DNA of 64,000 nucleotides from positions 1 to 64,000 of the forward strand of contig JAFSWZ010000035.1 in NCBI GenBank assembly GCA_017450125.1, in the 5' to 3' direction. Source of the DNA: Synergistaceae bacterium. GTDB lineage: Bacteria > Synergistota > Synergistia > Synergistales > Aminobacteriaceae. Below are positions 1-64,000 of the stretch, one piece after another; position 1 is the stretch's first letter, and the number at the start of each line of letters is the position of its first letter. The notes under the pieces were generated by a model that was not told the DNA's origin, searched no databases, and worked only from the letters and a program-made list of their open reading frames with translations. The position numbers and the translations under genes are program-made.

Positions 1-713
1 ACGGCAACCTTATCGTTCACGAGGACGTGTATGATGACTTCGTCGAAGTCCTCGTGAAGGAAGGCGCGTACATCCCGACATGGGAGCAGGCAGAGGCCAT
101 CAAGAAGGTAATGTGGGACGAGACCGGCCACAGGCTTCCTGACACAGTCGCAATCAGCGCACAGGCACTTGCGAAGGCGGCAGGGTTCGAGATTCCTGCG
201 GACAGAAAGTTCATCGCAGTACCCAACAACGGCCAGAAGGAAGGCTTCACCATCCGCACTGCTGAGGACATCAAGAGGTGCATCGGCAAGGAGCATTTCT
301 TCAGCACCGAGAAGCTGACGACGCTCCTTACGCTGTTCAAGTACGGCGGAGAGTTCCAGACTGCGCTTGACATCATGCTGGAGATCTTCGACAAAGCGGG
401 CGGCAAGGGACATTCCTGCGGACTGTACTCCTTCGACGACGACCATGTACATCGTCTGGGAATGTGCGCACCTGTTTCGCGCTGCATGATCCGCCAGCCC
501 AACAATCGCGGCAACGCAGGAAGCGCGACCAACGGTATGCCTCCGACCAACTCGATGGGCTGCGGCACTTGGGGCGGCAACATCGTCAGCGAGAACATCA
601 CGCTGAAGCACTACATGAACACGACGTGGGTAGCGCGTCCTATCATGGAGGATATGCCTTCACTGCAGGCACTCTTCGGAGAGTTCTACGTTGACGGCAT
701 GGACGAGGAATAA
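1..713 (+). CDS. Acylating aldehyde dehydrogenase, C-terminal part (5' end outside window)
   Basis: The reading frame is open from the first bases of the window, so this is the last ~236 residues of a longer protein. The C-terminal part carries NNRGNAGSATNG and GCGTWGGN, which match the CoA-acylating aldehyde dehydrogenase group (EutE/MhpF-like and sulfoacetaldehyde dehydrogenase), where this segment forms the substrate and oligomerisation end. Such enzymes convert an aldehyde plus CoA and NAD to an acyl-CoA in the cytoplasm. The catalytic Cys region lies upstream of the window, so the substrate cannot be inferred. A hairpin follows the stop codon, making this the end of a transcription unit. 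Host gene. Confidence 0.8.
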   Translation, partial: GNLIVHEDVYDDFVEVLVKEGAYIPTWEQAEAIKKVMWDETGHRLPDTVAISAQALAKAAGFEIPADRKFIAVPNNGQKEGFTIRTAEDIKRCIGKEHFFSTEKLTTLLTLFKYGGEFQTALDIMLEIFDKAGGKGHSCGLYSFDDDHVHRLGMCAPVSRCMIRQPNNRGNAGSATNGMPPTNSMGCGTWGGNIVSENITLKHYMNTTWVARPIMEDMPSLQALFGEFYVDGMDEE

Positions 714-735
714 CAATCAGCTAAAACTTTCACGG

Positions 736-765
736 CAGGCCTCGCAGAGATGCGGGGTCTGTTGT
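736..765 (+). terminator. Probable intrinsic terminator after the aldehyde dehydrogenase gene
   Basis: An 11-bp stem with two G-U pairs (736-746 with 751-761) and a GAGA loop is followed by a T-rich stretch. It lies 22 bases after the stop codon and before rpsD. Confidence 0.55.
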
Positions 766-851
766 TGTGAGTGAAACTTTACAATTTACAGGCTGGGTGC
801 TAAACTCAACCAATACCAATCATTCATAACATCAAGGAGCGTTTAACTAAA

Positions 852-1463
852 TTGGCAACAAGAAGAGAACCCCGCTTCAAATTATGCCGCCATCTGGGAG
901 TTAATGTTTGCGGACATCCTAGGGCTCTGAAGCGTTCAGAGGCAAAGAAGAATCCCGCCGCAGCTGCAGCACGTACAGGGCAGAAAGTCTCACAGTACGG
1001 CCTTCAGCTCATGGAGAAGCAGAAGATCAAGGCTTATTACGGAATCTTTGAGCGTCAGTTTGCACGTTATTTCGAGATCGCAAAGAAGAGCCCCGACACC
1101 ACAGGCACAGCTCTTCTCCGCGCGCTCGAGTGCAGGCTTGACAACCTCGTCTACAGAATCGGTTTCGCCCGCTCAATCCGTCAGGCACGCCAGCTCGTAT
1201 CGCACGGGCACATCCTCGTCAACGGCAAGAAGGTGGACATACCCTCCTACGGCGTACAGGTCAATGACGTTATCAGTCTCAAGGAGAAGACCCGCACGAA
1301 CCCGCTCGTAGAATCGAACTTCGGCGGACTGGTGAGCTTCAACGTGCCCTACATCGAGAAGGACAAGGCAACGTTCAGCGCAAAGCTCGTACGCGAACCC
1401 ATGCGTGAAGAATTACCCATCGAGGTGAACGAGATTCTCGCAGTCGAGTTGTACTCAAAGTAG
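852..1463 (+). CDS. rpsD: 30S ribosomal protein S4
   Basis: Small-subunit primary rRNA-binding protein of 203 residues, the usual length for S4. The S4 RNA-binding domain is clear around residues 95-155 ([13 protein letters not shown], then [20 protein letters not shown]). The N-terminus has two cysteines ([12 protein letters not shown]), as in the S4 variant common in anaerobic lineages. The start is TTG with AAGGAG 12 bases upstream; no ATG is available nearby. The gene stands alone rather than in a ribosomal operon and is followed by the SAM riboswitch of metK. S4 often autoregulates, but no leader structure is evident here. Confidence 0.95.
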
Positions 1464-1485
1464 CAGACAATAACCACAACAACTT

Positions 1486-1592
1486 AGCTCTTATCAAGAG
1501 AGGTGGAGGGACCGACCCTGTGAAGCCCGGCAACCTGTTTGAATCAGGTGCCAATATCGGCAGCGTAGTAACAGCTGGATGATGAGAGAGAG
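1486..1592 (+). promoter_or_regulatory. SAM-I (S-box) riboswitch upstream of metK
   Basis: The segment contains the S-box core: CTTATCAAGAGAGGTGGAGG, then GAAGCCCGGCAACC, and a closing strand GATGATGAGAG that pairs with CTCTTATCA to form P1. It lies directly before a terminator hairpin and metK. Known behaviour of this class: SAM binding stabilises the aptamer and lets the terminator form, shutting off methionine/SAM genes. Confidence 0.93.
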
Positions 1593-1613
1593 ATTACATA
1601 GCAAATGACCGTG

Positions 1614-1649
1614 TGCACTCTCTTGAAACATTCAGGAGGGTGCATTTTT
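1614..1649 (+). terminator. Riboswitch expression-platform terminator
   Basis: An 11-bp stem (1614-1624 with 1634-1644, two G-U pairs) is followed by TTTTT. It sits between the aptamer and metK and is the expected SAM-controlled terminator. The GGAGG in its right arm is not the metK ribosome site, which lies further on at about 1657. Confidence 0.75.
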
Positions 1650-1669
1650 ATGAACAGGAGGCAGAAATA

Positions 1670-2869
1670 ATGGCAGAGAACTTTATCTTTTCGTCCGAGT
1701 CAGTAACTGAGGGACACCCCGACAAGGTAGCGGATCAGATTTCCGACGCAGTGCTTGACGCGATTCTCCGTGAAGATCCGATGGGGCGCGTTGCGTGTGA
1801 GGTTATGGTGTCGACAGGATTTGTCGTTGCGGCCGGAGAAATCTCCACGAAGGCAGTTATCGACATCCAGAGCATTGCCCGTCAAACCATCAACGAAATA
1901 GGCTACACGAGGGCAAAATACGGCTTCGACGGAGATTCATGCGCGGTGTTCACTGCGATAGACGAGCAGTCAGGTGATATTGCGCAGGGAGTTGACGACG
2001 CAATCGAGGTGAGGGGCAAGGACTTGGCCGACGGCGACATAGCGAAGATCGGTGCAGGGGATCAGGGCATGATGTTCGGTTACGCGACGAACGAGACAAA
2101 AGAGTTCATGCCGATGCCGATAGCTCTCGCGCACGCAATGTCCCGCCAGCTCGCCCGTGTCCGCAAGGACGGAACGCTGAAGTACCTCAGGCCGGACGGA
2201 AAGACGCAGGTATCACTGCGTTACGAGAACAGGAAGGCAGTCCACGCAGACACTATCGTAGTGTCGACGCAGCACAGCCCTGACGCGAGCCTGAAGCAGA
2301 TACGCGAGGACATGATAGCTCACGTTATTACGCCGATTGTCCCGGCCGAGCTCATCGACAAGGACACGAGAATTTTCGTGAACCCGACGGGACGCTTCGT
2401 GAAGGGCGGTCCTGCGGCGGACTCGGGACTGACGGGCAGGAAGATTATCGTCGACACTTACGGCGGCTGGGTGCCTCACGGAGGCGGGGCGTTCAGCGGC
2501 AAAGACCCCACGAAGGTGGACAGGAGCGGTGCGTACATGACGCGTTATGCGGCCAAGAACATCGTTGCGGCTGGGCTTGCTGACGAGTGCCAGATTCAGG
2601 TTGCGTACGCGATCGGAGTTGCTGAGCCCGTCTCCCTGAACGTCAACACGTTCGGCACGGCCAAGATTGATGAAGCAAAGATAGCGGAACTTCTGCGCGA
2701 GTGCTTCGACTTCAGGCCTGCGGCAATCATCAGAGACCTTGACCTCAGGAAGCCGCAGTACCGTGCTCTTGCGTCGTACGGGCACATGGGACGCATTGAC
2801 CTGCCGGAGCTTCCGGGCTGGGAGAAGACTGACAGAGCAGAGGCTCTCAGGAAAGCAGCAGGATTGTAG
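1670..2869 (+). CDS. metK: S-adenosylmethionine synthetase
   Basis: Makes S-adenosylmethionine from methionine and ATP in the cytoplasm. The 399-residue length fits MetK. Visible signatures are [20 protein letters not shown] at the N-terminus (ATP binding), [12 protein letters not shown] near residue 120 and [16 protein letters not shown] near residue 275 (P-loop-like). The ATG at 1670 follows CAGGAGGCAG and matches the family N-terminus; an upstream in-frame start would lie inside the terminator. Expression is probably controlled by the SAM riboswitch. The next gene starts 15 bases after the stop and is probably co-transcribed. Confidence 0.97.
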
Positions 2870-2884
2870 AGTAGGAGAATCGTC

Positions 2885-4372
2885 ATGGAACTCACAAGGA
2901 GAGATTTCCTCAAGGCCGGAGCAGTAACCGTCGCCGCAGCGGCAGTAGCGAACAGCATACCGTCATTTGCGGAGGAAGCTGCGCCCGGCTTTGAGGGCAA
3001 GAAGAAATTTGCAGGCATAGGTAGCTGCCGTAACGTTACGGAAGATGTCGTGTATGTAGGAGTAAGCGACCGCAGAATACAGCTCTTCGAGAACGTTTAC
3101 CCGATACCGCGCGGAGTGGCCTATAACTCGTACGTACTGCTTGACGAGAAGACTGCGCTCGTCGACACGGTAGACCGTTCCGTAACGGGACAGTTCTTCG
3201 AGAACCTTGCGGCAGTGCTCGACGGCCGGGAGCTCGACTACCTCATCGTCAACCACATGGAGCCTGACCACAGCTCCGCTATCTCGGAAGTTCTCGTGCG
3301 CTACCCTAAGGCAAAGGTAGTGTGCACAGCGGCCGCCGCAGTTATCCTCAACCAGTTCTTTGCGTGCGACATCGCGGGGAGGAGCGTGATCGTCGGCGAG
3401 GGAGACACCCTGAACACCGGCAGGCACACGCTTACGTTCGTGATGGCACCGATGGTTCACTGGCCGGAAGTCATGATGACGTACGACAACGTGTCGGGGA
3501 TTCTGTTCTCGGCGGATGCTTTCGGGAGCTTCGGCGCGCTCAACGGGAATCTTTTCGCCGACGAGGTGAACTTCGCGAAGGACTGGCTTCCTGATGCGAG
3601 ACGCTACTACTGCAACATTGTCGGGAAGTACGGCCCGCAGGTTCAGGCAGTCCTGAAGAAGGCGGGAACTGTGGACATCAAGATTCTTTGCCCGACGCAC
3701 GGCCCTGTGTGGCGCAAGGACTTGGGGTGGATTCTCGACAAGTACAGCAAGTGGAGCAGCTACACTCCCGAAGACAAGGCAGTGATGGTAGTGTACGGCT
3801 CTGTTTACGGCGGGACGGAGAGCGCGGCTAATGCAGTTGCGGCCAAGATTTCGCAGGCGGGAATTGCTGATGTTGCGGTCTATGACGTGTCGAAGACCCA
3901 CGTAAGCGAGCTGATAGCTGAGGCGTTCCGTTGCAGTCATATCGTCTTAGCCTCAATAACCTACAACATGGGCATCTTCACGCCGATGAAGAATTTTCTA
4001 CTTGACCTCGAGGCACACAACCTGCAGGGCAGGACGTTTGCGTTCATCGAGAACGGCAGCTGGTCGCCTGTGTCAGGGAAGCTCATGCAGGAGATTGTTG
4101 ATAAAATGAAGGGGTGCTCTGTCGTCGGCAAGACCGTAACGGTGAAGTCCTCCCCGTCGGCGAAGGACTCGGAAGCACTGAACACGCTCGCTGAGGCTGT
4201 GGCTTCGTCCGTCTCGGGGAACACGGCTTCCCCTGCGGCGGCAGCTTCAGCACCCGTGAAGAAGAAGTGGGTGTGCACTGTTTGCGGGTACGTCTACGAG
4301 GGCGAGAGATTGCCTGAGGGGTACAAGTGCCCGGTGTGCGGCGTAGGAACAGACAAGTTCAAGGAAGCGTAA
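2885..4372 (+). CDS. Flavodiiron protein with Tat signal and C-terminal rubredoxin
   Basis: A 495-residue flavorubredoxin-type protein. Residues 1-29 form a twin-arginine signal (TRRDFLKAG plus an Ala-rich hydrophobic stretch). Residues ~45-290 are the metallo-beta-lactamase-like diiron domain with NHMEPDH, a later His in MVHW, Asp in SADAFG and His in CPTHGP as iron ligands. Residues ~300-440 are a flavodoxin domain (FMN), and after an Ala/Pro linker the last ~40 residues are a rubredoxin with two CxxCG knuckles. Family members reduce O2 or NO to protect anaerobes. Export signals are unusual, since flavodiiron proteins are normally cytoplasmic. It lies 15 bases after metK and is followed by a terminator. 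Confidence 0.9.
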
Positions 4373-4384
4373 GGCAAGAAGAAA

Positions 4385-4417
4385 CCCTCCCTGAAACTCT
4401 CGGGGAGGGATTATTTT
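4385..4417 (+). terminator. Intrinsic terminator of the metK operon
   Basis: CCCTCCC (4385-4391) pairs with GGGAGGG (4403-4409), followed by TTATTTT. It ends the host operon a few bases before attL. Confidence 0.85.
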
Positions 4418-4424
4418 CTGATTA

Positions 4425-4440
4425 CTGGTGGAGCTGAGGA
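4425..4440. repeat. attL core (displaced copy of the tRNA-Ala 3' end)
   Basis: CTGGTGGAGCTGAGGA is identical to 63275-63290, which covers the acceptor and T-arm 3' strand of the tRNA gene. This copy is not part of a tRNA and marks the far end of the insertion. Confidence 0.88.
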
Positions 4441-4503
4441 ACTCCGAATAAATTACGTACCCCTTGTTGTAATGGCTATCTGTTAAATTACTCCGATATG
4501 CCC

Positions 4504-4524
4504 TTGTACGGTTTCTTGTACGGT
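4504..4524. repeat. Integrase arm-type sites, left end
   Basis: Two copies of TTGTACGGT (4504-4512 and 4516-4524) separated by TTC. The same arrangement occurs at 63144-63164 next to the integrase gene. Paired short repeats flanking both ends of a tyrosine-integrase element fit arm-type binding sites. Confidence 0.65.
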
Positions 4525-4530
4525 AAGGTT

Positions 4531-4815
4531 TCACGCTCCAACAAGGCCAAGTTCACGCACAGGCATAAACACTTCAGCCCAGCTTTCTATCTGCGGCTCT
4601 GGTATATCCCAGCCGTCGTTGAGCCATATCTCCAGAAAGTCTTTCTTGACAGCCTCAAGTTTGGCTCGCGCTTCGGGATACGTATCACCATAGCCACGCA
4701 CCGCCGCTTCACCTAAGAGAGGAATTGATAACATGATTCCTCCTCCGTCATCCTCAGAAAGTTCCTGCACCTTGACCTCATAAGGTAAGGACATGTAATA
4801 ATCTAAATCCTTCAT
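4531..4815 (-). CDS. hicB: HicB-type antitoxin
   Basis: A 94-residue protein with the HicB partial RNase H-like fold signature: a short strand segment (YEVKVQELSEDDGGGIMLSIP) followed by GYGDTYPEARAKLEAVKKDFLEIWLNDG. In characterised systems HicB blocks the HicA mRNA interferase and represses the operon. It overlaps the upstream toxin-like gene by 4 bases, so the pair is translationally coupled in the order toxin-antitoxin. The C-terminus lacks an obvious added DNA-binding domain. It is the first gene inside attL. Confidence 0.7.
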   Translation of the reverse strand: MKDLDYYMSLPYEVKVQELSEDDGGGIMLSIPLLGEAAVRGYGDTYPEARAKLEAVKKDFLEIWLNDGWDIPEPQIESWAEVFMPVRELGLVGA

Positions 4816-5162
4816 GATTGCTCTTTTCTCCCTCGTATGAACTCTAATAACTCTATATATTTTAGAATATCATTCAAGTAGCATCTTTTCACCATTCCGG
4901 CTTTAGTATTCGCACCATGAGTTACGGCCAGAGAAAAATCACCGCGAACGCCGAGCTTATAATTGCGCAGAAGGTCTTTCGCGCGTGGATTCCTTGCCAG
5001 CTCCATGAACTCGCTGTGCGTGCAGACCCACTCAGATTTCCTCTCAAACGTGAAGCCGTAATGAGTCAGCACGAGCTGTACATTCTGCCATGTGTCTTCC
5101 TTCAGCCTACGAGGTGCTTTCCAGCTCTCCACTATTGCCCTTATCTTATCTTCTTTGCTCAT
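4812..5162 (-). CDS. hicA: HicA-like toxin, long form
   Basis: A 116-residue protein encoded immediately before HicB. The middle (VLTHYGFTFERKSEWVCTHSEF) and the later VTHGANTKAG resemble the HicA double-stranded-RNA-binding-like fold, in which a His near GNxxKxG is catalytic; here the candidate is His in AVTHGANTKAG. HicA proteins are usually 60-80 residues, so the ~25-residue N-terminal addition and the C-terminal helix ending in KEQS are extra. HicA cuts mRNA when free of HicB. On a prophage the pair may stabilise the element or act in superinfection defence. Family assignment rests on context and motif. Confidence 0.62.
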   Translation of the reverse strand: MSKEDKIRAIVESWKAPRRLKEDTWQNVQLVLTHYGFTFERKSEWVCTHSEFMELARNPRAKDLLRNYKLGVRGDFSLAVTHGANTKAGMVKRCYLNDILKYIELLEFIRGRKEQS

Positions 5163-5203
5163 TATGTTTGGAAGACTCCTTTCAAAAAATGATGATAATT
5201 ATA

Positions 5204-5248
5204 GCTCATTTTTGCTATAAAACATCATTCTTATGAGTGATAATGAGC
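5204..5248 (-). promoter_or_regulatory. Candidate promoter/operator region of hicAB
   Basis: The AT-rich gap before hicA has a leftward TATAAT-like box (rc of 5198-5203) and an inverted repeat GCTCATT/AATGAGC at 5204-5210 and 5242-5248. HicB-type antitoxins commonly bind such repeats. No clear -35 box is visible. Confidence 0.35.
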
Positions 5249-5264
5249 TTGGAAATTCCTGATG

Positions 5265-5984
5265 CTATCTGTCCGCCCGGCCACTGCGCCACGTTACCAC
5301 CTTGAAGCTCAGCATATTAACGAGGAACGTCATATCAATGTCCTTGAAATAGAACATCTGCAGAATTTTGGGATTCCCGTCCGAAGGATCGTATCGTTCA
5401 TATTTCCCAAAACGCTCCGTCATCGCTTCAGGCTCCCACTTCGTATCAACGAAAATATGTTCCATCACGAAGTCGCGCTTCCTAAGTACAGCAGGAGGGT
5501 AGTTCCGCAAGCTGGCCGCACCTGTGCCTTCATAGACCTTGTCGCCCTCGTAGAAAATTTCTGCAGGCATCAGCGCATCCTCAACCGTAAACACATCACC
5601 AATCTGTATGCCGTATTTCTTCGCGATCGCCCGTCTGGACTTCAGCATCTTGTTGTTGAAAACGCCCTGCTGATATATCGACCGTTCCAGATCATCTTGA
5701 ATGCCCAATCCGAATTTTTCCGACTCGCGGAGGTTTACTGCTTTCGCCTCGTCAAGCTCTGCAACGATAGCCCTCTGCTGTGCGTCCGTAACCTTCTCCA
5801 GCACATTGGGAGTCTGTTCTGCCTCTAGTATCTCGTCGATGTCATCATCAAGGAGGAAGCCATTTGCTTGAAGTTTTCTGTCGGCCTCACGAATTGCGGT
5901 TTGCATGTCGCTGGCCTGTGCAGACACAGCGAGCACCACCATGAGCACCATGCTCAGCATAAAGATACCCTTCCTCAAAATCAC
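5265..5984 (-). CDS. Secreted protein of unknown function, lysogeny operon
   Basis: A 239-residue protein with a clear Sec signal peptide (hydrophobic MLSMVLMVVLAVSA, then AQAS as signal-peptidase site near residue 24). The mature part is hydrophilic and mixed alpha/beta, with an acidic segment (DDDIDEILEAE) and a C-terminal part rich in aromatic residues that resembles an outer-membrane lipoprotein-sorting fold (DTKWEPEAMTERFGKYERYD). No lipobox is seen. It overlaps the preceding gene by 4 bases and is the last gene of the repressor operon, so it should be made in the lysogen. A surface or periplasmic lysogenic-conversion role is inferred. No family recognised. Confidence 0.75.
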   Translation of the reverse strand: MILRKGIFMLSMVLMVVLAVSAQASDMQTAIREADRKLQANGFLLDDDIDEILEAEQTPNVLEKVTDAQQRAIVAELDEAKAVNLRESEKFGLGIQDDLERSIYQQGVFNNKMLKSRRAIAKKYGIQIGDVFTVEDALMPAEIFYEGDKVYEGTGAASLRNYPPAVLRKRDFVMEHIFVDTKWEPEAMTERFGKYERYDPSDGNPKILQMFYFKDIDMTFLVNMLSFKVVTWRSGRADR

Positions 5985-6166
5985 CGCGTCCTTTCCGTGT
6001 GTGGATTATCTCGAATCGCAATACGATCCATGAGTTTCCGAAACCAAGCCTGATTTTCCTCCGTAGCGGGTATTATGAAGCACATATAGTTATCTTCGTA
6101 ATATAGCAGTTTCCCGCTCATGATGGCATTGCTTATGGTAGAGTAAGATACCAGTTCAGAGACCAT
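5981..6166 (-). CDS. Small protein in repressor operon, unknown
   Basis: A 61-residue protein whose ATG directly follows the TAG stop of the repressor gene and whose end overlaps the secreted-protein gene by 4 bases. Such tight packing supports translation as part of one operon. The sequence has no signal peptide or known motif (MVSELVSYSTISNAIMSGK at the start, basic tail). Function not recognised. Confidence 0.6.
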   Translation of the reverse strand: MVSELVSYSTISNAIMSGKLLYYEDNYMCFIIPATEENQAWFRKLMDRIAIRDNPHTERTR

Positions 6167-6577
6167 CTACGCTATCACTGCAGTCTGTGTTACCATAGCC
6201 GGGCGTTTTACCATAGCCTCAGCTATCCTGTTTATAATGCTATAACCCTGCTCAGTAGGAGGCAATTCTATACGCTCCCCGTCGCGCTCGTACACCAGCA
6301 TCCACTTGCTGCTTCGTGAACTGGAAGTCGGAACTTTCTTCACGGGCAGAGCCTCAGTGTCGCTTGCAATACTAGGTGCATCATCTTCACTCATCAAGTC
6401 AACGACAGACACACCCAGTGCCTGACTCAAATCATTTAGCTTTGCAGAGTTCGGGGTACGTTCCGACAATTCCCATCTCCTTATTGTATTGGGGTGAACA
6501 TCTACCTTTTCTGCAAGCTGTTCCTGCGTCAAGTGCTGCGCTTCTCTATATCTTCTGACCTGTTCTCCAATACTCAT
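6167..6577 (-). CDS. XRE-family lysogeny repressor (cI-like)
   Basis: A 136-residue protein with an N-terminal helix-turn-helix of the XRE/lambda type (residues 1-60: EQVRRYREAQHLTQEQLAEK, HPNTIRRWELSERTPN). The C-terminal half has no LexA-type peptidase motif, so it is not a self-cleaving repressor of the classic kind. The ATG at 6577 follows AAGGGGTG; longer starts would run into the operators. It diverges from the Cro-like gene across a 160-bp gap with four operator-like repeats, which makes it the likely repressor. Two further genes follow in the same operon. Confidence 0.82.
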   Translation of the reverse strand: MSIGEQVRRYREAQHLTQEQLAEKVDVHPNTIRRWELSERTPNSAKLNDLSQALGVSVVDLMSEDDAPSIASDTEALPVKKVPTSSSRSSKWMLVYERDGERIELPPTEQGYSIINRIAEAMVKRPAMVTQTAVIA

Positions 6578-6602
6578 GACTATCACCCCTTTTAGGGAAA
6601 TA

Positions 6603-6691
6603 TAACCGTTTGTGTCGATTAGTGCCAGAACTGTTTTTGTCGAAATATGTACCCGTTTAGGTTTGATAGTTGCTATAAACCCGTTTGGGTT
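6603..6691. promoter_or_regulatory. Four operator-like repeats of the lysis-lysogeny switch
   Basis: Four 14-bp sites related to the perfect palindrome AACCC-GTTT-GGGTT lie between the divergent regulators: 6603-6616, 6628-6641, 6650-6663 and 6678-6691. The last is a perfect palindrome and the third matches it at 12 of 14 positions; the two nearest the repressor are weaker. Graded sites in a divergent gap are typical of a repressor/Cro switch. Confidence 0.7.
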
Positions 6692-6698
6692 GTAAAAT
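6670..6698 (+). promoter_or_regulatory. Early rightward promoter
   Basis: TTGCTA (6670-6675) and TAAAAT (6693-6698) are separated by 17 bases. The best operator (6678-6691) occupies the spacer, so a bound repressor would block polymerase. The early operon starts downstream. Confidence 0.6.
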
Positions 6699-6737
6699 AT
6701 GCAACCATAAAAGGTTTGCGAAAGGGGGGCGAAGAAT

Positions 6738-7169
6738 ATACGCTTACGAGAACTCAGGGAACGTTTAGGGATCTCGCAGGAGGAATTAGCTGAACGAGTC
6801 GGCTGCCATTCCAACACAATTCGTAGGTGGGAATTAGGGCGCAGAGAACCGCGAAGCAGCGACATTCAGAAGCTATGCGAAATCCTAAATTGTACGGAAG
6901 CAGAACTTTTGAGCGTATCAGTCAAGCAGGAGTTCGAGGTCAAGATATTAATGGGGGTGAAGAGTTTGACAGGTTTGGCAGGAGTCGAGGTCGCAAGCAA
7001 CAGCTTCTTCTACGGCGTTGAGGATGACGAGCCCCAGATAGTTATGGGCGGAAGAGTCAGGATCGACACGCCGGAACTCAGAGCAAAGGCGCGCGAGTTG
7101 ATCCTCAAGAAGTTTGACGCGGCTTGCAGGATGTTCGACCTCAAGGACAAGATTGAGGCTGAGGCTTAG
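6738..7169 (+). CDS. Cro-like XRE regulator with apparent ATA start
   Basis: The open frame encodes a helix-turn-helix protein (LRELRERLGISQEELAERVG, SNTIRRWELGRREPRS) followed by an 80-residue tail. The helix-turn-helix begins so near the 5' end that no ATG, GTG or TTG is available in frame: the frame opens after a TAA at 6708-6710. A strong AAAGGGGGG site at 6722-6729 sits 8 bases before ATA at 6738, which is the best start candidate, giving 143 residues. A TTG start at 6909 would delete the DNA-binding domain. It is the first gene rightward of the operators and plays the Cro position. Confidence 0.72.
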   Translation: MRLRELRERLGISQEELAERVGCHSNTIRRWELGRREPRSSDIQKLCEILNCTEAELLSVSVKQEFEVKILMGVKSLTGLAGVEVASNSFFYGVEDDEPQIVMGGRVRIDTPELRAKARELILKKFDAACRMFDLKDKIEAEA

Positions 7170-7177
7170 GTGAAACA

Positions 7178-7354
7178 TTGACGAACAAACAGAACAAAAC
7201 GGGCGAAATCAGCTACACAATCAGGTTTCCGCCTGAATTGCACCGATCGCTGAGGATACTGGCGGCCTACAAAGATACATCCATCAACAAGCTGATACAG
7301 GACATCCTCAGTCAGGCAGTTGAACAGGCCCGTGCTCAGATTCCCACTTTGTGA
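7178..7354 (+). CDS. Arc/MetJ-type ribbon-helix-helix protein, TTG start
   Basis: A 58-residue protein, too short for many gene finders. ISYTIRFPPELHRSLRILAA followed by KDTSINKLIQDILSQAV is a ribbon-helix-helix DNA-binding domain of the Arc type. The start is TTG at 7178, 8 bases after the Cro-like stop, with a weak GGTGA upstream. It is probably co-transcribed with the Cro-like gene and acts as an early regulator. Its 3' end overlaps an oppositely oriented Arc-like gene by 47 bases. Confidence 0.65.
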   Translation: MTNKQNKTGEISYTIRFPPELHRSLRILAAYKDTSINKLIQDILSQAVEQARAQIPTL

Positions 7355-7469
7355 TGCAGTCCTTGAACAGCTCCATGATGAGGGCGTTCAACGACAAGCC
7401 TTTATAGGCCGCAATGATCTTCATCTTGCGGTGTTCTAGGTCGTCATAACGGATTGTGAGTGCTGGCAA
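7308..7469 (-). CDS. Second Arc-type protein, opposite strand, TTG start
   Basis: A 53-residue protein read leftward. LTIRYDDLEHRKMKIIAA and KGLSLNALIMELFKDCI form a ribbon-helix-helix domain. The TTG at 7469 follows AAGGAGGAGATATA, a very strong ribosome site. The gene converges with and overlaps the 7178-7354 gene by 47 bases, so their mRNAs are antisense to each other at the 3' ends. Function is inferred as a local repressor. Confidence 0.6.
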   Translation of the reverse strand: MPALTIRYDDLEHRKMKIIAAYKGLSLNALIMELFKDCITKWESEHGPVQLPD

Positions 7470-7486
7470 TATATCTCCTCCTTGTG

Positions 7487-7537
7487 ATGGTTGACATGAT
7501 TGCAACCATTGACATTTTAACAATCGGCTTGTAACAT
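7487..7537 (+). promoter_or_regulatory. Early promoter with overlapping inverted repeat
   Basis: TTGACA (7509-7514), a 17-base spacer and TAACAT (7532-7537) form a good rightward promoter. An inverted repeat ATGGTTG/CAACCAT (7487-7493, 7503-7509) abuts the -35 box, a likely site for one of the neighbouring Arc-like proteins. Confidence 0.6.
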
Positions 7538-7579
7538 GTATAGCTGTAATAGTTGTATTGCAACCTATAGGAGGATGAA

Positions 7580-7726
7580 TTGAGCGGAGTACAAATATCG
7601 CAGGTACGCTGGCCTGTTGAGCTTTATGAATGGTTGCAGGAAAGAGCGTACAGAAGACGGCAGAGCATTAACAAGACAATCATCGAAGTAGTAGAGATCG
7701 CAAAGAAACAAGAGGAGGTGAAGTAA
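7580..7726 (+). CDS. Third Arc-type protein, TTG start
   Basis: A 48-residue protein (SGVQISQVRWPVELYEWLQE, then RQSINKTIIEVVEIAKK) with a ribbon-helix-helix signature. TTG at 7580 follows TAGGAGGATGAA. Its TAA stop is followed at once by the ATG of the DNA ligase gene. It opens the large early operon behind the promoter at 7509-7537 and may autoregulate it. Confidence 0.6.
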   Translation: MSGVQISQVRWPVELYEWLQERAYRRRQSINKTIIEVVEIAKKQEEVK

Positions 7727-9094
7727 ATGGACAAGGTACAGCTCGCTAATCCGTATGACCCGGCCAAGAGCTACAAGGTTGCTCACTGGTACGCAACGCC
7801 TAAGTTCGACGGCGTGAGGGCGGTATTCATTCCTCAGAGAGGATTCTTCACCCGCAACAACAAGCCCATCAATGGCCTTGACGATATGGCGGGTGTCCTC
7901 GAAGGAATCTGCGGGGAACGCGGGCTGTCGTTCGTTGATGGTGAGTTGGTACTGGCAGGAGGAAGTTTTCAGGCAAGCCAGAGCGCAATCCTTGCGGCAG
8001 AACACGCCGGAAAATCAAGCATAGAATTTCACGTTTTCGCGGTCGGCGGCGCGTTCAAGGATACGCAGGCAATGTTGAAGGAACTTCCTGATTTCCCGGA
8101 AGCACGGATTTTCAGAGTCGAGTCGGAGGCTATCCCCAACAGCTTTGAGGCCGTCGAGGAGGCTTGCAGGAAATTCACGGCGCAGGGTTATGAAGGCGTT
8201 GTGCTCCGTCATCCAGACGTGTCCTATCACGAGGGCAGGAGCAATCACCTGTTGAAGTACAAATTCTTCAAGGAGGCAGACCTGCGGATCGTCGGAGTCA
8301 TTGACGGCGAAGGAAGGCTTGCAGGGACGCTCGGAAGTCTGGAGGTAGAAGGCACTGTTGAAGGATTGCGCGTCAGGTCGTGCGTCGGTACAGGCATGAC
8401 GGACGAGGACAGAGAAATCTTCCATCAGGACGTTCACCTTATCGGCAAGGTCTTAACGGTCAAGTATCAGGCACTCACCGAGAAGCCGGACAAAGAAGGA
8501 TTCTACAGCCTGAGATTTCCGAGCGTCATCGGTGTCAAGGAGGACAGGGATTTTAGGGTAGACGAGGCTTGTTTAGGGCAGGCCAAGACCGAAACATTCC
8601 CGACACCCGCAAACGTCGTTTATCGCAAGGACGGGACGGTAGAGGCAGGGTTTCAGGTTGTGTTCACGGATAAGCCTATAGGGAAGCTGTCATACATTCC
8701 CGGCAAGGCAACGATGGCTGGGTGGAAGGGCAGACTCTTTCAGTGCCGGAGCATTCAGGAGGGCGTGCAGTTGATCGCTGACCTGAAGCTCACGATCCCC
8801 AAGATACGGGAATTTGCGCGGTATCTGGGGGTAAGGCTGAAGGGATGCAGGTATCTCAAGGCGGAGATAGTGCGCCGGGTCATCAACGGGAGTCTTGGTG
8901 CAAAGCTGAGAGCGGACTCGCTGATGAGGGCGGTGCAGAAGAGAAAGGAGGAGCATGATGCAGGATTGTTCAACTATGCGGAAAGTCCGAGTGTCGCATT
9001 CGGCACGGGAGACAAACCGTCTGCTCGCGGATTACTGGGTGTTGCTCGATGCGAGTTCGTTCAACGGCAGGGCGCAGTTCGTGCTTGGACGTGA
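7727..9094 (+). CDS. ATP-dependent DNA ligase
   Basis: Seals nicks in phage DNA using ATP. The nucleotidyltransferase core is in the N-terminal half: motif I PKFDGVRA with Lys26 as the adenylated residue, FVDGELV (motif III), EGVVLRHP (motif IV) and LLKYKFF (motif V). An OB-like region with VLTVKYQAL and LRFPSVIGVK (motif VI-like) follows. At 455 residues it exceeds minimal phage ligases (~300); residues ~290-455 form a basic extension with a SAP-like helical stretch (IREFARYLGVRLKGCRYLKAE) that may bind DNA. Likely supports replication or repair with the DnaB/DnaG module. Confidence 0.88.
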   Translation: MDKVQLANPYDPAKSYKVAHWYATPKFDGVRAVFIPQRGFFTRNNKPINGLDDMAGVLEGICGERGLSFVDGELVLAGGSFQASQSAILAAEHAGKSSIEFHVFAVGGAFKDTQAMLKELPDFPEARIFRVESEAIPNSFEAVEEACRKFTAQGYEGVVLRHPDVSYHEGRSNHLLKYKFFKEADLRIVGVIDGEGRLAGTLGSLEVEGTVEGLRVRSCVGTGMTDEDREIFHQDVHLIGKVLTVKYQALTEKPDKEGFYSLRFPSVIGVKEDRDFRVDEACLGQAKTETFPTPANVVYRKDGTVEAGFQVVFTDKPIGKLSYIPGKATMAGWKGRLFQCRSIQEGVQLIADLKLTIPKIREFARYLGVRLKGCRYLKAEIVRRVINGSLGAKLRADSLMRAVQKRKEEHDAGLFNYAESPSVAFGTGDKPSARGLLGVARCEFVQRQGAVRAWT

Positions 9095-9164
9095 ATTTGA
9101 CTTCGATGCAGAGGGATTCTGCAAGGCGGCGCGGGGTGTTAGGGAGGCTGTGTGTCATGGATAA
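8955..9164 (+). CDS. Small early protein, unknown
   Basis: A 69-residue frame starting with ATGATG after AAAGGAGGAGC, nested in another frame over the last 140 bases of the ligase gene and overlapping the next gene by 8 bases. The strong ribosome site and tight overlaps support it. The sequence (DYWVLLDASSFNGRAQFVLGRE, DFDAEGFCKAARGVREAV) has no recognised domain. Confidence 0.5.
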   Translation: MMQDCSTMRKVRVSHSARETNRLLADYWVLLDASSFNGRAQFVLGREFDFDAEGFCKAARGVREAVCHG

Positions 9165-9525
9165 GTCATCACTGCTTGCACACATCATGACGCTTAGGCG
9201 TGAGGTAGACGGCCTCATGGACATGGTGATCGCGATGGAGGACACAGAGCCTCAGCCGGTGCAGGTGAAACAGGACAGCCCTGACGACTGGATGACGGCC
9301 AAGCAGACCTGCAAGTGCCTGAAGATCTCGGAGACCACGTTCTACGAGTACATCAGGCAGGGACTGCTTCCGCCGGGAATGGAGTTCGGGCCGAGAAGCA
9401 AACGCTGGAAGATGTCGGAGATCAGGGCATGGCGCGAGGCAAAGCAGAATCCCGCCGGTGAAGCCCCAAGACGCAGAGGCAGACGTTCGCGCGTTATGAA
9501 AATTGGAGCGTTTATGCATGTCTGA
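9157..9525 (+). CDS. Helix-turn-helix protein (AlpA/excisionase-like)
   Basis: A 122-residue protein. Residues ~40-95 match the excisionase-type winged helix: DDWMTAKQTCKCLKISETTF, YEYIRQGLLPPGMEFGPRSK, then KMSEIRAWREAK. The N-terminal 35 residues are a predicted helix. The family includes AlpA-like activators and excisionases, so this is a candidate excisionase or early regulator; it lies far from the integrase, however. ATG at 9157 was preferred to longer starts because it matches the 8-base overlap spacing. Confidence 0.65.
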   Translation: MDKSSLLAHIMTLRREVDGLMDMVIAMEDTEPQPVQVKQDSPDDWMTAKQTCKCLKISETTFYEYIRQGLLPPGMEFGPRSKRWKMSEIRAWREAKQNPAGEAPRRRGRRSRVMKIGAFMHV

Positions 9526-9784
9526 AGTTGAGATGGTACTTCCTGAAAAGCCTGTCTTCACGCCTCATGACTGGTTGTACGGAATGACGCTAGATATTCC
9601 CGATATGCCACCGCTGAAGCCGTGTCCTTTCTGTGGAAACGTTCCGGCAATATGCCGCTCAGAGCATGGCTGGTTTGTGATATGCCCGAGCTGCAAAACG
9701 ATTTCGGATAACTATTCCAGCTGTGAAGTCGCTAAGGAAATGTGGAACAGGAGAAACACCGATGCCAAAAGCGAAACCGATTGA
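9518..9784 (+). CDS. Lar-like zinc-ribbon protein
   Basis: An 88-residue protein with the pattern LKPCPFCGNVPAI, CPSCKTIS and EVAKEMWNRR, the hallmark of the Lar restriction-alleviation family (zinc ribbon plus a closing WNRR). Rac-prophage Lar modulates type I restriction, but most members are uncharacterised. It overlaps both neighbours by a few bases. Confidence 0.72.
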   Translation: MSEVEMVLPEKPVFTPHDWLYGMTLDIPDMPPLKPCPFCGNVPAICRSEHGWFVICPSCKTISDNYSSCEVAKEMWNRRNTDAKSETD

Positions 9785-10004
9785 CCGTGTGGAATACACG
9801 AAGAGCCGGACGATCCGCCGGACAGAGGACGGGAAAGTAATAGCCTCAGTTCTGCCGATGACGGTGGATGCGGCCTACGATGAAGAGCGCGGTGTAGTTG
9901 TTGATCGCGGGACGGGAGCTGAGGTTTGCCCGGTCTGCGGGACAAAGATTCTCCACGAGGCAGGGTGCGTAAGGTGCACAGCTTGCGGATGGTCTCGGTG
10001 CTGA
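9762..10004 (+). CDS. Small zinc-finger protein resembling the NrdJ C-terminal domain
   Basis: An 80-residue protein. The last 25 residues (CPVCGTKI, then GCVRCTACGWSRC) closely resemble the C-terminal zinc-binding segment of B12-dependent (class II) ribonucleotide reductases, here freestanding. The N-terminal part (RTIRRTEDGKVIASVLPMTV) has no known fold. The ATG at 9762 overlaps the previous frame. Role unknown; it could bind host reductase or nucleic acid. Confidence 0.55.
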   Translation: MPKAKPIDRVEYTKSRTIRRTEDGKVIASVLPMTVDAAYDEERGVVVDRGTGAEVCPVCGTKILHEAGCVRCTACGWSRC

Positions 10005-10026
10005 TTACTGAAAGGAGGTGAGATTC

Positions 10027-10398
10027 ATGACAGAGCTTGAAGAGAGGCTTCGTGCGACGGAGGAATATTTCCGCGAGATGAACGATGAGGCGTTCAGAAC
10101 GTGCCGCGAGTATGACCGGCTGCGGGCGAAGGTGAATGAGGTGCGTGCAGAGTATCGCGGGATTTGCGAGGTACTTCGCGCCCCTCACAGCGGCAAACCC
10201 TACGCGTACCTTACGGGGCTGGTCATGCTGAAGCAGAGAATGCACGACGAATACCGCGATGTGCGGCTTGCGAGCCTCAGAACGCTCAAGTTGTGCTGTG
10301 CATTGCTGGCGGAGACTAACAGGGCTTACAGGGACTACATGAGCCTGAAGAAGCGGCTCAGGAAGATTAAGGAGGAGAAAACATGCGCGGGAGTATAA
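10027..10398 (+). CDS. Helical early protein, unknown
   Basis: A 123-residue, highly charged, almost wholly helical protein (coiled-coil pattern at residues 1-45 and 85-115). ATG at 10027 follows AAAGGAGGTGAGATTC, an excellent ribosome site. Overlaps the next small gene by 16 bases. No family recognised. Confidence 0.6.
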   Translation: MTELEERLRATEEYFREMNDEAFRTCREYDRLRAKVNEVRAEYRGICEVLRAPHSGKPYAYLTGLVMLKQRMHDEYRDVRLASLRTLKLCCALLAETNRAYRDYMSLKKRLRKIKEEKTCAGV

Positions 10399-10526
10399 AA
10401 CGCCCCCCTGTGTTAGTGGGGAGCACATTCGTTCACAGACAGAACATGACGCTAATCAAAGCTGTCTGCGAACAGGGATATTTTACCAGAAACACAGCGG
10501 GCAGTGCAAAGCCGGAGGTGCGGTGA
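10383..10526 (+). CDS. 47-residue basic protein, unknown
   Basis: Short frame MRGSIKRPPVLVGSTF to VR, starting at ATG 10383 behind AAGGAGGAGAAAAC and ending in a TGA that overlaps the next ATG. Spacing and ribosome site support translation; nothing in the sequence points to function. Confidence 0.45.
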   Translation: MRGSIKRPPVLVGSTFVHRQNMTLIKAVCEQGYFTRNTAGSAKPEVR

Positions 10527-10831
10527 TGAGCGGGCACACAGCAGGATCATGGAGATACCGCAGGGAGAATGACGGTGCGTTCACGATTTATCCGGCATGG
10601 CATGAGTGGCGCAAGGATTTGGTGCTTGCGAGGGTAACGCCCGGTTCATCGACGGCAGAAGGCAACGCCCGGCTGATGGCCTCAGCTCCAGAGATGCACA
10701 CGGCACTTATCGGGGCGGTCGAGGCACTGAGGGCAACGAGTAGCTTCATGCGCGGGCAGAGTCTCAGCACGAAGGAGCTTGACGCTATCGTCGAGGCTAT
10801 AAACGAGTTGCTTGACAGGATCGACGGCTAG
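10526..10831 (+). CDS. Phage early protein of the HTAGSW...AAPEM type
   Basis: A 101-residue protein with the pattern GHTAGSWRYR, then ARLMASAPEMHTALIGAVEAL, common in phage early regions but of unknown role. A second copy of the family lies at 11709-12089 (NGRLIAAAPEMYRLL). Starts at ATG 10526 behind GGAGGTG. Confidence 0.6.
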   Translation: MSGHTAGSWRYRRENDGAFTIYPAWHEWRKDLVLARVTPGSSTAEGNARLMASAPEMHTALIGAVEALRATSSFMRGQSLSTKELDAIVEAINELLDRIDG

Positions 10832-10837
10832 AACGTC

Positions 10838-11065
10838 ATGAAGAAGTTTAACCGCCAGTTTAATGCTCGGTGCAGACGCTATGAACGCTGGCACAGGATA
10901 GTCCGCAAGCTCTCAGAGTTTGAGGGGCTTATTAATAACTACGACTCAGCCTCGCCCGATGAAGTTCATGCTATGAGAGAGATTCACGGGAAACTGTACG
11001 AGTGCTATCTGGCGGCTAAACACTACGAGGAGGAATTAAGACCTTATGACAGGATTTCACGGTAA
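10838..11065 (+). CDS. Small helical protein, unknown
   Basis: A 75-residue protein rich in Arg, Lys and Tyr with a predicted long helix (IVRKLSEFEGLINNY) followed by a second helical stretch. ATG is 6 bases after the previous stop. The end overlaps the next gene by 20 bases. No family recognised. Confidence 0.5.
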   Translation: MKKFNRQFNARCRRYERWHRIVRKLSEFEGLINNYDSASPDEVHAMREIHGKLYECYLAAKHYEEELRPYDRISR

Positions 11066-11258
11066 GGCTTATAGATACAAGGATAAGGCTATCGGGGTGT
11101 GCAATACCCTTAGAGAGGGTTTGTACATGATAGGACACACAACTACTGGCGGGCACAAGCGCGTAAAGGCACTGCCTCTTTTCGGGAGTGTGGCGGAAGC
11201 GCAGAAGGCACTTGACGATTTTGCGAAGGCCAGAGGGCTTTCGGATGTTCAGGCATGA
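11046..11258 (+). CDS. Small protein, unknown
   Basis: A 70-residue protein starting at ATG 11046 behind GAGGAATTAAG. Contains GKAYRYKDKAIGVCNTLREG and a C-terminal helix (SVAEAQKALDDFAKARG), reminiscent of phage single-domain adaptor proteins. Overlaps the next gene by 4 bases. Confidence 0.5.
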   Translation: MTGFHGKAYRYKDKAIGVCNTLREGLYMIGHTTTGGHKRVKALPLFGSVAEAQKALDDFAKARGLSDVQA

Positions 11259-11503
11259 AGACAAGCCGCAGAAGGTACAACAGGCAGTACAGAAGCCAGC
11301 GTTTGTATGTGGACGGCTACTGGAAGCCCGAAATAGTCCCGACCTGCAACGAGCATAAGCGGTGCGGAGTGTGCGGGAGTCATGTGGGACTGAGTGGATT
11401 TCACGGTGTTGCTGATGGCTGGTTGCACCTTTACGAATGCCCGACATGCGGCAAATGCTACGCAGTGTTCCATGAAGACACGGAGGAGGAGACCGAAGCA
11501 TGA
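11255..11503 (+). CDS. Zinc-ribbon protein, unknown
   Basis: An 82-residue protein with two CxxC knuckles (RCGVCGSH and ECPTCGKCY) around a short beta segment, so a treble-clef or zinc-ribbon fold is likely. The N-terminus is Arg/Tyr-rich and the tail acidic. ATG overlaps the preceding TGA (4-base overlap), as does its own stop with the next gene. Confidence 0.55.
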   Translation: MKTSRRRYNRQYRSQRLYVDGYWKPEIVPTCNEHKRCGVCGSHVGLSGFHGVADGWLHLYECPTCGKCYAVFHEDTEEETEA

Positions 11504-11712
11504 GCGACATAATTGCAGAAGACAGACCCTTAGCAGACGGCCTCGATGACCGCTTTGATGAAGTCTCAGGCGAGCTGTACAGCTTTTTGGAGCTGTTGCG
11601 CGACGAGGATTGGGAGTACTACCTGAAGGAACGCGGATACCGCCAGAGGATACTTGAACTCCTTGACTACATAGACTACGGCACGGACGAGGACGAGGAG
11701 GCCGAAGCATGA
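11500..11712 (+). CDS. Acidic small protein, unknown
   Basis: A 70-residue, strongly acidic protein ending in GTDEDEEAEA, helical in prediction (DEVSGELYSFLELLRDEDWE). Highly acidic phage proteins often mimic DNA or block host nucleases, but nothing more specific supports that here. Coupled by 4-base overlaps to both neighbours. Confidence 0.5.
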   Translation: MSDIIAEDRPLADGLDDRFDEVSGELYSFLELLRDEDWEYYLKERGYRQRILELLDYIDYGTDEDEEAEA

Positions 11713-12089
11713 GCGGATTCACTAAAGGCATCTGGAAGTACTCAGAAGAGTTGCAGGAAGTAACAGCGTACCCCGAAGGGTCGGGAGACTGGCCTATTGT
11801 TGGAGGTCTGCCCAGATTTCCCGGCGACGGAAATAGCTTGTGGAAAGACATAACGGGGGAGCTTTGCTGGAACGGCACGGAGACAGATGCGAACGGTAGG
11901 CTTATAGCCGCCGCACCTGAAATGTACAGGTTGCTTTGCGAGTTTCTGAAGATAGATGAGCAGAAAACATGGGCTGCCACAGAGAAGAATGACCCCGCCT
12001 ACATGATGGCACTAATGGCGCAGGACGGAGCGGTAAACATGGCAAAGAAACTTTTAGCCCGCATAGACAATGAGGGGGCTGAAGCATGA
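11709..12089 (+). CDS. Phage early protein, paralogue of 10526-10831
   Basis: A 126-residue protein with GIWKYSEELQEVTAYPEG at the start and NGRLIAAAPEMYRLLCEFL in the middle, matching the 10526-10831 product in order and spacing. The ~20 extra central residues and C-terminal helix differ. Two copies in one operon suggest duplication with divergence. Ends GAEA with a 4-base overlap. Confidence 0.6.
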   Translation: MSGFTKGIWKYSEELQEVTAYPEGSGDWPIVGGLPRFPGDGNSLWKDITGELCWNGTETDANGRLIAAAPEMYRLLCEFLKIDEQKTWAATEKNDPAYMMALMAQDGAVNMAKKLLARIDNEGAEA

Positions 12090-12268
12090 CTGAGGAACTC
12101 AGAACGTGTCCAAAGTGCGGAGGAACGGACTGCGGGCTGATAGCTCTTCACGAGGTCTGCGGGCTGAATTGGTATCAGGTAGCCTGCCGTACATGCGGGA
12201 CTAGCTCCATGTGGAAGACCTCTGTTGATGAAACCGTAGACGATTGGAACAGGAGGGAGCCGTCATGA
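12086..12268 (+). CDS. Lar-like zinc-ribbon protein, second copy
   Basis: A 60-residue protein: LRTCPKCGGTDCGL, then QVACRTCGTSS and VDDWNRREP. This is the minimal Lar-family layout and a second member besides 9518-9784. Starts at ATG overlapping the preceding TGA. Confidence 0.65.
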   Translation: MTEELRTCPKCGGTDCGLIALHEVCGLNWYQVACRTCGTSSMWKTSVDETVDDWNRREPS

Positions 12269-12684
12269 AGAAGGCAACGGAGAGTGCGGCCAAGTGGCTC
12301 GCAGGGAAGGCCAAAGCTGACCCTAAGCTGAACCCGATCCCGTACCCGTTCTTCAAGTCGATCATCAGCAAGCAGGTAGAGTGGGCGGCCAAGCGCGGCG
12401 TTGCTCTGAACTTCACAGAGCTTGCGGAAGCCGTCAGGACAGAACTCCTCAAGAGCGGGATTCACACGATGGCCGACAGCAGACCGGCACAGCCCGTCCG
12501 CAAAGACACAGCAGACACAGGGGGAGCGATTCCCCCGCTGCTTCTACAGTTCGGCTCGCTCGGTGAAGCTATGTGTGCAATTACTATATTCGACTGGCTG
12601 CAGACCGTCTTCCAGAAGGCACACGCAGCCAATTCATCAGGCGTTGAACTCTCAGCGCGAATAGACAAGGAGGCACGACGATGA
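12265..12684 (+). CDS. Early protein upstream of replication genes, unknown
   Basis: A 139-residue protein. The N-terminal half is basic (ESAAKWLAGKAKADPKLNPI, FFKSIISKQVEWAAKRG), the C-terminal half helical and hydrophobic. It may bind DNA, but no family is recognised. ATG at 12265 overlaps the previous stop, after AGGAGGG. The end overlaps the initiator-like gene by 4 bases. Confidence 0.55.
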   Translation: MKKATESAAKWLAGKAKADPKLNPIPYPFFKSIISKQVEWAAKRGVALNFTELAEAVRTELLKSGIHTMADSRPAQPVRKDTADTGGAIPPLLLQFGSLGEAMCAITIFDWLQTVFQKAHAANSSGVELSARIDKEARR

Positions 12685-13019
12685 AGGATGAAGTGATCGG
12701 TATCACGCGGAATAGAACTGATTTCTGGTTCACCTGCGTTGACAGCGAAGTAATCGGGAATAAAGAACTTTCCCTTATGGCCAGGTATATTTTCTCTGTG
12801 CTGTGCATGATTGCCGGGTTCGGTCATCGCTCATGCTCTCCAAGCAATCAGGAAATTGCCCAAATCTCCGGGTTCTCCGAGCGCACAGTAATCCGCGCCT
12901 GCAAGGAACTTGAGGCCAGAGGAGCAATCATTCGCGAAACACGTTTCAGCGAGGACGGGAAGCAGGTTTCATGCATTACCCACCTTGTAGGATGCCCAAG
13001 TGAGGAGGAAGCATTATGA
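12681..13019 (+). CDS. Winged-helix protein, short paralogue of the initiator
   Basis: A 112-residue protein made almost only of a helix-turn-helix (HTH_36-like) domain: SPSNQEIAQISGFSERTVIR, ACKELEARGAIIRETRF. It aligns over its length with the first ~95 residues of the next gene product (both have FWF/YWF-xCVD-VI, LC, SERT/SERS), so the two arose by tandem duplication. It lacks the C-terminal extension and may act as a regulator of initiation or a truncated initiator. Confidence 0.7.
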   Translation: MKDEVIGITRNRTDFWFTCVDSEVIGNKELSLMARYIFSVLCMIAGFGHRSCSPSNQEIAQISGFSERTVIRACKELEARGAIIRETRFSEDGKQVSCITHLVGCPSEEEAL

Positions 13020-13921
13020 GCGGGAAGAACACTAAAGGCTACTGGTTTGCCTGTGTTGACGGGAAAGTTATCGTCGACCCTGCATTATCACCGTTCGACA
13101 AAGCAGTCTTTGCTGTTCTGTGCTCCCATGCCGACAGCGACGACAGAGAGTGCTACCTCAAGGTTGCGACAATTGCCCACGAGGCCGGCTGTTCAGAGCG
13201 CAGTGTGCAGAACTCACTGAAGAAGCTCGAAGAACTCGGCATCATTGAGCGCAAGGCCAGATTCGAGAACAACAAACAGCTTTCTTCGCTGTACAGGATT
13301 ATCGGAGACAAAGCCCCCTGCTACGCAACGCAGGGGGAAGCTCCCTCAACTAGGGGTGCAGGAGATGCACGAGGGGGGTGCACCACGTGCACACAGAACG
13401 AGAATCATTTGAACTATATAAAAGATTCCCTTACGGGGGAAGCCCCACTCCCCAATTTTGCGGATATGCCCCTCGTGTTCGAGGCCGGAGAGGCAGTTAC
13501 CCCCGAAGAAGCACCCAAGCCCCACAGCCCGGAGGAAGTCTGCACCCCTGACGACGCACCTGACATCATGAAGCCGACAGCAGAGTTATTCCTGCACAAG
13601 ACAGGCCGTCAAGGGCTGACATGGGAGGAGATTTCTGCCCTGAGAGAACTTGCCGCAACACAGTTCCCCTCACGCGTCCAGAAGGAGATCAACACCGCCT
13701 GTGCACGTTTTCTCAAGCGCGGGCAGTCGTTGAGCACGCTGACCTTCGGGTACATTGCCGGGTCGCTGAAGCATCAGCCCACGCGCGGTGTCAAGAGCCG
13801 GTCGGCCACGAAGCCCAAGCCCGCAGAAATCCCCCAGCGCACCGAAGCGGACGCAGAGGCCGACATGGCCAAGATTGAGGCACTGCAGGCAGAGTTTGAC
13901 AGGGAGGTTCAGGGAAGATGA
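13016..13921 (+). CDS. Replication initiator-like protein (lambda O position)
   Basis: A 301-residue protein: N-terminal winged helix (LKVATIAHEAGCSERSVQNS, LKKLEELGIIERKARF), a low-complexity Pro/Glu-rich linker at ~100-185, and a C-terminal helical region (LTWEEISALRELAATQFPSR) like the DnaD/O-type C-terminal domain. Its place directly before the helicase loader and DnaB fits an origin-binding initiator. Palindromic GTGCA repeats and an AT-rich stretch lie in its linker coding sequence, as in lambda O. Overlaps both neighbours by 4 bases. Confidence 0.75.
   Translation: MSGKNTKGYWFACVDGKVIVDPALSPFDKAVFAVLCSHADSDDRECYLKVATIAHEAGCSERSVQNSLKKLEELGIIERKARFENNKQLSSLYRIIGDKAPCYATQGEAPSTRGAGDARGGCTTCTQNENHLNYIKDSLTGEAPLPNFADMPLVFEAGEAVTPEEAPKPHSPEEVCTPDDAPDIMKPTAELFLHKTGRQGLTWEEISALRELAATQFPSRVQKEINTACARFLKRGQSLSTLTFGYIAGSLKHQPTRGVKSRSATKPKPAEIPQRTEADAEADMAKIEALQAEFDREVQGR
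13314..13430. other. Candidate phage replication origin inside the initiator gene
   Basis: Contains an 8-bp perfect inverted repeat (CCCCCTGC/GCAGGGGG, 13314-13321 and 13330-13337), a GTGCA-GGAGA-TGCAC palindrome (13356-13370), further GTGCA copies at 13378 and 13387, then an AT-rich stretch (13398-13430). Repeats plus an AT-rich unwinding region inside the initiator gene mirror the lambdoid origin layout. Confidence 0.45.
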
Positions 13922-14889
13922 ACGTTGACGTACAGGCAATCGCGGGCAAAGCTGCACACACCTCCGTGCCCGACAAATTCTCGGAGCGTGAAGCCTCAGC
14001 CCGCACCCGTGCCCTCAGTTACCTCAAGGCCAAATTCCCCGACACTGACGAACAGGCTTTCTTCACGGACTACACAGGCCAGACGTTCGATGACGTGATA
14101 AGTTTCTGGGCAGTGGCTCAGGCCGCCGAGATTGACGAGGTTTGCGCTTCCTGCAAGGACGGCGCATGTGCACTCTCCGACGCTCTCAAAGCCAGAAACA
14201 GCAGACCCGTCATCAGCGTTGCGACAAGCCCCAGAGGCTTCAAGTTCCTCGATGTGCGGTGGACGTGCGGATTCGCTTGCAAGTTCCAGCCCCTGAGCGG
14301 AGAGTTCGGGCGGATGTTCAGGAAAAGCGGCATCAAGACTTCATGCCTGAACATGACGTTCAAGAACTACAAGTGCACGAAGGCAACCCCCGAAACGGCT
14401 CATGCCAAGAGCGAAGCCATGACCGCCCTGAAGGAGCAGACCTGCTTAATCCTCGCTGGCAAGCCCGGCACAGGCAAGACACACTTAGCCGTAGCAATAG
14501 CCCTCCGCGCAATGGAGCAGGGACGGCAGGCAATCTTCCGGCTGGTGAGCGCAATGCTCGACGAGATACAGGCGGCAATCACCGACAAGGGAGACTATGA
14601 CGGCCTGATGAGGCAGTTCAAGACTGTACCCTGCTTAGTGCTTGACGACTTAGGCCACGAGAACATGACGGCGGCACGTGCGAGCTACCTGCACCAGATC
14701 ATTGATTACCGCTACGGAGAAGGGTTGCAGACCATCATCACGACGAACGCGAAGGATATTGCGGAGCTTTGTGCGTGGGACAAGGAAGAATACATCATGC
14801 CGATAGTTTCGCGGATCATGGGGCGCGGCGCGTGGGTAACAATCACGAAGGCAGAGGATTTCAGGAGGAGGCCGGACAATGTCAAGTAA
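13918..14889 (+). CDS. DnaC-like helicase loader ATPase
   Basis: Loads DnaB on phage DNA. A 323-residue protein. The C-terminal ~150 residues are an AAA+ domain: Walker A LAGKPGTGKTH (~residue 180), Walker B LVLDDLGHE (~240), sensor TTNAKD and arginine-finger region IVSRIMGRG. The N-terminal half has a Cys-rich segment (CASCKDGACALSD, then CGFACKF), a possible zinc site as in several phage loaders. Starts with a 4-base overlap behind GGGAAG and overlaps dnaB by 11 bases. Confidence 0.85.
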   Translation: MNVDVQAIAGKAAHTSVPDKFSEREASARTRALSYLKAKFPDTDEQAFFTDYTGQTFDDVISFWAVAQAAEIDEVCASCKDGACALSDALKARNSRPVISVATSPRGFKFLDVRWTCGFACKFQPLSGEFGRMFRKSGIKTSCLNMTFKNYKCTKATPETAHAKSEAMTALKEQTCLILAGKPGTGKTHLAVAIALRAMEQGRQAIFRLVSAMLDEIQAAITDKGDYDGLMRQFKTVPCLVLDDLGHENMTAARASYLHQIIDYRYGEGLQTIITTNAKDIAELCAWDKEEYIMPIVSRIMGRGAWVTITKAEDFRRRPDNVK

Positions 14890-16225
14890 CACCATCCCCC
14901 AGAACTTGCAGGCGGAACGCGCGGTGCTCGGAGCATGTCTGCTTTCGGCGGCGGCACTAGGTACGGTCTCGGAAATCCTGAAGCCCGAAGATTTCTCCGA
15001 CATGAACAATAAGGCCGTGTACGAAGTTTGCCTGAGCATGTACCTCGAGAACAAGCCCATAGACCTCGTAACGTTCCAGAGCGAGGCAGTCAGCAGGGGA
15101 ATATTTGAGCGCATCGGAGGGCAGCCGTTTTTGGCGGAGCTCGTCAACGACACGATGGTAACGGCAAACGCAGAGTACTACGCGGAGATTGTGCAGGGCA
15201 CGGCGGCGCGCAGGAGGATCATCAAGGCGGGGCAGGACATTTCAGCGTTGGGGATGAAGAACGACGCAGAACCCGGCGAGATAGTCAGCGAGGCCGAGAA
15301 GATACTTCTTGACGCATCAGCCGAGAAGGACACCTCCGGGCCTGTGTCGCTCCAGACAGCAACGCTCTCAGCCCTTGCGAAAATCAACGAGCTCAAGGCA
15401 GGGACACGCAAGAACACGGGCTTTCTGTCCGGCTTCACAGACTTGGACAGAATCATTGCGGGATTCCAGCCCGGCAGTCTCAACATCATTGCGGCGCGCC
15501 CCTCAATGGGAAAGACAGCCTTAGCCCTGAACATTGCGCAGTTCGGCGGGGAAGTTGAGGCCAATCATCACGTGCTGTTCTTCAGCCTCGAAATGTCGTC
15601 GGAACAGCTTGTGCACAGGATGTTTTCCGCCCAGACGCTGAAATTCGGCGAAGGCGTGGAAGTCTCTGCGATAAAGTCTGGCATTCTCTCCGAGTATGAC
15701 TCATACGCTTTGGGCAGGGCGGCAGAGATTCTCCAGAGCCGCAACATTTTCATTTACGACACGCCTGAACTGACCGCGATGGATTTTCGCACCAAGTGCC
15801 GGAGGTTCAAGACGCGCCATCCTGACCTTGCACTGATCGTTGTGGACTACCTCCAGCTGATGAACTCAGGCCGCAGGAGCGACACAAGGCAGTATGAGGT
15901 AGCCGAAATTTCCCGTGTCATGAAGTCCGTAGCCGTTGAGCTTGAATGCCCGGTGATAGCGTTATCGCAGTTATCGCGCGAGACGGAGAAGCGCACGGAC
16001 AAGAAGCCCCAGCTCTCAGACTTGCGGGACAGTGGCGCAATCGAGCAGGACGCTGACGTTGTGATAATGCTTTACCGTGAAGACTACTACACCGAGAACG
16101 AGAACAATGACCTGATGGACAGCACAGCAGATTTGCGTATCGCCAAGAACCGCAACGGCACGACCGGGACATGTCATTTGACGTTCCAGAGGAAGTTCAC
16201 GAGGTTTCAGAGTTATGGTGGCTAA
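14879..16225 (+). CDS. dnaB: Replicative DNA helicase
   Basis: A 448-residue DnaB-family hexameric helicase. N-terminal domain (IPQNLQAERAVLGACLLSAA) is followed by the RecA-type ATPase: Walker A ARPSMGKTALALN (~residue 208), FFSLEMSSEQL, Walker B LIVVDYLQLM, and the SQLSRETEKR / SDLRDSGAIEQDAD segments that identify DnaB. All parts are present and of normal length, so it is a full phage replicative helicase encoded next to its loader and primase. Confidence 0.95.
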   Translation: MSSNTIPQNLQAERAVLGACLLSAAALGTVSEILKPEDFSDMNNKAVYEVCLSMYLENKPIDLVTFQSEAVSRGIFERIGGQPFLAELVNDTMVTANAEYYAEIVQGTAARRRIIKAGQDISALGMKNDAEPGEIVSEAEKILLDASAEKDTSGPVSLQTATLSALAKINELKAGTRKNTGFLSGFTDLDRIIAGFQPGSLNIIAARPSMGKTALALNIAQFGGEVEANHHVLFFSLEMSSEQLVHRMFSAQTLKFGEGVEVSAIKSGILSEYDSYALGRAAEILQSRNIFIYDTPELTAMDFRTKCRRFKTRHPDLALIVVDYLQLMNSGRRSDTRQYEVAEISRVMKSVAVELECPVIALSQLSRETEKRTDKKPQLSDLRDSGAIEQDADVVIMLYREDYYTENENNDLMDSTADLRIAKNRNGTTGTCHLTFQRKFTRFQSYGG

Positions 16226-17885
16226 TGAGATTCTCGAGCAGATCCGGGACGCGCTGGACATAGCAGACATAATCGGCGAACGCGTAAAACTCCGTCCGTC
16301 AAGTCGCGGCTACATGGGACTGTGCCCCTTCCACGAAGAAAATACACCATCATTCCACGTGTACACCGACACGCAGACGTATTACTGCTTCGGTTGCCAC
16401 GAAGCCGGAAACATCTTCTCGTTCCTGATGAAGGCCGACAACCTGACCTTCCCCGAAGCCGTGAAGACCTTAGCCGACCGTGCAGGAATAGAGCTGCCGA
16501 AGTACGAGACACCCGGCGAACGCACAGCCTACGAAGTGTTAGAGCTTGCGGCGAAGTTCTACGCTGGCAGTCTGTCATCAGCCCCGCTGGCCTACCTTGA
16601 ACGCCGGAAACTCGACCGCGCGGACATCACGAGGTTTTCGCTCGGTTACGCTCCGAGTGCGTGGGATTCGCTGGTGAGGCATCTTCACAGCCAGAAGGTA
16701 ACGGACAAACAGATGCTGGACTTAGGCCTTGCTGTCGAAGGCAGGCACGGACTGTACGACAAATTCAGGGGGCGCGTGATTTTCCCGATAAGAGACGTTG
16801 CAGGAAAGGTAATAGCGTTTGGCGGACGGCTCATCGACGGCGAAGGAGCAAAGTACCTGAACAGTCCCGAGAGCGCAATCTATCATAAGCGCAAGCACCT
16901 CTACCTTCTGGACAAGGCACGCACAGCAATCCGAGAGCGCAAACGGTCAATTCTAGTAGAGGGCTACATGGACGCTATCCGGCTTCACAAGTGCGGATTC
17001 ACGGAGAGTGTGGCCTCACTGGGAACGTCATTGACGGCAGAGCAAGCAGAGACACTCTCGCGATTTGCGGACAGGTGCTACATCTGCTACGACTCCGACA
17101 AGGCCGGGCAGAACGCCGCGCTAAAGAGTATGTTCGTGCTGCAGGCTCACGGTCTGGACGTGTACGTAGTGAGCATTCCCAGCGGCAAAGACCCCGACGA
17201 GTTTCTTGCTGAACACAGCCCCGCAGATTTTGAAGCCGCATTAACGCAAGCCCGCCCGTTGGTTGTGCAGTACATCGAGGCGTTCCGGCCGTCATTAGCG
17301 GACACGTTGACGCGGAAGTCGGCGATGAAGGAGCTGTTCATGACGCTTGCGGAGCTGGAGATACACGAGGTGCTTCCGTACAAGACACAGCTCAGTGAGG
17401 CAACAGGAGTCCCTCCGAGCAAGATAGAGGAATGGTTCACGTCGAGGCAGAAGCGCGAAGTTCCCGAAGAAGCCCCAGCACCCCTAGAGGCAAAAGGTGT
17501 AGAGCACCCCAGCGAGGCCGCGATGTGTTCCCTGCTGTGCCATCACGTAGAATGCCGCCTCACCCTGAAGCCCGAAGATGCCTTGAAGCTGATACGCAAC
17601 CCTGCAGCCCTCAACGTAGCTCTAGCCTTTCTGAGCGAGAACGTCGAAGAGATGATGATGATATGGACGCAGATCGGAGATATGGACAATCTCGCAGTAG
17701 TAGCGCGCGGCGATGAAGTATGTGCGCGTATGAAGGGTCTGACTATGCCCGAGAAATTTCGGAGCACGTATTACACGCTGCGGGACAGGTACACATCGCG
17801 GCGTGTTCGTGAACTGACGGCAAAGCTGCAGAAGTCCCAAGCTACGCCGGAAGAACTGTCGGAGCTGATGAGGCTGAAGGCATGA
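16215..17885 (+). CDS. dnaG: DNA primase (DnaG type)
   Basis: Makes RNA primers. A 556-residue protein. The zinc-binding domain (CPFHEENTPSF, then YYCFGCHEAGN), the catalytic core and the TOPRIM domain (LVEGYMDAIRLHKCG near residue 247 and YDSDKAGQNAA near 292) are all visible. The C-terminal ~170 residues correspond to the helicase-interaction region, shorter and divergent. Overlaps dnaB by 11 bases and the next regulator by 4, so expression is coupled. Full-length bacterial-type primase rather than the minimal phage form. Confidence 0.95.
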   Translation: MVANEILEQIRDALDIADIIGERVKLRPSSRGYMGLCPFHEENTPSFHVYTDTQTYYCFGCHEAGNIFSFLMKADNLTFPEAVKTLADRAGIELPKYETPGERTAYEVLELAAKFYAGSLSSAPLAYLERRKLDRADITRFSLGYAPSAWDSLVRHLHSQKVTDKQMLDLGLAVEGRHGLYDKFRGRVIFPIRDVAGKVIAFGGRLIDGEGAKYLNSPESAIYHKRKHLYLLDKARTAIRERKRSILVEGYMDAIRLHKCGFTESVASLGTSLTAEQAETLSRFADRCYICYDSDKAGQNAALKSMFVLQAHGLDVYVVSIPSGKDPDEFLAEHSPADFEAALTQARPLVVQYIEAFRPSLADTLTRKSAMKELFMTLAELEIHEVLPYKTQLSEATGVPPSKIEEWFTSRQKREVPEEAPAPLEAKGVEHPSEAAMCSLLCHHVECRLTLKPEDALKLIRNPAALNVALAFLSENVEEMMMIWTQIGDMDNLAVVARGDEVCARMKGLTMPEKFRSTYYTLRDRYTSRRVRELTAKLQKSQATPEELSELMRLKA

Positions 17886-18343
17886 CGAAGGGAATGCGGT
17901 TGATAGTGCTGGACGAGCCGACGGGTAAATTTCTGTCCGCATTGCGAAGTGTCCGGCACAAGGCAGGAATGAGCCAGCGAGAGACAGCGCGAGCCGTGAA
18001 CATCAAGAAGGAGACGTACCAGATGTACGAGCTTGGGCTGAACCGGCCGTCGCTTGAAAGACTGATGCGCCTTGCAGAATATTTCGGCTATGACTTGTCG
18101 GAGAGCGTGAACTACAAGGTCTTTCACGGTAAGATACAGCCCTGCAGCATCAAGCGTGAACTTCGGAGGTATGGCCTGAGTTACCGTGAACTGTCGGAGC
18201 AGACGGGGTACACGCGGGATAGAATCTGCCACTCTGTGCGCATGAATGCCAAAGGCAGCATAAAGTGTTTGTTTGCGGTGCTTGAGGTGATACGTCAGGA
18301 GCAGGAGATGGAGACATTCAGGAGGAAGTACTGCCTGAAGTGA
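17882..18343 (+). CDS. Regulator with two helix-turn-helix segments
   Basis: A 153-residue protein. Residues ~18-70 form an XRE-type helix-turn-helix (LRSVRHKAGMSQRETARAVN, KKETYQMYELGLNRPS). Residues ~95-130 look like a second helix-turn-helix (IKRELRRYGLSYRELSEQTG, YTRDRICHSVR). It ends the replication operon and precedes the packaging genes, so it could control the middle or late switch; that is inference. Confidence 0.65.
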   Translation: MTKGMRLIVLDEPTGKFLSALRSVRHKAGMSQRETARAVNIKKETYQMYELGLNRPSLERLMRLAEYFGYDLSESVNYKVFHGKIQPCSIKRELRRYGLSYRELSEQTGYTRDRICHSVRMNAKGSIKCLFAVLEVIRQEQEMETFRRKYCLK

Positions 18344-18361
18344 GATTAGGAGGCATAGTAT

Positions 18362-18883
18362 ATGACGCGTCGTATGCGCAAAAGTTTCTGGGAAGTCTTG
18401 AACAAGGTAACGGAGCTTGTGGAACTGGTAATCACGTGTCATCCGCAGGGCTTCCGGGTATTGCTTGGAGAAGTGCCCGTGCCGACCTCGCTGGAAGTAC
18501 ACGAGATGATGAATGCGGGGCGTTCGAGATTAGCGGAAGACTTCAGGGCGACGATGCCGAACTTGGAGACGGAGGCCGAACGCATAGTATATGACTGCGA
18601 ACACTTTGACGAGCTTGTCGAACTAGCCGGAGGGTGGCAGCACATCTACATAGTCTCCCGTGAGTTCCGGGATTCAGACGTGCGAATGTGGTCTGTAGTG
18701 ATGGATCACATGAAGTTCGTGACTAATGCCTCGACGCGCAACACCTCACGCTTGAAGCGTGTAGCCAGCAAGTACGGTATGTCTCCGAACACAGTGATGA
18801 AGTACCGCCGTGATTTCCCGCTGAAACTTGCGGAGATGATAGTCATGCCGACCGGCGACAACTTTCACCTGATACCCTGTTAG
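18362..18883 (+). CDS. Unknown protein with possible C-terminal helix-turn-helix
   Basis: A 173-residue protein starting at ATG 18362 behind TTAGGAGGCATAGTAT. Residues ~125-155 (LKRVASKYGMSPNTVMKYRR) look like a helix-turn-helix. The rest is mixed and unrecognised. The repeat array at 18910-18969 follows its stop within 30 bases and could be its binding site; late-gene activators often sit at this position. Confidence 0.55.
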   Translation: MTRRMRKSFWEVLNKVTELVELVITCHPQGFRVLLGEVPVPTSLEVHEMMNAGRSRLAEDFRATMPNLETEAERIVYDCEHFDELVELAGGWQHIYIVSREFRDSDVRMWSVVMDHMKFVTNASTRNTSRLKRVASKYGMSPNTVMKYRRDFPLKLAEMIVMPTGDNFHLIPC

Positions 18884-18898
18884 TCCTGAAAAGCCGAT

Positions 18899-18969
18899 GT
18901 GATTATAACGTTCATCATGTTGTTCATCATACCGTTGATTATGACGTTGATTATGACGTTCATCATAAT
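18899..18969. repeat. Array of 12-bp direct repeats (iteron-like)
   Basis: Five contiguous 12-bp units of pattern GTT(C/G)AT(C/T)ATNNN at 18910, 18922, 18934, 18946 and 18958, with a degenerate 11-base unit before them. The spacing is constant at 12 bp, slightly more than one helical turn. It lies in a non-coding gap between two transcription units. Confidence 0.8.
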
Positions 18970-19012
18970 TCGCGGAAATGCGGTAAACTATTAACATTTG
19001 CGAATACTGACA

Positions 19013-19046
19013 GAGAGTACCCAGAAGTCGGGTGCTCTCAATTTTT
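19013..19046 (+). terminator. Intrinsic terminator before the methyltransferase gene
   Basis: GAGAGTACCC (19013-19022) pairs with GGGTGCTCTC (19030-19039) with one G-U pair, then AATTTTT. It separates the replication-side operon from the methyltransferase gene, whose ribosome site starts 8 bases later. Confidence 0.8.
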
Positions 19047-19062
19047 ATGCGGAGGTGAGAGA

Positions 19063-20376
19063 GTGAACCAGCTGAAGATAGAGCATTTGCCGCCGTCTGA
19101 GCTGAAACCCTACGAGGGCAACCCGCGCATCCACACGGAGCAGCAGATAGCCAAGCTCAAGGCCAGCATTCAGGAATACGGAATAGTTCTGCCCGTGCTT
19201 ATCGACGGGAGCAACGTAATCATAGCGGGTCATGCAGTAGTGCAGGCTTGCCAGCAGTTGGAGATTGCGGAGATACCCTGCGTCCGGGCCTCGCACCTTA
19301 CGGAGGCACAGACCAAAGCCTACATTCTCGCGGATAACCGGCTTGCTGAAGATTCCTCGTGGGATAAGGCAATGCTCAAGACCGAGATGCTCAAGCTCCG
19401 GGACGATTACGGCCTCGAACTTGAACACACAGGCTTTGAGCGCAGAGAGATTCTGCGTCTGCGAATGGACATTGCGGACACGCCCAAAGACGAGGATGCA
19501 ACCCCCGAAGAAGTGCAGTCTGTAGTCTCACAGTTAGGCGATCTGTGGATACTCGGAGAGCACCGCCTTATCTGCGGGAGCAGCACCGATGCAGAGACAG
19601 TGAGCCGCTTGCTTGCCGGAGAGAAGCCCCACCTTATGGTTACCGATCCGCCCTACGGAGTGAACTACGATCCAGAATGGCGCAACAACTTCAAGGCTTC
19701 GCAGTCCGAACGTACAGGGCGGGTGCTTAACGACGACAAAGACGACTGGCGCGACGCGTGGAAATTATTTCACGGAGATGTCGCGTACGTGTGGCACGCC
19801 TCGCTGCATTGCCGGGCTGTAGCTGACAGCTTAGAGGCCAGCGGCTTCATCCTGCGCAATCAAATTATCTGGGTAAAGCCGAACTTCACGCTTTCTCGCG
19901 GGGATTACCACTGGCAGCACGAACCCTGCTGGTACGCAGTACGTGAGGACAACGCAGAGTGCCCCGACATAGCGCAGTATTGCGAAGGGTACGATTCATG
20001 CCAGTACGCGGTGCGCAAGAACCAGAAGAGTCATTGGCAGGGAAGCCGCAGCGAGTCAACAGTGTGGCAGATAGGCTTCAAGGAAGACACGCAGACCACG
20101 CACGGGACGCAGAAGCCCGTCGAGTGTATGCGCCGCCCGATGCTGAACAACTCCGAGCCGAACGACATAATTTACGAGCCATTCTCCGGGAGCGGTACGA
20201 CAATCATTGCCGCCGAGTCATGCCGCCGGAGATGCTATGCGGTTGAGCTGAATCCTGAGTACGTTGATATGGCAGTGAGACGCTGGCAGGAGTTCACGGG
20301 ACAGCAGGCAGTGCTTGAGGGCGACGGACACACATTCGGAGAGATAGCCGAGTTGCGGAGTGAGGCCAGTGAATGA
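19063..20376 (+). CDS. ParB-domain DNA methyltransferase
   Basis: A 437-residue fusion. Residues ~1-110 form a ParB/Srx-like domain (LKPYEGNPRIHTEQQIAKLK, IIAGHAVVQAC). Residues ~165-430 are an amino-methyltransferase of the beta arrangement: DPPYGVNY (~residue 194) precedes the SAM-binding FSGSGTT (~370). Such fused enzymes are common in prophages and may protect phage DNA or mark packaging sites. GTG start at 19063 follows GGAGGTGAGAGA. No cognate endonuclease is nearby, so it is probably an orphan. Target sequence cannot be read from the sequence. Confidence 0.9.
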   Translation: MNQLKIEHLPPSELKPYEGNPRIHTEQQIAKLKASIQEYGIVLPVLIDGSNVIIAGHAVVQACQQLEIAEIPCVRASHLTEAQTKAYILADNRLAEDSSWDKAMLKTEMLKLRDDYGLELEHTGFERREILRLRMDIADTPKDEDATPEEVQSVVSQLGDLWILGEHRLICGSSTDAETVSRLLAGEKPHLMVTDPPYGVNYDPEWRNNFKASQSERTGRVLNDDKDDWRDAWKLFHGDVAYVWHASLHCRAVADSLEASGFILRNQIIWVKPNFTLSRGDYHWQHEPCWYAVREDNAECPDIAQYCEGYDSCQYAVRKNQKSHWQGSRSESTVWQIGFKEDTQTTHGTQKPVECMRRPMLNNSEPNDIIYEPFSGSGTTIIAAESCRRRCYAVELNPEYVDMAVRRWQEFTGQQAVLEGDGHTFGEIAELRSEASE

Positions 20377-20791
20377 CGCACGCAGTCAAGGCCTGTACCC
20401 GAAGGAGACAATCGCGAACCTGCTTAACATTTCGGAGCGCAGGATAGAACAGCTAGTGAAGCAGAAGATAATCCCGAAGGCCGGTCGCGGAGTGTTTGAT
20501 CTCGGGCCGACAGTGCAGGCGTATGTGCGATACCTGCAGGGTCTAAGCAGCGGGGCACTGAAGGCGAGCGAACCGTCAGAACTAGACCGCAGACTCATGG
20601 AGGCGAAAGTCCTCGAGCGCGAGTCCAAAGCCCGGCAGGCAAAATACCGGGCTGACGCAATGGAGCAGGAAGTCCGCAAAACCAGACTGCACACAGAAAT
20701 TCCCCAGAGACTAAAAGAGCGCAATTACGATACACAGCTAATTGATGAGGTTATGGCTGTGGTCAGTGAGATTCTTGGTGATAGCTCATGA
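20369..20791 (+). CDS. Nu1/terminase-small-like DNA-binding protein
   Basis: A 140-residue protein. The first ~60 residues match the Nu1 winged helix (YPKETIANLLNISERRIEQL, KQKIIPKAGRGVFDLG); the rest is a long charged helix. A clear paralogue (22208-22711) directly precedes the large terminase subunit and is the more likely working small subunit. This copy sits between the methyltransferase and a tyrosine recombinase, so it may bind DNA for the recombinase. GTG start at 20369 is chosen because GGAG lies 8 bases upstream. Confidence 0.65.
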   Translation: MNDARSQGLYPKETIANLLNISERRIEQLVKQKIIPKAGRGVFDLGPTVQAYVRYLQGLSSGALKASEPSELDRRLMEAKVLERESKARQAKYRADAMEQEVRKTRLHTEIPQRLKERNYDTQLIDEVMAVVSEILGDSS

Positions 20792-21411
20792 AGAAGAGAG
20801 TCAACAAGACGGTACAACCTATTCGGAGTCAGTCCGACCGTGATGCGCTGGATATGTACTTCATGCACAGGAACACGCGAGACCGGGTGATGTTTGCGCT
20901 TGGAATTTACACAGGCCGCCGAATTTCCGACCTAGTGAGGCTGAATGTTCGGGATGTTGCGTATGTCGACAGGAAGGGCAGGCTGTGCATTATGGAGCGT
21001 CTGATGATTCATGAGCAGAAAACGGGGAAATTCGCAGACCCGCTTATTCACCCTAGAGTGCGTCGGATTCTGAGCAAGTATCTCCGACAACGCCGGAAAC
21101 ATAGCGAGTCGTTGGGGGCATTGCTGAATGAACCGCTGCTGAAATCGCGTAAGGCACGGCACGATGGCCAGCACCGAATTACGAAGCGTCATGCGTTGCG
21201 TGTACTGACGAATGCGGCGCGATCCTGCGGACTGAACTACAAAATCGGGACACACTCCCTGCGTAAGACGTTCGGGTATATCCAGCACCAGAACGGCACG
21301 AGCATAGAGCTGATACAGCGGATGCTGAACCACAGCTCGCCGGAAATCACGTTAGCGTACATCGGGATAACGCGTGATGACATGGATGAGGCAATATTGA
21401 GTATGGATTGA
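20788..21411 (+). CDS. Tyrosine recombinase lacking the N-terminal arm/core domain
   Basis: A 207-residue protein containing a complete catalytic domain: TGRRISDLVRL (Arg ~44), EQKTGK (Lys), THSLRKT (HxLR ~155), LNHSS and the tyrosine in LAYIG (~191). The SAM-like core-binding domain is missing or reduced. It is distinct from the element's integrase at 61941-63092. Related short recombinases act in site-specific switching or dimer resolution. It is coupled by 4-base overlap to the Nu1-like gene. Confidence 0.85.
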   Translation: MKKRVNKTVQPIRSQSDRDALDMYFMHRNTRDRVMFALGIYTGRRISDLVRLNVRDVAYVDRKGRLCIMERLMIHEQKTGKFADPLIHPRVRRILSKYLRQRRKHSESLGALLNEPLLKSRKARHDGQHRITKRHALRVLTNAARSCGLNYKIGTHSLRKTFGYIQHQNGTSIELIQRMLNHSSPEITLAYIGITRDDMDEAILSMD

Positions 21412-21423
21412 GGAGGAAAGATT

Positions 21424-21705
21424 ATGAAGCTGAGTGAGGATCAGAGGCAGTCATTGATCACGAGCCTGCTGGGATTTGTGAGGCGGGTATCGTTTCACGG
21501 AGCAGATTCGCCGGAGGAAGCACTAGGCTTTCCGAACATCGTGGGCTTGTTGCTGGGGGAGTCGTGGTTGTTCGACACTGAAGGAAGTCCTGCCTTTGTG
21601 CAGGTAGAGGATGCAGAATCAGATTGCGTGCAAGAATCAGAGAATAGCGGGACGGGTCTTTCGCGTGAATGCGGATGCCGCCGATGTTTTGAGTGTACGG
21701 AGTGA
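21424..21705 (+). CDS. Small protein with C-terminal Cys cluster, unknown
   Basis: A 93-residue protein starting at ATG 21424 behind TGAGGAGGAAAGATT. The C-terminus has four cysteines (ECGCRRCFEC) that could bind a metal. The N-terminal helix (DQRQSLITSLLGFVRRV) is amphipathic. No family recognised. Confidence 0.55.
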   Translation: MKLSEDQRQSLITSLLGFVRRVSFHGADSPEEALGFPNIVGLLLGESWLFDTEGSPAFVQVEDAESDCVQESENSGTGLSRECGCRRCFECTE

Positions 21706-21761
21706 TGTCCGTCTTCTCCGTAAAAGGACATTCGATTTTTTGAGGGGGCTTGACAAAGAAA

Positions 21762-21890
21762 ATGCCGATGACTGCTGAGAAAAAAGGTACTGTGAGGCAT
21801 TTTTTGAGTTGCGGTCGGCCCGCCGAGCCCGGAATTTGGCTAGGCACAGAAAAATTAAGTTGGCAGGGAATTGACCGTTGCAACGACTGA
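21762..21890 (+). CDS. Possible 42-residue protein
   Basis: An open frame in an otherwise empty 250-bp gap. The product (MPMTAEKKGTVRHFLSCGRP...) has no recognised motif and the start has only a weak GGGGG 12 bases upstream. The gap has no other feature I can support. Treat as doubtful. Confidence 0.25.
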   Translation: MPMTAEKKGTVRHFLSCGRPAEPGIWLGTEKLSWQGIDRCND

Positions 21891-21954
21891 CTTTGTGGAA
21901 TAACTCTGCCAAACGGGATTATTTCTCTGCCAGAGGAATCAAGGAGGCGAAAAC

Positions 21955-22236
21955 ATGGAACTCTGGAGCATAGTTCAGAGAGTGCTGATGATAGTTTGCG
22001 CTGTTATTGGAGGTATGTTCGCATTCGTCATAGGCTCAGGCTTGTTAATAGCGTTAGTGTGTTGGGTGTTCTTCTTGCTGGAGTATCCGCTGGAGTTAGC
22101 ATTCTGGATGCTGGAGAAAATACTTCCTCCCTTTCCCCGCAGAGAAGAGCGTCCTCATAGGCGCGAACCAGAACCGCCGCCGCCACCGCCGATTTATGGA
22201 GGCTGTCATGTCGAGACGGAAGAATCAGCTCCGTGA
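21955..22236 (+). CDS. Small membrane protein with Pro-rich tail
   Basis: A 93-residue protein. Residues ~7-50 form two closely spaced hydrophobic segments (VLMIVCAVIGGMFAFVIGSG, LLIALVCWVFFLL). The C-terminus is Arg/Pro-rich with a run of six prolines. Located just ahead of the terminase genes. Could be a pinholin-like or lysogeny membrane protein, but a holin is found elsewhere, so function is open. Confidence 0.6.
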   Translation: MELWSIVQRVLMIVCAVIGGMFAFVIGSGLLIALVCWVFFLLEYPLELAFWMLEKILPPFPRREERPHRREPEPPPPPPIYGGCHVETEESAP

Positions 22237-22711
22237 TTTCCGTGCAATCAAGGTAACAGCCAATGAAGCGGCCTCATTCCTGAAGCTCCCGGAACGTTCA
22301 TTCTACCGGCTTGTCGAAACAGGAGTCATCCCGAAGGCTGGAGACGGCGAGTACATTCTCGGAGAGGTTGTCGAGGCCTACTGGCGCAACCAGTTCGACA
22401 GCGAAGGGCTGAAGGCAGCACAGACCCGCCTAGTAACCGCCCAAGCCGAACTCAAGGAAGCCGAGCTTGCGGAGAATCGCGGTGAACTTCACCGGGCCTC
22501 AGCAATCGCGAAAGTGTGGACGGATAACGTGCTGAACGCTAAGACACGCCTGCTTGCCATTCCCACGAAGGTCGGGCCGCTGCTTGAAGGCCAACCGCTA
22601 CAGGTAATAGTAGCGAAGCTGAAAGAGGCAATCTACGAGGCACTGAAGGAGTTATCCGAGTATGACGGCGAAAAGATCACCCGAACGGCAGCTATTCTCC
22701 GAAATCAATAA
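22208..22711 (+). CDS. Terminase small subunit (Nu1-like)
   Basis: A 167-residue protein with an N-terminal winged helix (VTANEAASFLKLPERSFYRL, IPKAGDGEYILG) and a long helical C-terminal half, as in lambda Nu1. It recognises the packaging site and recruits the large subunit, whose gene overlaps by 50 bases. ATG at 22208 lies inside the end of the membrane-protein gene. Confidence 0.8.
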   Translation: MSRRKNQLRDFRAIKVTANEAASFLKLPERSFYRLVETGVIPKAGDGEYILGEVVEAYWRNQFDSEGLKAAQTRLVTAQAELKEAELAENRGELHRASAIAKVWTDNVLNAKTRLLAIPTKVGPLLEGQPLQVIVAKLKEAIYEALKELSEYDGEKITRTAAILRNQ

Positions 22712-24581
22712 CGCATGGCTTCCCCCGCCAGACCTTACCGTCAGTGAATGGGCAGATGAGTTCAGGAGGATTCCCCCCGAAGCGTCAGCAGAGCCGGGCA
22801 TATGGAGGACTTCCCGAGCAGAGTATCAGCGCGAAGTCATGAACGCCATATCCGACCCGCTCACCGAACGCGTTGTGATGATGACTGCGGCACAGGTCGG
22901 CAAGAGTGAGATTCTGCTAAACGTCGTGGGGTATTTCATCGACCAAGAACCAAGCCCGATATTGCTGATACAGCCGACGATAGAGATGGGCGAGTCATTC
23001 AGCAAGGACAGAGTTGCGCCGATGGTGAGGGACACAGCATGTTTGCGCGAGAAAGTGTTTGCGAGCAAGAGCAAGAGCAGCGGCAACACCATCAAGGAGA
23101 AGAAATTTCCGGGCGGGCAGATAACGATAGCCGGAGCAAATTCCCCCGCATCGTTGGCCTCAAGGCCGATTCGTGTGCTGTTGTGCGACGAGGTTGACCG
23201 TTACCCCGCAAGTGCAGGCACAGAAGGCGACCCGTTAAGCCTCGCGATGAAGCGTACACAGAATTTCTGGAACAGGCGCATTGTCTGGGTCAGCACACCC
23301 ACATTGCTGGGAATTTCCCGTATCGAGAAGGCCTACAACGCAAGCTCGCGTGAAGTTTGGTGCGTGCCTTGTCCAACTTGCGGGGAATATCAGCCTTACT
23401 CATGGGAGCAGATCACATTCAAGGACTTGCCCGAGCCGATTATGACCTGTGCGAAATGCGGAGCGAAACACAACGAGGTAGAGTGGAAGGCCGGGCAGGA
23501 GCGCGGGAAATGGATTGCAGGCAACCCTGAAGAGACCAGAGTGCGGGGCTTTCACGTCAACGCCTTTGCGAGTGCGTGGGTAACGTGGAAGAGCCTCATC
23601 GAGCAATACGTCGAGGCATTCCGTAATGGCGAGGAAGAACTCAAAGTCTGGTGGAACACAGTGCTCGGTCTGCCGTTCGAGAACACGAGCGGAACTCTTG
23701 AGGTTGAGGCGATGGAGTCTCACCGCGAAGAGTACAAGGCCGAGCTTCCTGACGGAGTGCTGGTGCTGACGTGCGGCGTGGACACACAAGACGACCGCCT
23801 CGAGGCTGAAGTTGTCGGCTGGGGCGTAGGTCATGAGAGCTGGGGCATAGAGTATCGTGTATTCTATGGTGATCCCGGCTTGAAGGAAGTGTGGCAGGCT
23901 CTCGACGACTTCCTGAACAAGACGTGGAGTTACGCGAACGGCGACAGGTTAGGAATTGCGCGGGTCTGTATTGACAGCGCAGGGCACTTCACAGACGAGG
24001 TGTATCGATTCTGCAAGCCGCGAGTGCGCAGAGGAGTCTTCGCGATTGTCGGGAGAGGCCGTGAGGGAATGCCGAGTGTGAGCAAGCCGAGCCGGAATAA
24101 CAGGCGGCATGTTGTGCTGTTCACTCTGGGAGTAACGACGATCAAGGGCACGTTGTTTTCGCGGCTGAAAGTCGATAAGCACGGAGCAGGATATTGTCAT
24201 TTCCCGCTGGACGCAAAGCACAATCACAGAGGCTATGATGCCGTGTACTTCAAGGGTTTGCTGTCAGAACGAATGGTAGTGAAGCGCGTGAAGGGGCGGG
24301 ACACAATAACGTGGGAGCCTCGCAGTGTGGGGATTCGCAATGAGCCGCTTGATACCCGTGTATATGCTACGGGGGCACTGGAGCTTTTGAACCCGAACTT
24401 TGAGGCACACCGGCAGCGCAGAGCGAAGAGGCTTGACACGACTCCGATGCCGAAGGTGAAGCAGGCCGTGTACATTGAGAAGGCGGAAGAGACGAAGCCC
24501 GCCGCCGTTCCCGAAGCAAGGAAACCGGTCGTGAAGTCTAGCGTGTCTGCGGGATTTTTCCGGCGTGGCCTGAGAATGTGA
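22662..24581 (+). CDS. Terminase large subunit (lambda GpA family)
   Basis: A 639-residue DNA packaging motor and nuclease. Walker A-like MTAAQVGKSE (~residue 76), Walker B LLCDEVDRYP (~173), a zinc-ribbon insert (CPTCGEYQ, CAKCGAKH ~235-270) and the nuclease motif GVDTQDDRLEAEVVGWG (~370) define the GpA family. Partners with the Nu1-like protein encoded just upstream. Large-subunit family predicts a cos-type packaging mechanism and a lambda-like capsid. Confidence 0.95.
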   Translation: MTAKRSPERQLFSEINNAWLPPPDLTVSEWADEFRRIPPEASAEPGIWRTSRAEYQREVMNAISDPLTERVVMMTAAQVGKSEILLNVVGYFIDQEPSPILLIQPTIEMGESFSKDRVAPMVRDTACLREKVFASKSKSSGNTIKEKKFPGGQITIAGANSPASLASRPIRVLLCDEVDRYPASAGTEGDPLSLAMKRTQNFWNRRIVWVSTPTLLGISRIEKAYNASSREVWCVPCPTCGEYQPYSWEQITFKDLPEPIMTCAKCGAKHNEVEWKAGQERGKWIAGNPEETRVRGFHVNAFASAWVTWKSLIEQYVEAFRNGEEELKVWWNTVLGLPFENTSGTLEVEAMESHREEYKAELPDGVLVLTCGVDTQDDRLEAEVVGWGVGHESWGIEYRVFYGDPGLKEVWQALDDFLNKTWSYANGDRLGIARVCIDSAGHFTDEVYRFCKPRVRRGVFAIVGRGREGMPSVSKPSRNNRRHVVLFTLGVTTIKGTLFSRLKVDKHGAGYCHFPLDAKHNHRGYDAVYFKGLLSERMVVKRVKGRDTITWEPRSVGIRNEPLDTRVYATGALELLNPNFEAHRQRRAKRLDTTPMPKVKQAVYIEKAEETKPAAVPEARKPVVKSSVSAGFFRRGLRM

Positions 24582-24582
24582 A

Positions 24583-24591
24583 TGATATAAT
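24583..24591 (+). promoter_or_regulatory. Extended -10 promoter of the cargo pair
   Basis: TGATATAAT has a full TATAAT hexamer with the TGn extension, at the end of the terminase gene and 48 bases before the next ATG. No good -35 is visible, as is common for extended -10 promoters. Confidence 0.45.
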
Positions 24592-24638
24592 TACCGACAA
24601 TTTCACGTAACAAAATTTATCCATAAGGAGAGATAGCC

Positions 24639-24818
24639 ATGAGCGCATATTTTAGTCGTGAGCTTGTCGAGCAAGTTAATTCGCAAATGGCATCAGGGCG
24701 TGTTGCTTCGCGTGTTATCCCGCCGAAGGTCCGATCTTACGTTGAAGGCAAGACGACGCAAGAGATAGCTGATGCCTTATCATGGGCTTGGAGGAAAAAT
24801 GCCGGCAGAGACAGATAA
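24639..24818 (+). CDS. Small basic protein, first gene of inserted pair
   Basis: A 59-residue protein starting at ATG 24639 behind AAGGAGAGATAGCC. It is basic with a helix-turn-helix-like C-terminus (KVRSYVEGKTTQEIADALSW), so DNA binding is possible. Its end overlaps the next gene by 20 bases. The pair interrupts the usual terminase-portal order and has its own promoter and terminator, which marks it as cargo. Confidence 0.6.
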   Translation: MSAYFSRELVEQVNSQMASGRVASRVIPPKVRSYVEGKTTQEIADALSWAWRKNAGRDR

Positions 24819-25293
24819 TATCTCAGTGCCGCACCGTTACAGTACGGTATATAAATTGCTTGTTCACGGAGAGGACGATTTAGTCGGGCAGATTGCTTAT
24901 GCCATTTACAAGCAGCAGAAAATCGAGAAAATAACGCGATTCACGACACAGAATAAACGTCCGCCTACGGATGAAGATCTTGCGTCATTCATGGAGAATG
25001 CCGAGTCAGAGAATCAGCTGCGTTTCTACAATGACCGTGCTGTGAGCATACTGAAAGACTTTCTCGAAAAGTCGCTTACCTCAGAAGTTGATGAGGTAAA
25101 TTCCCAGCTCAAGGCAGAGTATGACGCTAATATCCATGAATTATTGAGGGATTTGAAGCCTAAAGACTTTATGTATGGTGTCTGGCAAGGAGTATTTGCT
25201 TCGTTCTTGTTCTTTGCTGGAGGTATTTTGCTGTTGCTTGCGACTGGAGGATGGGCACGTATCGGACAGGCTCTGATTCAGCTCGCGCAATGA
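24799..25293 (+). CDS. C-terminally membrane-anchored protein, second gene of inserted pair
   Basis: A 164-residue protein. The N-terminal ~125 residues are cytoplasmic and helical (YSTVYKLLVHGEDDLVGQIA, YAIYKQQKIEKITRF). The C-terminus has one membrane span (FASFLFFAGGILLLLATGG). I recall similar proteins, often beside a small partner, in many bacterial genomes and mobile elements, but know no proven function. The ATG at 24799 is supported by TTGGAGGAAAA. Possible superinfection-exclusion or defence factor; inferred from layout only. Confidence 0.65.
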   Translation: MPAETDNISVPHRYSTVYKLLVHGEDDLVGQIAYAIYKQQKIEKITRFTTQNKRPPTDEDLASFMENAESENQLRFYNDRAVSILKDFLEKSLTSEVDEVNSQLKAEYDANIHELLRDLKPKDFMYGVWQGVFASFLFFAGGILLLLATGGWARIGQALIQLAQ

Positions 25294-25394
25294 TATAGTT
25301 ATGGTATTGCCCTGTTGCTGTCGAAAGCTCGCGTTCCTACGCAAGCGATTGAGGTAGGCAGAACTGGGGCGTTATCAGTTCTACGTAGAATGCT

Positions 25395-25416
25395 GCTCCC
25401 TTCGGGGAGCTTTTTT
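25395..25416 (+). terminator. Strong intrinsic terminator closing the cargo pair
   Basis: GCTCCC-TTCG-GGGAGC followed by TTTTTT. A textbook tetraloop terminator between the cargo pair and the head operon. Late transcription must read through it or restart after it. Confidence 0.9.
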
Positions 25417-25429
25417 GTTGGGAGGGCAA

Positions 25430-25666
25430 ATGCAGACAACAATCAAGGAACAGTTACACATAGCCGAGTCCCGCCTAGCCCTGTACCTGAAGGCCGAAGA
25501 CGCAATTCTTCACAGCCAATCCTACGAGATGGAAGGTCTCAAGCTGACCCGCGCAAACTTGAAGGATGTGCAGAACGCAATAGCCGCCCTCAAGAACGAA
25601 ATCTCAGCCCTGAAGGCGAAACTGCGAGGCCGTTCAAGGTTCAGGGTGGTGCGTCCGGGATGGTGA
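25430..25666 (+). CDS. Head-tail joining protein, gpW-like
   Basis: A 78-residue protein at the lambda gpW position between terminase and portal. The pattern of a helix, a short YEMEGLKLTRAN segment and a second helix (DVQNAIAALKNEI) fits small head-completion proteins. ATG at 25430 follows GGGAGGGCA. Function by position and pattern. Confidence 0.65.
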   Translation: MQTTIKEQLHIAESRLALYLKAEDAILHSQSYEMEGLKLTRANLKDVQNAIAALKNEISALKAKLRGRSRFRVVRPGW

Positions 25667-25670
25667 TAAC

Positions 25671-27245
25671 GTGAGCAGGCACAAGAAGCGATTGCGTGTC
25701 AAGAACTCCGGCTACTCACATTACGGAGCAAGCCGAACCAAGCCCAGCGTCTCAAACTGGTATTCCTACTCCAAATCCCCCGCAGAAGACATCACCGACA
25801 ACCTCGAATTACTCCGAGAACGTTCCCGCGACCTCTACGCAGGAGGCGGCCCTCTAGGACGCGGAGCAATTGACCGCATCGTCCTGAACTCCGTCGGTGC
25901 AGGTCTGACTCTTAACTGCAGGATCAGCGCGGAGGCACTCGGACTCTCTGAGGAACAGGCCGAAGAGTGGGAGGAAAACACGGAGCGAGAGTTTGCGTTT
26001 TGGGCAGAAAGCAAGGACTGCGACATCACACGGAGCATGAATTTCTACGAGTTGCAGGCCTTGTGCTTCAAGTCCGTGCTACTGAACGGCGACGCTCTGG
26101 TGATGCTGCCGATGCGGACGACAAAGAATTTCCCCTACGACCTGAGAATCGCGCTAATTGAGAGAGACAGACTGCAAGACCCGCCCATGAGAACACTTGA
26201 CAGTATGATTGACGGCGGCGTTGAGTTCGACCTTGACGGCAAGCCAGTAGCCTACCACATCGCGAACAAGCACCCGTTGAGTGAATTGTCAGGACTCCCG
26301 CCGCTCAAGTACGTCAGAGTCCCGGCATTCGGAGCAAGTACAGGCCGGAGAAACGTGCTGCACCTTTTGCCGCTTGAACGCATAGGCCAGCACAGAGGAG
26401 TCCCCTTTCTTGCGCCGGTCATTGAGACTCTAAAGCAGCTGGGAAGATACAGTGATGCGGAACTTATGGCAGCAGTGATCGGAGGAATCTTTGCGATTTT
26501 CTTCGAGCACGGAGTTGATGACGATGACAACTCAGACTTTGTAGGCGAGGAGTCAATGGCCAGTGATTTGGGCTTGCGTGAACGCCGTGATGAAGAGCTC
26601 AGGGTGTGGCGCGAAGGCCTGAACACAATCGGCATGGATGACATGTACGGAATGATAGCCGACCTTCCTGAACGTACCCGAGCAAAGTCTGTGTCTCCTG
26701 CCCGACCGAACACAGCTTTTGACGCGTTCGTGCTGTCCCTTGTGCGGCAAATTGGCAGTGCTCTGGGAGTTCCCGCAGAAGTGTTGTTGCTGAACTTCGA
26801 GGCTTCCTACAGTGCCTCACGCGGTGCGTTACTTGAGGCGTGGAAGCTGTTTAACTACTGGCGCACGTGGTGGGTAACGAATTTCTGTCAGCCGATTTAT
26901 GAGGAATGGCTCAATGAGGCAGTGCTGAGAGGACGCGTGAAAGCTCCGGGATTTCTGGAAGACCCGATGATTCGCTATGCATATTCATGGGCGGACTGGA
27001 CCGGGCCGAGTCAGGGACAGCTTGACCCCGTGAAGGAAGTGAAGGCCGCGATTTTGCGCGTGGAAAACGGCTTCAGTACCCGCCAGCGTGAGACAGCAGA
27101 GCTTACAGGCGGAGACTGGGAACTGAATCACCGTCAGCGCGTCAAGGAAGAGAAGCTGAGGCGAGAGGCAGGATTCACGTCAACACCAGGCGACGATATA
27201 AAGGAGAGTGAAGGCGAAAGTGTGGAAGGTAACAGCGAAGAGTGA
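25671..27245 (+). CDS. Portal protein (lambda gpB family)
   Basis: A 524-residue dodecameric portal subunit. Features include the N-terminal Tyr-rich segment (KPSVSNWYSYSKSPAED), RARDLY/AGGGPLGRGAIDRI and ALGVPAEVLLLNFEASYSAS near residue 360, characteristic of lambda-type portals. GTG start at 25671 lies 5 bases after the gpW-like stop. It forms the DNA channel at the capsid vertex and overlaps the protease gene by 38 bases. Confidence 0.93.
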   Translation: MSRHKKRLRVKNSGYSHYGASRTKPSVSNWYSYSKSPAEDITDNLELLRERSRDLYAGGGPLGRGAIDRIVLNSVGAGLTLNCRISAEALGLSEEQAEEWEENTEREFAFWAESKDCDITRSMNFYELQALCFKSVLLNGDALVMLPMRTTKNFPYDLRIALIERDRLQDPPMRTLDSMIDGGVEFDLDGKPVAYHIANKHPLSELSGLPPLKYVRVPAFGASTGRRNVLHLLPLERIGQHRGVPFLAPVIETLKQLGRYSDAELMAAVIGGIFAIFFEHGVDDDDNSDFVGEESMASDLGLRERRDEELRVWREGLNTIGMDDMYGMIADLPERTRAKSVSPARPNTAFDAFVLSLVRQIGSALGVPAEVLLLNFEASYSASRGALLEAWKLFNYWRTWWVTNFCQPIYEEWLNEAVLRGRVKAPGFLEDPMIRYAYSWADWTGPSQGQLDPVKEVKAAILRVENGFSTRQRETAELTGGDWELNHRQRVKEEKLRREAGFTSTPGDDIKESEGESVEGNSEE

Positions 27246-28305
27246 GAGCAGTGCTGAGATACTGCTTTACGACGAAATCTCTGACTTCACGGATGAGGAA
27301 TGGGGCGTTGTGAACGCGAAGGGTTTAATCAACAGCATTAAGGCACTCGGAGACGTGAAAGATATAACGCTGAGGATTAATAGTGTCGGCGGTGACGTGT
27401 TCGAGGCACAGGCAATGTACAGCTACCTGAAGAATCACCCCGCGAACATCACAGTGAGGGTTGACGGACTTGCGGCAAGTGCGGCGAGTGTTGTTGCTAT
27501 GGCTGGCAACAAGGTAATTATGCCCGCGAACGCGCTGATGATGATTCACAACCCCGCCGGAGGAGTTTGGGGCGAAGCAGAGGACATGAGAGACACGGCG
27601 GAAATCCTCGATAAAATCCGCGACACAATCGCGAACGTGTACGTAGCGAAGACCGGCCTAGACCGCGAAAAAGTAATCTCAATGATGGATTCCGAGACGT
27701 GGATGACGGCAACCGAAGCGCACGAGCTGAAATTCTGTGATGAAGTAGCAGAAGCCGTTGAAATCACTGCAAAGGCTGTAAAAGCTGGAACAATTTTTTG
27801 CAATGGTTTCGGTTTCTCTCGCGTGGACGAATTTTTGAGCGCGAAGTTGCCGAAAAATGCCGTCAAAATCAACATTCTGCCCCAGCAGAAGGAAGAACAG
27901 AAGGAGGCAAAAACCGAAATGGATATCAAGAACGCAGCAGAACTTGAGCAGGCATACCCCGAATTTCTGGGAGAGATCAAGAACTCCGCAGACACAGCCG
28001 GGTACGCTCGCGGGGTACAGACCGAACGCGAGAGGCTCAGAGCCTTAGACAGCCTGAACGCTCCCGGACGCGAGGCAATAATTGCCCGTGCCAAATACGA
28101 CGACCCGAAAGATGCCCGCGACATAGCTATTGAGATTCTGCAGGCCACAAATGCACAGACACACTTGACGGCACTTCATCAGGATGCCTCAGTAGTGAAC
28201 GGAGCATTGCCGCCCGAACACACAACGCCTGAGTCAAAAGCTGATGAAGAAGCAGCGATTAAGGCGGTTGCGGATGAACTTAACAGGATGAGGGGGTTCA
28301 AGTAA
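27208..28305 (+). CDS. Head maturation protease, ClpP/S14-like
   Basis: A 365-residue protein whose N-terminal ~200 residues are a ClpP-like serine protease: INSVGGDVFEAQAMYSYL, catalytic Ser in LAASAASVVAMAG (~97) and catalytic His in ALMMIHNPAGG (~120). The remaining ~150 residues are helical and charged and probably serve as the scaffold (as lambda C/Nu3). GTG at 27208 has AAGGAGA directly upstream; a GTG at 27220 is an alternative. It matures the procapsid. Confidence 0.9.
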   Translation: MKAKVWKVTAKSESSAEILLYDEISDFTDEEWGVVNAKGLINSIKALGDVKDITLRINSVGGDVFEAQAMYSYLKNHPANITVRVDGLAASAASVVAMAGNKVIMPANALMMIHNPAGGVWGEAEDMRDTAEILDKIRDTIANVYVAKTGLDREKVISMMDSETWMTATEAHELKFCDEVAEAVEITAKAVKAGTIFCNGFGFSRVDEFLSAKLPKNAVKINILPQQKEEQKEAKTEMDIKNAAELEQAYPEFLGEIKNSADTAGYARGVQTERERLRALDSLNAPGREAIIARAKYDDPKDARDIAIEILQATNAQTHLTALHQDASVVNGALPPEHTTPESKADEEAAIKAVADELNRMRGFK

Positions 28306-28730
28306 TGGCAGACAAGACACCAGTAACGATGCAGCTCTTCAAGGTAGTGGGGACAGTCCCGCCGCCAGACAACTTGATAGCCGGAAATGTCGGAGCTGTT
28401 TATCGGGACATCATCAAGATTTCTACAGCAGGAGAGTTCAAGCGCGGAACTCTCCTGATGGCCGGTGCAGACGGTTATGTAGCCGCGACACAGGCCGGAC
28501 TTGCAACGGCAAACGGTATCTGCATTCTCTGTGATGATGTTGTTATCGGCGAGAATGAATACGCAGAGGTTGCAGGATACTTTGAGGGCGAGTTCAACGA
28601 CGCGCGGGTAATCTTCCCGTTTGAGGGCGAAGAGGACGACCACGACGCAATTGTTGAGGCCGTCCGCGAACATTTGAGGAAGGCAAAAATATTCCTGAGA
28701 CACCTTTACGAGAAAGGAGCAGCCCTATGA
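28305..28730 (+). CDS. Head decoration protein (lambda gpD-like)
   Basis: A 141-residue protein between protease and major capsid protein, the position of the decoration protein in lambda-type heads. GTLLMAGADGYVAATQAGLA and ICILCDDVVIGENEYAEVAG resemble the beta-tulip core that binds trimer sites on the expanded shell. Stop and start overlap with both neighbours. Confidence 0.8.
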   Translation: MADKTPVTMQLFKVVGTVPPPDNLIAGNVGAVYRDIIKISTAGEFKRGTLLMAGADGYVAATQAGLATANGICILCDDVVIGENEYAEVAGYFEGEFNDARVIFPFEGEEDDHDAIVEAVREHLRKAKIFLRHLYEKGAAL

Positions 28731-29791
28731 GAGACTACTACGAACCCAAACTGTTATTGGGCGTAATCGAGCAGACAATTCCCCTGCGGATGTTCTTCAA
28801 GAACAGATTCTTCAACCGTTCAGTGATGTTTCCGACGGAAGAAGTCAGCTTCGAGTTCAAGGAGAGCAAGAGAATCCTCGCACCCTTCGTGAACCCTAGA
28901 ACTGGCTCTGAGGACATCGAGCGCGAGGAATACGGCGTGAAGAGGTACGGGACTCCGTTAATCTCCCCGAAGCGCACAATCACCAACGACACACTGATGC
29001 AGAAGCTCATCGGCGAGCCTACCTACAATTCCGGCCTTACCCCCGCAGACAGGGCGGCAAGAATCGCGGCGCAGGACATCCTCGACCTTCAAGACACAAT
29101 CTGGAGACGTGAGGAATATATGTGTGCCCGCGTGAAACAGGATGGCAAGCTGACCATCAAGGGCAAAGGAGTGAGTCAGGAGGTAGATTACGGCTTCGAG
29201 AATATCGCGGTGCTTGATGCCTCTGACCGCTGGACTACGACGTTCGACATCATGGGGCAGCTGCAGAGCATAGCGATGGAGATGCGCAAGGACGGCGTAA
29301 ATCCAGACATGCTGATTCTTGGACATGATGCGGCAAAGATGCTCCTGCAGAACGAACGCTACCTGAAACTTTTAGACAACCGGCGCGTTGAGATAGGCGA
29401 GATTAAGCCCGGCGAACTCGAAAACGGAATCGGTTATCTCGGACGCATGATAGTTCCCGGCGCAATGTTTGACCTGTACACCTATGAGGAATGGGTGCCT
29501 GATGTCAACGACCTTGACGAGAACGGCGAACCGAAGCTCAAGCCCATAATTGACCCCGAGACGGTGATAATCCAGAACTCCCGTGAGAAGAACTCAATGC
29601 TTTACGGAGCGATAAACACAGTGAACAGATCAGGCCAGCATGTTACATACATGCGCGAATATGTGCCCCGCAGATGGTTCACGGAAGACCCGCCGCAGAC
29701 GTTCATCTCGATTAGTTCGCGTCCCTTGCCGATGCCTCATGACCTGAAGTCATGGTACGTGCTGAAGGGCGTAGTAACAGGTGCAGCATGA
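28727..29791 (+). CDS. Major capsid protein (lambda gpE family)
   Basis: A 354-residue major head protein of the lambda E type. Typical parts are the N-terminal LLGVIEQTIPLRMFFKNRFF, MFPTEEVSFEFKESKRILAP, the E-loop region with FVNPRTGSED, and the later DMLILGHDAAKMLL. It shares operon order with portal, protease and decoration protein. Complete length. Confidence 0.93.
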   Translation: MRDYYEPKLLLGVIEQTIPLRMFFKNRFFNRSVMFPTEEVSFEFKESKRILAPFVNPRTGSEDIEREEYGVKRYGTPLISPKRTITNDTLMQKLIGEPTYNSGLTPADRAARIAAQDILDLQDTIWRREEYMCARVKQDGKLTIKGKGVSQEVDYGFENIAVLDASDRWTTTFDIMGQLQSIAMEMRKDGVNPDMLILGHDAAKMLLQNERYLKLLDNRRVEIGEIKPGELENGIGYLGRMIVPGAMFDLYTYEEWVPDVNDLDENGEPKLKPIIDPETVIIQNSREKNSMLYGAINTVNRSGQHVTYMREYVPRRWFTEDPPQTFISISSRPLPMPHDLKSWYVLKGVVTGAA

Positions 29792-29985
29792 TTATTCTGA
29801 GACATGGACGGTTTATTTCCGGCGCGAGAATATTTAGGGCGGGAGAAATACTGCCGGATACTCCCGGAGTACAGAGCCTTGTGGATAGGAGACTGGCTGA
29901 GGCTGTTGCGGAGGTCAAGACACAGAAAATCAGGAAGAAATCCGAGCCTGAAGCTACACAGAAAAATGTTGAAGGCGATTCATGA
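29788..29985 (+). CDS. Small head-completion protein
   Basis: A 65-residue protein starting with a 4-base overlap after the capsid gene. IILRHGRFISGARIFRAGEI then PGVQSLVDRRLAEAV resembles small DNA-stabilisation or head-completion proteins encoded after capsid genes (lambda FI position). The C-terminus is Lys/Glu-rich. Assignment is positional. Confidence 0.6.
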   Translation: MIILRHGRFISGARIFRAGEILPDTPGVQSLVDRRLAEAVAEVKTQKIRKKSEPEATQKNVEGDS

Positions 29986-30343
29986 TATTTACTCGCGAGA
30001 TGAGACGTTCCTAGACTTTTTCGCGCATGACCTTGACGACAATGCTTCGTGGTTCAACAACTCCGAGTTTGCGCGCTTCCACGACATAGACGGCAAGAAG
30101 ATACTCTCAATTTTCACGTCCGACAGGAGAAGCCAGCCCGTGAGTGTGAACATCAACGGCGAGAATGTCTCAGACCTTGTGCGCAGGAGCAGCGGAGTGC
30201 TGTTTTGCCGGGTGCAGGACATCTCGGGCAAATGGCAGAGCGGAACATCACTGAAACTTGACGGCAGGCTGTACACAGTTTCAGAGGCAAGCCTGATTCA
30301 GGATCAGGTATGGCGGCTGATATTGGAGGCGAATAACCGATGA
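29966..30343 (+). CDS. Head-tail connector protein (lambda FII position)
   Basis: A 125-residue protein. The region EFARFHDIDGKKILSIFTSD and the C-terminal LYTVSEASLIQDQVWRLILE resemble head-tail joining proteins of the FII kind. The start is uncertain: ATG at 29966 lies inside the previous gene and lacks a clear ribosome site, so coupling is likely. Confidence 0.65.
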   Translation: MLKAIHDIYSRDETFLDFFAHDLDDNASWFNNSEFARFHDIDGKKILSIFTSDRRSQPVSVNINGENVSDLVRRSSGVLFCRVQDISGKWQSGTSLKLDGRLYTVSEASLIQDQVWRLILEANNR

Positions 30344-30921
30344 TACAGCTCAACATCTCGAACGCGATGCTCGAACGTGCTGTGTCAAATCTGCGTTCGG
30401 TTCAGAGCCAAATGCCTCAAGCCCTAGCCCGTGCAGTGAATCGTACAACAGACGGCCTGAGAACTGACGCGGTCAAGGAGACGCACAAGAAGTATTTTGT
30501 GAGTGCGAAGGATGTCCGTGCAAGCATATCGTTCAGGAAGGCAACAGCAGGCAGCTTGATGGGAGCGATGGTGTCGAAAGGCAAGCGTCATTCACTTGCA
30601 GACTACCAGCTCACGCCAAATCGTCCGCAGTCCGGCAGGAAAGCCGCGCTGAAGGGTGCAGTGAAGCGTGAGGGAGGGCTAAAGCCATTAGGCCCGGCGT
30701 TCCTGATAAAGCGTGCAGGAGGGAGATATTTCCCGTTCTACCGCGTAGGCTCTGGCAGCGGCAACAGGTACAAGGGTATACAGTCCCTAATTTCGCCGTC
30801 AATGCCGCAAATCATCAAGAACGAGGAGACCCTCCGCGTGATGGAGCAGGGAGCGCAGGAGCGTTTCGCCAAGCGCGTGGATCATGAGATTTCCCTTATT
30901 CTGGACGCACTGACAAGATGA
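30340..30921 (+). CDS. Minor tail protein Z-like
   Basis: A 193-residue basic protein at the position of lambda gene Z / P2-like tail completion. It begins MIQLNISNAMLERAVSNLRS and has VNRTTDGLRTDAVKETHKKY and AFLIKRAGGRYFPFYRVGSG, matching the minor tail protein Z family. It joins tail to head. Confidence 0.75.
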   Translation: MIQLNISNAMLERAVSNLRSVQSQMPQALARAVNRTTDGLRTDAVKETHKKYFVSAKDVRASISFRKATAGSLMGAMVSKGKRHSLADYQLTPNRPQSGRKAALKGAVKREGGLKPLGPAFLIKRAGGRYFPFYRVGSGSGNRYKGIQSLISPSMPQIIKNEETLRVMEQGAQERFAKRVDHEISLILDALTR

Positions 30922-30977
30922 GACACAGGCCTTACATGAGGGTAGCCAATGGATTATGGGCACTGGAAGGAGCAGGC

Positions 30978-31538
30978 ATGACAGAATTAGATTTGCTTGA
31001 CGCGCTGGTTGAGAGGCTGTCGGGTTTGTTCATGGGGTACGAACTCAAGGGCAAGAGCGGATTGCTGCAGGAAGTGAAGGTAATTCCGCAATATTTGCCG
31101 CAGCCATCATCAGCAGCCGTGAAGTCTGACGAGGAAGATGAAGAAATCGAGCCGCAGGGCTACACAGCAGACGACATCGAGAGCATATTTCCCTGTGTAA
31201 TCGTGAGGATCGGCGAGGTAATTGACCGCGAAGAAGGCACACGCGACCAGACGCGCATCAACGTGAACTTCATTGTGGGTGTCTACGATGAGGCGAAGAA
31301 CTGTCAGGGCTACCGCGACGTGTACAACATCATCGAGGTAATCCGGCAGGACTTGCTGACGATTGACAGCCGGGTGCTGAACAACAGGTACAGGCTTGAG
31401 ATGCCAATGACGAGCGATCTTGCGCGTGAGCAGGAATGGCCGATCTACTTTGGGTACATAGAGACGGTATGGGAGACAGGCCGTCCGATGATGACGAGAA
31501 ATTTTGGAGGGAGGTTGCCGCCTTATGGCAGAGGATGA
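30978..31538 (+). CDS. Tail terminator-like protein, unrecognised family
   Basis: A 186-residue protein between protein Z and the tail-sheath genes, a usual place for the tail terminator (lambda U position). The pattern DDIESIFPCVIVRIGEVIDR and INVNFIVGVYDEAKNCQGYR, with RLEMPMTSDLAREQEWPIYF at the end, fits the small alpha/beta tail-terminator fold. ATG at 30978 has AAGGAG 5 bases upstream and is preferred to ATG at 30918. Confidence 0.6.
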   Translation: MTELDLLDALVERLSGLFMGYELKGKSGLLQEVKVIPQYLPQPSSAAVKSDEEDEEIEPQGYTADDIESIFPCVIVRIGEVIDREEGTRDQTRINVNFIVGVYDEAKNCQGYRDVYNIIEVIRQDLLTIDSRVLNNRYRLEMPMTSDLAREQEWPIYFGYIETVWETGRPMMTRNFGGRLPPYGRG

Positions 31539-31833
31539 AATTCTGCAGGAAGACACTGCAGACACAGAGCCTGAGATATACACCGGGCCGAATATTTTAG
31601 CGTTCGGGCTGACACAATTTCAGGTGTTCAGGGGAGGGTTGCCGCTGTTTGTTGCGAGGGCAATCGAGAAAATCCCCGAGATACGAGAGCTGATAGTTCC
31701 AGTGAGTGAGCTTGAAGCCATGAGACAGAAGATAGACCGGCAGGGAACAAATGAGTCCCGGCTTTATTATTCGGTGCAGGTAGACTCCGAGAAGTTCAAC
31801 GCGGAGTACAGGAAGGGAAGGAGGCGCAGATAA
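31525..31833 (+). CDS. Small tail protein, unknown
   Basis: A 102-residue protein, acidic at the N-terminus and very basic at the end (KGRRRR). It lies directly before the sheath gene with a 1-base overlap. NILAFGLTQFQVFRGGLPLF is its hydrophobic core. Small genes at this place are common in contractile-tail phages but not characterised. Confidence 0.55.
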   Translation: MAEDEILQEDTADTEPEIYTGPNILAFGLTQFQVFRGGLPLFVARAIEKIPEIRELIVPVSELEAMRQKIDRQGTNESRLYYSVQVDSEKFNAEYRKGRRRR

Positions 31834-33296
31834 TGGCATTCAGGCATGGAGTGTACAAGTCGGAAGTCCCAACGTCATTAATCGCGCCCGTGCAGACAGA
31901 GGCAGGCTTGCCCGTAATCGTGGGTACAGCTCCGATTCATCTGGCCTCCGACGAGGAAGCATTGAGCAACGTCAACAAGCCCCAGCTCATCCACAACTAC
32001 AAGGACGCTGTTGCGCTGTTCGGATTCTCGCGCGACTGGGAGAAATACACGCTGAGTGAGTTCATCTATTCACAGTTTGCGCTGTTCGCGATGAGTCCGT
32101 GCGTGCTGATTAACGTTCTTGACCCCGCGAAGCACAAGCAGACCATCAGCCCCGCGAACTTCACGATAACCGACGGCGCAGCAAATTTGGGGCAGGACGT
32201 TATCCTTGCGAACGGAGTAACTTTCGACGGCACAACCGCATACACAGCAGGGGTAGATTACTCTCTGGGCTATGACGATGAGGGCAATGCGATTCTGTCC
32301 GTCCTAAGCGGTGGGAGGTTGGCGAACGCAAGCAGTGTGAAGGTAGGTTTCACGAAGCTCAACCCTTCAGCAGTAACGTCATACGACATAATCGGCGGGA
32401 TTGACGCGAGCACAGGAGACTACACCGGCTTTGAGCTGGTCAACCGTGTGTTCCCGAAGTTCAGGTTAGTGCCGGGATTATTGGGAAGCCCTAAGTGGTC
32501 GGAGAAGCCCGAAGTTGCGGCGGTAATGCGTGCGAAGGCTGAGAACATCAACGGCCTGTTCACTGCAATAAGCGTTGTTGACATTCCGAGCGACACAGCC
32601 GGAGCGGACAGATACACGGAAGCTCCCGAGTGGAAGAACCGCAACAACTACATGGGCACGCACGAGATAACCTGCTGGCCGAAGGTTAAGCTCGGTGATG
32701 ACGTGTTCCACCTGTCGACACAGTTAATCGGCCTCATGAACAAGACGGACTCCAACAACGAGGACGTGCCTTACGAGTCGCCGTCGAACAAGCTCCTGCA
32801 GATGAACTCCTGCGTAGTTGCTGGCGGCAAAGAAGTCGACTTAGGCATTGAGGAGGCCAATTACCTCAACGGTCAGGGCATTGTTACAGCCCTAAACTGG
32901 ATCGGAGGCTGGCGCGCGTGGGGCAACAGGACGGCGGCTTATCCCGCAAACACCGACGCTAAGGACTGCTTCATCCCCATCCGGCGAATGTTCAACTGGA
33001 TAGGCAACGAATTTATCCTCACGTTTTGGCAGAAAGTCGATGCTCCGATGACACCGCGACTAATCCGCACAATCATCAACAGTTACAACGTAAGGCTGAA
33101 CGGGTTATCCGCGCGGCAGTTCATCTTGGGCGGGCGCATCGAGTTCAACAGCACCGAGAACCCTACGACGGACTTGCTCAACGGCATTCTGAGATTTCAC
33201 ATATACATCACGCCGCCTCCGCCAGCCGAACAAATCTGGGGCATCTTCGAGTTCGACCCTGATTATTTCGACGTACTGTTTGAGGCCGTTGCGTAA
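31833..33296 (+). CDS. Tail sheath protein (P2 FI-like)
   Basis: A 487-residue contractile sheath subunit. The N-terminus FRHGVYKSEVPTSLIAPVQT and the C-terminal RRMFNWIGNEFILTFWQKVD with NVRLNGLSARQFILGGRIEF are diagnostic of the P2-type sheath. With the tube protein next to it, it fixes this phage as a myovirus. Confidence 0.95.
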   Translation: MAFRHGVYKSEVPTSLIAPVQTEAGLPVIVGTAPIHLASDEEALSNVNKPQLIHNYKDAVALFGFSRDWEKYTLSEFIYSQFALFAMSPCVLINVLDPAKHKQTISPANFTITDGAANLGQDVILANGVTFDGTTAYTAGVDYSLGYDDEGNAILSVLSGGRLANASSVKVGFTKLNPSAVTSYDIIGGIDASTGDYTGFELVNRVFPKFRLVPGLLGSPKWSEKPEVAAVMRAKAENINGLFTAISVVDIPSDTAGADRYTEAPEWKNRNNYMGTHEITCWPKVKLGDDVFHLSTQLIGLMNKTDSNNEDVPYESPSNKLLQMNSCVVAGGKEVDLGIEEANYLNGQGIVTALNWIGGWRAWGNRTAAYPANTDAKDCFIPIRRMFNWIGNEFILTFWQKVDAPMTPRLIRTIINSYNVRLNGLSARQFILGGRIEFNSTENPTTDLLNGILRFHIYITPPPPAEQIWGIFEFDPDYFDVLFEAVA

Positions 33297-33309
33297 GGGA
33301 GTGTGAAGG

Positions 33310-33834
33310 ATGAGCAACATAATTCCTGAAAAGGGTATAAATTTCAGCGTCTACCTTAACGGCGAGGACTTGCTGGGAATTGCGGAGGGCACAATCCCCA
33401 CGCTTGAGTCAATGACGAGCGAAGTCAAGGGCGCAGGTGTTGCAGGAGTAGTTGAGAGTCCAGTAGTGGGGCACTTCAACTCAACGAATTTCTCTCTGAC
33501 ATGGCGCACGGTTACTAAGGACTTCTTGAAACTCTTTGCCCATGATACGAACGACCTAGAGCTGTTCTCAGCATTGCAGTGGTACGACGCGGGACTCGGC
33601 GCGTACAAGAAGGTACAGCTTCACGTGTACATGAAGGCCATCACGAAGACCCGCACGCCCGGAAATTTGGTAGTCGGCGACCTGCAGGATACGCAGATGG
33701 AGTTCGAAGTGCCGTACATGAAGATAGAGCTTGACGGCAAAGAGTGGATCGAGCTTGACAAATACAACTACATCTACAAGGTGAACGGAGTAGATGAGCT
33801 TGCGGAAGTGCGTACGGCATTAGGCAAGAGTTAG
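33310..33834 (+). CDS. Tail tube protein (P2 FII-like)
   Basis: A 174-residue tube subunit (YLNGEDLLGIAEGTIPTLES, then VKGAGVAGVVESPVVGHFNS, matching the P2 FII pattern in which the N-terminus describes a tube loop). It stacks as hexamers inside the sheath. Separate ribosome site (GGGAGTGTGAAGG) 6 bases ahead of ATG. Confidence 0.93.
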   Translation: MSNIIPEKGINFSVYLNGEDLLGIAEGTIPTLESMTSEVKGAGVAGVVESPVVGHFNSTNFSLTWRTVTKDFLKLFAHDTNDLELFSALQWYDAGLGAYKKVQLHVYMKAITKTRTPGNLVVGDLQDTQMEFEVPYMKIELDGKEWIELDKYNYIYKVNGVDELAEVRTALGKS

Positions 33835-33845
33835 GAGGCTGAACG

Positions 33846-34199
33846 ATGAAGATAAAGCTGAAGAAGGCAATCAAGCACAAGGGGCAGGAAATCTACACGC
33901 TGGATATTCCCCTTGAAGACCTCACGGGCAACGACTTAATCGACGTGGAGAAACAGTTAGTGCAGTCAGGTGAAGTGCCTATTGTTACGGACTTCAACCG
34001 GGTGTACCTGATAAACATAGCGGCAAAGGCAGTACACATGCCCGTAGAAATTCTGAAGGAAGCGAGCGCAAAGGATTTCACGAGGATAACGAACGAGGTG
34101 CGAAATTTTTTGACGCTTTCGGACTCCGACGAGAACGAGGAGGAAGGAATCCCGGAGAAGCTCCCCGCAACATCCTCCGGCGAATCGCAGTCCGATTAG
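33846..34199 (+). CDS. Tail assembly chaperone, short form (P2 gpE-like)
   Basis: A 117-residue acidic protein (KLKKAIKHKGQEIYTLDIPL, LTGNDLIDVEKQLVQSGEVP) in the E position between tube and tape measure. It coats the tape-measure protein during tail assembly. A T-TTT-TTG slippery heptamer near codon 88 allows a -1 shifted long form. Confidence 0.85.
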   Translation: MKIKLKKAIKHKGQEIYTLDIPLEDLTGNDLIDVEKQLVQSGEVPIVTDFNRVYLINIAAKAVHMPVEILKEASAKDFTRITNEVRNFLTLSDSDENEEEGIPEKLPATSSGESQSD

Positions 34200-34330
34200 C
34201 GCGCGCAGACACAGGGACTCCCGTTCTAGACTGGCTGAAGATGGCACTCAATGATTTATACGAATGGGTGAACATAGTCAGTGATGAATCGGAGCGAATG
34301 AAGCGGGAAATGGACAAGAAAGGCAGGTGA
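33846..34330 (+). CDS. Tail assembly chaperone, -1 frameshift product (E+E')
   Basis: A -1 shift at 34106-34112 joins the first ~89 codons to an open frame that runs on to TGA at 34328. The extension (about 72 codons) contains RLARADTGTPVLDWLKMALN and ESERMKREMDKKGR, and the -1 frame has no stop from the slip site to 34328. P2 uses the same T-TTT-TTG slip in E/E', where the long form is needed in a set ratio to the short form. Coding: 33846-34111 joined to 34111-34330. Confidence 0.8.
34106..34112 (+). other. Programmed -1 ribosomal frameshift site
   Basis: TTTTTTG with zero-frame phasing T-TTT-TTG. tRNAs decoding TTT-TTG re-pair on TTT-TTT. It lies at the place where tail chaperone genes of lambda and P2 shift, and the -1 frame continues 72 codons. 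Confidence 0.8.
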
Positions 34331-34338
34331 TTTCCTTA

Positions 34339-37300
34339 ATGGCGAACAAGATGGTCGAGATGACCTTTGCGATCGGAGCGGCACTGACCGGCGGATTCGG
34401 TAATGCATTCGGTAAGGCCGGGCAAATGCTCGGACAGCTGCAGCAGCAGTCAGCAGAATTGCAGCAGGTATCGGGGCAGATTGACGGCTTCCAGAAGATG
34501 CAGGACGCGATCACGAAGAATCAGGGCGCGATGGTTGAGGCACAAAATCAGGCGAAAGCCCTTGAGACACAGATAGCCTCATCAGCGCAGAGGACAGCCA
34601 TGTTGAAGAGCCAATACGGGGAAGCACAGGCCGAAGTGGAGAGACTGAATGCCGTTCTTGTGCGCAACAGAGACGCATACAGGGCGGCACAGCTTAACGT
34701 ACAGTCCCTAGAGCGTCAGATTCGCAGCTCCAAGACTCCGACAGCCGAACTTCAGAGACAGTACGCGTCAGCACAAGCGGAAGCCCGCAGGCTGGGTGAG
34801 GCCGTCAAGAGGAGCGGTGCAGAGTTTCAGCAGGCACAAGGCAAAGCTAAACGCCTGAAATCTGAGATGCAATCGTCAGCCTCACAGACGAGGAGTCTCA
34901 AGACCGAAGCGAGGAATCTCAACGCAGAGGCTGAGAAGCTCAAGGGAGGCATAGACCGGGACACAGAGGCGTTGTCGAAGTTGCAAGCCTCGCTGTCAGG
35001 TGCGGGAGTCGACACGAGCCGTTTGGCCTCAGAGCAGGCACGATTGACGGCACAGTCGAAGAAACTTGCAGACGCACAGACACGGCTGCAGACTTCCCGA
35101 GCCGCCCTCAAGGAGACGCGTGAAAAACTCTCATGGGGCAACGTCAAGGGAGACTTGATGAAGGCCGCCGGAATAGGCCTGAGTTTGGGAGCACCAGTTA
35201 TGCAGGCTGCAGAGTTTGAGCACGCCGCCGCTCGGTTGAATGCAGTAGCATTTTCTGGCGGAGGCCGTAACGCTGAGGAGGACGCAAAATCTTTCAAGCT
35301 GTTGCAGGCACAAGCCCGGCAGTTAGGGCGTGATACACAGTTTACGGCGGTACAGGCGGCACAATCTCAGGAGAATTTAGCGCGTGCAGGTTTCGCCGCC
35401 AACGAGATAATTTCTGCGATGCCCGGCTTGCTTGACATGGCGGCTGCTGAGGGAATGGATTTAGCGACGGCGGCGGACATCATGGCGAGTTCACTGCGAG
35501 GGTTCGGGCTTGAGGCAGAGGACGCGGGAAGAGTGAGCAACATTCTTGCGCAGACCAGTGCGGCGAGTAACTCAAGCATCACTGGACTTGGCGAGAGTTT
35601 GAAGTACGTTGCGCCAGTGGCAAAAGGTCTAGGAGTCTCGATTGAGGAGACGAACGCAATGCTGGGTATCATGGCGAACGCTGGCATCAAGGGCAGTCAA
35701 GGAGGTACGGCGTTGCGTGCGGCGTTTACGCGTTTGAGCAAAGAACCGAAGGCTGTCGCAAAAGCACTCGGTGAATTAGGCATCAATGCACGGGACGCAC
35801 AAGGAAACATGCGCGAGATACCCGAACTGATGCAAGCCCTGAGTGAACGTATGAAGAACATGGGCAGTGCGGACAAGATGAAGTACCTGAGCAACATATT
35901 CGGCTCGGAGGCAGCGTCAGGAATGCTCGCGGTTATGGAAGCCTCCGTTGATGGAACGTTGCAGAACTTGACGCGGCTCAACCGTGAGTCCAGCGGACAG
36001 CTCCAAGCCATGAGCAAACACACAGGCCTTAGCATTGAGGAACTGCGCGCCGGAATGGAGAAGGCCGACAAATACGCGCGGCACTTGGGGATTTCGTTCG
36101 GCGACTTGACAGTGTACACGTCGATGTTAGCCCAGAGCGGCATCAAGGGAGCGCAGGCCGACCAGAAACTGACACAGGCATTCTCCCGCATGAAGGACAA
36201 GCCCCGCGAGGTACAGAAGGCGTTGAAGGCCTACGGAATAGCTCTGACTGACGATCAGGGAAAGATGCGGGACTTCAACGTAATCTTGACCGACCTGAAC
36301 AACGCGATGAAGGACATGCAGCCTTCGGAGCAGTTGAAGCAGCTGACAAAGATATTCGGAGCAGAGGGAGCGCAAGCAGTTCAAGCCCTGATGAGGGGAA
36401 TGAGCGACGGCCTGTACGACCAGTATTCAGAGGTAGCGAAGAGTGCGACGGGAGTCAGCAAGGAGATGGCCGATAAGGTGCTAGCGACGTTCTGGGGGCA
36501 GAAGGAGCTCGCGAAGTCAGCCATTGCCGACCTAATGATAACCATTGGGGACGTGCTTTTGCCGACGGTCGAAAACATCGTGAAGACGTTTGCGGAGTGG
36601 ACGGCGAGTCTGGGTAAGCTAGCGTCCGAGCATCCTGAAGCTACGAAGCTGATAGTCGGGACAGTCGGAGCGATAGCCGCCCTTAATGTCGGAATCACAG
36701 CCTTGAAGTATGCGTGGCTGGGAATAAAGCTGCCCTTCCAGACGGCGCGTGTTGCTATGGCCTTTGTGAACGCAAGAATGCTGACGCTCGGACAGACTTC
36801 AATCTGGGTAACAGCCAAGACAAAGATAATGACGGCGGCAACCAAAGCGTGGCAGATAGTAATGAAGGCCGGGCGAGGTTTGCTGAACGTCGGAAAACTG
36901 GTGCTGTACTACGGGAAGCAGATAGCCATAGCTGCAGCAACGAAGGCATGGACAGCCGCCCAATGGTTATGGAACGCGGCCATGAACGCGAATCCCATCG
37001 GGCTGATTATAGTAGCCATAGCAGGGCTTGTAGCCGCAGGGTATTACCTGTACAAAAACTGGGATAAAGTCAAAGCATTGTGGGGTCAGAGTTGGGATTG
37101 GCTGAGTGCAAAAGCCTCATCCGTCGTAGAGTCAGTGAAGAACGTTATAGCTTCGATAAAAGGCTGGGCATCAAAGTATTTCAAGCTGGATTTCTCCGGC
37201 ATGTTTGCAGGCCTCAGATCCGCAATAGGGAGCGCAATAGACACACTGACTAACCTGTTGAGCGCGGTAAAAAGCCTGTTCACGCTGGATTTCTCCGGCA

Positions 37301-38415
37301 TGTGGAACAGCCTTGTTGCCGCAGGAGAAAGCCTCAAGGGAATTTTCAGGGGCATCGGTGAAGCTGTGATGAGCCTGTTCAACATCGACGCATCACGTAT
37401 CATTGAGGGAATAAGAAACGCTTTTGGCGGCGTTACTGACTTCATCTCAGGGCTTGGTGAAATCATCGCGGGTATCTTCACGTTCGATTTCTCTAGCCTC
37501 TCTGCGGGCTTCATGAAATTCTGCGAGGGGGCAAAGAATACGCTGCTCGGACTCGGAGAGACCATCGCAGGATTGTTCAACATAGACTTTTCCGGCGTTT
37601 GGGACAGTTTCATGTCCGGCTTTGACAGTGCTTGCAGTTACATTTCCGGCAAGTTCGGAGAACTCACAAGCTGGGTAGGCAACGGATTATCGAGCGCGTG
37701 GAACTGGACGAAGGGACTATTCGGCTACGGCGATGACACCGGCACACAGGCGCAGGCACAGGAACAAGCCAAGCTCAAGACACAGGTACAGGACATCACC
37801 GTCTTAAACAAGATGAGCGAGGGATTCTCTCAGCGCGTTGCCGAGATGACCGCAGCATGGCAGCCGTTCAAGGCCTCACTAGGTGAAGGTTTCGAGCAGA
37901 TATACAGCGTGATGCAGGGCATAGCCGACAGGATTCGCGGCGTAACAATCCCCGCAGTGAACGAGCTAGCCTCAGCCTTAAGCAGAATCGCGACCGAGAT
38001 AGCCTCAATCGTGCAGGCCGGAGGAATTGAGGTTGAGGTCAGCACACCCACAGCTCCTACAGCGACGAGCTACCGGCAGAGTGTCGGGACATGGAGAGGC
38101 AGGAGGCGTGCGGCAGGAGGTTTCATCAACAGCCCCGAGATCGCGTTAATCGGTGAGGCCGGGCGCGAAGCGGTTATCCCTCTCGAAAACAAAGCACGGG
38201 GTATTCCCTTGTGGAAGGCCGCCGGTGAGGAAATGGGCTTGCTGTTAGGGAGCACAACCAACAACGACAACCGCACAAGCGCGATGACTTTCTCGCCGAC
38301 CTACAACATCACTGTGAACGGCGGCGATCCCAGAGCGGGGCAGGAAATCCGGGAGATAATCGAGGATGTCATGATGGAGTTTCAGGACAGGATGCAGAGG
38401 ACGAGTTTTGCATGA
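34339..38415 (+). CDS. Tape measure protein
   Basis: A 1,358-residue protein that sets tail length. N-terminal ~250 residues are coiled coil (repeated Gln/Ala-rich segments). Residues ~290-720 hold a TP901-type core, with two related copies (GVSIEETNAMLGIMANAGIKG and GISFGDLTVYTSMLAQSGIK). Hydrophobic spans follow (~800-900: ATKAWTAAQWLWNAAMNANP, GLIIVAIAGLVAAGYYLY). At ~948-1080 there are four exact 33-residue repeats plus a partial one. ATG at 34339 is preferred to GTG at 34327. The gene length of 4.1 kb would give a tail near 200 nm by the usual rule. Confidence 0.93.
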   Translation: MANKMVEMTFAIGAALTGGFGNAFGKAGQMLGQLQQQSAELQQVSGQIDGFQKMQDAITKNQGAMVEAQNQAKALETQIASSAQRTAMLKSQYGEAQAEVERLNAVLVRNRDAYRAAQLNVQSLERQIRSSKTPTAELQRQYASAQAEARRLGEAVKRSGAEFQQAQGKAKRLKSEMQSSASQTRSLKTEARNLNAEAEKLKGGIDRDTEALSKLQASLSGAGVDTSRLASEQARLTAQSKKLADAQTRLQTSRAALKETREKLSWGNVKGDLMKAAGIGLSLGAPVMQAAEFEHAAARLNAVAFSGGGRNAEEDAKSFKLLQAQARQLGRDTQFTAVQAAQSQENLARAGFAANEIISAMPGLLDMAAAEGMDLATAADIMASSLRGFGLEAEDAGRVSNILAQTSAASNSSITGLGESLKYVAPVAKGLGVSIEETNAMLGIMANAGIKGSQGGTALRAAFTRLSKEPKAVAKALGELGINARDAQGNMREIPELMQALSERMKNMGSADKMKYLSNIFGSEAASGMLAVMEASVDGTLQNLTRLNRESSGQLQAMSKHTGLSIEELRAGMEKADKYARHLGISFGDLTVYTSMLAQSGIKGAQADQKLTQAFSRMKDKPREVQKALKAYGIALTDDQGKMRDFNVILTDLNNAMKDMQPSEQLKQLTKIFGAEGAQAVQALMRGMSDGLYDQYSEVAKSATGVSKEMADKVLATFWGQKELAKSAIADLMITIGDVLLPTVENIVKTFAEWTASLGKLASEHPEATKLIVGTVGAIAALNVGITALKYAWLGIKLPFQTARVAMAFVNARMLTLGQTSIWVTAKTKIMTAATKAWQIVMKAGRGLLNVGKLVLYYGKQIAIAAATKAWTAAQWLWNAAMNANPIGLIIVAIAGLVAAGYYLYKNWDKVKALWGQSWDWLSAKASSVVESVKNVIASIKGWASKYFKLDFSGMFAGLRSAIGSAIDTLTNLLSAVKSLFTLDFSGMWNSLVAAGESLKGIFRGIGEAVMSLFNIDASRIIEGIRNAFGGVTDFISGLGEIIAGIFTFDFSSLSAGFMKFCEGAKNTLLGLGETIAGLFNIDFSGVWDSFMSGFDSACSYISGKFGELTSWVGNGLSSAWNWTKGLFGYGDDTGTQAQAQEQAKLKTQVQDITVLNKMSEGFSQRVAEMTAAWQPFKASLGEGFEQIYSVMQGIADRIRGVTIPAVNELASALSRIATEIASIVQAGGIEVEVSTPTAPTATSYRQSVGTWRGRRRAAGGFINSPEIALIGEAGREAVIPLENKARGIPLWKAAGEEMGLLLGSTTNNDNRTSAMTFSPTYNITVNGGDPRAGQEIREIIEDVMMEFQDRMQRTSFA
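37180..37575 (+). repeat. Four 99-bp (33-residue) in-frame repeats in the tape measure gene
   Basis: Units start at 37180, 37279, 37378 and 37477, each beginning with codons for Phe-(Lys/Thr/Asn)-x-Asp-(Phe/Ala)-Ser and ending in a Leu/Ile; a partial fifth begins at 37576. Length is three hendecads, fitting a continuous helix. Nucleotide divergence shows they are old. Confidence 0.8.
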
Positions 38416-38621
38416 GGACATACAGGACAGAGCAAGGAGATACGTGGGACATGATAGCCCTGCGAATGTACCCTAAGATTGGGGCTGAAAAGCTGATGGA
38501 TATTCTCCTCGACTACAACCCAGACCACATACACACAGTAATTTTCCCCGCGAACGTGATTCTGAATGTCCCTGACGTTGACGTGCCGGTGATTTCGACA
38601 TTGCCAGCGTGGAAGAGGTGA
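38412..38621 (+). CDS. Tail protein X, LysM-like (P2 gpX)
   Basis: A 69-residue protein: TEQGDTWDMIALRMYPKIGA, then LLDYNPDHIH and VILNVPDV, the P2 gpX/LysM-like fold. It links hub and tube in the baseplate. Overlaps the tape-measure stop by 4 bases. Confidence 0.88.
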   Translation: MRTYRTEQGDTWDMIALRMYPKIGAEKLMDILLDYNPDHIHTVIFPANVILNVPDVDVPVISTLPAWKR

Positions 38622-38626
38622 GAGTC

Positions 38627-39766
38627 ATGGACACACACGCGGCACGATGGGCGGAAGTCGTAATCATCTACGAGGGCGTGAACATTTCGCGAGATATTGC
38701 GCCGTACCTGCTGAACTTCACGTACACCGACAACGCCAGCGACAAGGCCGATGATATTTCCCTGACGCTTGAAGACCGCGAGCGTTTGTGGTGTAGCGAC
38801 TGGTTTCCGAGCAAGGGCGACAAGATTCGCGCGAGCATAGTTATCCACGATTGGGAGGCAGCGAATCAGACACAATCCCTGCCGTGCGGGACGTTTGAGG
38901 TTGACCAGATAGAGTGTTCCGGGCCGCCGAATCAGGTAACGATTAAGGCAGTATCAACGCTGGTAAGTAAGCCGATGCGTCAGGAGAAGCACACCAAAGC
39001 GTGGGAGAACGTGAAGCTCTCGACGATAGCCGGAGACATGGCAGGTAAGAACGGCCTGCGGTTATTCTGGGACAGCTCGGAAGACCCGTTCTTTGAGCGT
39101 CGCGATCAGGTGGAGACTTCGGACTTGGAATTTTTCTCGGGGCTTGCGCGTGATTATGGTATTGCCGTCAAGGTAACGGACACACAATTAGTCTGCTACC
39201 TTGAGGAAGAGTACGAGGAACATGCGCCAGTAGGTGAGCTTTCGTTCGGGGATAAGAAGCTGATTAGCTGGAGCTTTTCGAGCAAGGCAGCAGGCACATA
39301 CAAGGCCGCAAAATTGCAGTATCACGACCCAGTGAAGGATGAGACGTTCGAGGTTGAGGAAGCCGGAGACGCAGAGGGCACAGGCCGTACTCTGGAGATA
39401 AACCAGAAGGCTGACAATCTCGGGGACGCACAGAAAATAGCGAAGGAGAAATTACGCAAGGCTAACAAGAGGGAGATCACGGGCAGTGTTACCTTGATGG
39501 GAGACCTGCGGTTTGTCGGGAGCAGCAACGTAACGATTTCGGGTTTCGGGGCGTTCGATGGCAAGTACGTGATAGAGAAGGCAACGCACAGTGTGAGCGG
39601 TTCATACACGACGAAACTTGACCTGAGCATGGGCAAGGAGTCGAAGCAGAAGGCGGCTACGAAGAAAGCGAAGCCCGGCCGCAGGAAGTCGACGGCGAGT
39701 ACGGACACAGTACGCGAAGTATATTTTGAAGAGAGGGCGGTGCTGATACCACCAGATGGCGGATAA
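38627..39766 (+). CDS. Baseplate hub protein D (P2 gpD-like late control)
   Basis: A 379-residue hub subunit matching P2 gpD (late control protein fold, related to T4 gp27). Typical parts: DIAPYLLNFTYTDNASDKAD, LEDRERLWCSDWFPSKGDKI, SLPCGTFEVDQIECSGPPNQ, and SDLEFFSGLARDYGIAVKVT. ATG at 38627 follows GAGGTGAG. It sits between X and V in the expected order. Confidence 0.92.
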   Translation: MDTHAARWAEVVIIYEGVNISRDIAPYLLNFTYTDNASDKADDISLTLEDRERLWCSDWFPSKGDKIRASIVIHDWEAANQTQSLPCGTFEVDQIECSGPPNQVTIKAVSTLVSKPMRQEKHTKAWENVKLSTIAGDMAGKNGLRLFWDSSEDPFFERRDQVETSDLEFFSGLARDYGIAVKVTDTQLVCYLEEEYEEHAPVGELSFGDKKLISWSFSSKAAGTYKAAKLQYHDPVKDETFEVEEAGDAEGTGRTLEINQKADNLGDAQKIAKEKLRKANKREITGSVTLMGDLRFVGSSNVTISGFGAFDGKYVIEKATHSVSGSYTTKLDLSMGKESKQKAATKKAKPGRRKSTASTDTVREVYFEERAVLIPPDGG

Positions 39767-40208
39767 CTATGATGAATCATGTGCGCACGGGCGGTTCGGG
39801 AAAGTCTCAGCATATGACCCAGAGCGGCACATGGCGCGGATACAGTTCCCGGACAAGGATAATCTTGTGTCTGCGTGGCTGCCTGTGGCAATACCGAACT
39901 CCCTGCAGAACAAGGACGAGAGACACCTGGACATCGGGGAGCATGTTTACTGCAACATGATGGGCAACGGCTTAGAAGTTGGTGTAGTGCTTTGCTCAAT
40001 CTACGACGACAAGAACAAGCCGATAGTTCACGAGCAGGACATCAGGGTAATAACCTTTGCGGACGGCACGCAGATTTCCTACGACAGGGGAAAGCACCTG
40101 CTGAAGGTTGAGTGTGTCGGGGACATCGAGATTCACGCGAAGGGACACATACACATCTTTGCGGACGGTAACATGAAGCATCAGGCGGCGCGTATCGACC
40201 TGAATTGA
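39756..40208 (+). CDS. Baseplate spike protein V (P2 gpV-like)
   Basis: A 150-residue spike. An OB-fold N-terminus (HGRFGKVSAYDPERHMARIQ, then DIGEHVYCNMMGNGLEVG) is followed by a beta-helix segment (ISYDRGKHLLKVECVGDIEI, with alternating strands). A PAAR protein encoded nearby probably caps the tip. Overlaps the hub gene by 11 bases. Confidence 0.88.
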   Translation: MADNYDESCAHGRFGKVSAYDPERHMARIQFPDKDNLVSAWLPVAIPNSLQNKDERHLDIGEHVYCNMMGNGLEVGVVLCSIYDDKNKPIVHEQDIRVITFADGTQISYDRGKHLLKVECVGDIEIHAKGHIHIFADGNMKHQAARIDLN

Positions 40209-40221
40209 GGAGGAATTATTC

Positions 40222-41008
40222 TTGCCGATTCTGCGAGTATTCCCTCGCCGAACGAAAGCGACACCCTTAGACGACTACGTAACCTTTGACCCTCCTGGCC
40301 TATTCATACCCGACGACATAACAGAAATTCACGTATCAGTGGCCTTCACATGGGACTGTGAAGCTAGGCGGCCCAGCATTCAACCAGTCAGGCGGGGAGT
40401 TCACGCCCGGCCTGTACTTGAAGGAAGGGTACGTAATAACGTCGCGAGGTTGTCCGAACAAGTGCTGGTTCTGCGCAGTGCATAAACGCGAGCCGAACGG
40501 ACTTCACGAACTGGAGATAAAGGACGGCTACAACGTAGTGGACGATAACTTTCTAGCTTGCAGTGAGGAACACATAAGGGCAGTGTTCGCGATGCTGAAG
40601 CGACAGCCGCACAAGGCAAAGTTCACGGGCGGGCTGGAGGCAAAAATTCTGAAGTCGTGGCACTGTGAACTGCTTGCGGACTTGAAGCCGGAGCGAATGT
40701 ATTTTGCGTACGACACGCCGGATGACTACGAGCCGTTAGTCCAAGCGTCAAGGCTGCTGAAGGAGTACGGGCTGTTAACGTCTCGGAAGTGCGGGGTGTA
40801 CTGCTTGTGCGGTTATCCGTCAGACACGTTCGAGAAAGCAGAGGCGCGGTTTATGCAGGTTGTGAAGCTGGGAATGTGTCCATACGCGATGCTATGGCGG
40901 GATAAAGACGGAGAGACATCAAGGGAGTGGAGGAAGTTCCAGCGTTCATGGCTAGCCCCGCAAATACTGTACACGAAGCTAAAACAGGAATTAAATGAAA
41001 GGAGATAA
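40222..41008 (+). pseudogene. Radical-SAM-like protein, frame-disrupted
   Basis: Two frames carry one family. From TTG 40222 (after TGAGGAGGAATTATTC) the frame gives MPILRVFPRRTKATPLDDY to HVSVAFTWD. A second frame, offset by one, gives VKLGGPAFNQSGGEFTPGLY and the radical-SAM triad GCPNKCWFC, then DNNFLAC-like EEHIRAVFAMLKRQP and a complete C-terminus. In intact relatives as I recall them, about 20 residues lie between the two segments; these are missing here and the frame is lost near 40353-40358. The second part lacks its own ribosome site. A ~50-60-bp deletion is the simplest explanation. Confidence 0.7.
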
Positions 41009-41011
41009 ATA

Positions 41012-41302
41012 ATGCCAGCGGTAACCAGAAAAGGAGACATGTGCACGGGGCACGCAGATTTCCCGCCACGCAACAGCACCAGCGGAAGCCCTAACGTTTT
41101 TGTGAACGGAATACCCGCGCACCGTGAAGGCGACTCATGGGCTGTACATTGCAACTCTCAGCCTGTGTGTCATGGCGGAGTCCTAGCGTCAGGAAGCGGG
41201 ACAGTGTACGCAAACGGCAGACAGCTCGGACGTATCGGCGACCCTGTATCTTGCGGGTCAAGCGTCGCCACAGGGAGCGGGAATGTTTATGCAGGAGACT
41301 AA
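41012..41302 (+). CDS. PAAR-repeat spike-tip protein
   Basis: A 96-residue protein with the Gly/Ser/His-rich PAAR pattern (VTRKGDMCTGHADFPPRNST, NVFVNGIPAHREGDSWAVHC, VLASGSGTVYANGRQLGRIG). PAAR proteins form a sharp metal-bound cone on gpV-type spikes. Start ATG at 41012 behind AAAGGAGATAAATA. Confidence 0.9.
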   Translation: MPAVTRKGDMCTGHADFPPRNSTSGSPNVFVNGIPAHREGDSWAVHCNSQPVCHGGVLASGSGTVYANGRQLGRIGDPVSCGSSVATGSGNVYAGD

Positions 41303-41308
41303 CACGTC

Positions 41309-41719
41309 ATGATAGGTTCACTCGGTGAAGTAGTCTTTGAGGTCTCAACGGAGAGAGTCCGAACCTTCAGGGACTTCCAGATACAGCGGAGCGCGAAATA
41401 TTCAGAACACGCAATTCACGGCAGGAAGGGGCTGTTAGAGTTCACAGGCCTTGCCCCCGCATCAATGAGCCTCAGCATTAGATTAGACGCTGGACTCGGC
41501 GTAAACCCTAAAGAGGAGCTGAACACATTACATGACATTCTGAACAATCATCAGGCAGTGCCCTTCATCCTTGACGGAGAGCCGCAGGGAGACGGGCTGT
41601 GGGTGTTAGAGGGATTAGATGAGAACCATGAAATTATTGATAATCACGGGACTTCCATTGCTGTGGAGGTCTCACTAAAGCTGAAAGAATATATCGAGGT
41701 GGAGGCTAATGGAAGTTGA
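41309..41719 (+). CDS. Tail protein U (P2 gpU-like)
   Basis: A 136-residue protein: MIGSLGEVVFEVSTERVRTF, EHAIHGRKGLLEFTGLAPAS, LGVNPKEELNTLHDILNNHQ and a KEYIE-type C-terminus fit P2 gpU. In P2 the gene lies before X; here it has moved between PAAR and the W-like gene, a common rearrangement. Confidence 0.85.
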   Translation: MIGSLGEVVFEVSTERVRTFRDFQIQRSAKYSEHAIHGRKGLLEFTGLAPASMSLSIRLDAGLGVNPKEELNTLHDILNNHQAVPFILDGEPQGDGLWVLEGLDENHEIIDNHGTSIAVEVSLKLKEYIEVEANGS

Positions 41720-42020
41720 GGTGCTTACGTCGCAGGAAGAGATAAATTTTGCGCCCGCGAATATCGTTGAAGAGGTAGCGCAGAACGTCAGGACAATCTG
41801 CACCACGCCGAAGTACAGCGTTCCTCTGGACAGGTTATTCGGGGTTGACGCTACAGTGATAGACCGCCCGACTCCGAAGGCCATTGCTCTGATGCAAGTC
41901 GAACTTATACAGGCAATCCGCAAGTACGAGCCTCGATGCAGGGTTAAGAAGGTGAGCTTTGACGGAGACACAGACGGGAAGCTCACAGCGAGAGTGAGGA
42001 TTGAGATTCTTGAAGAGTGA
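41709..42020 (+). CDS. Baseplate wedge protein W (gp25-like)
   Basis: A 103-residue protein of the gpW/gp25 family: VAQNVRTICTTPKYSVPLDR followed by GVDATVIDRPTPKAIALMQV and IRKYEPRCRVKKVSFDGD. It forms the wedge that triggers sheath contraction. Overlaps U by 11 bases. Confidence 0.9.
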   Translation: MEVEVLTSQEEINFAPANIVEEVAQNVRTICTTPKYSVPLDRLFGVDATVIDRPTPKAIALMQVELIQAIRKYEPRCRVKKVSFDGDTDGKLTARVRIEILEE

Positions 42021-43149
42021 TTTATTTCCGGGACTGGCTGACATAGTTTTTGCAGAGAAGTCCGCTGAAGAAATCGAGAGCGAAATCATCACCCTCTACG
42101 AACAGATCACCGAGCGCACACTTGCACGCGGAGACCCTGTGCGGTTATTCCTTGAGACTATCACGCTGATAATCATTCATCAGCGAAGCCTCATCGATTA
42201 CGCAGCAAAGCAGAACCTCTTAGCCTACGCAGAGGGTGATTACCTTGACCATTTGGGTGCGTTGCTGGAAGTTACGCGGCTTGAAGCCTCACACGCAATG
42301 ACGACGCTGAAGTTCACGCTGTCGGAAGCCCAGCCCTCAGCCGTAATCATTCCTGCGGGAACGCGGGTATCGCCCGGCGGAGGCAATCTGCTTTTCGCGA
42401 CAACGGAGGCCGCAGAGCTTCCAGCCGGAGACACAGAGACACTAATCACCGCGCAATGCACAACAGCGGGCAGTGCTGGGAATGGTTTTGTTGCGGGACA
42501 GCTCCGAAAGCTGGTTGACCCTTTCCCGTTCGAGATGTCCGTAACGAACACGACGACAACCTACGGAGGCAGTGATACTGAGAATGACGAGAATTTTCGC
42601 GAAAGGATACAGATTGCGCCTGAGAGCTTTTCAGTTGCCGGGCCTCGCGGGGCTTATGAATATTATGCGAGGTCTGCTCATCAGGATATTATTGATGTTG
42701 CAGTTGTCGGGCCGCCCGAAATTCCTCCGGGATACGTGAAGATTTACCCCCTCATGAAAGGCGGCGAGCTTCCCTCAAACGAGGTGCTTGATGCTGTGCT
42801 TGCGATCTGCAACGCGGATAACGTGAGGCCGCTGACTGACTGCGTAAGTGCGCACAAACCTGACGTTGTGAGTTACGCCCTGAACGTGAAATACTACATT
42901 GACCGCGCGAGGGCGACACAGTCAACGGAACTTCAGGCCGCAGTGAGCGAGGCAGTCAGCAACTGGGTAACATGGCAGCGTTCGAAGTTAGGACGCGACC
43001 TCAACCCCTCAGAACTGAATCACAGGATGATAGCCGCCGGAGCAAAGCGCACAGAGATAACCTCGCCGTCATTCCGGGTGCTCAAGGCCTCAGAGCTTGC
43101 GATACCCTCAACGATAACGCTGACGTTCGGGGGCTTGGAGGATGGCTAA
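42010..43149 (+). CDS. Baseplate wedge protein J (P2 gpJ-like)
   Basis: A 379-residue wedge protein: RGDPVRLFLETITLIIIHQR, YLDHLGALLEVTRLEASHA, VIIPAGTRVSPGG and SDTENDENFRERIQIAPESF are gpJ signatures. TTG at 42010 is chosen because GAGTGAGGA lies at proper distance; a TTG at 42001 is an alternative. It overlaps W by 11 bases and tail protein I by 8. Confidence 0.88.
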   Translation: MKSDLFPGLADIVFAEKSAEEIESEIITLYEQITERTLARGDPVRLFLETITLIIIHQRSLIDYAAKQNLLAYAEGDYLDHLGALLEVTRLEASHAMTTLKFTLSEAQPSAVIIPAGTRVSPGGGNLLFATTEAAELPAGDTETLITAQCTTAGSAGNGFVAGQLRKLVDPFPFEMSVTNTTTTYGGSDTENDENFRERIQIAPESFSVAGPRGAYEYYARSAHQDIIDVAVVGPPEIPPGYVKIYPLMKGGELPSNEVLDAVLAICNADNVRPLTDCVSAHKPDVVSYALNVKYYIDRARATQSTELQAAVSEAVSNWVTWQRSKLGRDLNPSELNHRMIAAGAKRTEITSPSFRVLKASELAIPSTITLTFGGLEDG

Positions 43150-44347
43150 ACAGCTTGAAGTAATCTCGCTGCAGGACATAATACCTGCCTCAATCGCAGA
43201 AGATAAGAATATACGGGCAATACGTCGGGCAATAGACCCGCAGTTGCAGGAAGTCTCCCAGAGTATTCGGGAGGCTTTTATTGTGTCGCGAATTAACGAG
43301 CTGCTGGAGAATGTTATCGACCTGCTTGCGTGGCAATGGCACGTCGACTTTTACGAGCCGGAACTACCCATTGAGACGAAGCGGGCACTAGTGCTTGACT
43401 CCATCAGTTGGCACAGGAAGAAGGGCACTAAGGCCGCCATCATCAGCGCACTGCGGAAGCTGAACTTTGAGCCGACGATAAAGGAATGGTTCGAGCCTGA
43501 ACTGCAGACCGAGCCGCACACATTCAGCGTCAGAGGGTACTACAAGGATGATCACGTCAACGTTGACTTTCTCGGAGAAGACACAGAAGGAATCCTCACG
43601 CGGATAATCGAGCTGACCAAGCCCGCAAGGTCTCACATGATAAAGCTGACCGTCGCTCCGATTCCTATCGACATGACGAAGCACATCTGCCGCTGGGATT
43701 TCTGCAACTGGGAGCACGTCGAGTTCAAGCGTTACGACTGGGGCTTGCTGATTCCAGATAACCCGTTCTTTGAGGACGAAGCACCGATGCACAGCCTCAT
43801 TGAGCGCGGAATACTGACACTAAGCGACGTGCAGTACTGGGACGCTGGAAGGTGGGGATATTCGCCCTACAGGCTGCAGATTGTGAGCCGTGCATTCGAG
43901 ACGGGAATATTCGCCGAGCTTGAGGACGACATCGGAACGTGGATGACTCCCTCAGTGTGGAACGGCTTTTCTTGGGACGAGGCGCACAAATTCTACCGGC
44001 CTGTGGGCGCAATGTCTCTGCGTACTTTTCCCGCAGACTTTGCCCTCGAGGACTCTGCGGCAATTCTCGGAGCAATTCCCTTCATCGGCATCATCTACGA
44101 CTCGCGTCCCTACTGGGACATGCATTCATGGGAGGAACACAGCACATGGGCAGAAGAGGTAGAGCAGGAGGACATAGGCTCAGCGGTGAAGAGAGATTTT
44201 CCGGCTTCGTTGAAGTGGGGAAGTTACCCGCCCTCTCCGAGATGGAGCAGCCACAAAACGTGGGAAGGCAGCGACACATGGGAGAACACAACCGAGCAGG
44301 CCGGGACGTGGGAGGTTGGCACATGGGAATATCAGGAGGTCGTATAA
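43142..44347 (+). CDS. Tail protein I (P2 gpI-like) with Trp-rich C-terminus
   Basis: A 401-residue protein. The N-terminal ~180 residues match P2 gpI (LLENVIDLLAWQWHVDFYEP, ALVLDSISWHRKKGTKAAII). P2 gpI is only ~175 residues; here the C-terminal 200 residues add Trp-rich units (WDMHSWEEHSTWAEE, WSSHKTWEGSDTWE, TWEVGTWEYQEVV) that probably bind the fibres. Confidence 0.85.
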   Translation: MAKQLEVISLQDIIPASIAEDKNIRAIRRAIDPQLQEVSQSIREAFIVSRINELLENVIDLLAWQWHVDFYEPELPIETKRALVLDSISWHRKKGTKAAIISALRKLNFEPTIKEWFEPELQTEPHTFSVRGYYKDDHVNVDFLGEDTEGILTRIIELTKPARSHMIKLTVAPIPIDMTKHICRWDFCNWEHVEFKRYDWGLLIPDNPFFEDEAPMHSLIERGILTLSDVQYWDAGRWGYSPYRLQIVSRAFETGIFAELEDDIGTWMTPSVWNGFSWDEAHKFYRPVGAMSLRTFPADFALEDSAAILGAIPFIGIIYDSRPYWDMHSWEEHSTWAEEVEQEDIGSAVKRDFPASLKWGSYPPSPRWSSHKTWEGSDTWENTTEQAGTWEVGTWEYQEVV

Positions 44348-44836
44348 ATGGCAGTCTTAACATACTTAGCGCGTACAGCATGGGCAAAATATTTACTCTC
44401 GCGCCCGCTGTTTCTCGCAATAGGCAACGGAGAAGCAAGCTGGGACACTACGCCCAAAGAAGTGGATTACGAGGCAACAGCCCTAACGCACGAGATAGGC
44501 CGCAAGAAAATCACGCGGTCATATTTTGTGAATGAGGACGATGACGGCGAAATAGATATGCCCGGAGGCAGAAGATACTCATACTCAGAGACACCGACGC
44601 GGCACATATACCTTAGCTGCATGTTCAACTACGGCGAGGGAGTCGCAGAACCGATCCGCGAGGTCGGAGTGTTCATTGATACACAGGTGAAGTCGGGGCT
44701 TCCGGCAACACAGAGCTATTTCGTGCCGGGAGAGATACAGACTCCGGGCACATTGATATTGCTTGAGCATTTAGAGACAGCAGACATCTTTACCCCTAAG
44801 AGAAAGGGATATTACGGAACAATATTGACGATATGA
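44348..44836 (+). CDS. Baseplate/fibre attachment protein, unknown family
   Basis: A 162-residue protein starting right after the tail I stop. LARTAWAKYLLSRPLFLAIG then DYEATALTHEIGRKKITRSY and YLSCMFNYGEGVAEPIREVG. Similar proteins occur between gpI and DUF4815 appendage genes; the role is probably fibre attachment. Inference from position. Confidence 0.65.
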   Translation: MAVLTYLARTAWAKYLLSRPLFLAIGNGEASWDTTPKEVDYEATALTHEIGRKKITRSYFVNEDDDGEIDMPGGRRYSYSETPTRHIYLSCMFNYGEGVAEPIREVGVFIDTQVKSGLPATQSYFVPGEIQTPGTLILLEHLETADIFTPKRKGYYGTILTI

Positions 44837-44849
44837 GGAGGTGAGAAAT

Positions 44850-47800
44850 TTGACGGCAGACGAAATCAAGGCACTGCTGAAATCGCCGGACTACTATAAC
44901 CGCTACGACAAGGCCAAGAACTGGTCTCATGTTGCGGTTCTTGCCGGAAGGGCTATGCAGTCAGCAGAGATGAACGAGTCCCAGCTCATAGCGGAGGACA
45001 AGATCAAGGCGATCGGCAGTTCGTTATACGCGGACGGGACAATCATCAAGGGGTGCGCGATTTCCCTCGACACAAACGCCAAGAAAGCCACCATTGAAGC
45101 GGGGCAGATATTCCTTGACGGCCTCGTGTATGAGATTGCGGAGAAGACGCTTAACGTTCCCGATGACGCGGACGTTCAGGTCGGAGCGTGGCTGAAGTCT
45201 AGCGTGCTTACAGAGTACGAGGACGAGACTCTGACCGAGCCCGCCCGGAACACACCGCAGTACAAAATGGAGGGTGCGTGGAGAGTAATCACTGTTGCTG
45301 AATGGGGGCTGAACACAGACAACCTTAATGCGCCGTTCTTCCCTGTCTACGGAATCAGCGGGGGCGAAATCGTTACGCAGCTGCAGAAAATCAACCCTGA
45401 GTACCTGAACACCACAGCACGCTACGACAGGCACGCTAACGGTCATTACGTCGTCGAAGGCCTGAACGTTACGGCATTGCAGAGCACTGAGGCCGGGAAA
45501 CAGACCTACAGCATCTCGGAGGGCATCGCGCACATCAACGGCTACGAGGCAGAGATAGGGCACTCCGTGAGGCTCATCACCGACGAGGCATTTGACCTCG
45601 CAGAAGTACAGTCGGAGGTTCACAGGTTCACCAGCGGAGGCACAGGCAGAATGACCTTCACAGTTGCCCACACTCCCATCGAGAGCGTTACTCAGATTCG
45701 CGTAACGAAGGAACGCACAGTAACCCTCACGCACGGGAATTATTCCGGCTGTGTTGACGGCTTGCCTAATGACTCAGTCTTTGAGGTTGTGGAAGTGAAG
45801 CAGGGAGCACTAATCTTCGTCGAGGGCACTGACTTTCTGCTTGACGGCGACAATCTCGACTGGAGTCCCGCAGGCGAAGAACCCGCGCCCGGCGCAACGT
45901 ACACAGCGAAGTATCATTACCGCACGAACATCAGCCCTAACGCGTTCACGAAGACGAGCATAACGGTATCGGGGCTGTTCGAGAACTCGGTGATTGAGGC
46001 GAGCTACTACTATAGAATGCCGCGCAAGGACATCATCGTAATGTACAAGGACTGCTCAATCGGAATCGTTCGGGGTATCTCGCACAGGTATGACCCTGTT
46101 TTGCCGGGAACGCCGCCGGAAGGTATCTGCCTCGCGCAGGTAACGCAGACATGGCAGGGTTTGCCGGAAGTCAGGAACGTAGCCATCAAGTGCGTACATG
46201 CCGACGTGCTGAACGAAATGCGGAGTCAGATTCTCGACCTTTACGGGCTGCTTGCACGGCAGGAATTACGGTTTGACGCAACCCTCAATGCTCCGACGAG
46301 TGCATACAACGTGTTCGTGGATTCGTTGTTCGACGACGACATGAGGGACGCAGGAACACCGCAGACGGCCTTAATCGCGGATCAGACTCTCCAGCTCCCA
46401 ATGAGCACAGAGATTTCTGGCCTGACGCTCGCGAAAGACACACTGCTTGACTATGACGTTGAGGTTCTGATTGACCAGTCAGCCCACACACGCGACATGA
46501 AGGTTAATCCCTATCAGGCCTTTAATCCCTTGCCCGCGACAATGACGCTGACTCCTGCAGTAGACCGCTGGACAGAAAATATTGTGCGGACAGTAATCTC
46601 CAACACCGTGAGTTTCAGGTCAAGCAACCGCCGCCATTCATGGGACGTTCTGACGAACACAACGACCACGACAGAGTCAGGCGGAAACTTGCGGAGCATC
46701 ACGGTGAAGATTGACGCATCGGGTTTCGGCCCGAACGAGGCAGTCCGAGTAATCTTTGACGGCATCGAGGTAGCGTGTTCATCATCGAGCGCGAACGCTT
46801 CGGGAGTCTTCAGCGGGACATTCGCGATCCCCGAAGGGGTCCCTGCAGGAACAAAGTTAGTGAGGCTTCAGGGAACACACACAACCGCGAGCGCGTACTT
46901 CGTGGGGATTCATGAGGTCAGGACAACCATCAACTACTACGTGCGCTACAACGACCTTGACCCGTTAGCGCAAACCTTCACTCTGAGTGAGTCGCGTCAT
47001 GTTGCGGGCGTAGATTTCTGGCTTGTCAGCAAGAGCCGGACATCAAGCCTCAAGATAGAGCTTCATGAAGTGAGTCTAGGTTTTCCGACGCAGGAAGTCA
47101 TAGCCTCATGCACAATGACCCCCTCGCAGCTTACGGTCAACGCATGGAACAGGGCAATCTTTGACACGCCGGTTTTCCTGTCAGCGGATACAGAGTACGC
47201 GATTACGATAATGACTGACACAGCAGATTACGCGGTAGGGATTGCGAGTCTAGGAGACTGGGACACAGCGAAGGGCTGGATACGTTCACAGGCATATTCT
47301 GCGGGAGTGCTGCTCCTAAGCTCGAACGCGTCGACATGGTCAGCCGACCAGAAGTCCGATCTGACATTCCGGCTTCTCGGAGCGAAATTCAGGACAGCCC
47401 GCAAGACCCTCACGCTCGGGAACATCAACCTTGCGGGCGTAACGGACATCATGCCGATGGCGGAGGTTCAGCGTACAGGTGCAGACACAGACGCAACGTT
47501 CATCCTCAAGAATGGCAGCGTTGAAGTTGCGCGTATGCAGGCGTGGCAGAACATCTCATTCTCCGACCCGCTGAACGGCACATACACCTTGAGCGTTGAG
47601 CTTTTCGGAGACAGCAAATATTCGCCCTTGCTTGGACGTATGCCGCAGATTCTCACGGGCAAGATTGGGAACACAGGCGACTATGTATCGCGAGCTTTCA
47701 CGTGCGGAATGGGCAAGCAGGTAATGATTACGATGGAGGAATACGCCCCGACCGGCTCATCAGTGCGTGTGTTTATCGAGACAGCCGCGAACGTGTGGAC

Positions 47801-47966
47801 GGAGTCCGGCGACCCGGAACAGGAACAAATCGGGGACGGCTGGGTTCGTTGCAAGCGGTTTATTCCGTGCGACATGTCAGCTACGAGGTTGAAGATAGTA
47901 TTGAACGGCACATCATCAGCGAGGCCGTTAGTCCAGAATATAAGTGCGGTGATTCTAAGTGCCTAA
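44850..47966 (+). CDS. Large tail appendage protein, DUF4815-like N-terminus
   Basis: A 1,038-residue virion protein. The first ~550 residues resemble DUF4815 tail proteins (LLKSPDYYNRYDKAKNWSHV, GRAMQSAEMNESQL, GISHRYDPVLPGTPPEGICL). The C-terminal half has repeated beta-sandwich-like segments, including VAGVDFWLVSKSRTSSLKIE and DTEYAITIMTD. Start TTG 44850 is set by GGAGGTGA; GTG at 44841 falls inside it. Likely a baseplate-proximal fibre or collar. Confidence 0.8.
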   Translation: MTADEIKALLKSPDYYNRYDKAKNWSHVAVLAGRAMQSAEMNESQLIAEDKIKAIGSSLYADGTIIKGCAISLDTNAKKATIEAGQIFLDGLVYEIAEKTLNVPDDADVQVGAWLKSSVLTEYEDETLTEPARNTPQYKMEGAWRVITVAEWGLNTDNLNAPFFPVYGISGGEIVTQLQKINPEYLNTTARYDRHANGHYVVEGLNVTALQSTEAGKQTYSISEGIAHINGYEAEIGHSVRLITDEAFDLAEVQSEVHRFTSGGTGRMTFTVAHTPIESVTQIRVTKERTVTLTHGNYSGCVDGLPNDSVFEVVEVKQGALIFVEGTDFLLDGDNLDWSPAGEEPAPGATYTAKYHYRTNISPNAFTKTSITVSGLFENSVIEASYYYRMPRKDIIVMYKDCSIGIVRGISHRYDPVLPGTPPEGICLAQVTQTWQGLPEVRNVAIKCVHADVLNEMRSQILDLYGLLARQELRFDATLNAPTSAYNVFVDSLFDDDMRDAGTPQTALIADQTLQLPMSTEISGLTLAKDTLLDYDVEVLIDQSAHTRDMKVNPYQAFNPLPATMTLTPAVDRWTENIVRTVISNTVSFRSSNRRHSWDVLTNTTTTTESGGNLRSITVKIDASGFGPNEAVRVIFDGIEVACSSSSANASGVFSGTFAIPEGVPAGTKLVRLQGTHTTASAYFVGIHEVRTTINYYVRYNDLDPLAQTFTLSESRHVAGVDFWLVSKSRTSSLKIELHEVSLGFPTQEVIASCTMTPSQLTVNAWNRAIFDTPVFLSADTEYAITIMTDTADYAVGIASLGDWDTAKGWIRSQAYSAGVLLLSSNASTWSADQKSDLTFRLLGAKFRTARKTLTLGNINLAGVTDIMPMAEVQRTGADTDATFILKNGSVEVARMQAWQNISFSDPLNGTYTLSVELFGDSKYSPLLGRMPQILTGKIGNTGDYVSRAFTCGMGKQVMITMEEYAPTGSSVRVFIETAANVWTESGDPEQEQIGDGWVRCKRFIPCDMSATRLKIVLNGTSSARPLVQNISAVILSA

Positions 47967-50900
47967 GTATGATGACAGAACATTAAGGGGCTGGCCGCTT
48001 CCACACAGGCAAAACAAGCTGAGTGATGACGCGGACAGGTTACGCGAAGCCCTGACCACGATAGACGCAAACATCACCGAGATTGAGGGCAACCTGCAGA
48101 GTGTCGAGGATGTCAACGAGTTTCTGAGCACCCGCATGGAAGTGATTGTGGGTCAAGCTACAGAGGACACGGAGATTCTTGATGCGCGTGTTGATGCGGA
48201 AGGGAACGTGCACCCGAACTTAGGGCACAACGTCAGAAGCATTCACGGCGGCTTGCTGCAGGTAGTAAGCGACATCAGGTACGGGATACAGGAATTTCAA
48301 GGCCTGCTGCACCAGTTCAGCGCATTAGCAGAGGCACAGATACAGGACGAGCTTAATGCGCAGGATGCTAACGAACGCCGGAAGGCCGAGCTTGCGCAGG
48401 AGTCATTGACGCGGCTGTTGCAGGATGACGGGTTGCAGAGTCAGATTAATGCGGCCTCAGAAGCGATAATGCGGACGGCGGTAACTCTCCGAGAACTCAG
48501 CGAACGTCGCAAGGCAGAACTCACACGTGAGGAGTCCTCGAGGATTTCGACGGACGACAGTTTGCAGAGAGAGATTAACGCGCTGGCGGAAGCATTCTTG
48601 AGAGACGCGCTGACACTGAGTGAGGCACTAGAACGCCGGAGAGACGCTCTAAGGCAAGAGATACAAGCTCGGATTGCTGGGGATACAGCCCTGCAGGAAC
48701 AGATTACGCGGAATGCCGAGAAGATACAGCAGGAGTCGGAGCGGCGAGCCGAGAAGGATGCAGAGATTCATGAAGCCCTCGACGTGCTGAATGAGGGAGT
48801 TGCGCTCCGTAAGTCTGAGATTGATGCAGAGACTCAGGCACGAGCAGAAGGCGACGATGGGATTGCGCGTCAGGCAAACGCGAACGCAGAGGGTATTCTG
48901 CAGACCGCCCTGAACGTGCAAGACTTGAACGCCCGGCGAAAAGCTGACTTGCTCCGTGAAGAGCAGGCCAGAATTGCGGGAGATATTGCCCTACAGGAGC
49001 TAATCGATAAGACCGCAGAGGCCAGCATTGAAAACGCGCTAGGCATTCATCAGGAAGCCCAACAGCGGCGCAAGTCCGACGAGCGCATTGAAGCCCTCAG
49101 AGATGAGACAGACCGCCGGATAGAGATTGACGCGTACCACCAGCTGCAGATTGACGAGGCAATACACGCGATCCTGCAGAACTCTCTTGCGCTGAGTGAG
49201 GCCTTAGCCCGAAGAAGGGCAGCCCTTATCCGTGAGGAGCAATCCCGCGCGGAAGAGGACGCAAACCTTCAAGGGCAGATAGACACAAACGCGACTGCGA
49301 ACATGCAGAACGCCATGAACATCCAGCAGGAGGCCGAGCACCGCAGGAAACTCTTAGAGCTGATAGCGGCGGAAACTCAGGAGCGGGAACGTCAGATACA
49401 GAATGTGCGCTCCGAGATAGGTGAACTCTATGAAGTGCCATTGCCCGGACTTCATGAGGAGCTTGGGGAACTTCAGAGGCAGACAGACGCAAACGCGGAG
49501 GCCAATATCTGGACGGCTCTCAGTCTTCATGACGGATTAGCCCGACACACAGCGGCCTTAACTCAGGAAACACAGAGCCGAGTTGCAGAGGATGCCGGAA
49601 CGCAGAGACAGATTAATGCGAACGCAGAGGGTATTCTGCAGACCGCACTTAATCTGAGCGAGGCATTCAGCAGGTATAGGGAGGCACTGACTCAGGAAGC
49701 CCGCGCCCGTGTAGAGGAAGACACGAACATTCAGGCACAGACCGACAGCAACGCAGTAGCCGCACTTGAGCTTGCCGCGAATCTCTCAGCCGAAGCCGAG
49801 AAATGCCGGGCACTTGGACAGGCAATCGCAGGCCTCAAATCTCCCATTGATTGGAGCACAGCAGAGAGCCTCGCAATCCGTGAACCACGTTGCGCAATAG
49901 TGAACTTCACGGGGCTAAGCTCAATGCCTACGACGAAGACAGCCGATATTCCCGCGTTCATGGAGTTCTGGGACATGCAGGGTAACTTTTTCCGCAAGCC
50001 CATCGTGTGCAGTGCGCAGGGCAGCTCATCATTGGGTTACGTCAAGAAGAACGTGAAGTTCGACCTGCTCAATGATGACGGCTCAAAGTTCAACCTCAAG
50101 ATTGGGAATTGGGTTGTGCAGGACGGCTTTCACCTCAAAGCGTACTACACAGATTTCTTCAGAGGAGTAGCAGTAACGAGCTACAAATTCTGGGACGAGG
50201 TCATGAGGTACAACGGCCTCGACAAGGACAGGCCATACAAGCGGGCAATGATTGACGCTTCGGAGATACAGCCGAGCGGGACGAGCCTGAACAATCCCGA
50301 CGATATGACGTTACAGCTCGACAACGGCGCGCTGTGTCATCCTGACGGCTTCCCCTGCATCGTGTACCTCAACGGTGAGTTCTACGGCGTGTATTCGTGG
50401 CAGATCAAGAAGCAGCGCAAGAATTACCGCATGGACAAGAGCACCGTTGAGCACATTCACCTTGACGGCAGCCTTTACACACAATATTTCTGGAACGGCG
50501 CAATCAACTGGACAGTCTTTGAGATACGCAACCCGAACAAGCTCTACACGATGGACGGGAAGAAGTACGACGGCGACGCACCCAAAGAGTTAATTGACGA
50601 GACATCGGAGAAGTACGACGCAAGCAACAAGGATCACGTCCGAAGCGCGAAGGTCAAGCGATACATTCAGAGCTTTGTTGAGAGGTTTGGGGAGCTGAAG
50701 CAGTTATACACAGCTTACCGTGCGAACCCCAGCGATGAGACTCTTGCGGCAGTGAAGGCGGCGTATGAAGAACTCTTTGACTGGGAGAATCAGCGCGACT
50801 ATCTCATTTTCTCGGACGTAATCAAGAACTCTGACGGTTTCGGGAAAAATTGGCAGTGGACAACCTATGACGGCGTGAAGTGGTACGTCAATGCTTACGA

Positions 50901-51621
50901 CCTCGACATGTCATACGGCGGCCATTGGCAGGGAACACAGATAACCCCTCCGCTTACAGGCCACATCACGACAAGCACAGCCCTTCCGACTGGGTACGTT
51001 GCTCTGCTGTACAAGGACGAGCTTGAGGCCAGATACAGGGAGCTGCGCGACGCAGGAATCATCAGCGTTAGTAACATTCTCTTAAAGCTGGAGAATTGGA
51101 CGGCAAGAATCGGAGTCGGAAACTACGAGCTTGAGTTCGAACGCTGGCCTAACAGCCCGTGCATCCTGAATTACACCGACAGCATTTACCGCGTCAAACG
51201 TTGGCTTGAAGTCGAGATCGCGAACATGGACAAGGTCTACAGGTACAGCACAGACACACAGCCCGAAATTGCGGAGGCTGACGACACAGAGCCGCTCATC
51301 CGCGCAGAGCAGGACACAGGAATCCTCCGGCAGGTGAACGCACTCGCTGAAGCCGACATGCGCAGTGAACTGAATCACGCTCTCCTTAACGCCGAACGCA
51401 GACGCGAGGAAGCCCAAGAGCGGGCAATCCGCGATGAGCAGGACGCGGGACTTCAAGCGCAAATCAACAGCCTTGCAGAGGCGACCATGTGGAGGCTCGT
51501 AAATGAGCATGACATGAGGCTAAGCATCAGTGAGGCAATGCAGCAAATCAAGGAGTTTCCGAGTCGTCCGGCAACAGATGATGAGTTCGACGAAATGCTG
51601 GACGAACTCTACAACGACTGA
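47959..51621 (+). CDS. Long tail fibre: coiled coil plus CotH-kinase-like domain
   Basis: A 1,220-residue protein. Residues ~1-620 are a long coiled coil of ~45-residue units with recurring RRxxLxxEExxR and NAxxIxxxALxLSEALxRRR patterns. Residues ~650-1100 resemble the CotH kinase fold: GSSSLGYVKKNVKFDLL, IVYLNGEFYGVYSWQIKK and the metal-site-like NAYDLDMSYGGHW (~980). CotH enzymes are secreted atypical protein kinases. A second short coiled coil and the motif TDDEFDEMLDELYND end the protein. GTG start overlaps the previous stop by 8 bases and has a weak ribosome site. Catalysis is not proven here. Confidence 0.78.
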   Translation: MPKYDDRTLRGWPLPHRQNKLSDDADRLREALTTIDANITEIEGNLQSVEDVNEFLSTRMEVIVGQATEDTEILDARVDAEGNVHPNLGHNVRSIHGGLLQVVSDIRYGIQEFQGLLHQFSALAEAQIQDELNAQDANERRKAELAQESLTRLLQDDGLQSQINAASEAIMRTAVTLRELSERRKAELTREESSRISTDDSLQREINALAEAFLRDALTLSEALERRRDALRQEIQARIAGDTALQEQITRNAEKIQQESERRAEKDAEIHEALDVLNEGVALRKSEIDAETQARAEGDDGIARQANANAEGILQTALNVQDLNARRKADLLREEQARIAGDIALQELIDKTAEASIENALGIHQEAQQRRKSDERIEALRDETDRRIEIDAYHQLQIDEAIHAILQNSLALSEALARRRAALIREEQSRAEEDANLQGQIDTNATANMQNAMNIQQEAEHRRKLLELIAAETQERERQIQNVRSEIGELYEVPLPGLHEELGELQRQTDANAEANIWTALSLHDGLARHTAALTQETQSRVAEDAGTQRQINANAEGILQTALNLSEAFSRYREALTQEARARVEEDTNIQAQTDSNAVAALELAANLSAEAEKCRALGQAIAGLKSPIDWSTAESLAIREPRCAIVNFTGLSSMPTTKTADIPAFMEFWDMQGNFFRKPIVCSAQGSSSLGYVKKNVKFDLLNDDGSKFNLKIGNWVVQDGFHLKAYYTDFFRGVAVTSYKFWDEVMRYNGLDKDRPYKRAMIDASEIQPSGTSLNNPDDMTLQLDNGALCHPDGFPCIVYLNGEFYGVYSWQIKKQRKNYRMDKSTVEHIHLDGSLYTQYFWNGAINWTVFEIRNPNKLYTMDGKKYDGDAPKELIDETSEKYDASNKDHVRSAKVKRYIQSFVERFGELKQLYTAYRANPSDETLAAVKAAYEELFDWENQRDYLIFSDVIKNSDGFGKNWQWTTYDGVKWYVNAYDLDMSYGGHWQGTQITPPLTGHITTSTALPTGYVALLYKDELEARYRELRDAGIISVSNILLKLENWTARIGVGNYELEFERWPNSPCILNYTDSIYRVKRWLEVEIANMDKVYRYSTDTQPEIAEADDTEPLIRAEQDTGILRQVNALAEADMRSELNHALLNAERRREEAQERAIRDEQDAGLQAQINSLAEATMWRLVNEHDMRLSISEAMQQIKEFPSRPATDDEFDEMLDELYND

Positions 51622-51628
51622 TGTTATT

Positions 51629-51650
51629 ACGGGGTGCGCAACCCGTTTTA
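51629..51650 (+). terminator. Hairpin between fibre genes
   Basis: ACGGG (51629-51633) pairs with CCCGT (51642-51646), with one inner mismatch then two further pairs, followed by TTTTA. It could lower expression of the downstream fibre genes relative to baseplate genes. Confidence 0.45.
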
Positions 51651-51683
51651 GCATAGATAATCTTTAACATTTGGAGGTAAGCA

Positions 51684-52298
51684 ATGGCATACGATCTGGA
51701 CAGTGCAATAACGATGAGGCACTACAGGAAGGGGCATCAGCAGACGCTAGCGGACATGGCGAACCTGCGCGAGGCCATCGACAACAAGTTATCGAGCGTG
51801 TACAAGGTGAAGGGATCGCTTGCGTTTGCATCCCTGACGAACGCGCTGCTTGTGAAGGCCAATGAGGGCAACGTCTACAACATCACGGACGCGTTCACGA
51901 CGACGGCAGATTTCGTGGAGGGCGCGGGCAAAAAGCACTCCGCAGGCTCAAACGTGGTGATAGTGGAGACGACGACGGCGGTATTCAGCGAGTCATCTGA
52001 CAGCACAGTAGACGCAGGGAAGACGTACTACGTGAACCAGAACGGCGGGTACAGCGCAGTAACGCCCGCAGGCAACGAAGACCCTGCGACCGAAGGCTGG
52101 TACGAGCTGACGACTCCTGCGGTGTACAAATTCGACGTTCACGCAGGCGACCTGTCGAACATGATGGAGCTTGCAGTTCCGGCCTCAGCAGGAAGCATTG
52201 CGCTCCTTAACGAGCACGGGCAGGTAATCGACAGCACGTTCAAGATAGCGACGGACGCGGAGTTTGACGAGATGCTCGGAGAACTCTACGGAGAGTAG
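51684..52298 (+). CDS. Tail fibre/appendage protein with shared C-terminal motif
   Basis: A 204-residue protein beginning ATG 51684 behind GGAGGTAAGCA. The N-terminal helix (HYRKGHQQTLADMANLREAI) is followed by a beta-rich receptor-like core with a TYYVNQNGGYSAVTP-type loop. The end, ATDAEFDEMLGELYGE, matches the C-terminus of the previous fibre at protein level. Role as a second short fibre is inferred. Confidence 0.7.
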   Translation: MAYDLDSAITMRHYRKGHQQTLADMANLREAIDNKLSSVYKVKGSLAFASLTNALLVKANEGNVYNITDAFTTTADFVEGAGKKHSAGSNVVIVETTTAVFSESSDSTVDAGKTYYVNQNGGYSAVTPAGNEDPATEGWYELTTPAVYKFDVHAGDLSNMMELAVPASAGSIALLNEHGQVIDSTFKIATDAEFDEMLGELYGE

Positions 52299-52325
52299 CG
52301 GCTATCGTCAAGAAGACAGAGGCAG

Positions 52326-52355
52326 GCGGGGAGTAACAGCCCCCGCTTGTTTGAT
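52326..52355 (+). terminator. Hairpin before the third fibre gene
   Basis: GCGGGG-AGTAACAGC-CCCCGC followed by TTGTTT. Weak T-run, so partial termination is likely. Confidence 0.5.
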
Positions 52356-52370
52356 TCAGGAGGTGGCTTT

Positions 52371-52850
52371 GTGGCTTGGTATGAATACATATTGCCCACC
52401 GTGAAGCAAATCCAGAAGCTAGCCCGCCGGAACAAGACGGCGGAAGAAGTCCTAAGCTCTCGCATTGACGCACAGGTAACGGCCTCGACGGACAGCGACG
52501 CAGACTATGCAGCAGAGGTAGCGGATGCCCGTGTTGATGTGTGGGGAAACGTGCAGGGGAGTCTAGGGAGCAACATACGAGGCGGACAAGAGAGGTTGTC
52601 TGACGCGCTGGAGTTAGCCCTGACACTGTTGCAGGGGCAGATAGACGCACTAGCCGAGACGCGAATCACTAACACCCTCGATATAGCGACAGAGGCCGAG
52701 ACGCGGCGCAACGGGCTGGCGAAGGAAGAGGAAGCCCGCACTCGAGATGATGGCTCACTGCAGAGGCAGATAGATTCATTGTCAGAGGCGGTACTAGGAA
52801 TATTAGCGATGATCTCGGAGCACCGAGAGAGGACAGGAGGAAAATCGTAA
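52371..52850 (+). CDS. Coiled-coil tail protein preceding the DGR target
   Basis: A 159-residue protein with GTG start at 52371 behind AGGAGGTGGCTT. Residues ~35-150 are coiled coil with the same ALxLLxxQIDALAETR / RRNGLAKEEEART units as the CotH fibre, so it is a paralogous stalk fragment. It abuts the DGR target gene and may trimerise it. Confidence 0.7.
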   Translation: MAWYEYILPTVKQIQKLARRNKTAEEVLSSRIDAQVTASTDSDADYAAEVADARVDVWGNVQGSLGSNIRGGQERLSDALELALTLLQGQIDALAETRITNTLDIATEAETRRNGLAKEEEARTRDDGSLQRQIDSLSEAVLGILAMISEHRERTGGKS

Positions 52851-54115
52851 TGGCAGAGACAGCGCATACAGCATGGTATCGTCAGGGTACGGTATCAGTA
52901 ACGAACGGTAGCACGGTAGTCAACGGCGACGGTACTAGATGGCTGACGGCAGGAATAAATCCCGGAGCGGCCTTCAGAGTGGACGCTAGAGGGGATTATG
53001 CGTGCGAAGTAGCGAGTGTAGAAAGCGACACGAAGATAATCTTGGTGAAGCCGTACTACGGACAGAGCGCAAACGGGCAGACGTACTCAATCGACCGTAA
53101 TCACCAGTCAACATTACCAGCAGACTTATCATCTAGGCTGTCGAAGGCGATGGGGAACTGGGAAGCTCGCTATGACCTTGACATGAAGGAAATCACCGGC
53201 AAGAGTGCGTATGAGGTAGCAGTTGAGAACGGATACATAGGCACAAAAGCGCAGTGGTTAGAGTCTCTGAAGGCGACAGGCGAGCTGACCTCGATGAAGG
53301 AATTAGTGGAGGCAGTCCTGATGCACAATTCTGGGGCACACAACGCGCTGTGCAGGGGCAAGAATCTTGGAGTATTCTCCGACGCGCAGAGTGCGGCGAT
53401 ACGCGCGGGGACATTTGCGGCGACGACCGGCGGAGTGTACGCGGACATCTACCCGAACGATTACTGGGTATTCAGCAACGTACCGTACAGCTACCTGAAC
53501 GAGAACGACGAGGAGACCTCGAGCACCTACAGCGGGACGATGAGGGTAGCCGACCTTGACTACTACCTGAGAGCCGGAGATACGGACTTGACCACGCATC
53601 ATGTGGTGGTAGTGCCCGACGCAAACATGTTCACCGCGCCGATGAACGCTACGAATACGACGGAAGGCGGCTATGTGGGGAGCAAGATGCGGACGGTGTA
53701 CCTGCGTCGTGCGGAGGCAATCTTTAAGGCGTGCTTCGGAGAGAACCACGTACTGAAGCACCGTGAATTTCTGGTGAATGCAGTGAAGGACGGCAGAGGG
53801 TCTAACTCTATATGGTGCGACAGCACGGTTGAGCTGATGGATGAGCGCATGGTGTACGGCGCAACGCAGTTTGACAGTGCGACTCCTGACGGCAGCGTAG
53901 ATCCGTGGGGTACGTTCATGATGTACAGCGTCTCGTGCAAGCAGCTGAATCTGTTCCGGCACAGGCCTGACCTGATTAGCAACAGGCAGTGGTACTGGCT
54001 GAGAAACGTTGTTTCTGCTGCGTGTTTCGCTAGTGTCCTCCTTTCTGGCGGTTGCGGCTGCCGTAATGCTTCGAATGCTGGCGGCGGTGTTCGCCCTGCT
54101 GCCCTTATCTACTAA
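52850..54115 (+). CDS. DGR target: tail tip protein with C-terminal variable lectin-like domain
   Basis: A 421-residue protein. Residues 1-85 (WYRQGTVSVTNGSTVVNGDG) match the N-terminal attachment module of many tail fibres. Residues ~116-140 hold KSAYEVAVENGYIGTKAQWL, an adhesin-type spacer. The remainder (~185-421) is a C-type-lectin/FGE-like display domain ending QWYWLRNVVSAACFAS, NASNAGGGVRP, as in known DGR variable proteins. Codons 388-417 are the variable repeat. Nine residues differ from what the template would encode. Likely displayed at the fibre tip for receptor binding. Confidence 0.93.
   Translation: MAETAHTAWYRQGTVSVTNGSTVVNGDGTRWLTAGINPGAAFRVDARGDYACEVASVESDTKIILVKPYYGQSANGQTYSIDRNHQSTLPADLSSRLSKAMGNWEARYDLDMKEITGKSAYEVAVENGYIGTKAQWLESLKATGELTSMKELVEAVLMHNSGAHNALCRGKNLGVFSDAQSAAIRAGTFAATTGGVYADIYPNDYWVFSNVPYSYLNENDEETSSTYSGTMRVADLDYYLRAGDTDLTTHHVVVVPDANMFTAPMNATNTTEGGYVGSKMRTVYLRRAEAIFKACFGENHVLKHREFLVNAVKDGRGSNSIWCDSTVELMDERMVYGATQFDSATPDGSVDPWGTFMMYSVSCKQLNLFRHRPDLISNRQWYWLRNVVSAACFASVLLSGGCGCRNASNAGGGVRPAALIY
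54011..54100 (+). repeat. DGR variable repeat (VR)
   Basis: 90 bp, 77 of them identical to 54811-54900 with no gaps. All 13 differences fall where the template has A: six... counted by position 54033, 54037, 54041, 54042, 54050, 54051, 54056, 54057, 54060, 54062, 54063, 54083 and 54099. In frame with the target gene; the final A-free block (54084-54098) is GCGGTGTTCGCCCTG, likely the initiation-of-homing region. Confidence 0.95.
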
Positions 54116-54123
54116 ATCAGTAA

Positions 54124-54150
54124 ATCTACTGGGGCTTGTCCCCAGTAGAT
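54124..54150. other. Perfect hairpin/cruciform downstream of VR
   Basis: ATCTACTGGGG (54124-54134) and CCCCAGTAGAT (54140-54150) form an 11-bp perfect stem with a 5-base loop, starting 8 bases after the target stop codon and 24 bases after VR. No T-run follows. In the Bordetella phage DGR a hairpin at this place is needed for target recognition. No such structure follows TR. Confidence 0.85.
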
Positions 54151-54165
54151 GACGGTTGATATAAT
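54136..54165 (+). promoter_or_regulatory. Candidate promoter of the DGR accessory-TR-RT unit
   Basis: TTGTCC (54136-54141), 18 bases, TATAAT (54160-54165). The -35 box lies within the loop and right arm of the hairpin, so a cruciform would occlude it. Downstream lie avd, TR and RT. Confidence 0.45.
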
Positions 54166-54194
54166 GAGAAGTCGCATTTATGGTTTTGTCCATT

Positions 54195-54211
54195 CCACCG
54201 CTTGCCGGTGG
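54195..54211 (+). other. Short hairpin in avd leader
   Basis: CCACCG (54195-54200) and CGGTGG (54206-54211) with loop CTTGC, 35 bases before the avd start. A transcript structure of unknown role. Confidence 0.4.
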
Positions 54212-54245
54212 TCGCGCTACATACGTCAAAATAGGAGGTTAAGCA

Positions 54246-54773
54246 TTGTCAAATATCCCGAAGAGTAAACGGTCAGAGTCCAAGCTGGAAGCCCTGCACC
54301 GCGCTTACGAGTTGCGCAGGAAAATTACCGCTGAACTCATGGCCACTTTCGGATACAGCCACAAGAAGCTGGAGGCTCACGTGCAGAAATTGACCTCCTA
54401 CGTTACAGACCCGGAGGAGCGCGAGAAGATGAGCAAGGCCATCCGCGAACTCGAAGACGGCTTTGACTCTTGGTTCATTCGGCGTGAACGCGACAGAGTG
54501 GCCGATTTCTGTCAGGGCATAACCGAGCACCTCAGAGCGGCAAACACAATCTGGCCGACTTACATGGCAGAGTTTCAGGAGAGACGGCTCGAAATGGATC
54601 GCGCTCTCGTGTGCTGCAACAAGTTGCAGGACGAATTGCAGTACATAGCCGAGACTTTGCCCGCTGACAAGAACAAGTTCATGAACATAGTGCTTGAAGT
54701 GCAGGCCGTTTTTGATATGATTAAGGCCTTGAGACAAGCTGACAACCGCTTTCTGAAGAACATTAAGCAGTGA
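54246..54773 (+). CDS. avd: DGR accessory protein (Avd-like)
   Basis: A 175-residue, nearly all-helical, basic protein. TTG start at 54246 follows AGGAGGTTAAGCA. Segments such as ALHRAYELRRKITAELMATF and LEVQAVFDMIKALRQADNRF fit the four-helix bundle of accessory variability determinants, which form pentamers that bind the RT and template RNA. Known Avd proteins are ~110-130 residues, so this one is larger. Position between VR and TR, and helical content, drive the call. Confidence 0.65.
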   Translation: MSNIPKSKRSESKLEALHRAYELRRKITAELMATFGYSHKKLEAHVQKLTSYVTDPEEREKMSKAIRELEDGFDSWFIRRERDRVADFCQGITEHLRAANTIWPTYMAEFQERRLEMDRALVCCNKLQDELQYIAETLPADKNKFMNIVLEVQAVFDMIKALRQADNRFLKNIKQ

Positions 54774-54810
54774 GCGTGAGTCAATAAAGTTAGGGTGTCT
54801 TTTGTTGGTC

Positions 54811-54900
54811 GTTTCTGCTGCGTGTTTCGCTAATGTCATCAATTCTGGCAATTGCAACTACAATAATGCTTCGAATGCTGGCAGCGGTGTTCGCCCTGAT
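54811..54900 (+). ncRNA. DGR template repeat (TR)
   Basis: The 90-bp template, offset exactly 800 bp from VR. It has 18 adenines, 13 of which differ in VR and 5 of which match; none of its 72 other bases differ. It lies in the non-coding gap between avd (ends 54773) and RT. Its AAT/AAC codons translate in VR to Asn-dense positions suited for mutation. RNA from this stretch would serve as template for mutagenic cDNA. Confidence 0.95.
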
Positions 54901-55042
54901 TCACTACCCGCACGACTATCGGACACAGTTTCCGTGTACGGGTGAAGGGAAGGAAAAGACATCCTTTGCGCCTTCGGGTGCATAAATGCCAATCGCCACG
55001 CTGTTAGTTACGACTAATACAGCTACAGGGCGGTTTTTCTTT

Positions 55043-56281
55043 ATGGACGAGAATATTTTTCTTGACGCTAACGTAATCTATGAGGCCGGTACAAAGGCGA
55101 TGAGGGGCAGCAACTTCAAGTATGCTACCCAGCTGTTCGAGATGAACCATCTGCTTTATACGGCAATGCTCCAGAAGTCCCTGCTTGAAGGCACATACAC
55201 ACCGACTGAGGGCAGCAGATTCCTTATCCGCGAGCGCGGAAAACCCAGATACATTACCAGTAATTCAATGGCTGATAAGACCGTCAATCACATTATCTGC
55301 GACGGCATTCTTACCCCTGCACTGAGCAAGTTCCTGATTTACGACAACGGAGCTTCGCAGAAGGGTAAGGGTGTAGATTTTCACCGCAGACGGTTTGAGG
55401 CTCACCTGCACAAATTCTTCATGAGGCACGGGAGCAATGACGGCTACATTCTGCTGGGAGACTTCACGGGCTATTACGCAAACATTCCGCACGGTAAATG
55501 CCGCTCGGTTTTGGCGCAATTCCTCTCACGCTCCGTTGAGAATCCCGACGAGCTGAGATACACATTAGGCCTGATTGCACGGATATTCGGGACGTTCCGG
55601 GTAGACGTGAGCAGGTTCACGGACGCAGAGATTCAGGCCATGATGGACGGAAAGGTTGACCCGATGCTGAACCTTCACGCTGATTCCGCGACACTGACAG
55701 GGCAGAAATTCCTCGATAAGGGCGTGGACATCGGCAACCAGATTTCCCAGAACATCGGCCTGATTTACCCTTACCGCTTCGACAACTACGCGAAGATTGT
55801 CGCGGGTATTGAGGGCTACGGCAGGTACACCGATGACTTCTATGCAATCTCGGACAGCCGCGAGGAATTGAGGACTCTGCTTGACGGGCTGAGAGTGATA
55901 GCTCATGAGTTCGGGATAATCCTCAACGAGCGCAAGACACGGATTGTAAAACTCTCCGGCTTCTATCGGCACTTGCAGAACGGCTACAGCCTCACGGAAA
56001 CAGGGCGGGTGATCCGCAAGATTAACCCCAAGAGCATAACGAGAGAGCGCAGAAAGCTGAAAGCCTACAAGAGGCTGCTTGACGCGGGGAAGATAACGTA
56101 CAGCGAGATAGAAAATATTTTCAAGAGCTGGCTGGGCGGCAACTTTCGCAGGATGTCGCACCGCCAAATTTATAACATGACAGACCTGTTTATCAGGCTA
56201 TTTAGGAGGAGACCGAAATGGAAAAAGGGACATTCACGGTTACGCTGGCTGATGGAACACAGCTCAGCGGATTGGGGCTGA
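55043..56281 (+). CDS. DGR-type reverse transcriptase
   Basis: A 412-residue RT. Motif A-like LLGDFTGYYANIPH (Asp ~140), the DGR-specific motif IGNQISQ (~230) where retroviral and group II RTs have other residues, and catalytic YTDDFYAIS (~262). The thumb/C-terminal basic part ends RRRPKWKKGHSRLRWL. Starting ATG at 55043 matches the N-terminus of related short DGR RTs; an ATG at 54986 would add 19 residues. Its error-prone copying at adenine of TR RNA yields variants for VR. Overlaps the next gene by 64 bases. Confidence 0.93.
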   Translation: MDENIFLDANVIYEAGTKAMRGSNFKYATQLFEMNHLLYTAMLQKSLLEGTYTPTEGSRFLIRERGKPRYITSNSMADKTVNHIICDGILTPALSKFLIYDNGASQKGKGVDFHRRRFEAHLHKFFMRHGSNDGYILLGDFTGYYANIPHGKCRSVLAQFLSRSVENPDELRYTLGLIARIFGTFRVDVSRFTDAEIQAMMDGKVDPMLNLHADSATLTGQKFLDKGVDIGNQISQNIGLIYPYRFDNYAKIVAGIEGYGRYTDDFYAISDSREELRTLLDGLRVIAHEFGIILNERKTRIVKLSGFYRHLQNGYSLTETGRVIRKINPKSITRERRKLKAYKRLLDAGKITYSEIENIFKSWLGGNFRRMSHRQIYNMTDLFIRLFRRRPKWKKGHSRLRWLMEHSSADWG

Positions 56282-56565
56282 ACGGAAATAACTTCGTCAG
56301 CAAGAAGGAAGTAACAGCGGACACATTCAGGGGCAAGCTCTCGAAGGTAATCATTGAGGGCGACGCAGAGGCCGACGAAGCAGGACTCATTGGTACGCAC
56401 CACAACATGGAGCTTGTGCAGATTGCGCACTATACGCAGGCGACACATGGGTGCGAGGACGGCTACTACTTCGTGCTGAGGGAGATTCCGGCGGCAGAGC
56501 TTGAGGCTCTCAGGAATCGCGGGGATATCGACTACATCGCGATGATGACGGGCGTGGAACTGTAG
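56218..56565 (+). CDS. Small phage protein after DGR, unknown
   Basis: A 115-residue protein starting within the RT gene, 64 bases before its end, behind TTAGGAGGAGACCGAA. Beta-rich N-terminus (GTFTVTLADGTQLSGLGLNG) then a helical tail. The strong ribosome site shows independent translation. Possibly a tail-fibre accessory protein, as is common before XkdX. Confidence 0.6.
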   Translation: MEKGTFTVTLADGTQLSGLGLNGNNFVSKKEVTADTFRGKLSKVIIEGDAEADEAGLIGTHHNMELVQIAHYTQATHGCEDGYYFVLREIPAAELEALRNRGDIDYIAMMTGVEL

Positions 56566-56577
56566 GAGGTGAAGGCA

Positions 56578-56712
56578 ATGTTCGAGAAGATCAAGAAGTA
56601 TTACGACGCTGGCGTGTGGGACGAACACAGAGTGCGTGAGGCGGTCGCAAAGAACGTAATCACGGCGGAAGAGTTCAAGGCAATAACGGGAAAGGGACTG
56701 CTCGGAGAATAA
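56578..56712 (+). CDS. XkdX-like small protein
   Basis: A 44-residue protein: MFEKIKKYYDAGVWDEHRVR, then VITAEEFKAITGK, the classic XkdX layout of phages with long fibres. ATG 56578 follows GGAGGTGAAGGCA. Function of the family is unknown. Confidence 0.8.
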   Translation: MFEKIKKYYDAGVWDEHRVREAVAKNVITAEEFKAITGKGLLGE

Positions 56713-56784
56713 CCGGGCAGTTATTTTTTGCGGGGAGGCTCAGTGCGGGTCTCCCTGCTTTCGTGTTATTTGGGAGGTATAAGA

Positions 56785-57171
56785 ATGGCTAACGATACGA
56801 AGAATTTCAAGGCTGCGGAGTTCACATGTCATTGCGGATGCGGAAAGAACGAGATTCAGCAGCCCGTCCTGAACATGTGCCAGAAGATACGCGACGAACT
56901 TGGGCAGGCCGTCAGAATCAACAGTGGGTACAGATGCCCGAAGCACAACGCAAAGGTGAGCAAGGCTAAGGCTTCCCGCCACACTATGGGCAAGGCCGCT
57001 GACCTCAGCTCAGCAGGCGGCGCGCTCTCCATTCTGCTGGCGGTTCACAAACTCTTTCTCGCGGGCAGGCTCCCGGAGCTGGGATACTGCATCTATTACC
57101 CCAACAAGAATTTCGTTCACATTGACCTTGACACCAGGCCGAGCGGCAAAGTCTTTGAGGTCTCGCTATGA
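56785..57171 (+). CDS. M15 peptidase endolysin
   Basis: A 128-residue D-Ala-D-Ala-type peptidase: FTCHCGCGKNEI, YRCPKHNAKV, RHTMGKAADL (His and Asp zinc ligands) and FVHIDLDTRPSG (His ligand). It cuts peptidoglycan for lysis. ATG at 56785 follows GGGAGGTATAAGA; a longer upstream start would lie in the XkdX-M15 gap. Couples by 4 bases to holin. Confidence 0.9.
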   Translation: MANDTKNFKAAEFTCHCGCGKNEIQQPVLNMCQKIRDELGQAVRINSGYRCPKHNAKVSKAKASRHTMGKAADLSSAGGALSILLAVHKLFLAGRLPELGYCIYYPNKNFVHIDLDTRPSGKVFEVSL

Positions 57172-57611
57172 GCGCGAACTATTACATCAACACAGGCGTT
57201 GCCCTCGCGGGAGGCTTCCTGTCGTGGTTCATCGGCGGCATTAAAGGCGGCGTGGTCGTGCTCTTCCTGCTCATGGTCATCGATTACATCACAGGGGTCA
57301 TGAAGGGCTTTGCCCTGAAGAAGTGGTGCAGTGAGATCGGCTTTCGCGGCATTGCTAAGAAGGTCTGCATGTTCCTCTTCGTCGGGATAGCTAACGTCAT
57401 CGACAACGAGATGCACATTGAGCTGTTGGGGCACAATGACGTGCTTAGGGACGCGGTGATTTGCTTCTACATCGCCAACGAAGGCCTGAGCATCACAGAG
57501 AACGCAATAGACTTGGGCGCACCCGTTCCTGAAGGCCTGAAGGAGCGTTTCCTTGCGTGGAGGAACAAACAGCTGATAAGCAAGAATACCCCGCAGGACG
57601 AGGAAGATTAG
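57168..57611 (+). CDS. Phage holin (toxin-secretion/lysis holin family)
   Basis: A 147-residue membrane protein with hydrophobic spans at ~8-28 (GVALAGGFLSWFIGGIKGGV), 30-47 and ~85-110. LLMVIDYITGVMKGFALKKW matches the holin_4_1 family. It would permeabilise the membrane to release the M15 enzyme. Ends GAPVPEGLKERFLAWRNKQL with acidic tail. Confidence 0.9.
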   Translation: MSANYYINTGVALAGGFLSWFIGGIKGGVVVLFLLMVIDYITGVMKGFALKKWCSEIGFRGIAKKVCMFLFVGIANVIDNEMHIELLGHNDVLRDAVICFYIANEGLSITENAIDLGAPVPEGLKERFLAWRNKQLISKNTPQDEED

Positions 57612-57691
57612 CGGCAGGAAGCCCCTTGCGGGAAACCCGAATCAGAGTGAACATACACAGAGATTATGATGAACGAGGAGGTTTACCCGCG

Positions 57692-57946
57692 ATGAAGAAC
57701 CCGGAAATTTTCGACATTAACGGAGTGCCCGAAAGTCTGTCGATAATGTTCCACAAGGACAACTGCAGCGTGATAGCAATTCAGGACGCAACGGAAGAAA
57801 GCGTAACGGGCGCAGAGCTTGTCGAGAAGCTGAATAAGCTGCGACTGTTCAGCCGGTTTCAGCTAGACCGCGAGACAAAGGATTACGCCCGGCTAATCAC
57901 GACCGACAGCTGGGGCAAGACGCACTACTTTCGGGCGTGGAAGTAA
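57692..57946 (+). CDS. Small protein after the lysis genes, unknown
   Basis: An 84-residue protein; ATG at 57692 follows GAACGAGGAGGTTTACCCGCG. NPEIFDINGVPESLSIMFHK, then SVTGAELVEKLNKLRLFSRF. No family recognised. A hairpin overlaps its end. Confidence 0.55.
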   Translation: MKNPEIFDINGVPESLSIMFHKDNCSVIAIQDATEESVTGAELVEKLNKLRLFSRFQLDRETKDYARLITTDSWGKTHYFRAWK

Positions 57947-57953
57947 CGTAAGG

Positions 57954-57986
57954 CGCACAGGTTAGGACTTGGCCTTTTCCTGTGCG
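57954..57986. terminator. Candidate bidirectional terminator
   Basis: CGCACAGG (57954-57961) and CCTGTGCG (57979-57986) form an 8-bp stem with a 17-base loop between two convergent genes. T-run is weak (TTATTCTT), so strength is uncertain. Confidence 0.4.
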
Positions 57987-58357
57987 TTATTCTTGGCCGC
58001 CTCTCCAGCGATAATCCCGTCAAGCCTGTGAAGTTTCCTGATCAGGACTCTCATGCACTGCAAGATTTCACGTTCGAGGCCTTCTTTATCCCCGCTCATT
58101 TCAGCCTTGCTCCCTTCAGCGGCTATTTCCGCCTCAAGCTCTGCCTCCTCAGCCTTGCGCCTGTTCTGCCACATTGCCGCAAACCCGCGCGGATTCCTCT
58201 CGTAACTCTCGATTGTTGCCTTCGGTATCATCCACTGATGCCCGATCCTGAACGCCCCTTCCATTTTCCCCTGTCGGCACAGCAGCGTTATGGAGCTGTT
58301 CCTGTAGCCTAAAATTTTTGCGGCTTCCTCGACCGATACCAAATCCTTAATATCCAC
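57962..58357 (-). CDS. Helix-turn-helix (excisionase-like) regulator of the cargo region
   Basis: A 131-residue protein. Residues 1-60 are a winged-helix/HTH_17 domain (LVSVEEAAKILGYRNSSITL, FRIGHQWMIPKATIES). The rest is acidic and helical. It reads leftward and diverges from the cargo gene with its own promoter at 58422, a usual repressor-promoter layout. It could also act as an excisionase given its short size, although it is ~5 kb from attR. Confidence 0.7.
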   Translation of the reverse strand: MDIKDLVSVEEAAKILGYRNSSITLLCRQGKMEGAFRIGHQWMIPKATIESYERNPRGFAAMWQNRRKAEEAELEAEIAAEGSKAEMSGDKEGLEREILQCMRVLIRKLHRLDGIIAGEAAKNNAQEKAKS

Positions 58358-58421
58358 TGCACTAATCCTCCTCTTTGCGTTATGACCAGCATTATATCAC
58401 CGTTTAGCATTAAATAAAGAC

Positions 58422-58449
58422 TTGCATACTACGTTTTGAGAGTTATACT
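58422..58449 (+). promoter_or_regulatory. Cargo promoter 1
   Basis: TTGCAT, 16 bases, TATACT. Near-identical to 59411-59438 and followed by the same 28-nt leader. Lies 65 bases upstream of a divergent regulator. Confidence 0.7.
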
Positions 58450-58461
58450 GTGTTCATCAAG

Positions 58462-58489
58462 CGGAAACGCAGTAATCACAAGGAAGGAG
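58462..58489 (+). repeat. Cargo leader copy 1
   Basis: CGGAAACGCAGTAATCACAA then GGAAGGAG. Copies occur at 58892-58919 and 59453-59480, each ending in the ribosome site 8-9 bases before an ATG. Confidence 0.75.
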
Positions 58490-58497
58490 AACGAACA

Positions 58498-58854
58498 ATG
58501 GCAAAGGAAGCAGTAGTAATCCGGGAGTACGAGGAAATCCTCAGCGGCGGCAGGAACTTCGACGAGGCCAGCGACAACTGGACAATACTGAAGGCCTGCA
58601 AGGCCAACAAGGCAGCAGGAAACGCAAGGCTGGACTTCAACGATGTAATCTGGGACGAGGACATCAAGGTGATAGCGGACACAATGCGCAAGGCGGGCAT
58701 CAGGGAGTTCACGATCTCAGTGCATCAGGGAAACCTGATAGACGTGCTGACAGCCTTTCAGGAGCTCGGAGTATTCATCAGGGGCATGGTGCAGGTGAGG
58801 ACGCGCTATCAATCGCTCGGCGTTGTGCCGGCAATCCTCATGCAGGTAGCATAG
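58498..58854 (+). CDS. Cargo protein 1, paralogue of 58929-59315
   Basis: A 118-residue protein: EAVVIREYEEILSGGRNFDE, WDEDIKVIADTMRKAGIREF, FTISVHQGNLIDVLTAFQEL. A related alpha/beta protein follows. I associate such proteins with mobile elements of Firmicutes near DpnD/amidoligase genes but know no function. ATG 58498 is set by the leader; the in-frame region upstream is leader. A hairpin overlaps its stop. Confidence 0.7.
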   Translation: MAKEAVVIREYEEILSGGRNFDEASDNWTILKACKANKAAGNARLDFNDVIWDEDIKVIADTMRKAGIREFTISVHQGNLIDVLTAFQELGVFIRGMVQVRTRYQSLGVVPAILMQVA

Positions 58855-58875
58855 CGGGGAACATCCCCCGCTTTA
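58853..58875 (+). terminator. Terminator after cargo protein 1
   Basis: AGCGGGG-loop-CCCCGCT then TTTAA. It overlaps the stop codon. Confidence 0.6.
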
Positions 58876-58891
58876 ACCCTAATACGGTCGG

Positions 58892-58919
58892 CGGAAACAC
58901 GGTAATCATCAAGAAGGAG
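58892..58919 (+). repeat. Cargo leader copy 2
   Basis: CGGAAACACGGTAATCATCA then AGAAGGAG; 9 bases before ATG 58929. No promoter is visible in the 17 bases between terminator and leader, so this gene may depend on read-through. Confidence 0.7.
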
Positions 58920-58928
58920 AAGAAGACG

Positions 58929-59315
58929 ATGCAGACAAAAGCGGTGTTCGTACGGGAGTTTGAGGTTATCTTCGATTGCCTCATGGAAGACCTCATCAAT
59001 TACGGTGAGTGTCGCTACAAAGCAGAAGCAGGGATTAACCCGATAGTGTTCAGCGCGTACTGCTGGAGCAAGAAGGACGGGAACAGCAGGATTAATTTCG
59101 GGGACGATCTTGATCCTGAAGACGTGGCGGATATAGTCTCGTCACTGCGCAAACACGGTATCACGGAGTTCACGCTTTCCCCTACGTTAGCTCCGGCCGG
59201 CGTAACATCAACCCTAGCCGCGTTCAAGAAACTCGGTTTTGTGGCGAGGGACAAGGTAAACATCAAGGGCTTCAACGGCAAGGAAGTTCCTGCGCTATTA
59301 GTGAGGGCAGTGTAG
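58929..59315 (+). CDS. Cargo protein 2, paralogue of 58498-58854
   Basis: A 128-residue protein similar over its length to its neighbour (VFVREFEVIFDCLMEDLINY; DLDPEDVADIVSSLRKHGIT, EFTLSPTLAPAGVTSTLAAF). The order of motifs agrees: EYEEI/EFEVI, DDL/DVIWDED, GI-EFT, VLTAFQELG/TLAAFKKLG. Probably a tandem duplication. Function unknown. Confidence 0.7.
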   Translation: MQTKAVFVREFEVIFDCLMEDLINYGECRYKAEAGINPIVFSAYCWSKKDGNSRINFGDDLDPEDVADIVSSLRKHGITEFTLSPTLAPAGVTSTLAAFKKLGFVARDKVNIKGFNGKEVPALLVRAV

Positions 59316-59332
59316 GCGGCCAGACTGTCAGG

Positions 59333-59358
59333 CGGCGGTGAGTCTTCCCGCCGTTTTT
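59333..59358 (+). terminator. Terminator after cargo protein 2
   Basis: CGGCGG-TGAGTCTTC-CCGCCG then TTTTT, a strong intrinsic terminator. Confidence 0.85.
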
Positions 59359-59410
59359 CTTTGCCCTGAAATTCCGCGTTATATTCTGCGAAAAAGATTG
59401 AATAATGGAC

Positions 59411-59438
59411 TTGCATAATACTCTTTCAGAGTTATACT
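59411..59438 (+). promoter_or_regulatory. Cargo promoter 2 (amidoligase operon)
   Basis: TTGCAT, 16 bases, TATACT, the same boxes and spacing as at 58422. AT-rich surroundings. Confidence 0.7.
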
Positions 59439-59452
59439 ACAACCATCGAACG

Positions 59453-59480
59453 CGGAAACGCAGTAAACATCAAGAAGGAG
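59453..59480 (+). repeat. Cargo leader copy 3
   Basis: CGGAAACGCAGTAAACATCA then AGAAGGAG, 9 bases before ATG 59490. Third copy of the leader, upstream of the amidoligase gene. Confidence 0.75.
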
Positions 59481-59489
59481 CAAGGAATT

Positions 59490-60437
59490 ATGACGGACAA
59501 GACAGCAGCACAGATAGCGAACATGAAGAAGCAGACAATCGGTGTAGAAGTTGAGATGAACGGCATCACGCGCAAGAACGCCGCAATGGTTGCCGCCGAT
59601 TTCTTCGGGACGCACCAGTACGAGTGCACAGCCGGGCGCAACGGTTATTCAACGTGGAGCGCATGGGACGCAGAGAGCCGCGAATGGAAATTCCAGAAGG
59701 ATGTGAGCATTCAGGGCAACGACGACGAGAAGTGCGAGCTTGTTACGCCGATCCTGCGCTACGAGGACATCGAAACATTGCAGGGACTGCTTCGGGTACT
59801 CAGGAAGGCCGGAGCACAGAGCAGTGCATCAAGGGGATGCGGAGTTCACATCCACGTAGGCCTCAAGAGCGAAGCCGGAGACCACACAGCGCAGACGCTC
59901 ACCAATTTGGCGAACATGATGGCCGCGCACGAAGAGCAGATAGGCCGGGCAATCAAGATTTCCGAGCACAGAGTTGCGGGGTACTGCCAGACAGTCAGCC
60001 GCGCATTCCTGGACAGGCTCAACGCGCAGAAGCCCCAGACCATGAGCCAGCTTGCGGACATCTGGTACGAGGGCAACGGAGCGAATTACCGCCGCGATGA
60101 ACACTACAATAACAGCCGCTATCACATGCTGAACCTGCACGCCTGCTTCACGAAAGGCACGATAGAGTTCCGGTTGTTCCAGTTCGACGAACCCCACGAC
60201 GGCAAGAAGGGCGGAATACACTGCGGACAGCTCAAGGCCTACATTCAGCTCTGCCTTGCGATGAGCCAGCTTGCGAAGGAGCTCAAGAGTGCGAGACCGA
60301 AGCCCCAGCAGAGGGAGAATGAGAAGTACGCATTCCGCTGCTGGATGCTGAGACTGGGCTTCATCGGGGCGGAGTTCAAGACCGCAAGAACACTCCTTTT
60401 GCGGAACGTAAGCGGCGACGGAGCATGGAGGCACTAA
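59490..60437 (+). CDS. Putative amidoligase
   Basis: A 315-residue protein. TIGVEVEMNGITRKNAAMVA, WKFQKDVSIQGNDDEKCELV, SRGCGVHIHVGLK and FTKGTIEFRLFQFDEPHD are features of the Amidoligase_2 family (a glutamine-synthetase-like fold). Family members are predicted to form peptide or protein amide bonds using ATP. A gamma-glutamylcyclotransferase-like gene two positions on would be the antagonistic or processing enzyme, an association seen in other mobile elements. Substrate unknown. Confidence 0.8.
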   Translation: MTDKTAAQIANMKKQTIGVEVEMNGITRKNAAMVAADFFGTHQYECTAGRNGYSTWSAWDAESREWKFQKDVSIQGNDDEKCELVTPILRYEDIETLQGLLRVLRKAGAQSSASRGCGVHIHVGLKSEAGDHTAQTLTNLANMMAAHEEQIGRAIKISEHRVAGYCQTVSRAFLDRLNAQKPQTMSQLADIWYEGNGANYRRDEHYNNSRYHMLNLHACFTKGTIEFRLFQFDEPHDGKKGGIHCGQLKAYIQLCLAMSQLAKELKSARPKPQQRENEKYAFRCWMLRLGFIGAEFKTARTLLLRNVSGDGAWRH

Positions 60438-60676
60438 TGAAGGTATACAGGGTAGCAATGACGGAGATGTACCGAAAGGTAGTCTCCGTCGAAGCCCTCA
60501 ATGAGCGGGAGGCTCACCAGCGGGCATGGGATGCATGGAACAACACGGAAATTATCCTTGACGAAAACGACTTTGCGGGCGCAGAAATGGACGTGCTGGG
60601 CGAGGGGCTAGGAGCTTGCGAGGGTAAAATCATCGAAGGATTCGACTATGGGAAAGGAGCGGCAACGAATGGCTGA
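60437..60676 (+). CDS. DpnD/PcfM-like small protein
   Basis: A 79-residue protein: VYRVAMTEMYRKVVSVEALN, REAHQRAWDAWNNTEI, ILDENDFAGAEMDVLG, matching the DpnD/PcfM layout. ATG at 60437 shares bases with the amidoligase stop (TAATG) behind GGAGGCACTA. Members of this family lie near such operons but are uncharacterised. Confidence 0.65.
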   Translation: MKVYRVAMTEMYRKVVSVEALNEREAHQRAWDAWNNTEIILDENDFAGAEMDVLGEGLGACEGKIIEGFDYGKGAATNG

Positions 60677-61139
60677 CAGGTATTATATCGCGTACGGGAG
60701 CAACTTATCCGTTGAGCAGATGAGAGTGCGGACACCAGACGCTGTGATTGTTGGTACAGGGATGCTCAAGGGATGGCGGCTGTTGTTCCGGCAGTTTGCG
60801 ACAATCGAGAAGTGCAAGGGGTATTCAGTGCCGGTGCTGGTCTGGAAGATTTCAGCGCAGGATGAAAAGAGTCTCGACAGGTATGAAGGCTTCCCGAGCT
60901 TCTACGTCAAGAAGAACCTGAAGGTTGATGTTACGTCGCTTGACGGGCAGGACTTAGGCGAGCTTACCGCGATGGTGTACATCATGACGAAGACAGCGGC
61001 AGAGACACGGGGAATTAACCCAATGCCCAGCAAGTACTACTATTCAGTGTTGCATGAAGGGTACGAGACTTTTGGGTTTGATGGTAAAATCCTGAGCGAG
61101 GCAGTAATGGAAGCCTCCGTGCGTGTACAGCCTCATTAA
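60669..61139 (+). CDS. Gamma-glutamylcyclotransferase-like protein
   Basis: A 156-residue AIG2/GGCT-fold protein: YYIAYGSNLSVEQMRVRTPD at the N-terminus, then SVPVLVWKISAQDEKSLDRY with the catalytic Glu in YEGFPSFYVKKNL, and KYYYSVLHEGYETFGF. It would cleave gamma-glutamyl amides. ATG 60669 follows AAGGAGCGGCAACGA. Last gene of the amidoligase operon, followed by a terminator. Confidence 0.85.
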   Translation: MADRYYIAYGSNLSVEQMRVRTPDAVIVGTGMLKGWRLLFRQFATIEKCKGYSVPVLVWKISAQDEKSLDRYEGFPSFYVKKNLKVDVTSLDGQDLGELTAMVYIMTKTAAETRGINPMPSKYYYSVLHEGYETFGFDGKILSEAVMEASVRVQPH

Positions 61140-61181
61140 GTAGTACCACGTTGCTCCGTGAGTACTGCGTTTCGTTCGATG

Positions 61182-61209
61182 ACGGCCTCCGTGATTGGAG
61201 ACCGTTTTT
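61182..61209 (+). terminator. Terminator of amidoligase operon
   Basis: ACGGCCTCC and GGAGACCGT pair with one mismatch, followed by TTTTTATT. Convergent with the DUF2335 gene. Confidence 0.75.
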
Positions 61210-61672
61210 ATTCTGCAGGAGGATTCTTGACTTGATGCGCTTTCTCCCACTTTTCCTCGCGTTCATGCCTATTAGAATTTGTGCCATGTATGAAAACTCC
61301 TACAAGAGATACAAGAGTCCCGCCAAAAATTGCGCCGCCCGCTATCATTTCTCCCAGACAAAAACATACCCCTGAGAGAACAAATGCGGCAATTGCTATG
61401 TAGAACGCGTACTTTACTCCCAAGAGACTCCGTTCGCTTGAAGTCTTCACCGCTATCATCTCGATATTTTGCCGGTGCGTCGCCTGTTGCTCTGCCATCT
61501 TGAGTATACGATCCGCAGAACCAGGACACACTTTCTCGTACCCGGCCATCTCGTTTGAAGGGGGAAGAGGACTGCTGTAACTCAATGATTGTGAAGCGGC
61601 TACGATATTGAGTTCTGCCGGAGTCTGGACTTCCTACTTACGTACAGGTTTAGGTGTGGTATTCTTAGGCAT
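61208..61672 (-). pseudogene. DUF2335 membrane protein, amber codon at position 13
   Basis: From ATG 61672 with GGAGAG upstream, the frame runs MPKNTTPKPVRK then TAG (61636-61634) and continues without shift for 142 codons. The continuation contains PGSADRILKMAEQQATHRQN and two hydrophobic spans (LLGVKYAFYIAIAAFVLSGV, MIAGGAIFGGTLVSLVGVF), a DUF2335 signature. A TTG at 61585 could restart translation but lacks a ribosome site. Either a recent nonsense mutation or an element relying on read-through. Confidence 0.7.
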
Positions 61673-61683
61673 ATTCTCTCCAA

Positions 61684-61875
61684 TCAGGCCAGAGCCACCT
61701 GCGCCATTGCACTGCGTATGTCATTACCCACAGCCGCCCAGTCATTAGCGAGTGCCAGATTATCCGCCTCTTCAGGAGATGCGGACTCGTTGAACATTAC
61801 CATTGTGCCGCCCAAATCAAGGACAGCCCCCATTCCAGACCAGAAGGTAGGACGCGCAAACAAAAAATCTGTCAT
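61684..61875 (-). CDS. Small partner of DUF2335 gene
   Basis: A 63-residue protein: MTDFLFARPTFWSGMGAVLD, LGGTMVMFNESASPEEADNL and NDWAAVGNDIRSAM. It ends 11 bases before the DUF2335 ATG, so both form an operon. I have seen closely similar small proteins beside DUF2335 genes in other bacteria. Function unknown. Confidence 0.65.
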   Translation of the reverse strand: MTDFLFARPTFWSGMGAVLDLGGTMVMFNESASPEEADNLALANDWAAVGNDIRSAMAQVALA

Positions 61876-61940
61876 TATGAACCATCCTTTCCTCAAGACA
61901 ATAATGAAGCTGTTGAATAAATTTTAGCAAAACGGCCAAG

Positions 61941-63092
61941 TCAGGAAGGGCAAGATAACCCGTCCAAGTAATCAGCCCACCACTGCATCAGCTTGATTCT
62001 CTCCGGCATGTATTCTGCGTGATTGTATGCCCCGCGCACCGTGTTTTCCTCAACGTGTGCAAGCTGTCGCTCGATTACGTCGCGGTTGATCCCGTGTTCA
62101 TTGGCGATTGTTGAGAACATTGCCCGGAAGCCGTGCGGCGTGATTTGCTCCTTTGTGAAACCGATTGTCCGAAGTGCGACCCTGACTCCATTCTCCGACA
62201 TACAGTGCCCGTTGTTGCGAGGAGTCGGGAACAGCCAGCGGCCGTTGCCCGTTATCGGCCTCAGTTCCTCAAGCACAGCCTTCACCTGCACGGACAGCGG
62301 GACTATATGGCGACGCTTCATCTTCATCTTGCCCGCAGGAATGTCCCAGACATCGCCCTTAATTTCCGACCATTCTGCAGAGCGAACCTCTCCCGGACGT
62401 GCGAACGTATACACAGAGAAGAGCATTGCACAGCGCATCACCGTGTAAGGGTAAGCCTTCATTGCCCGCATCAGGATTGCTATATCGGCGGGATTCGTGA
62501 GAGTTGCGTAGTGCTTGTTGTTGCGTGGCCGGAGTGCTCCTAGAAGCGCGGCGGTCGGATCGCTGTCGGTGTACCCTGCGGCTATGGCATAGCGATATAT
62601 CTGCCCGATAACGGTCTTCACGCGTTTAGCCGTCTCATCATGCCCTGTATCCTCAATGCTCCGGCAAACCTGCAGAATATTTCCCGACGTTATCTCTCGG
62701 AGCGGCCAAGACCCGAGCGCGGGCAGTATGTATTTCTCGAGACGGAAGCGGACAGTGCGCAGGTAGCTCTCTGCTTTGTCTTTCATGCGGACGGTCAGCC
62801 ATTCATCAGCGGCATCGGAGAATGTTTGCGGGACTCTGGCCGTTTTCAGCGTGGGACTCTCTCCTTTGGCTCTGGCCATCTGAATCTCATCACGTTTTAT
62901 GCGGGCATCTTTAAGGGATAAATCAGGATACGGGCCGAGCGATAATTTATGCTCCTTGTTGTTTTCCCAGTAACGCAGAATCCAATATTTGCGCCCTGAT
63001 GGGTCAACCCGAAGATACAGCCCTTTATCATCACGCACCATGTAGCTGTGTTCACGAGGCTTTGCGTTCTTGACCTGTAACTCTGTCAGCAT
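61941..63092 (-). CDS. int: Prophage integrase (tyrosine recombinase)
   Basis: A 383-residue integrase of the P4/DUF4102 type. An arm-binding N-terminus (LTELQVKNAKPREHSYMVRD, DDKGLYLRVDPSGRKYWILR), core-binding middle, and catalytic residues Arg in FARPGEVRSAEW, HGFR and the Tyr in GAYNHAEYM. It is next to attR and reads toward the phage interior; its promoter is probably in the 63093-63274 gap with the arm sites. It inserts at the tRNA-Ala 3' end. Confidence 0.95.
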   Translation of the reverse strand: MLTELQVKNAKPREHSYMVRDDKGLYLRVDPSGRKYWILRYWENNKEHKLSLGPYPDLSLKDARIKRDEIQMARAKGESPTLKTARVPQTFSDAADEWLTVRMKDKAESYLRTVRFRLEKYILPALGSWPLREITSGNILQVCRSIEDTGHDETAKRVKTVIGQIYRYAIAAGYTDSDPTAALLGALRPRNNKHYATLTNPADIAILMRAMKAYPYTVMRCAMLFSVYTFARPGEVRSAEWSEIKGDVWDIPAGKMKMKRRHIVPLSVQVKAVLEELRPITGNGRWLFPTPRNNGHCMSENGVRVALRTIGFTKEQITPHGFRAMFSTIANEHGINRDVIERQLAHVEENTVRGAYNHAEYMPERIKLMQWWADYLDGLSCPS

Positions 63093-63115
63093 TGTTCATT
63101 ACTCCTTTCTTCGAG

Positions 63116-63164
63116 ACCGTACAAAGACGGTACGGTGATTGCGTTGTACGGTTTCTTGTACGGT
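63116..63164. repeat. Integrase arm-type sites, right end
   Basis: An inverted ACCGTACAA (63116-63124) and two direct TTGTACGGT copies (63144-63152, 63156-63164). The latter pair matches the left end (4504-4524), so both arms bear the same sites. Confidence 0.65.
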
Positions 63165-63274
63165 CATGTGTGGGCTTTAGGCAATTTTTGCCGATTATTC
63201 TCGGAGTAATGATAGCAGAAAACCCGCCTCTTCAGCGGGTTTATTTATTTCGTCGGTCTTTGCCGTGTTAGTCT

Positions 63275-63290
63275 CTGGTGGAGCTGAGGA
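63275..63290. repeat. attR core (tRNA-Ala 3' end)
   Basis: Same 16 bases as 4425-4440; here part of the functional tRNA gene. Confidence 0.88.
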
Positions 63291-63351
63291 GATTCGAACT
63301 CCCGGCCTCGACAATGCGAATGTCGCGCGCTCCCAACTGCGCTACAGCCCC
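63276..63351 (-). tRNA. tRNA-Ala (anticodon CGC)
   Basis: Complete cloverleaf read leftward: acceptor GGGGCTG with CAGCTCC, D-arm GCGC/GCGC, anticodon stem CGACA/TGTCG with loop TTCGCAT (anticodon CGC), T-arm GGGAG-TTCGAAT-CTCCT, and encoded CCA. The CGC anticodon reads GCG codons. It keeps its full 3' end despite the phage insertion, because the phage supplies the same 16 bases. Confidence 0.95.
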
Positions 63352-63402
63352 AGTTAAGCAACAAGGGATATTTTATGCCCCGTTACCCTTCTTGTCAAAT
63401 CA

Positions 63403-63900
63403 TTATCTCGGAGCAGGTACTATGAACTTCTCAGAACCTCCCGCCAGAGCAGGAAGGCTTATCATGATGTCCTTGCTGCAGCCCGGCCGTATCGTCCTCG
63501 TTATGCGGTTCACTACCTCGCCGTTGTCGTCAAACACTTCCGCCCGAAGCTCGAACTCCGGCCCGACCGCACTCCTCACATCACGCTCGCGCGCCATGAG
63601 CTCCGCAGCTTCCCCGCCGTTCACGCTTACGTTCACCTGCGCAAGTGCCGCGTAGTCCCCGAGCGTCTTGTTGTCCAGAAAGACCCTGTGTTCCCTGCCT
63701 ATCCAGAACATCCAGAAGCCCAGCCCGCACAGTGCCGCAATCAGTATCAGCCTCTGAAGCCACCTGAACAGGAAGCGGAAGAACCCTATGTCCCTCAGCA
63801 GGTACAGCAGGACGAACAGGATTGCTATTCCGCAGGCCGTGTACAGCTCCGGCTTCTGCCAGAACATCGTCATGAACTCGTTAAGGTACTCCTCGAACAT
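63403..63900 (-). CDS. Host membrane protein, unknown
   Basis: A 165-residue protein: one or two hydrophobic spans near residues 18-60 (AILFVLLYLLRDIGFFRFLF, LILIAALCGLGFWMFW), then a soluble domain (FLDNKTLGDYAALAQVNVSV, PEFELRAEVFDDNGEVV). ATG at 63900 with GGAGGCGAAGCGTA upstream, coupled to a preceding gene. I do not recognise a family. It is outside the prophage. Confidence 0.7.
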   Translation of the reverse strand: MFEEYLNEFMTMFWQKPELYTACGIAILFVLLYLLRDIGFFRFLFRWLQRLILIAALCGLGFWMFWIGREHRVFLDNKTLGDYAALAQVNVSVNGGEAAELMARERDVRSAVGPEFELRAEVFDDNGEVVNRITRTIRPGCSKDIMISLPALAGGSEKFIVPAPR

Positions 63901-64000
63901 TACGCTTCGCCTCCTTTGTTCCCGCGAAGACTTCTCCTCGAGGCCTCGCGTTCGCGGTTGCGCCTCCATGCGTGAAGAACCAGCGAGATTGCTATTATCC
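63901..64000 (-). CDS. Membrane protein, C-terminal end only
   Basis: The frame enters from the right end and stops with TAA directly before the ATG of the next gene. The 32 visible residues (IIAISLVLHAWRRNREREAS) are a hydrophobic span and basic cytoplasmic tail. Identity cannot be determined. Confidence 0.5.

Follow-up and report, generated by a model that had tools for sequence, protein, structure and literature searches.

A prophage of a rumen Synergistaceae bacterium carries what we take, with a probability of about 0.96, to be a complete and intact-looking diversity-generating retroelement (DGR) that rewrites the VR of a tail-fibre-type target gene. Judged from its sequence, the DGR is genuine, complete and probably functional, and we infer that the copy in the window (the whole stretch of 64,000 nucleotides that was analysed) is active now and works by the same mechanism as that of BPP-1. 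It is a DGR of a known kind and adds a further case to a widespread system; where it departs from the literature is the 5-nt hairpin loop of its lineage. The main interest lies in this loop class, and in natural phage pairs that differ almost only in VR, rather than in the discovery of a DGR as such. Moreover, the element provides a clean and complete reference for a DGR lineage common to gut and rumen prophages of Synergistaceae and Clostridia.

All parts of the cassette are on the + strand and follow one another in the order target gene (52850-54115, 421 aa), VR (54011-54100), hairpin (54124-54150), Avd-like gene (54246-54773), TR (54811-54900) and reverse transcriptase (RT) gene (54986-56281), which is the order given in the initial annotation and confirmed by the coordinates. 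The gapless alignment of VR with TR covers 90 columns, a span delimited by non-A mismatches at 54010 and immediately past 54100, and its recomputation gave the same counts as claimed at first: 13 mismatches, all of which fall on adenines of TR, with 18 adenines in TR and 72 of the 72 non-A columns identical. The probability that all mismatches fall at A by chance is 5e-12 when all 13 sites are counted (13/13; 18 A among 90 columns) and 3e-11 when the count is restricted to the mutagenic ones (12/12; 17 A among 88); at a level of ~1e-11, the claim that chance cannot explain the pattern holds. The pair was also recovered by an unbiased repeat finder, and VR, which is in frame, leaves 15 nt of the target ORF after it. 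The whole genome contains one VR and one TR, and a search for a further VR elsewhere in it found none. Within 52000-57000 there were no Rfam matches, and the TR-RT spacer RNA folded no better than its shuffles (z -1.2).

One of the 13 differences does not result from mutagenesis. At this site VR has C (54099) and TR has A (54899), a difference that was constant in 18/18 alignable family loci, the nineteenth (L033) being out of register. Since a randomised site would not stay constant, it is a fixed IMH*/IMH difference, which is a known trait of DGRs (PMC10743442, PMC4372165). It lies directly behind the GC-rich GTGTTCGCCCTG stretch, within the IMH-like 3' end of VR (54086-54105, + strand), where the family alignment places fixed differences from TR; the IMH of VR is unlike the IMH*-like 3' end of TR, GTGTTCGCCCTGATTCACT (54886-54905, + strand). 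When viral contigs were scanned with a motif of the IMH region, four stretches matched. With 54099 fixed, 12 mutagenic differences remain, distributed over the 17 adenines that precede the IMH*-type end. The 18 TR adenines counted in the initial annotation are thus present, but the mutable number is 17, and the 4^18 variants proposed there become 4^17 at the DNA level, corresponding by arithmetic from the sequence to about 15^7 x 4^3 = ~1e10 proteins. These 17 adenines sit in 10 codons (7 AAY, 1 ATC, 1 TAC and 1 AGC), all of which end in T or C; the mutable adenines are confined to codon positions 1-2, and consequently stop codons cannot arise in VR variants.

The RT is an intact ORF of 431 aa that matches Pfam RVT_1 and the PHROG reverse transcriptase, and its top solved relative by sequence is 8ub7_A, the RT of a DGR ribonucleoprotein. 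Its motifs YTDD and IGNQISQ are those of a DGR-type RT ([ILV]GxxxSQ, YxDD) adjacent to the repeats, and of 40 RTs that were compared, 39 have the form [IL]GxxxSQ. An insert of ~33 residues between the RT core motifs is common to the RTs of Synergistaceae and of Acutalibacter phage Fontainebleau, and is absent from aligned Clostridia homologues.

The product of the Avd-like gene (175 aa, TTG start) matched no Avd model in Pfam, NCBIfam or PHROGs, a PDB profile search gave chance-level helical matches only, and Foldseek alone found no match to its model at E <= 0.001. The predicted model is a four-helix bundle (pLDDT 80) with long helices 1-2. In VIA-align it superposed on BPP-1 Avd (4dwl_C; Z 13.7, 109 aligned of 110, 2.0 Å) and on the Avd chains of the DGR ribonucleoprotein (8ub7_E, Z 14.0; 8ub8_C, Z 14), scores that should be interpreted with some caution since unrelated helical bundles likewise reach Z 13-14. 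The top rows were S23-family proteins (2gsc_D and 2rld_B, Z 16). Based on the near-full coverage, the low rmsd and the position of the gene, the accessory protein is assigned as an Avd by predicted fold, as the initial annotation had it, in spite of the missing sequence-model match. The gene was present in every complete family cassette read.

According to the mechanism we propose, the RT would copy TR RNA, aided by the Avd-like protein, and template adenines would be misread as random bases during cDNA synthesis. The cDNA would then replace VR at the 3' end of the target gene, guided by the IMH and the downstream hairpin. TR itself, we propose, would stay unchanged because it has an IMH*-type 3' end and no such hairpin adjoins it.

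Several known systems can be compared with this cassette. The BPP-1 DGR (mtd-avd-TR-brt), recovered by the same script as a positive case, has in common the order target-VR-hairpin-avd-TR-RT, the adenine-only changes, a hairpin just past VR and the Avd fold. It differs in its loop (GAAA, 4 nt, as opposed to CTTGT, 5 nt), in its avd gene (387 nt, as opposed to an Avd-like protein of 175 aa with longer helices 1-2), in a far diverged RT sequence and in its target, which is Mtd. Phage Fontainebleau (ON453893) has an RT that is 56% identical over 93% and shares the core insert, and it has a VR/TR pair and a 5-nt loop hairpin that were detected in the present analysis; its host, however, belongs to another phylum, and the RT alone is annotated among its DGR parts. 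Roseburia phage Shimadzu (LR596903) has an annotated tail fibre-Avd-RT cassette by its baseplate genes and the 5-nt loop CTCGT, but its RT is 35% identical and its avd gene is shorter (411 nt). The DGRs of Faecalibacterium phages are similar in that their targets are of the DUF6273 type, the domain having VR as its C-terminal end, and in their baseplate J-type tails (PMC11792537), whereas their RTs are about 28% identical and the hairpin of Pioen has a GGAA tetraloop.

The hairpin or cruciform directly downstream of VR begins 24 nt beyond the final VR base and consists of an 11-bp perfect stem and the 5-nt loop CTTGT. Its DNA fold has a z of about -4, and 0/200 shuffles folded equally well, on either strand. 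Among 35 distinct family regions, 34 contained a perfect stem of at least 6 bp, as opposed to 8% of shuffles, and 33 of these 34 hairpins had a 5-nt loop, as opposed to 1.3% of shuffles; as the search demanded perfect stems, the pairing is given by construction, and loop size and sequence were left free. The family hairpins comprise 20 distinct stems, are similar in position and alike in loop class: CTTGT (13), TTTAT (13), CTCGT (3), CTTGC (2), CCTGC, CGTGT and one 6-nt CTCCGC. Ten other phage DGRs, analysed with much the same script, gave 4-nt loops in seven cases (GAAA, GGAA, GGTA and one GTCA; GRNA in 6/7), 5-nt loops in none and no hairpin in three. The canonical hairpin of phage DGRs has a stem of 7-10 bp and a 4-nt GRNA loop (PMC3240598), from which the 5-nt CTTGT of the window departs, and nanoarchaeal DGR hairpins have GRA triloops (PMC4372165). 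A limited literature search found no published report of a pentaloop class.

In BPP-1 both the size and the sequence of the loop are critical, and homing is near background if the loop gains as little as 2 nt or if CTTT replaces GAAA (PMC3240598). Given this intolerance of loop enlargement and substitution, the RT-Avd complex of the present element may have another, co-evolved loop specificity. It could be hypothesized, and we hold this to be slightly short of an even chance, that this lineage of DGRs from rumen and gut phages finds its target via a distinct class of hairpin, with variable, mostly GC-rich stems and a conserved pyrimidine-rich pentaloop (CTTGT/TTTAT types), together with an elongated Avd. 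If true, there would be classes of DGRs that should not cross-recognise targets. On the RT tree the loop classes cluster strongly; however, the 5-nt and 4-nt labels need two changes, not one, with Shimadzu (5-nt) grouping with 4-nt rows on an open, long-branch fork, and the tree thus falls short of demonstrating a single origin of the pentaloop. The pentaloop bears on an open question in DGR biology, namely what reads the hairpin loop. A pyrimidine-rich third loop class, kept while the stems vary, suggests that the component which reads the loop is not the same in all lineages, and such a lineage-specific component could be mapped by loop swaps.

Relatives of the RT were found in Synergistaceae of the same genus (67-89% identity, long matches), in Clostridia MAGs (46-54%) and on viral contigs, and many of those with enough flank showed the same cassette by the adenine-biased repeat script. 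In 44 distinct VR/TR pairs, including loci added via Avd alignment, 621 of 1097 TR adenines were changed (to G in 297, C in 191 and T in 133 cases) compared with 20 of 3034 other bases, counts that are descriptive and constitute no unbiased test since the script favours adenine mismatches. The initial annotation predicted that VR variants among relatives would differ at adenines only, and variation of this sort was found in two near-identical pairs. Loci L044 and L046 have 0 differences in 2771 nt outside VR and differ at 19 of 95 VR sites, 18 of them at TR A, and between L038 and L039 there is 1 difference in 2712 sites outside VR, as opposed to 14 in the 95 sites within it, all at TR A. Divergence confined almost entirely to VR in both pairs indicates DGR activity in nature, and is indirect support for mutagenic retrohoming, in phages whose RTs are ~51-53% identical to that of the window and which are not the window's own phage. 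A separate observation concerns L033, a 3.7-kb contig labelled Ruminococcus, which carries a DGR cassette with an RT 74% identical to that of the window and close to Synergistaceae RTs; misbinning is a likelier explanation for it than a cross-phylum phage.

Weak matches of the RT to the NCBIfam group II, Drt and retron models could be taken to mean that it belongs to another system (a group II intron, a retron or an antiviral DRT) that happens to lie next to an unrelated degenerate repeat. We consider this extremely improbable, as the scores are far under the curated cut-offs, the repeats differ at adenines only, the hairpin and the Avd fold are present, and the top solved relative is a DGR RT; moreover, the whole cassette is kept across the family, with family-wide adenine specificity. 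A more serious alternative, though still an unlikely one, is that the DGR was once active and is now silent, so that the changes in VR are old and new ones have ceased to arise. Congeneric relatives lend it some weight. Their RTs are broken by stops or frameshifts in L009, L014, L019, L026 and L012/L031, and in L009 (1225-1480), L032 (820-1065) and L035 (6640-6880) VR and TR are fused into one repeat, with the VR flank upstream, the TR flank downstream and avd missing. The fusions look as if VR-TR recombination had deleted avd and frozen the target, a collapse in the assembly being a possible alternative, and together with the broken RTs they are pointing to frequent DGR decay in this genus. 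The parts in the window are nevertheless all intact, from the full-length RT with both of its motifs to the Avd ORF, the hairpin, the IMH and a stop-free target, and the DGR is probably functional.

With regard to the target itself, the gene closes the tail operon, and residues 8-140 of its product match tail-fibre PHROGs. DUF6273 gave no match in the window target; when family targets were aligned, 12/14 matched DUF6273 and 6 matched the N-terminus of tail-collar fibres. Published models of DUF6273 show a CLec fold that carries VR on a surface beta-hairpin (PMC10743442). What bears on a putative CLec fold here are the DUF6273 matches in those 12 family targets and a window model that is too poor in its C-terminal part for a fold to be assigned (pLDDT 52). 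A structure search with the target returned an IgA peptidase as the sole row above Z 5 (Z 7.6), which is below a trustworthy level, and this candidate was rejected. We infer that the target binds a host receptor and that VR variation changes the host range. The initial annotation had spoken of a receptor-binding tip and of a host changing its surface; the profile match supports a tail-fibre-like N-terminus, and the receptor and host roles keep the conditional standing just given, the C-terminal model being poor. Tentaclins that carry Ig-like domains, for which binding to receptors or to intestinal cells has been proposed, are another setting of DUF6273 targets (PMC10743442), and the target could by analogy be a virion display or mucus-binding protein whose variation serves non-receptor attachment. 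We find this rather improbable, as the gene ends a tail operon and its N-terminus resembles those of tail fibres, and a receptor-binding tail fibre stays the likelier reading of the target.

The DGR resides, as claimed at the outset, in a contractile-tail prophage. The prophage spans about 58.9 kb (4425-63290) between copies of a 16-bp att repeat (4425-4440 = 63275-63290) that is the 3' end of tRNA-Ala (63276-63351, - strand), the integration site. It encodes an integrase (61941-63092, - strand), a tail sheath (31833-33296, + strand; phrog_23, E 5.5e-86), a baseplate wedge subunit (42001-43149, + strand; phrog_6, E 9.6e-84), a tape measure, terminase, portal and major head protein, as well as a repressor-like HTH protein, DnaB, primase and holin. 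The host is a rumen Synergistaceae MAG with an assembly of 2.16 Mb, and the nearest named relatives of the RT are likewise from rumen Synergistaceae. Near both prophage ends (4504-4524 and 63144-63164) there is a 21-bp repeat, TTGTACGGTTTCTTGTACGGT, which contains TTGTACGGT twice; these repeats are possible arm-type sites of the integrase. Directly upstream of the tail-fibre genes, 47959-51621 encodes a 1220-aa protein with a CotH kinase domain (E 6e-11), an odd component for a tail operon, and an Amidoligase_2 family enzyme (59490-60437, 172 bits) is encoded between the lysis genes and the prophage integrase.
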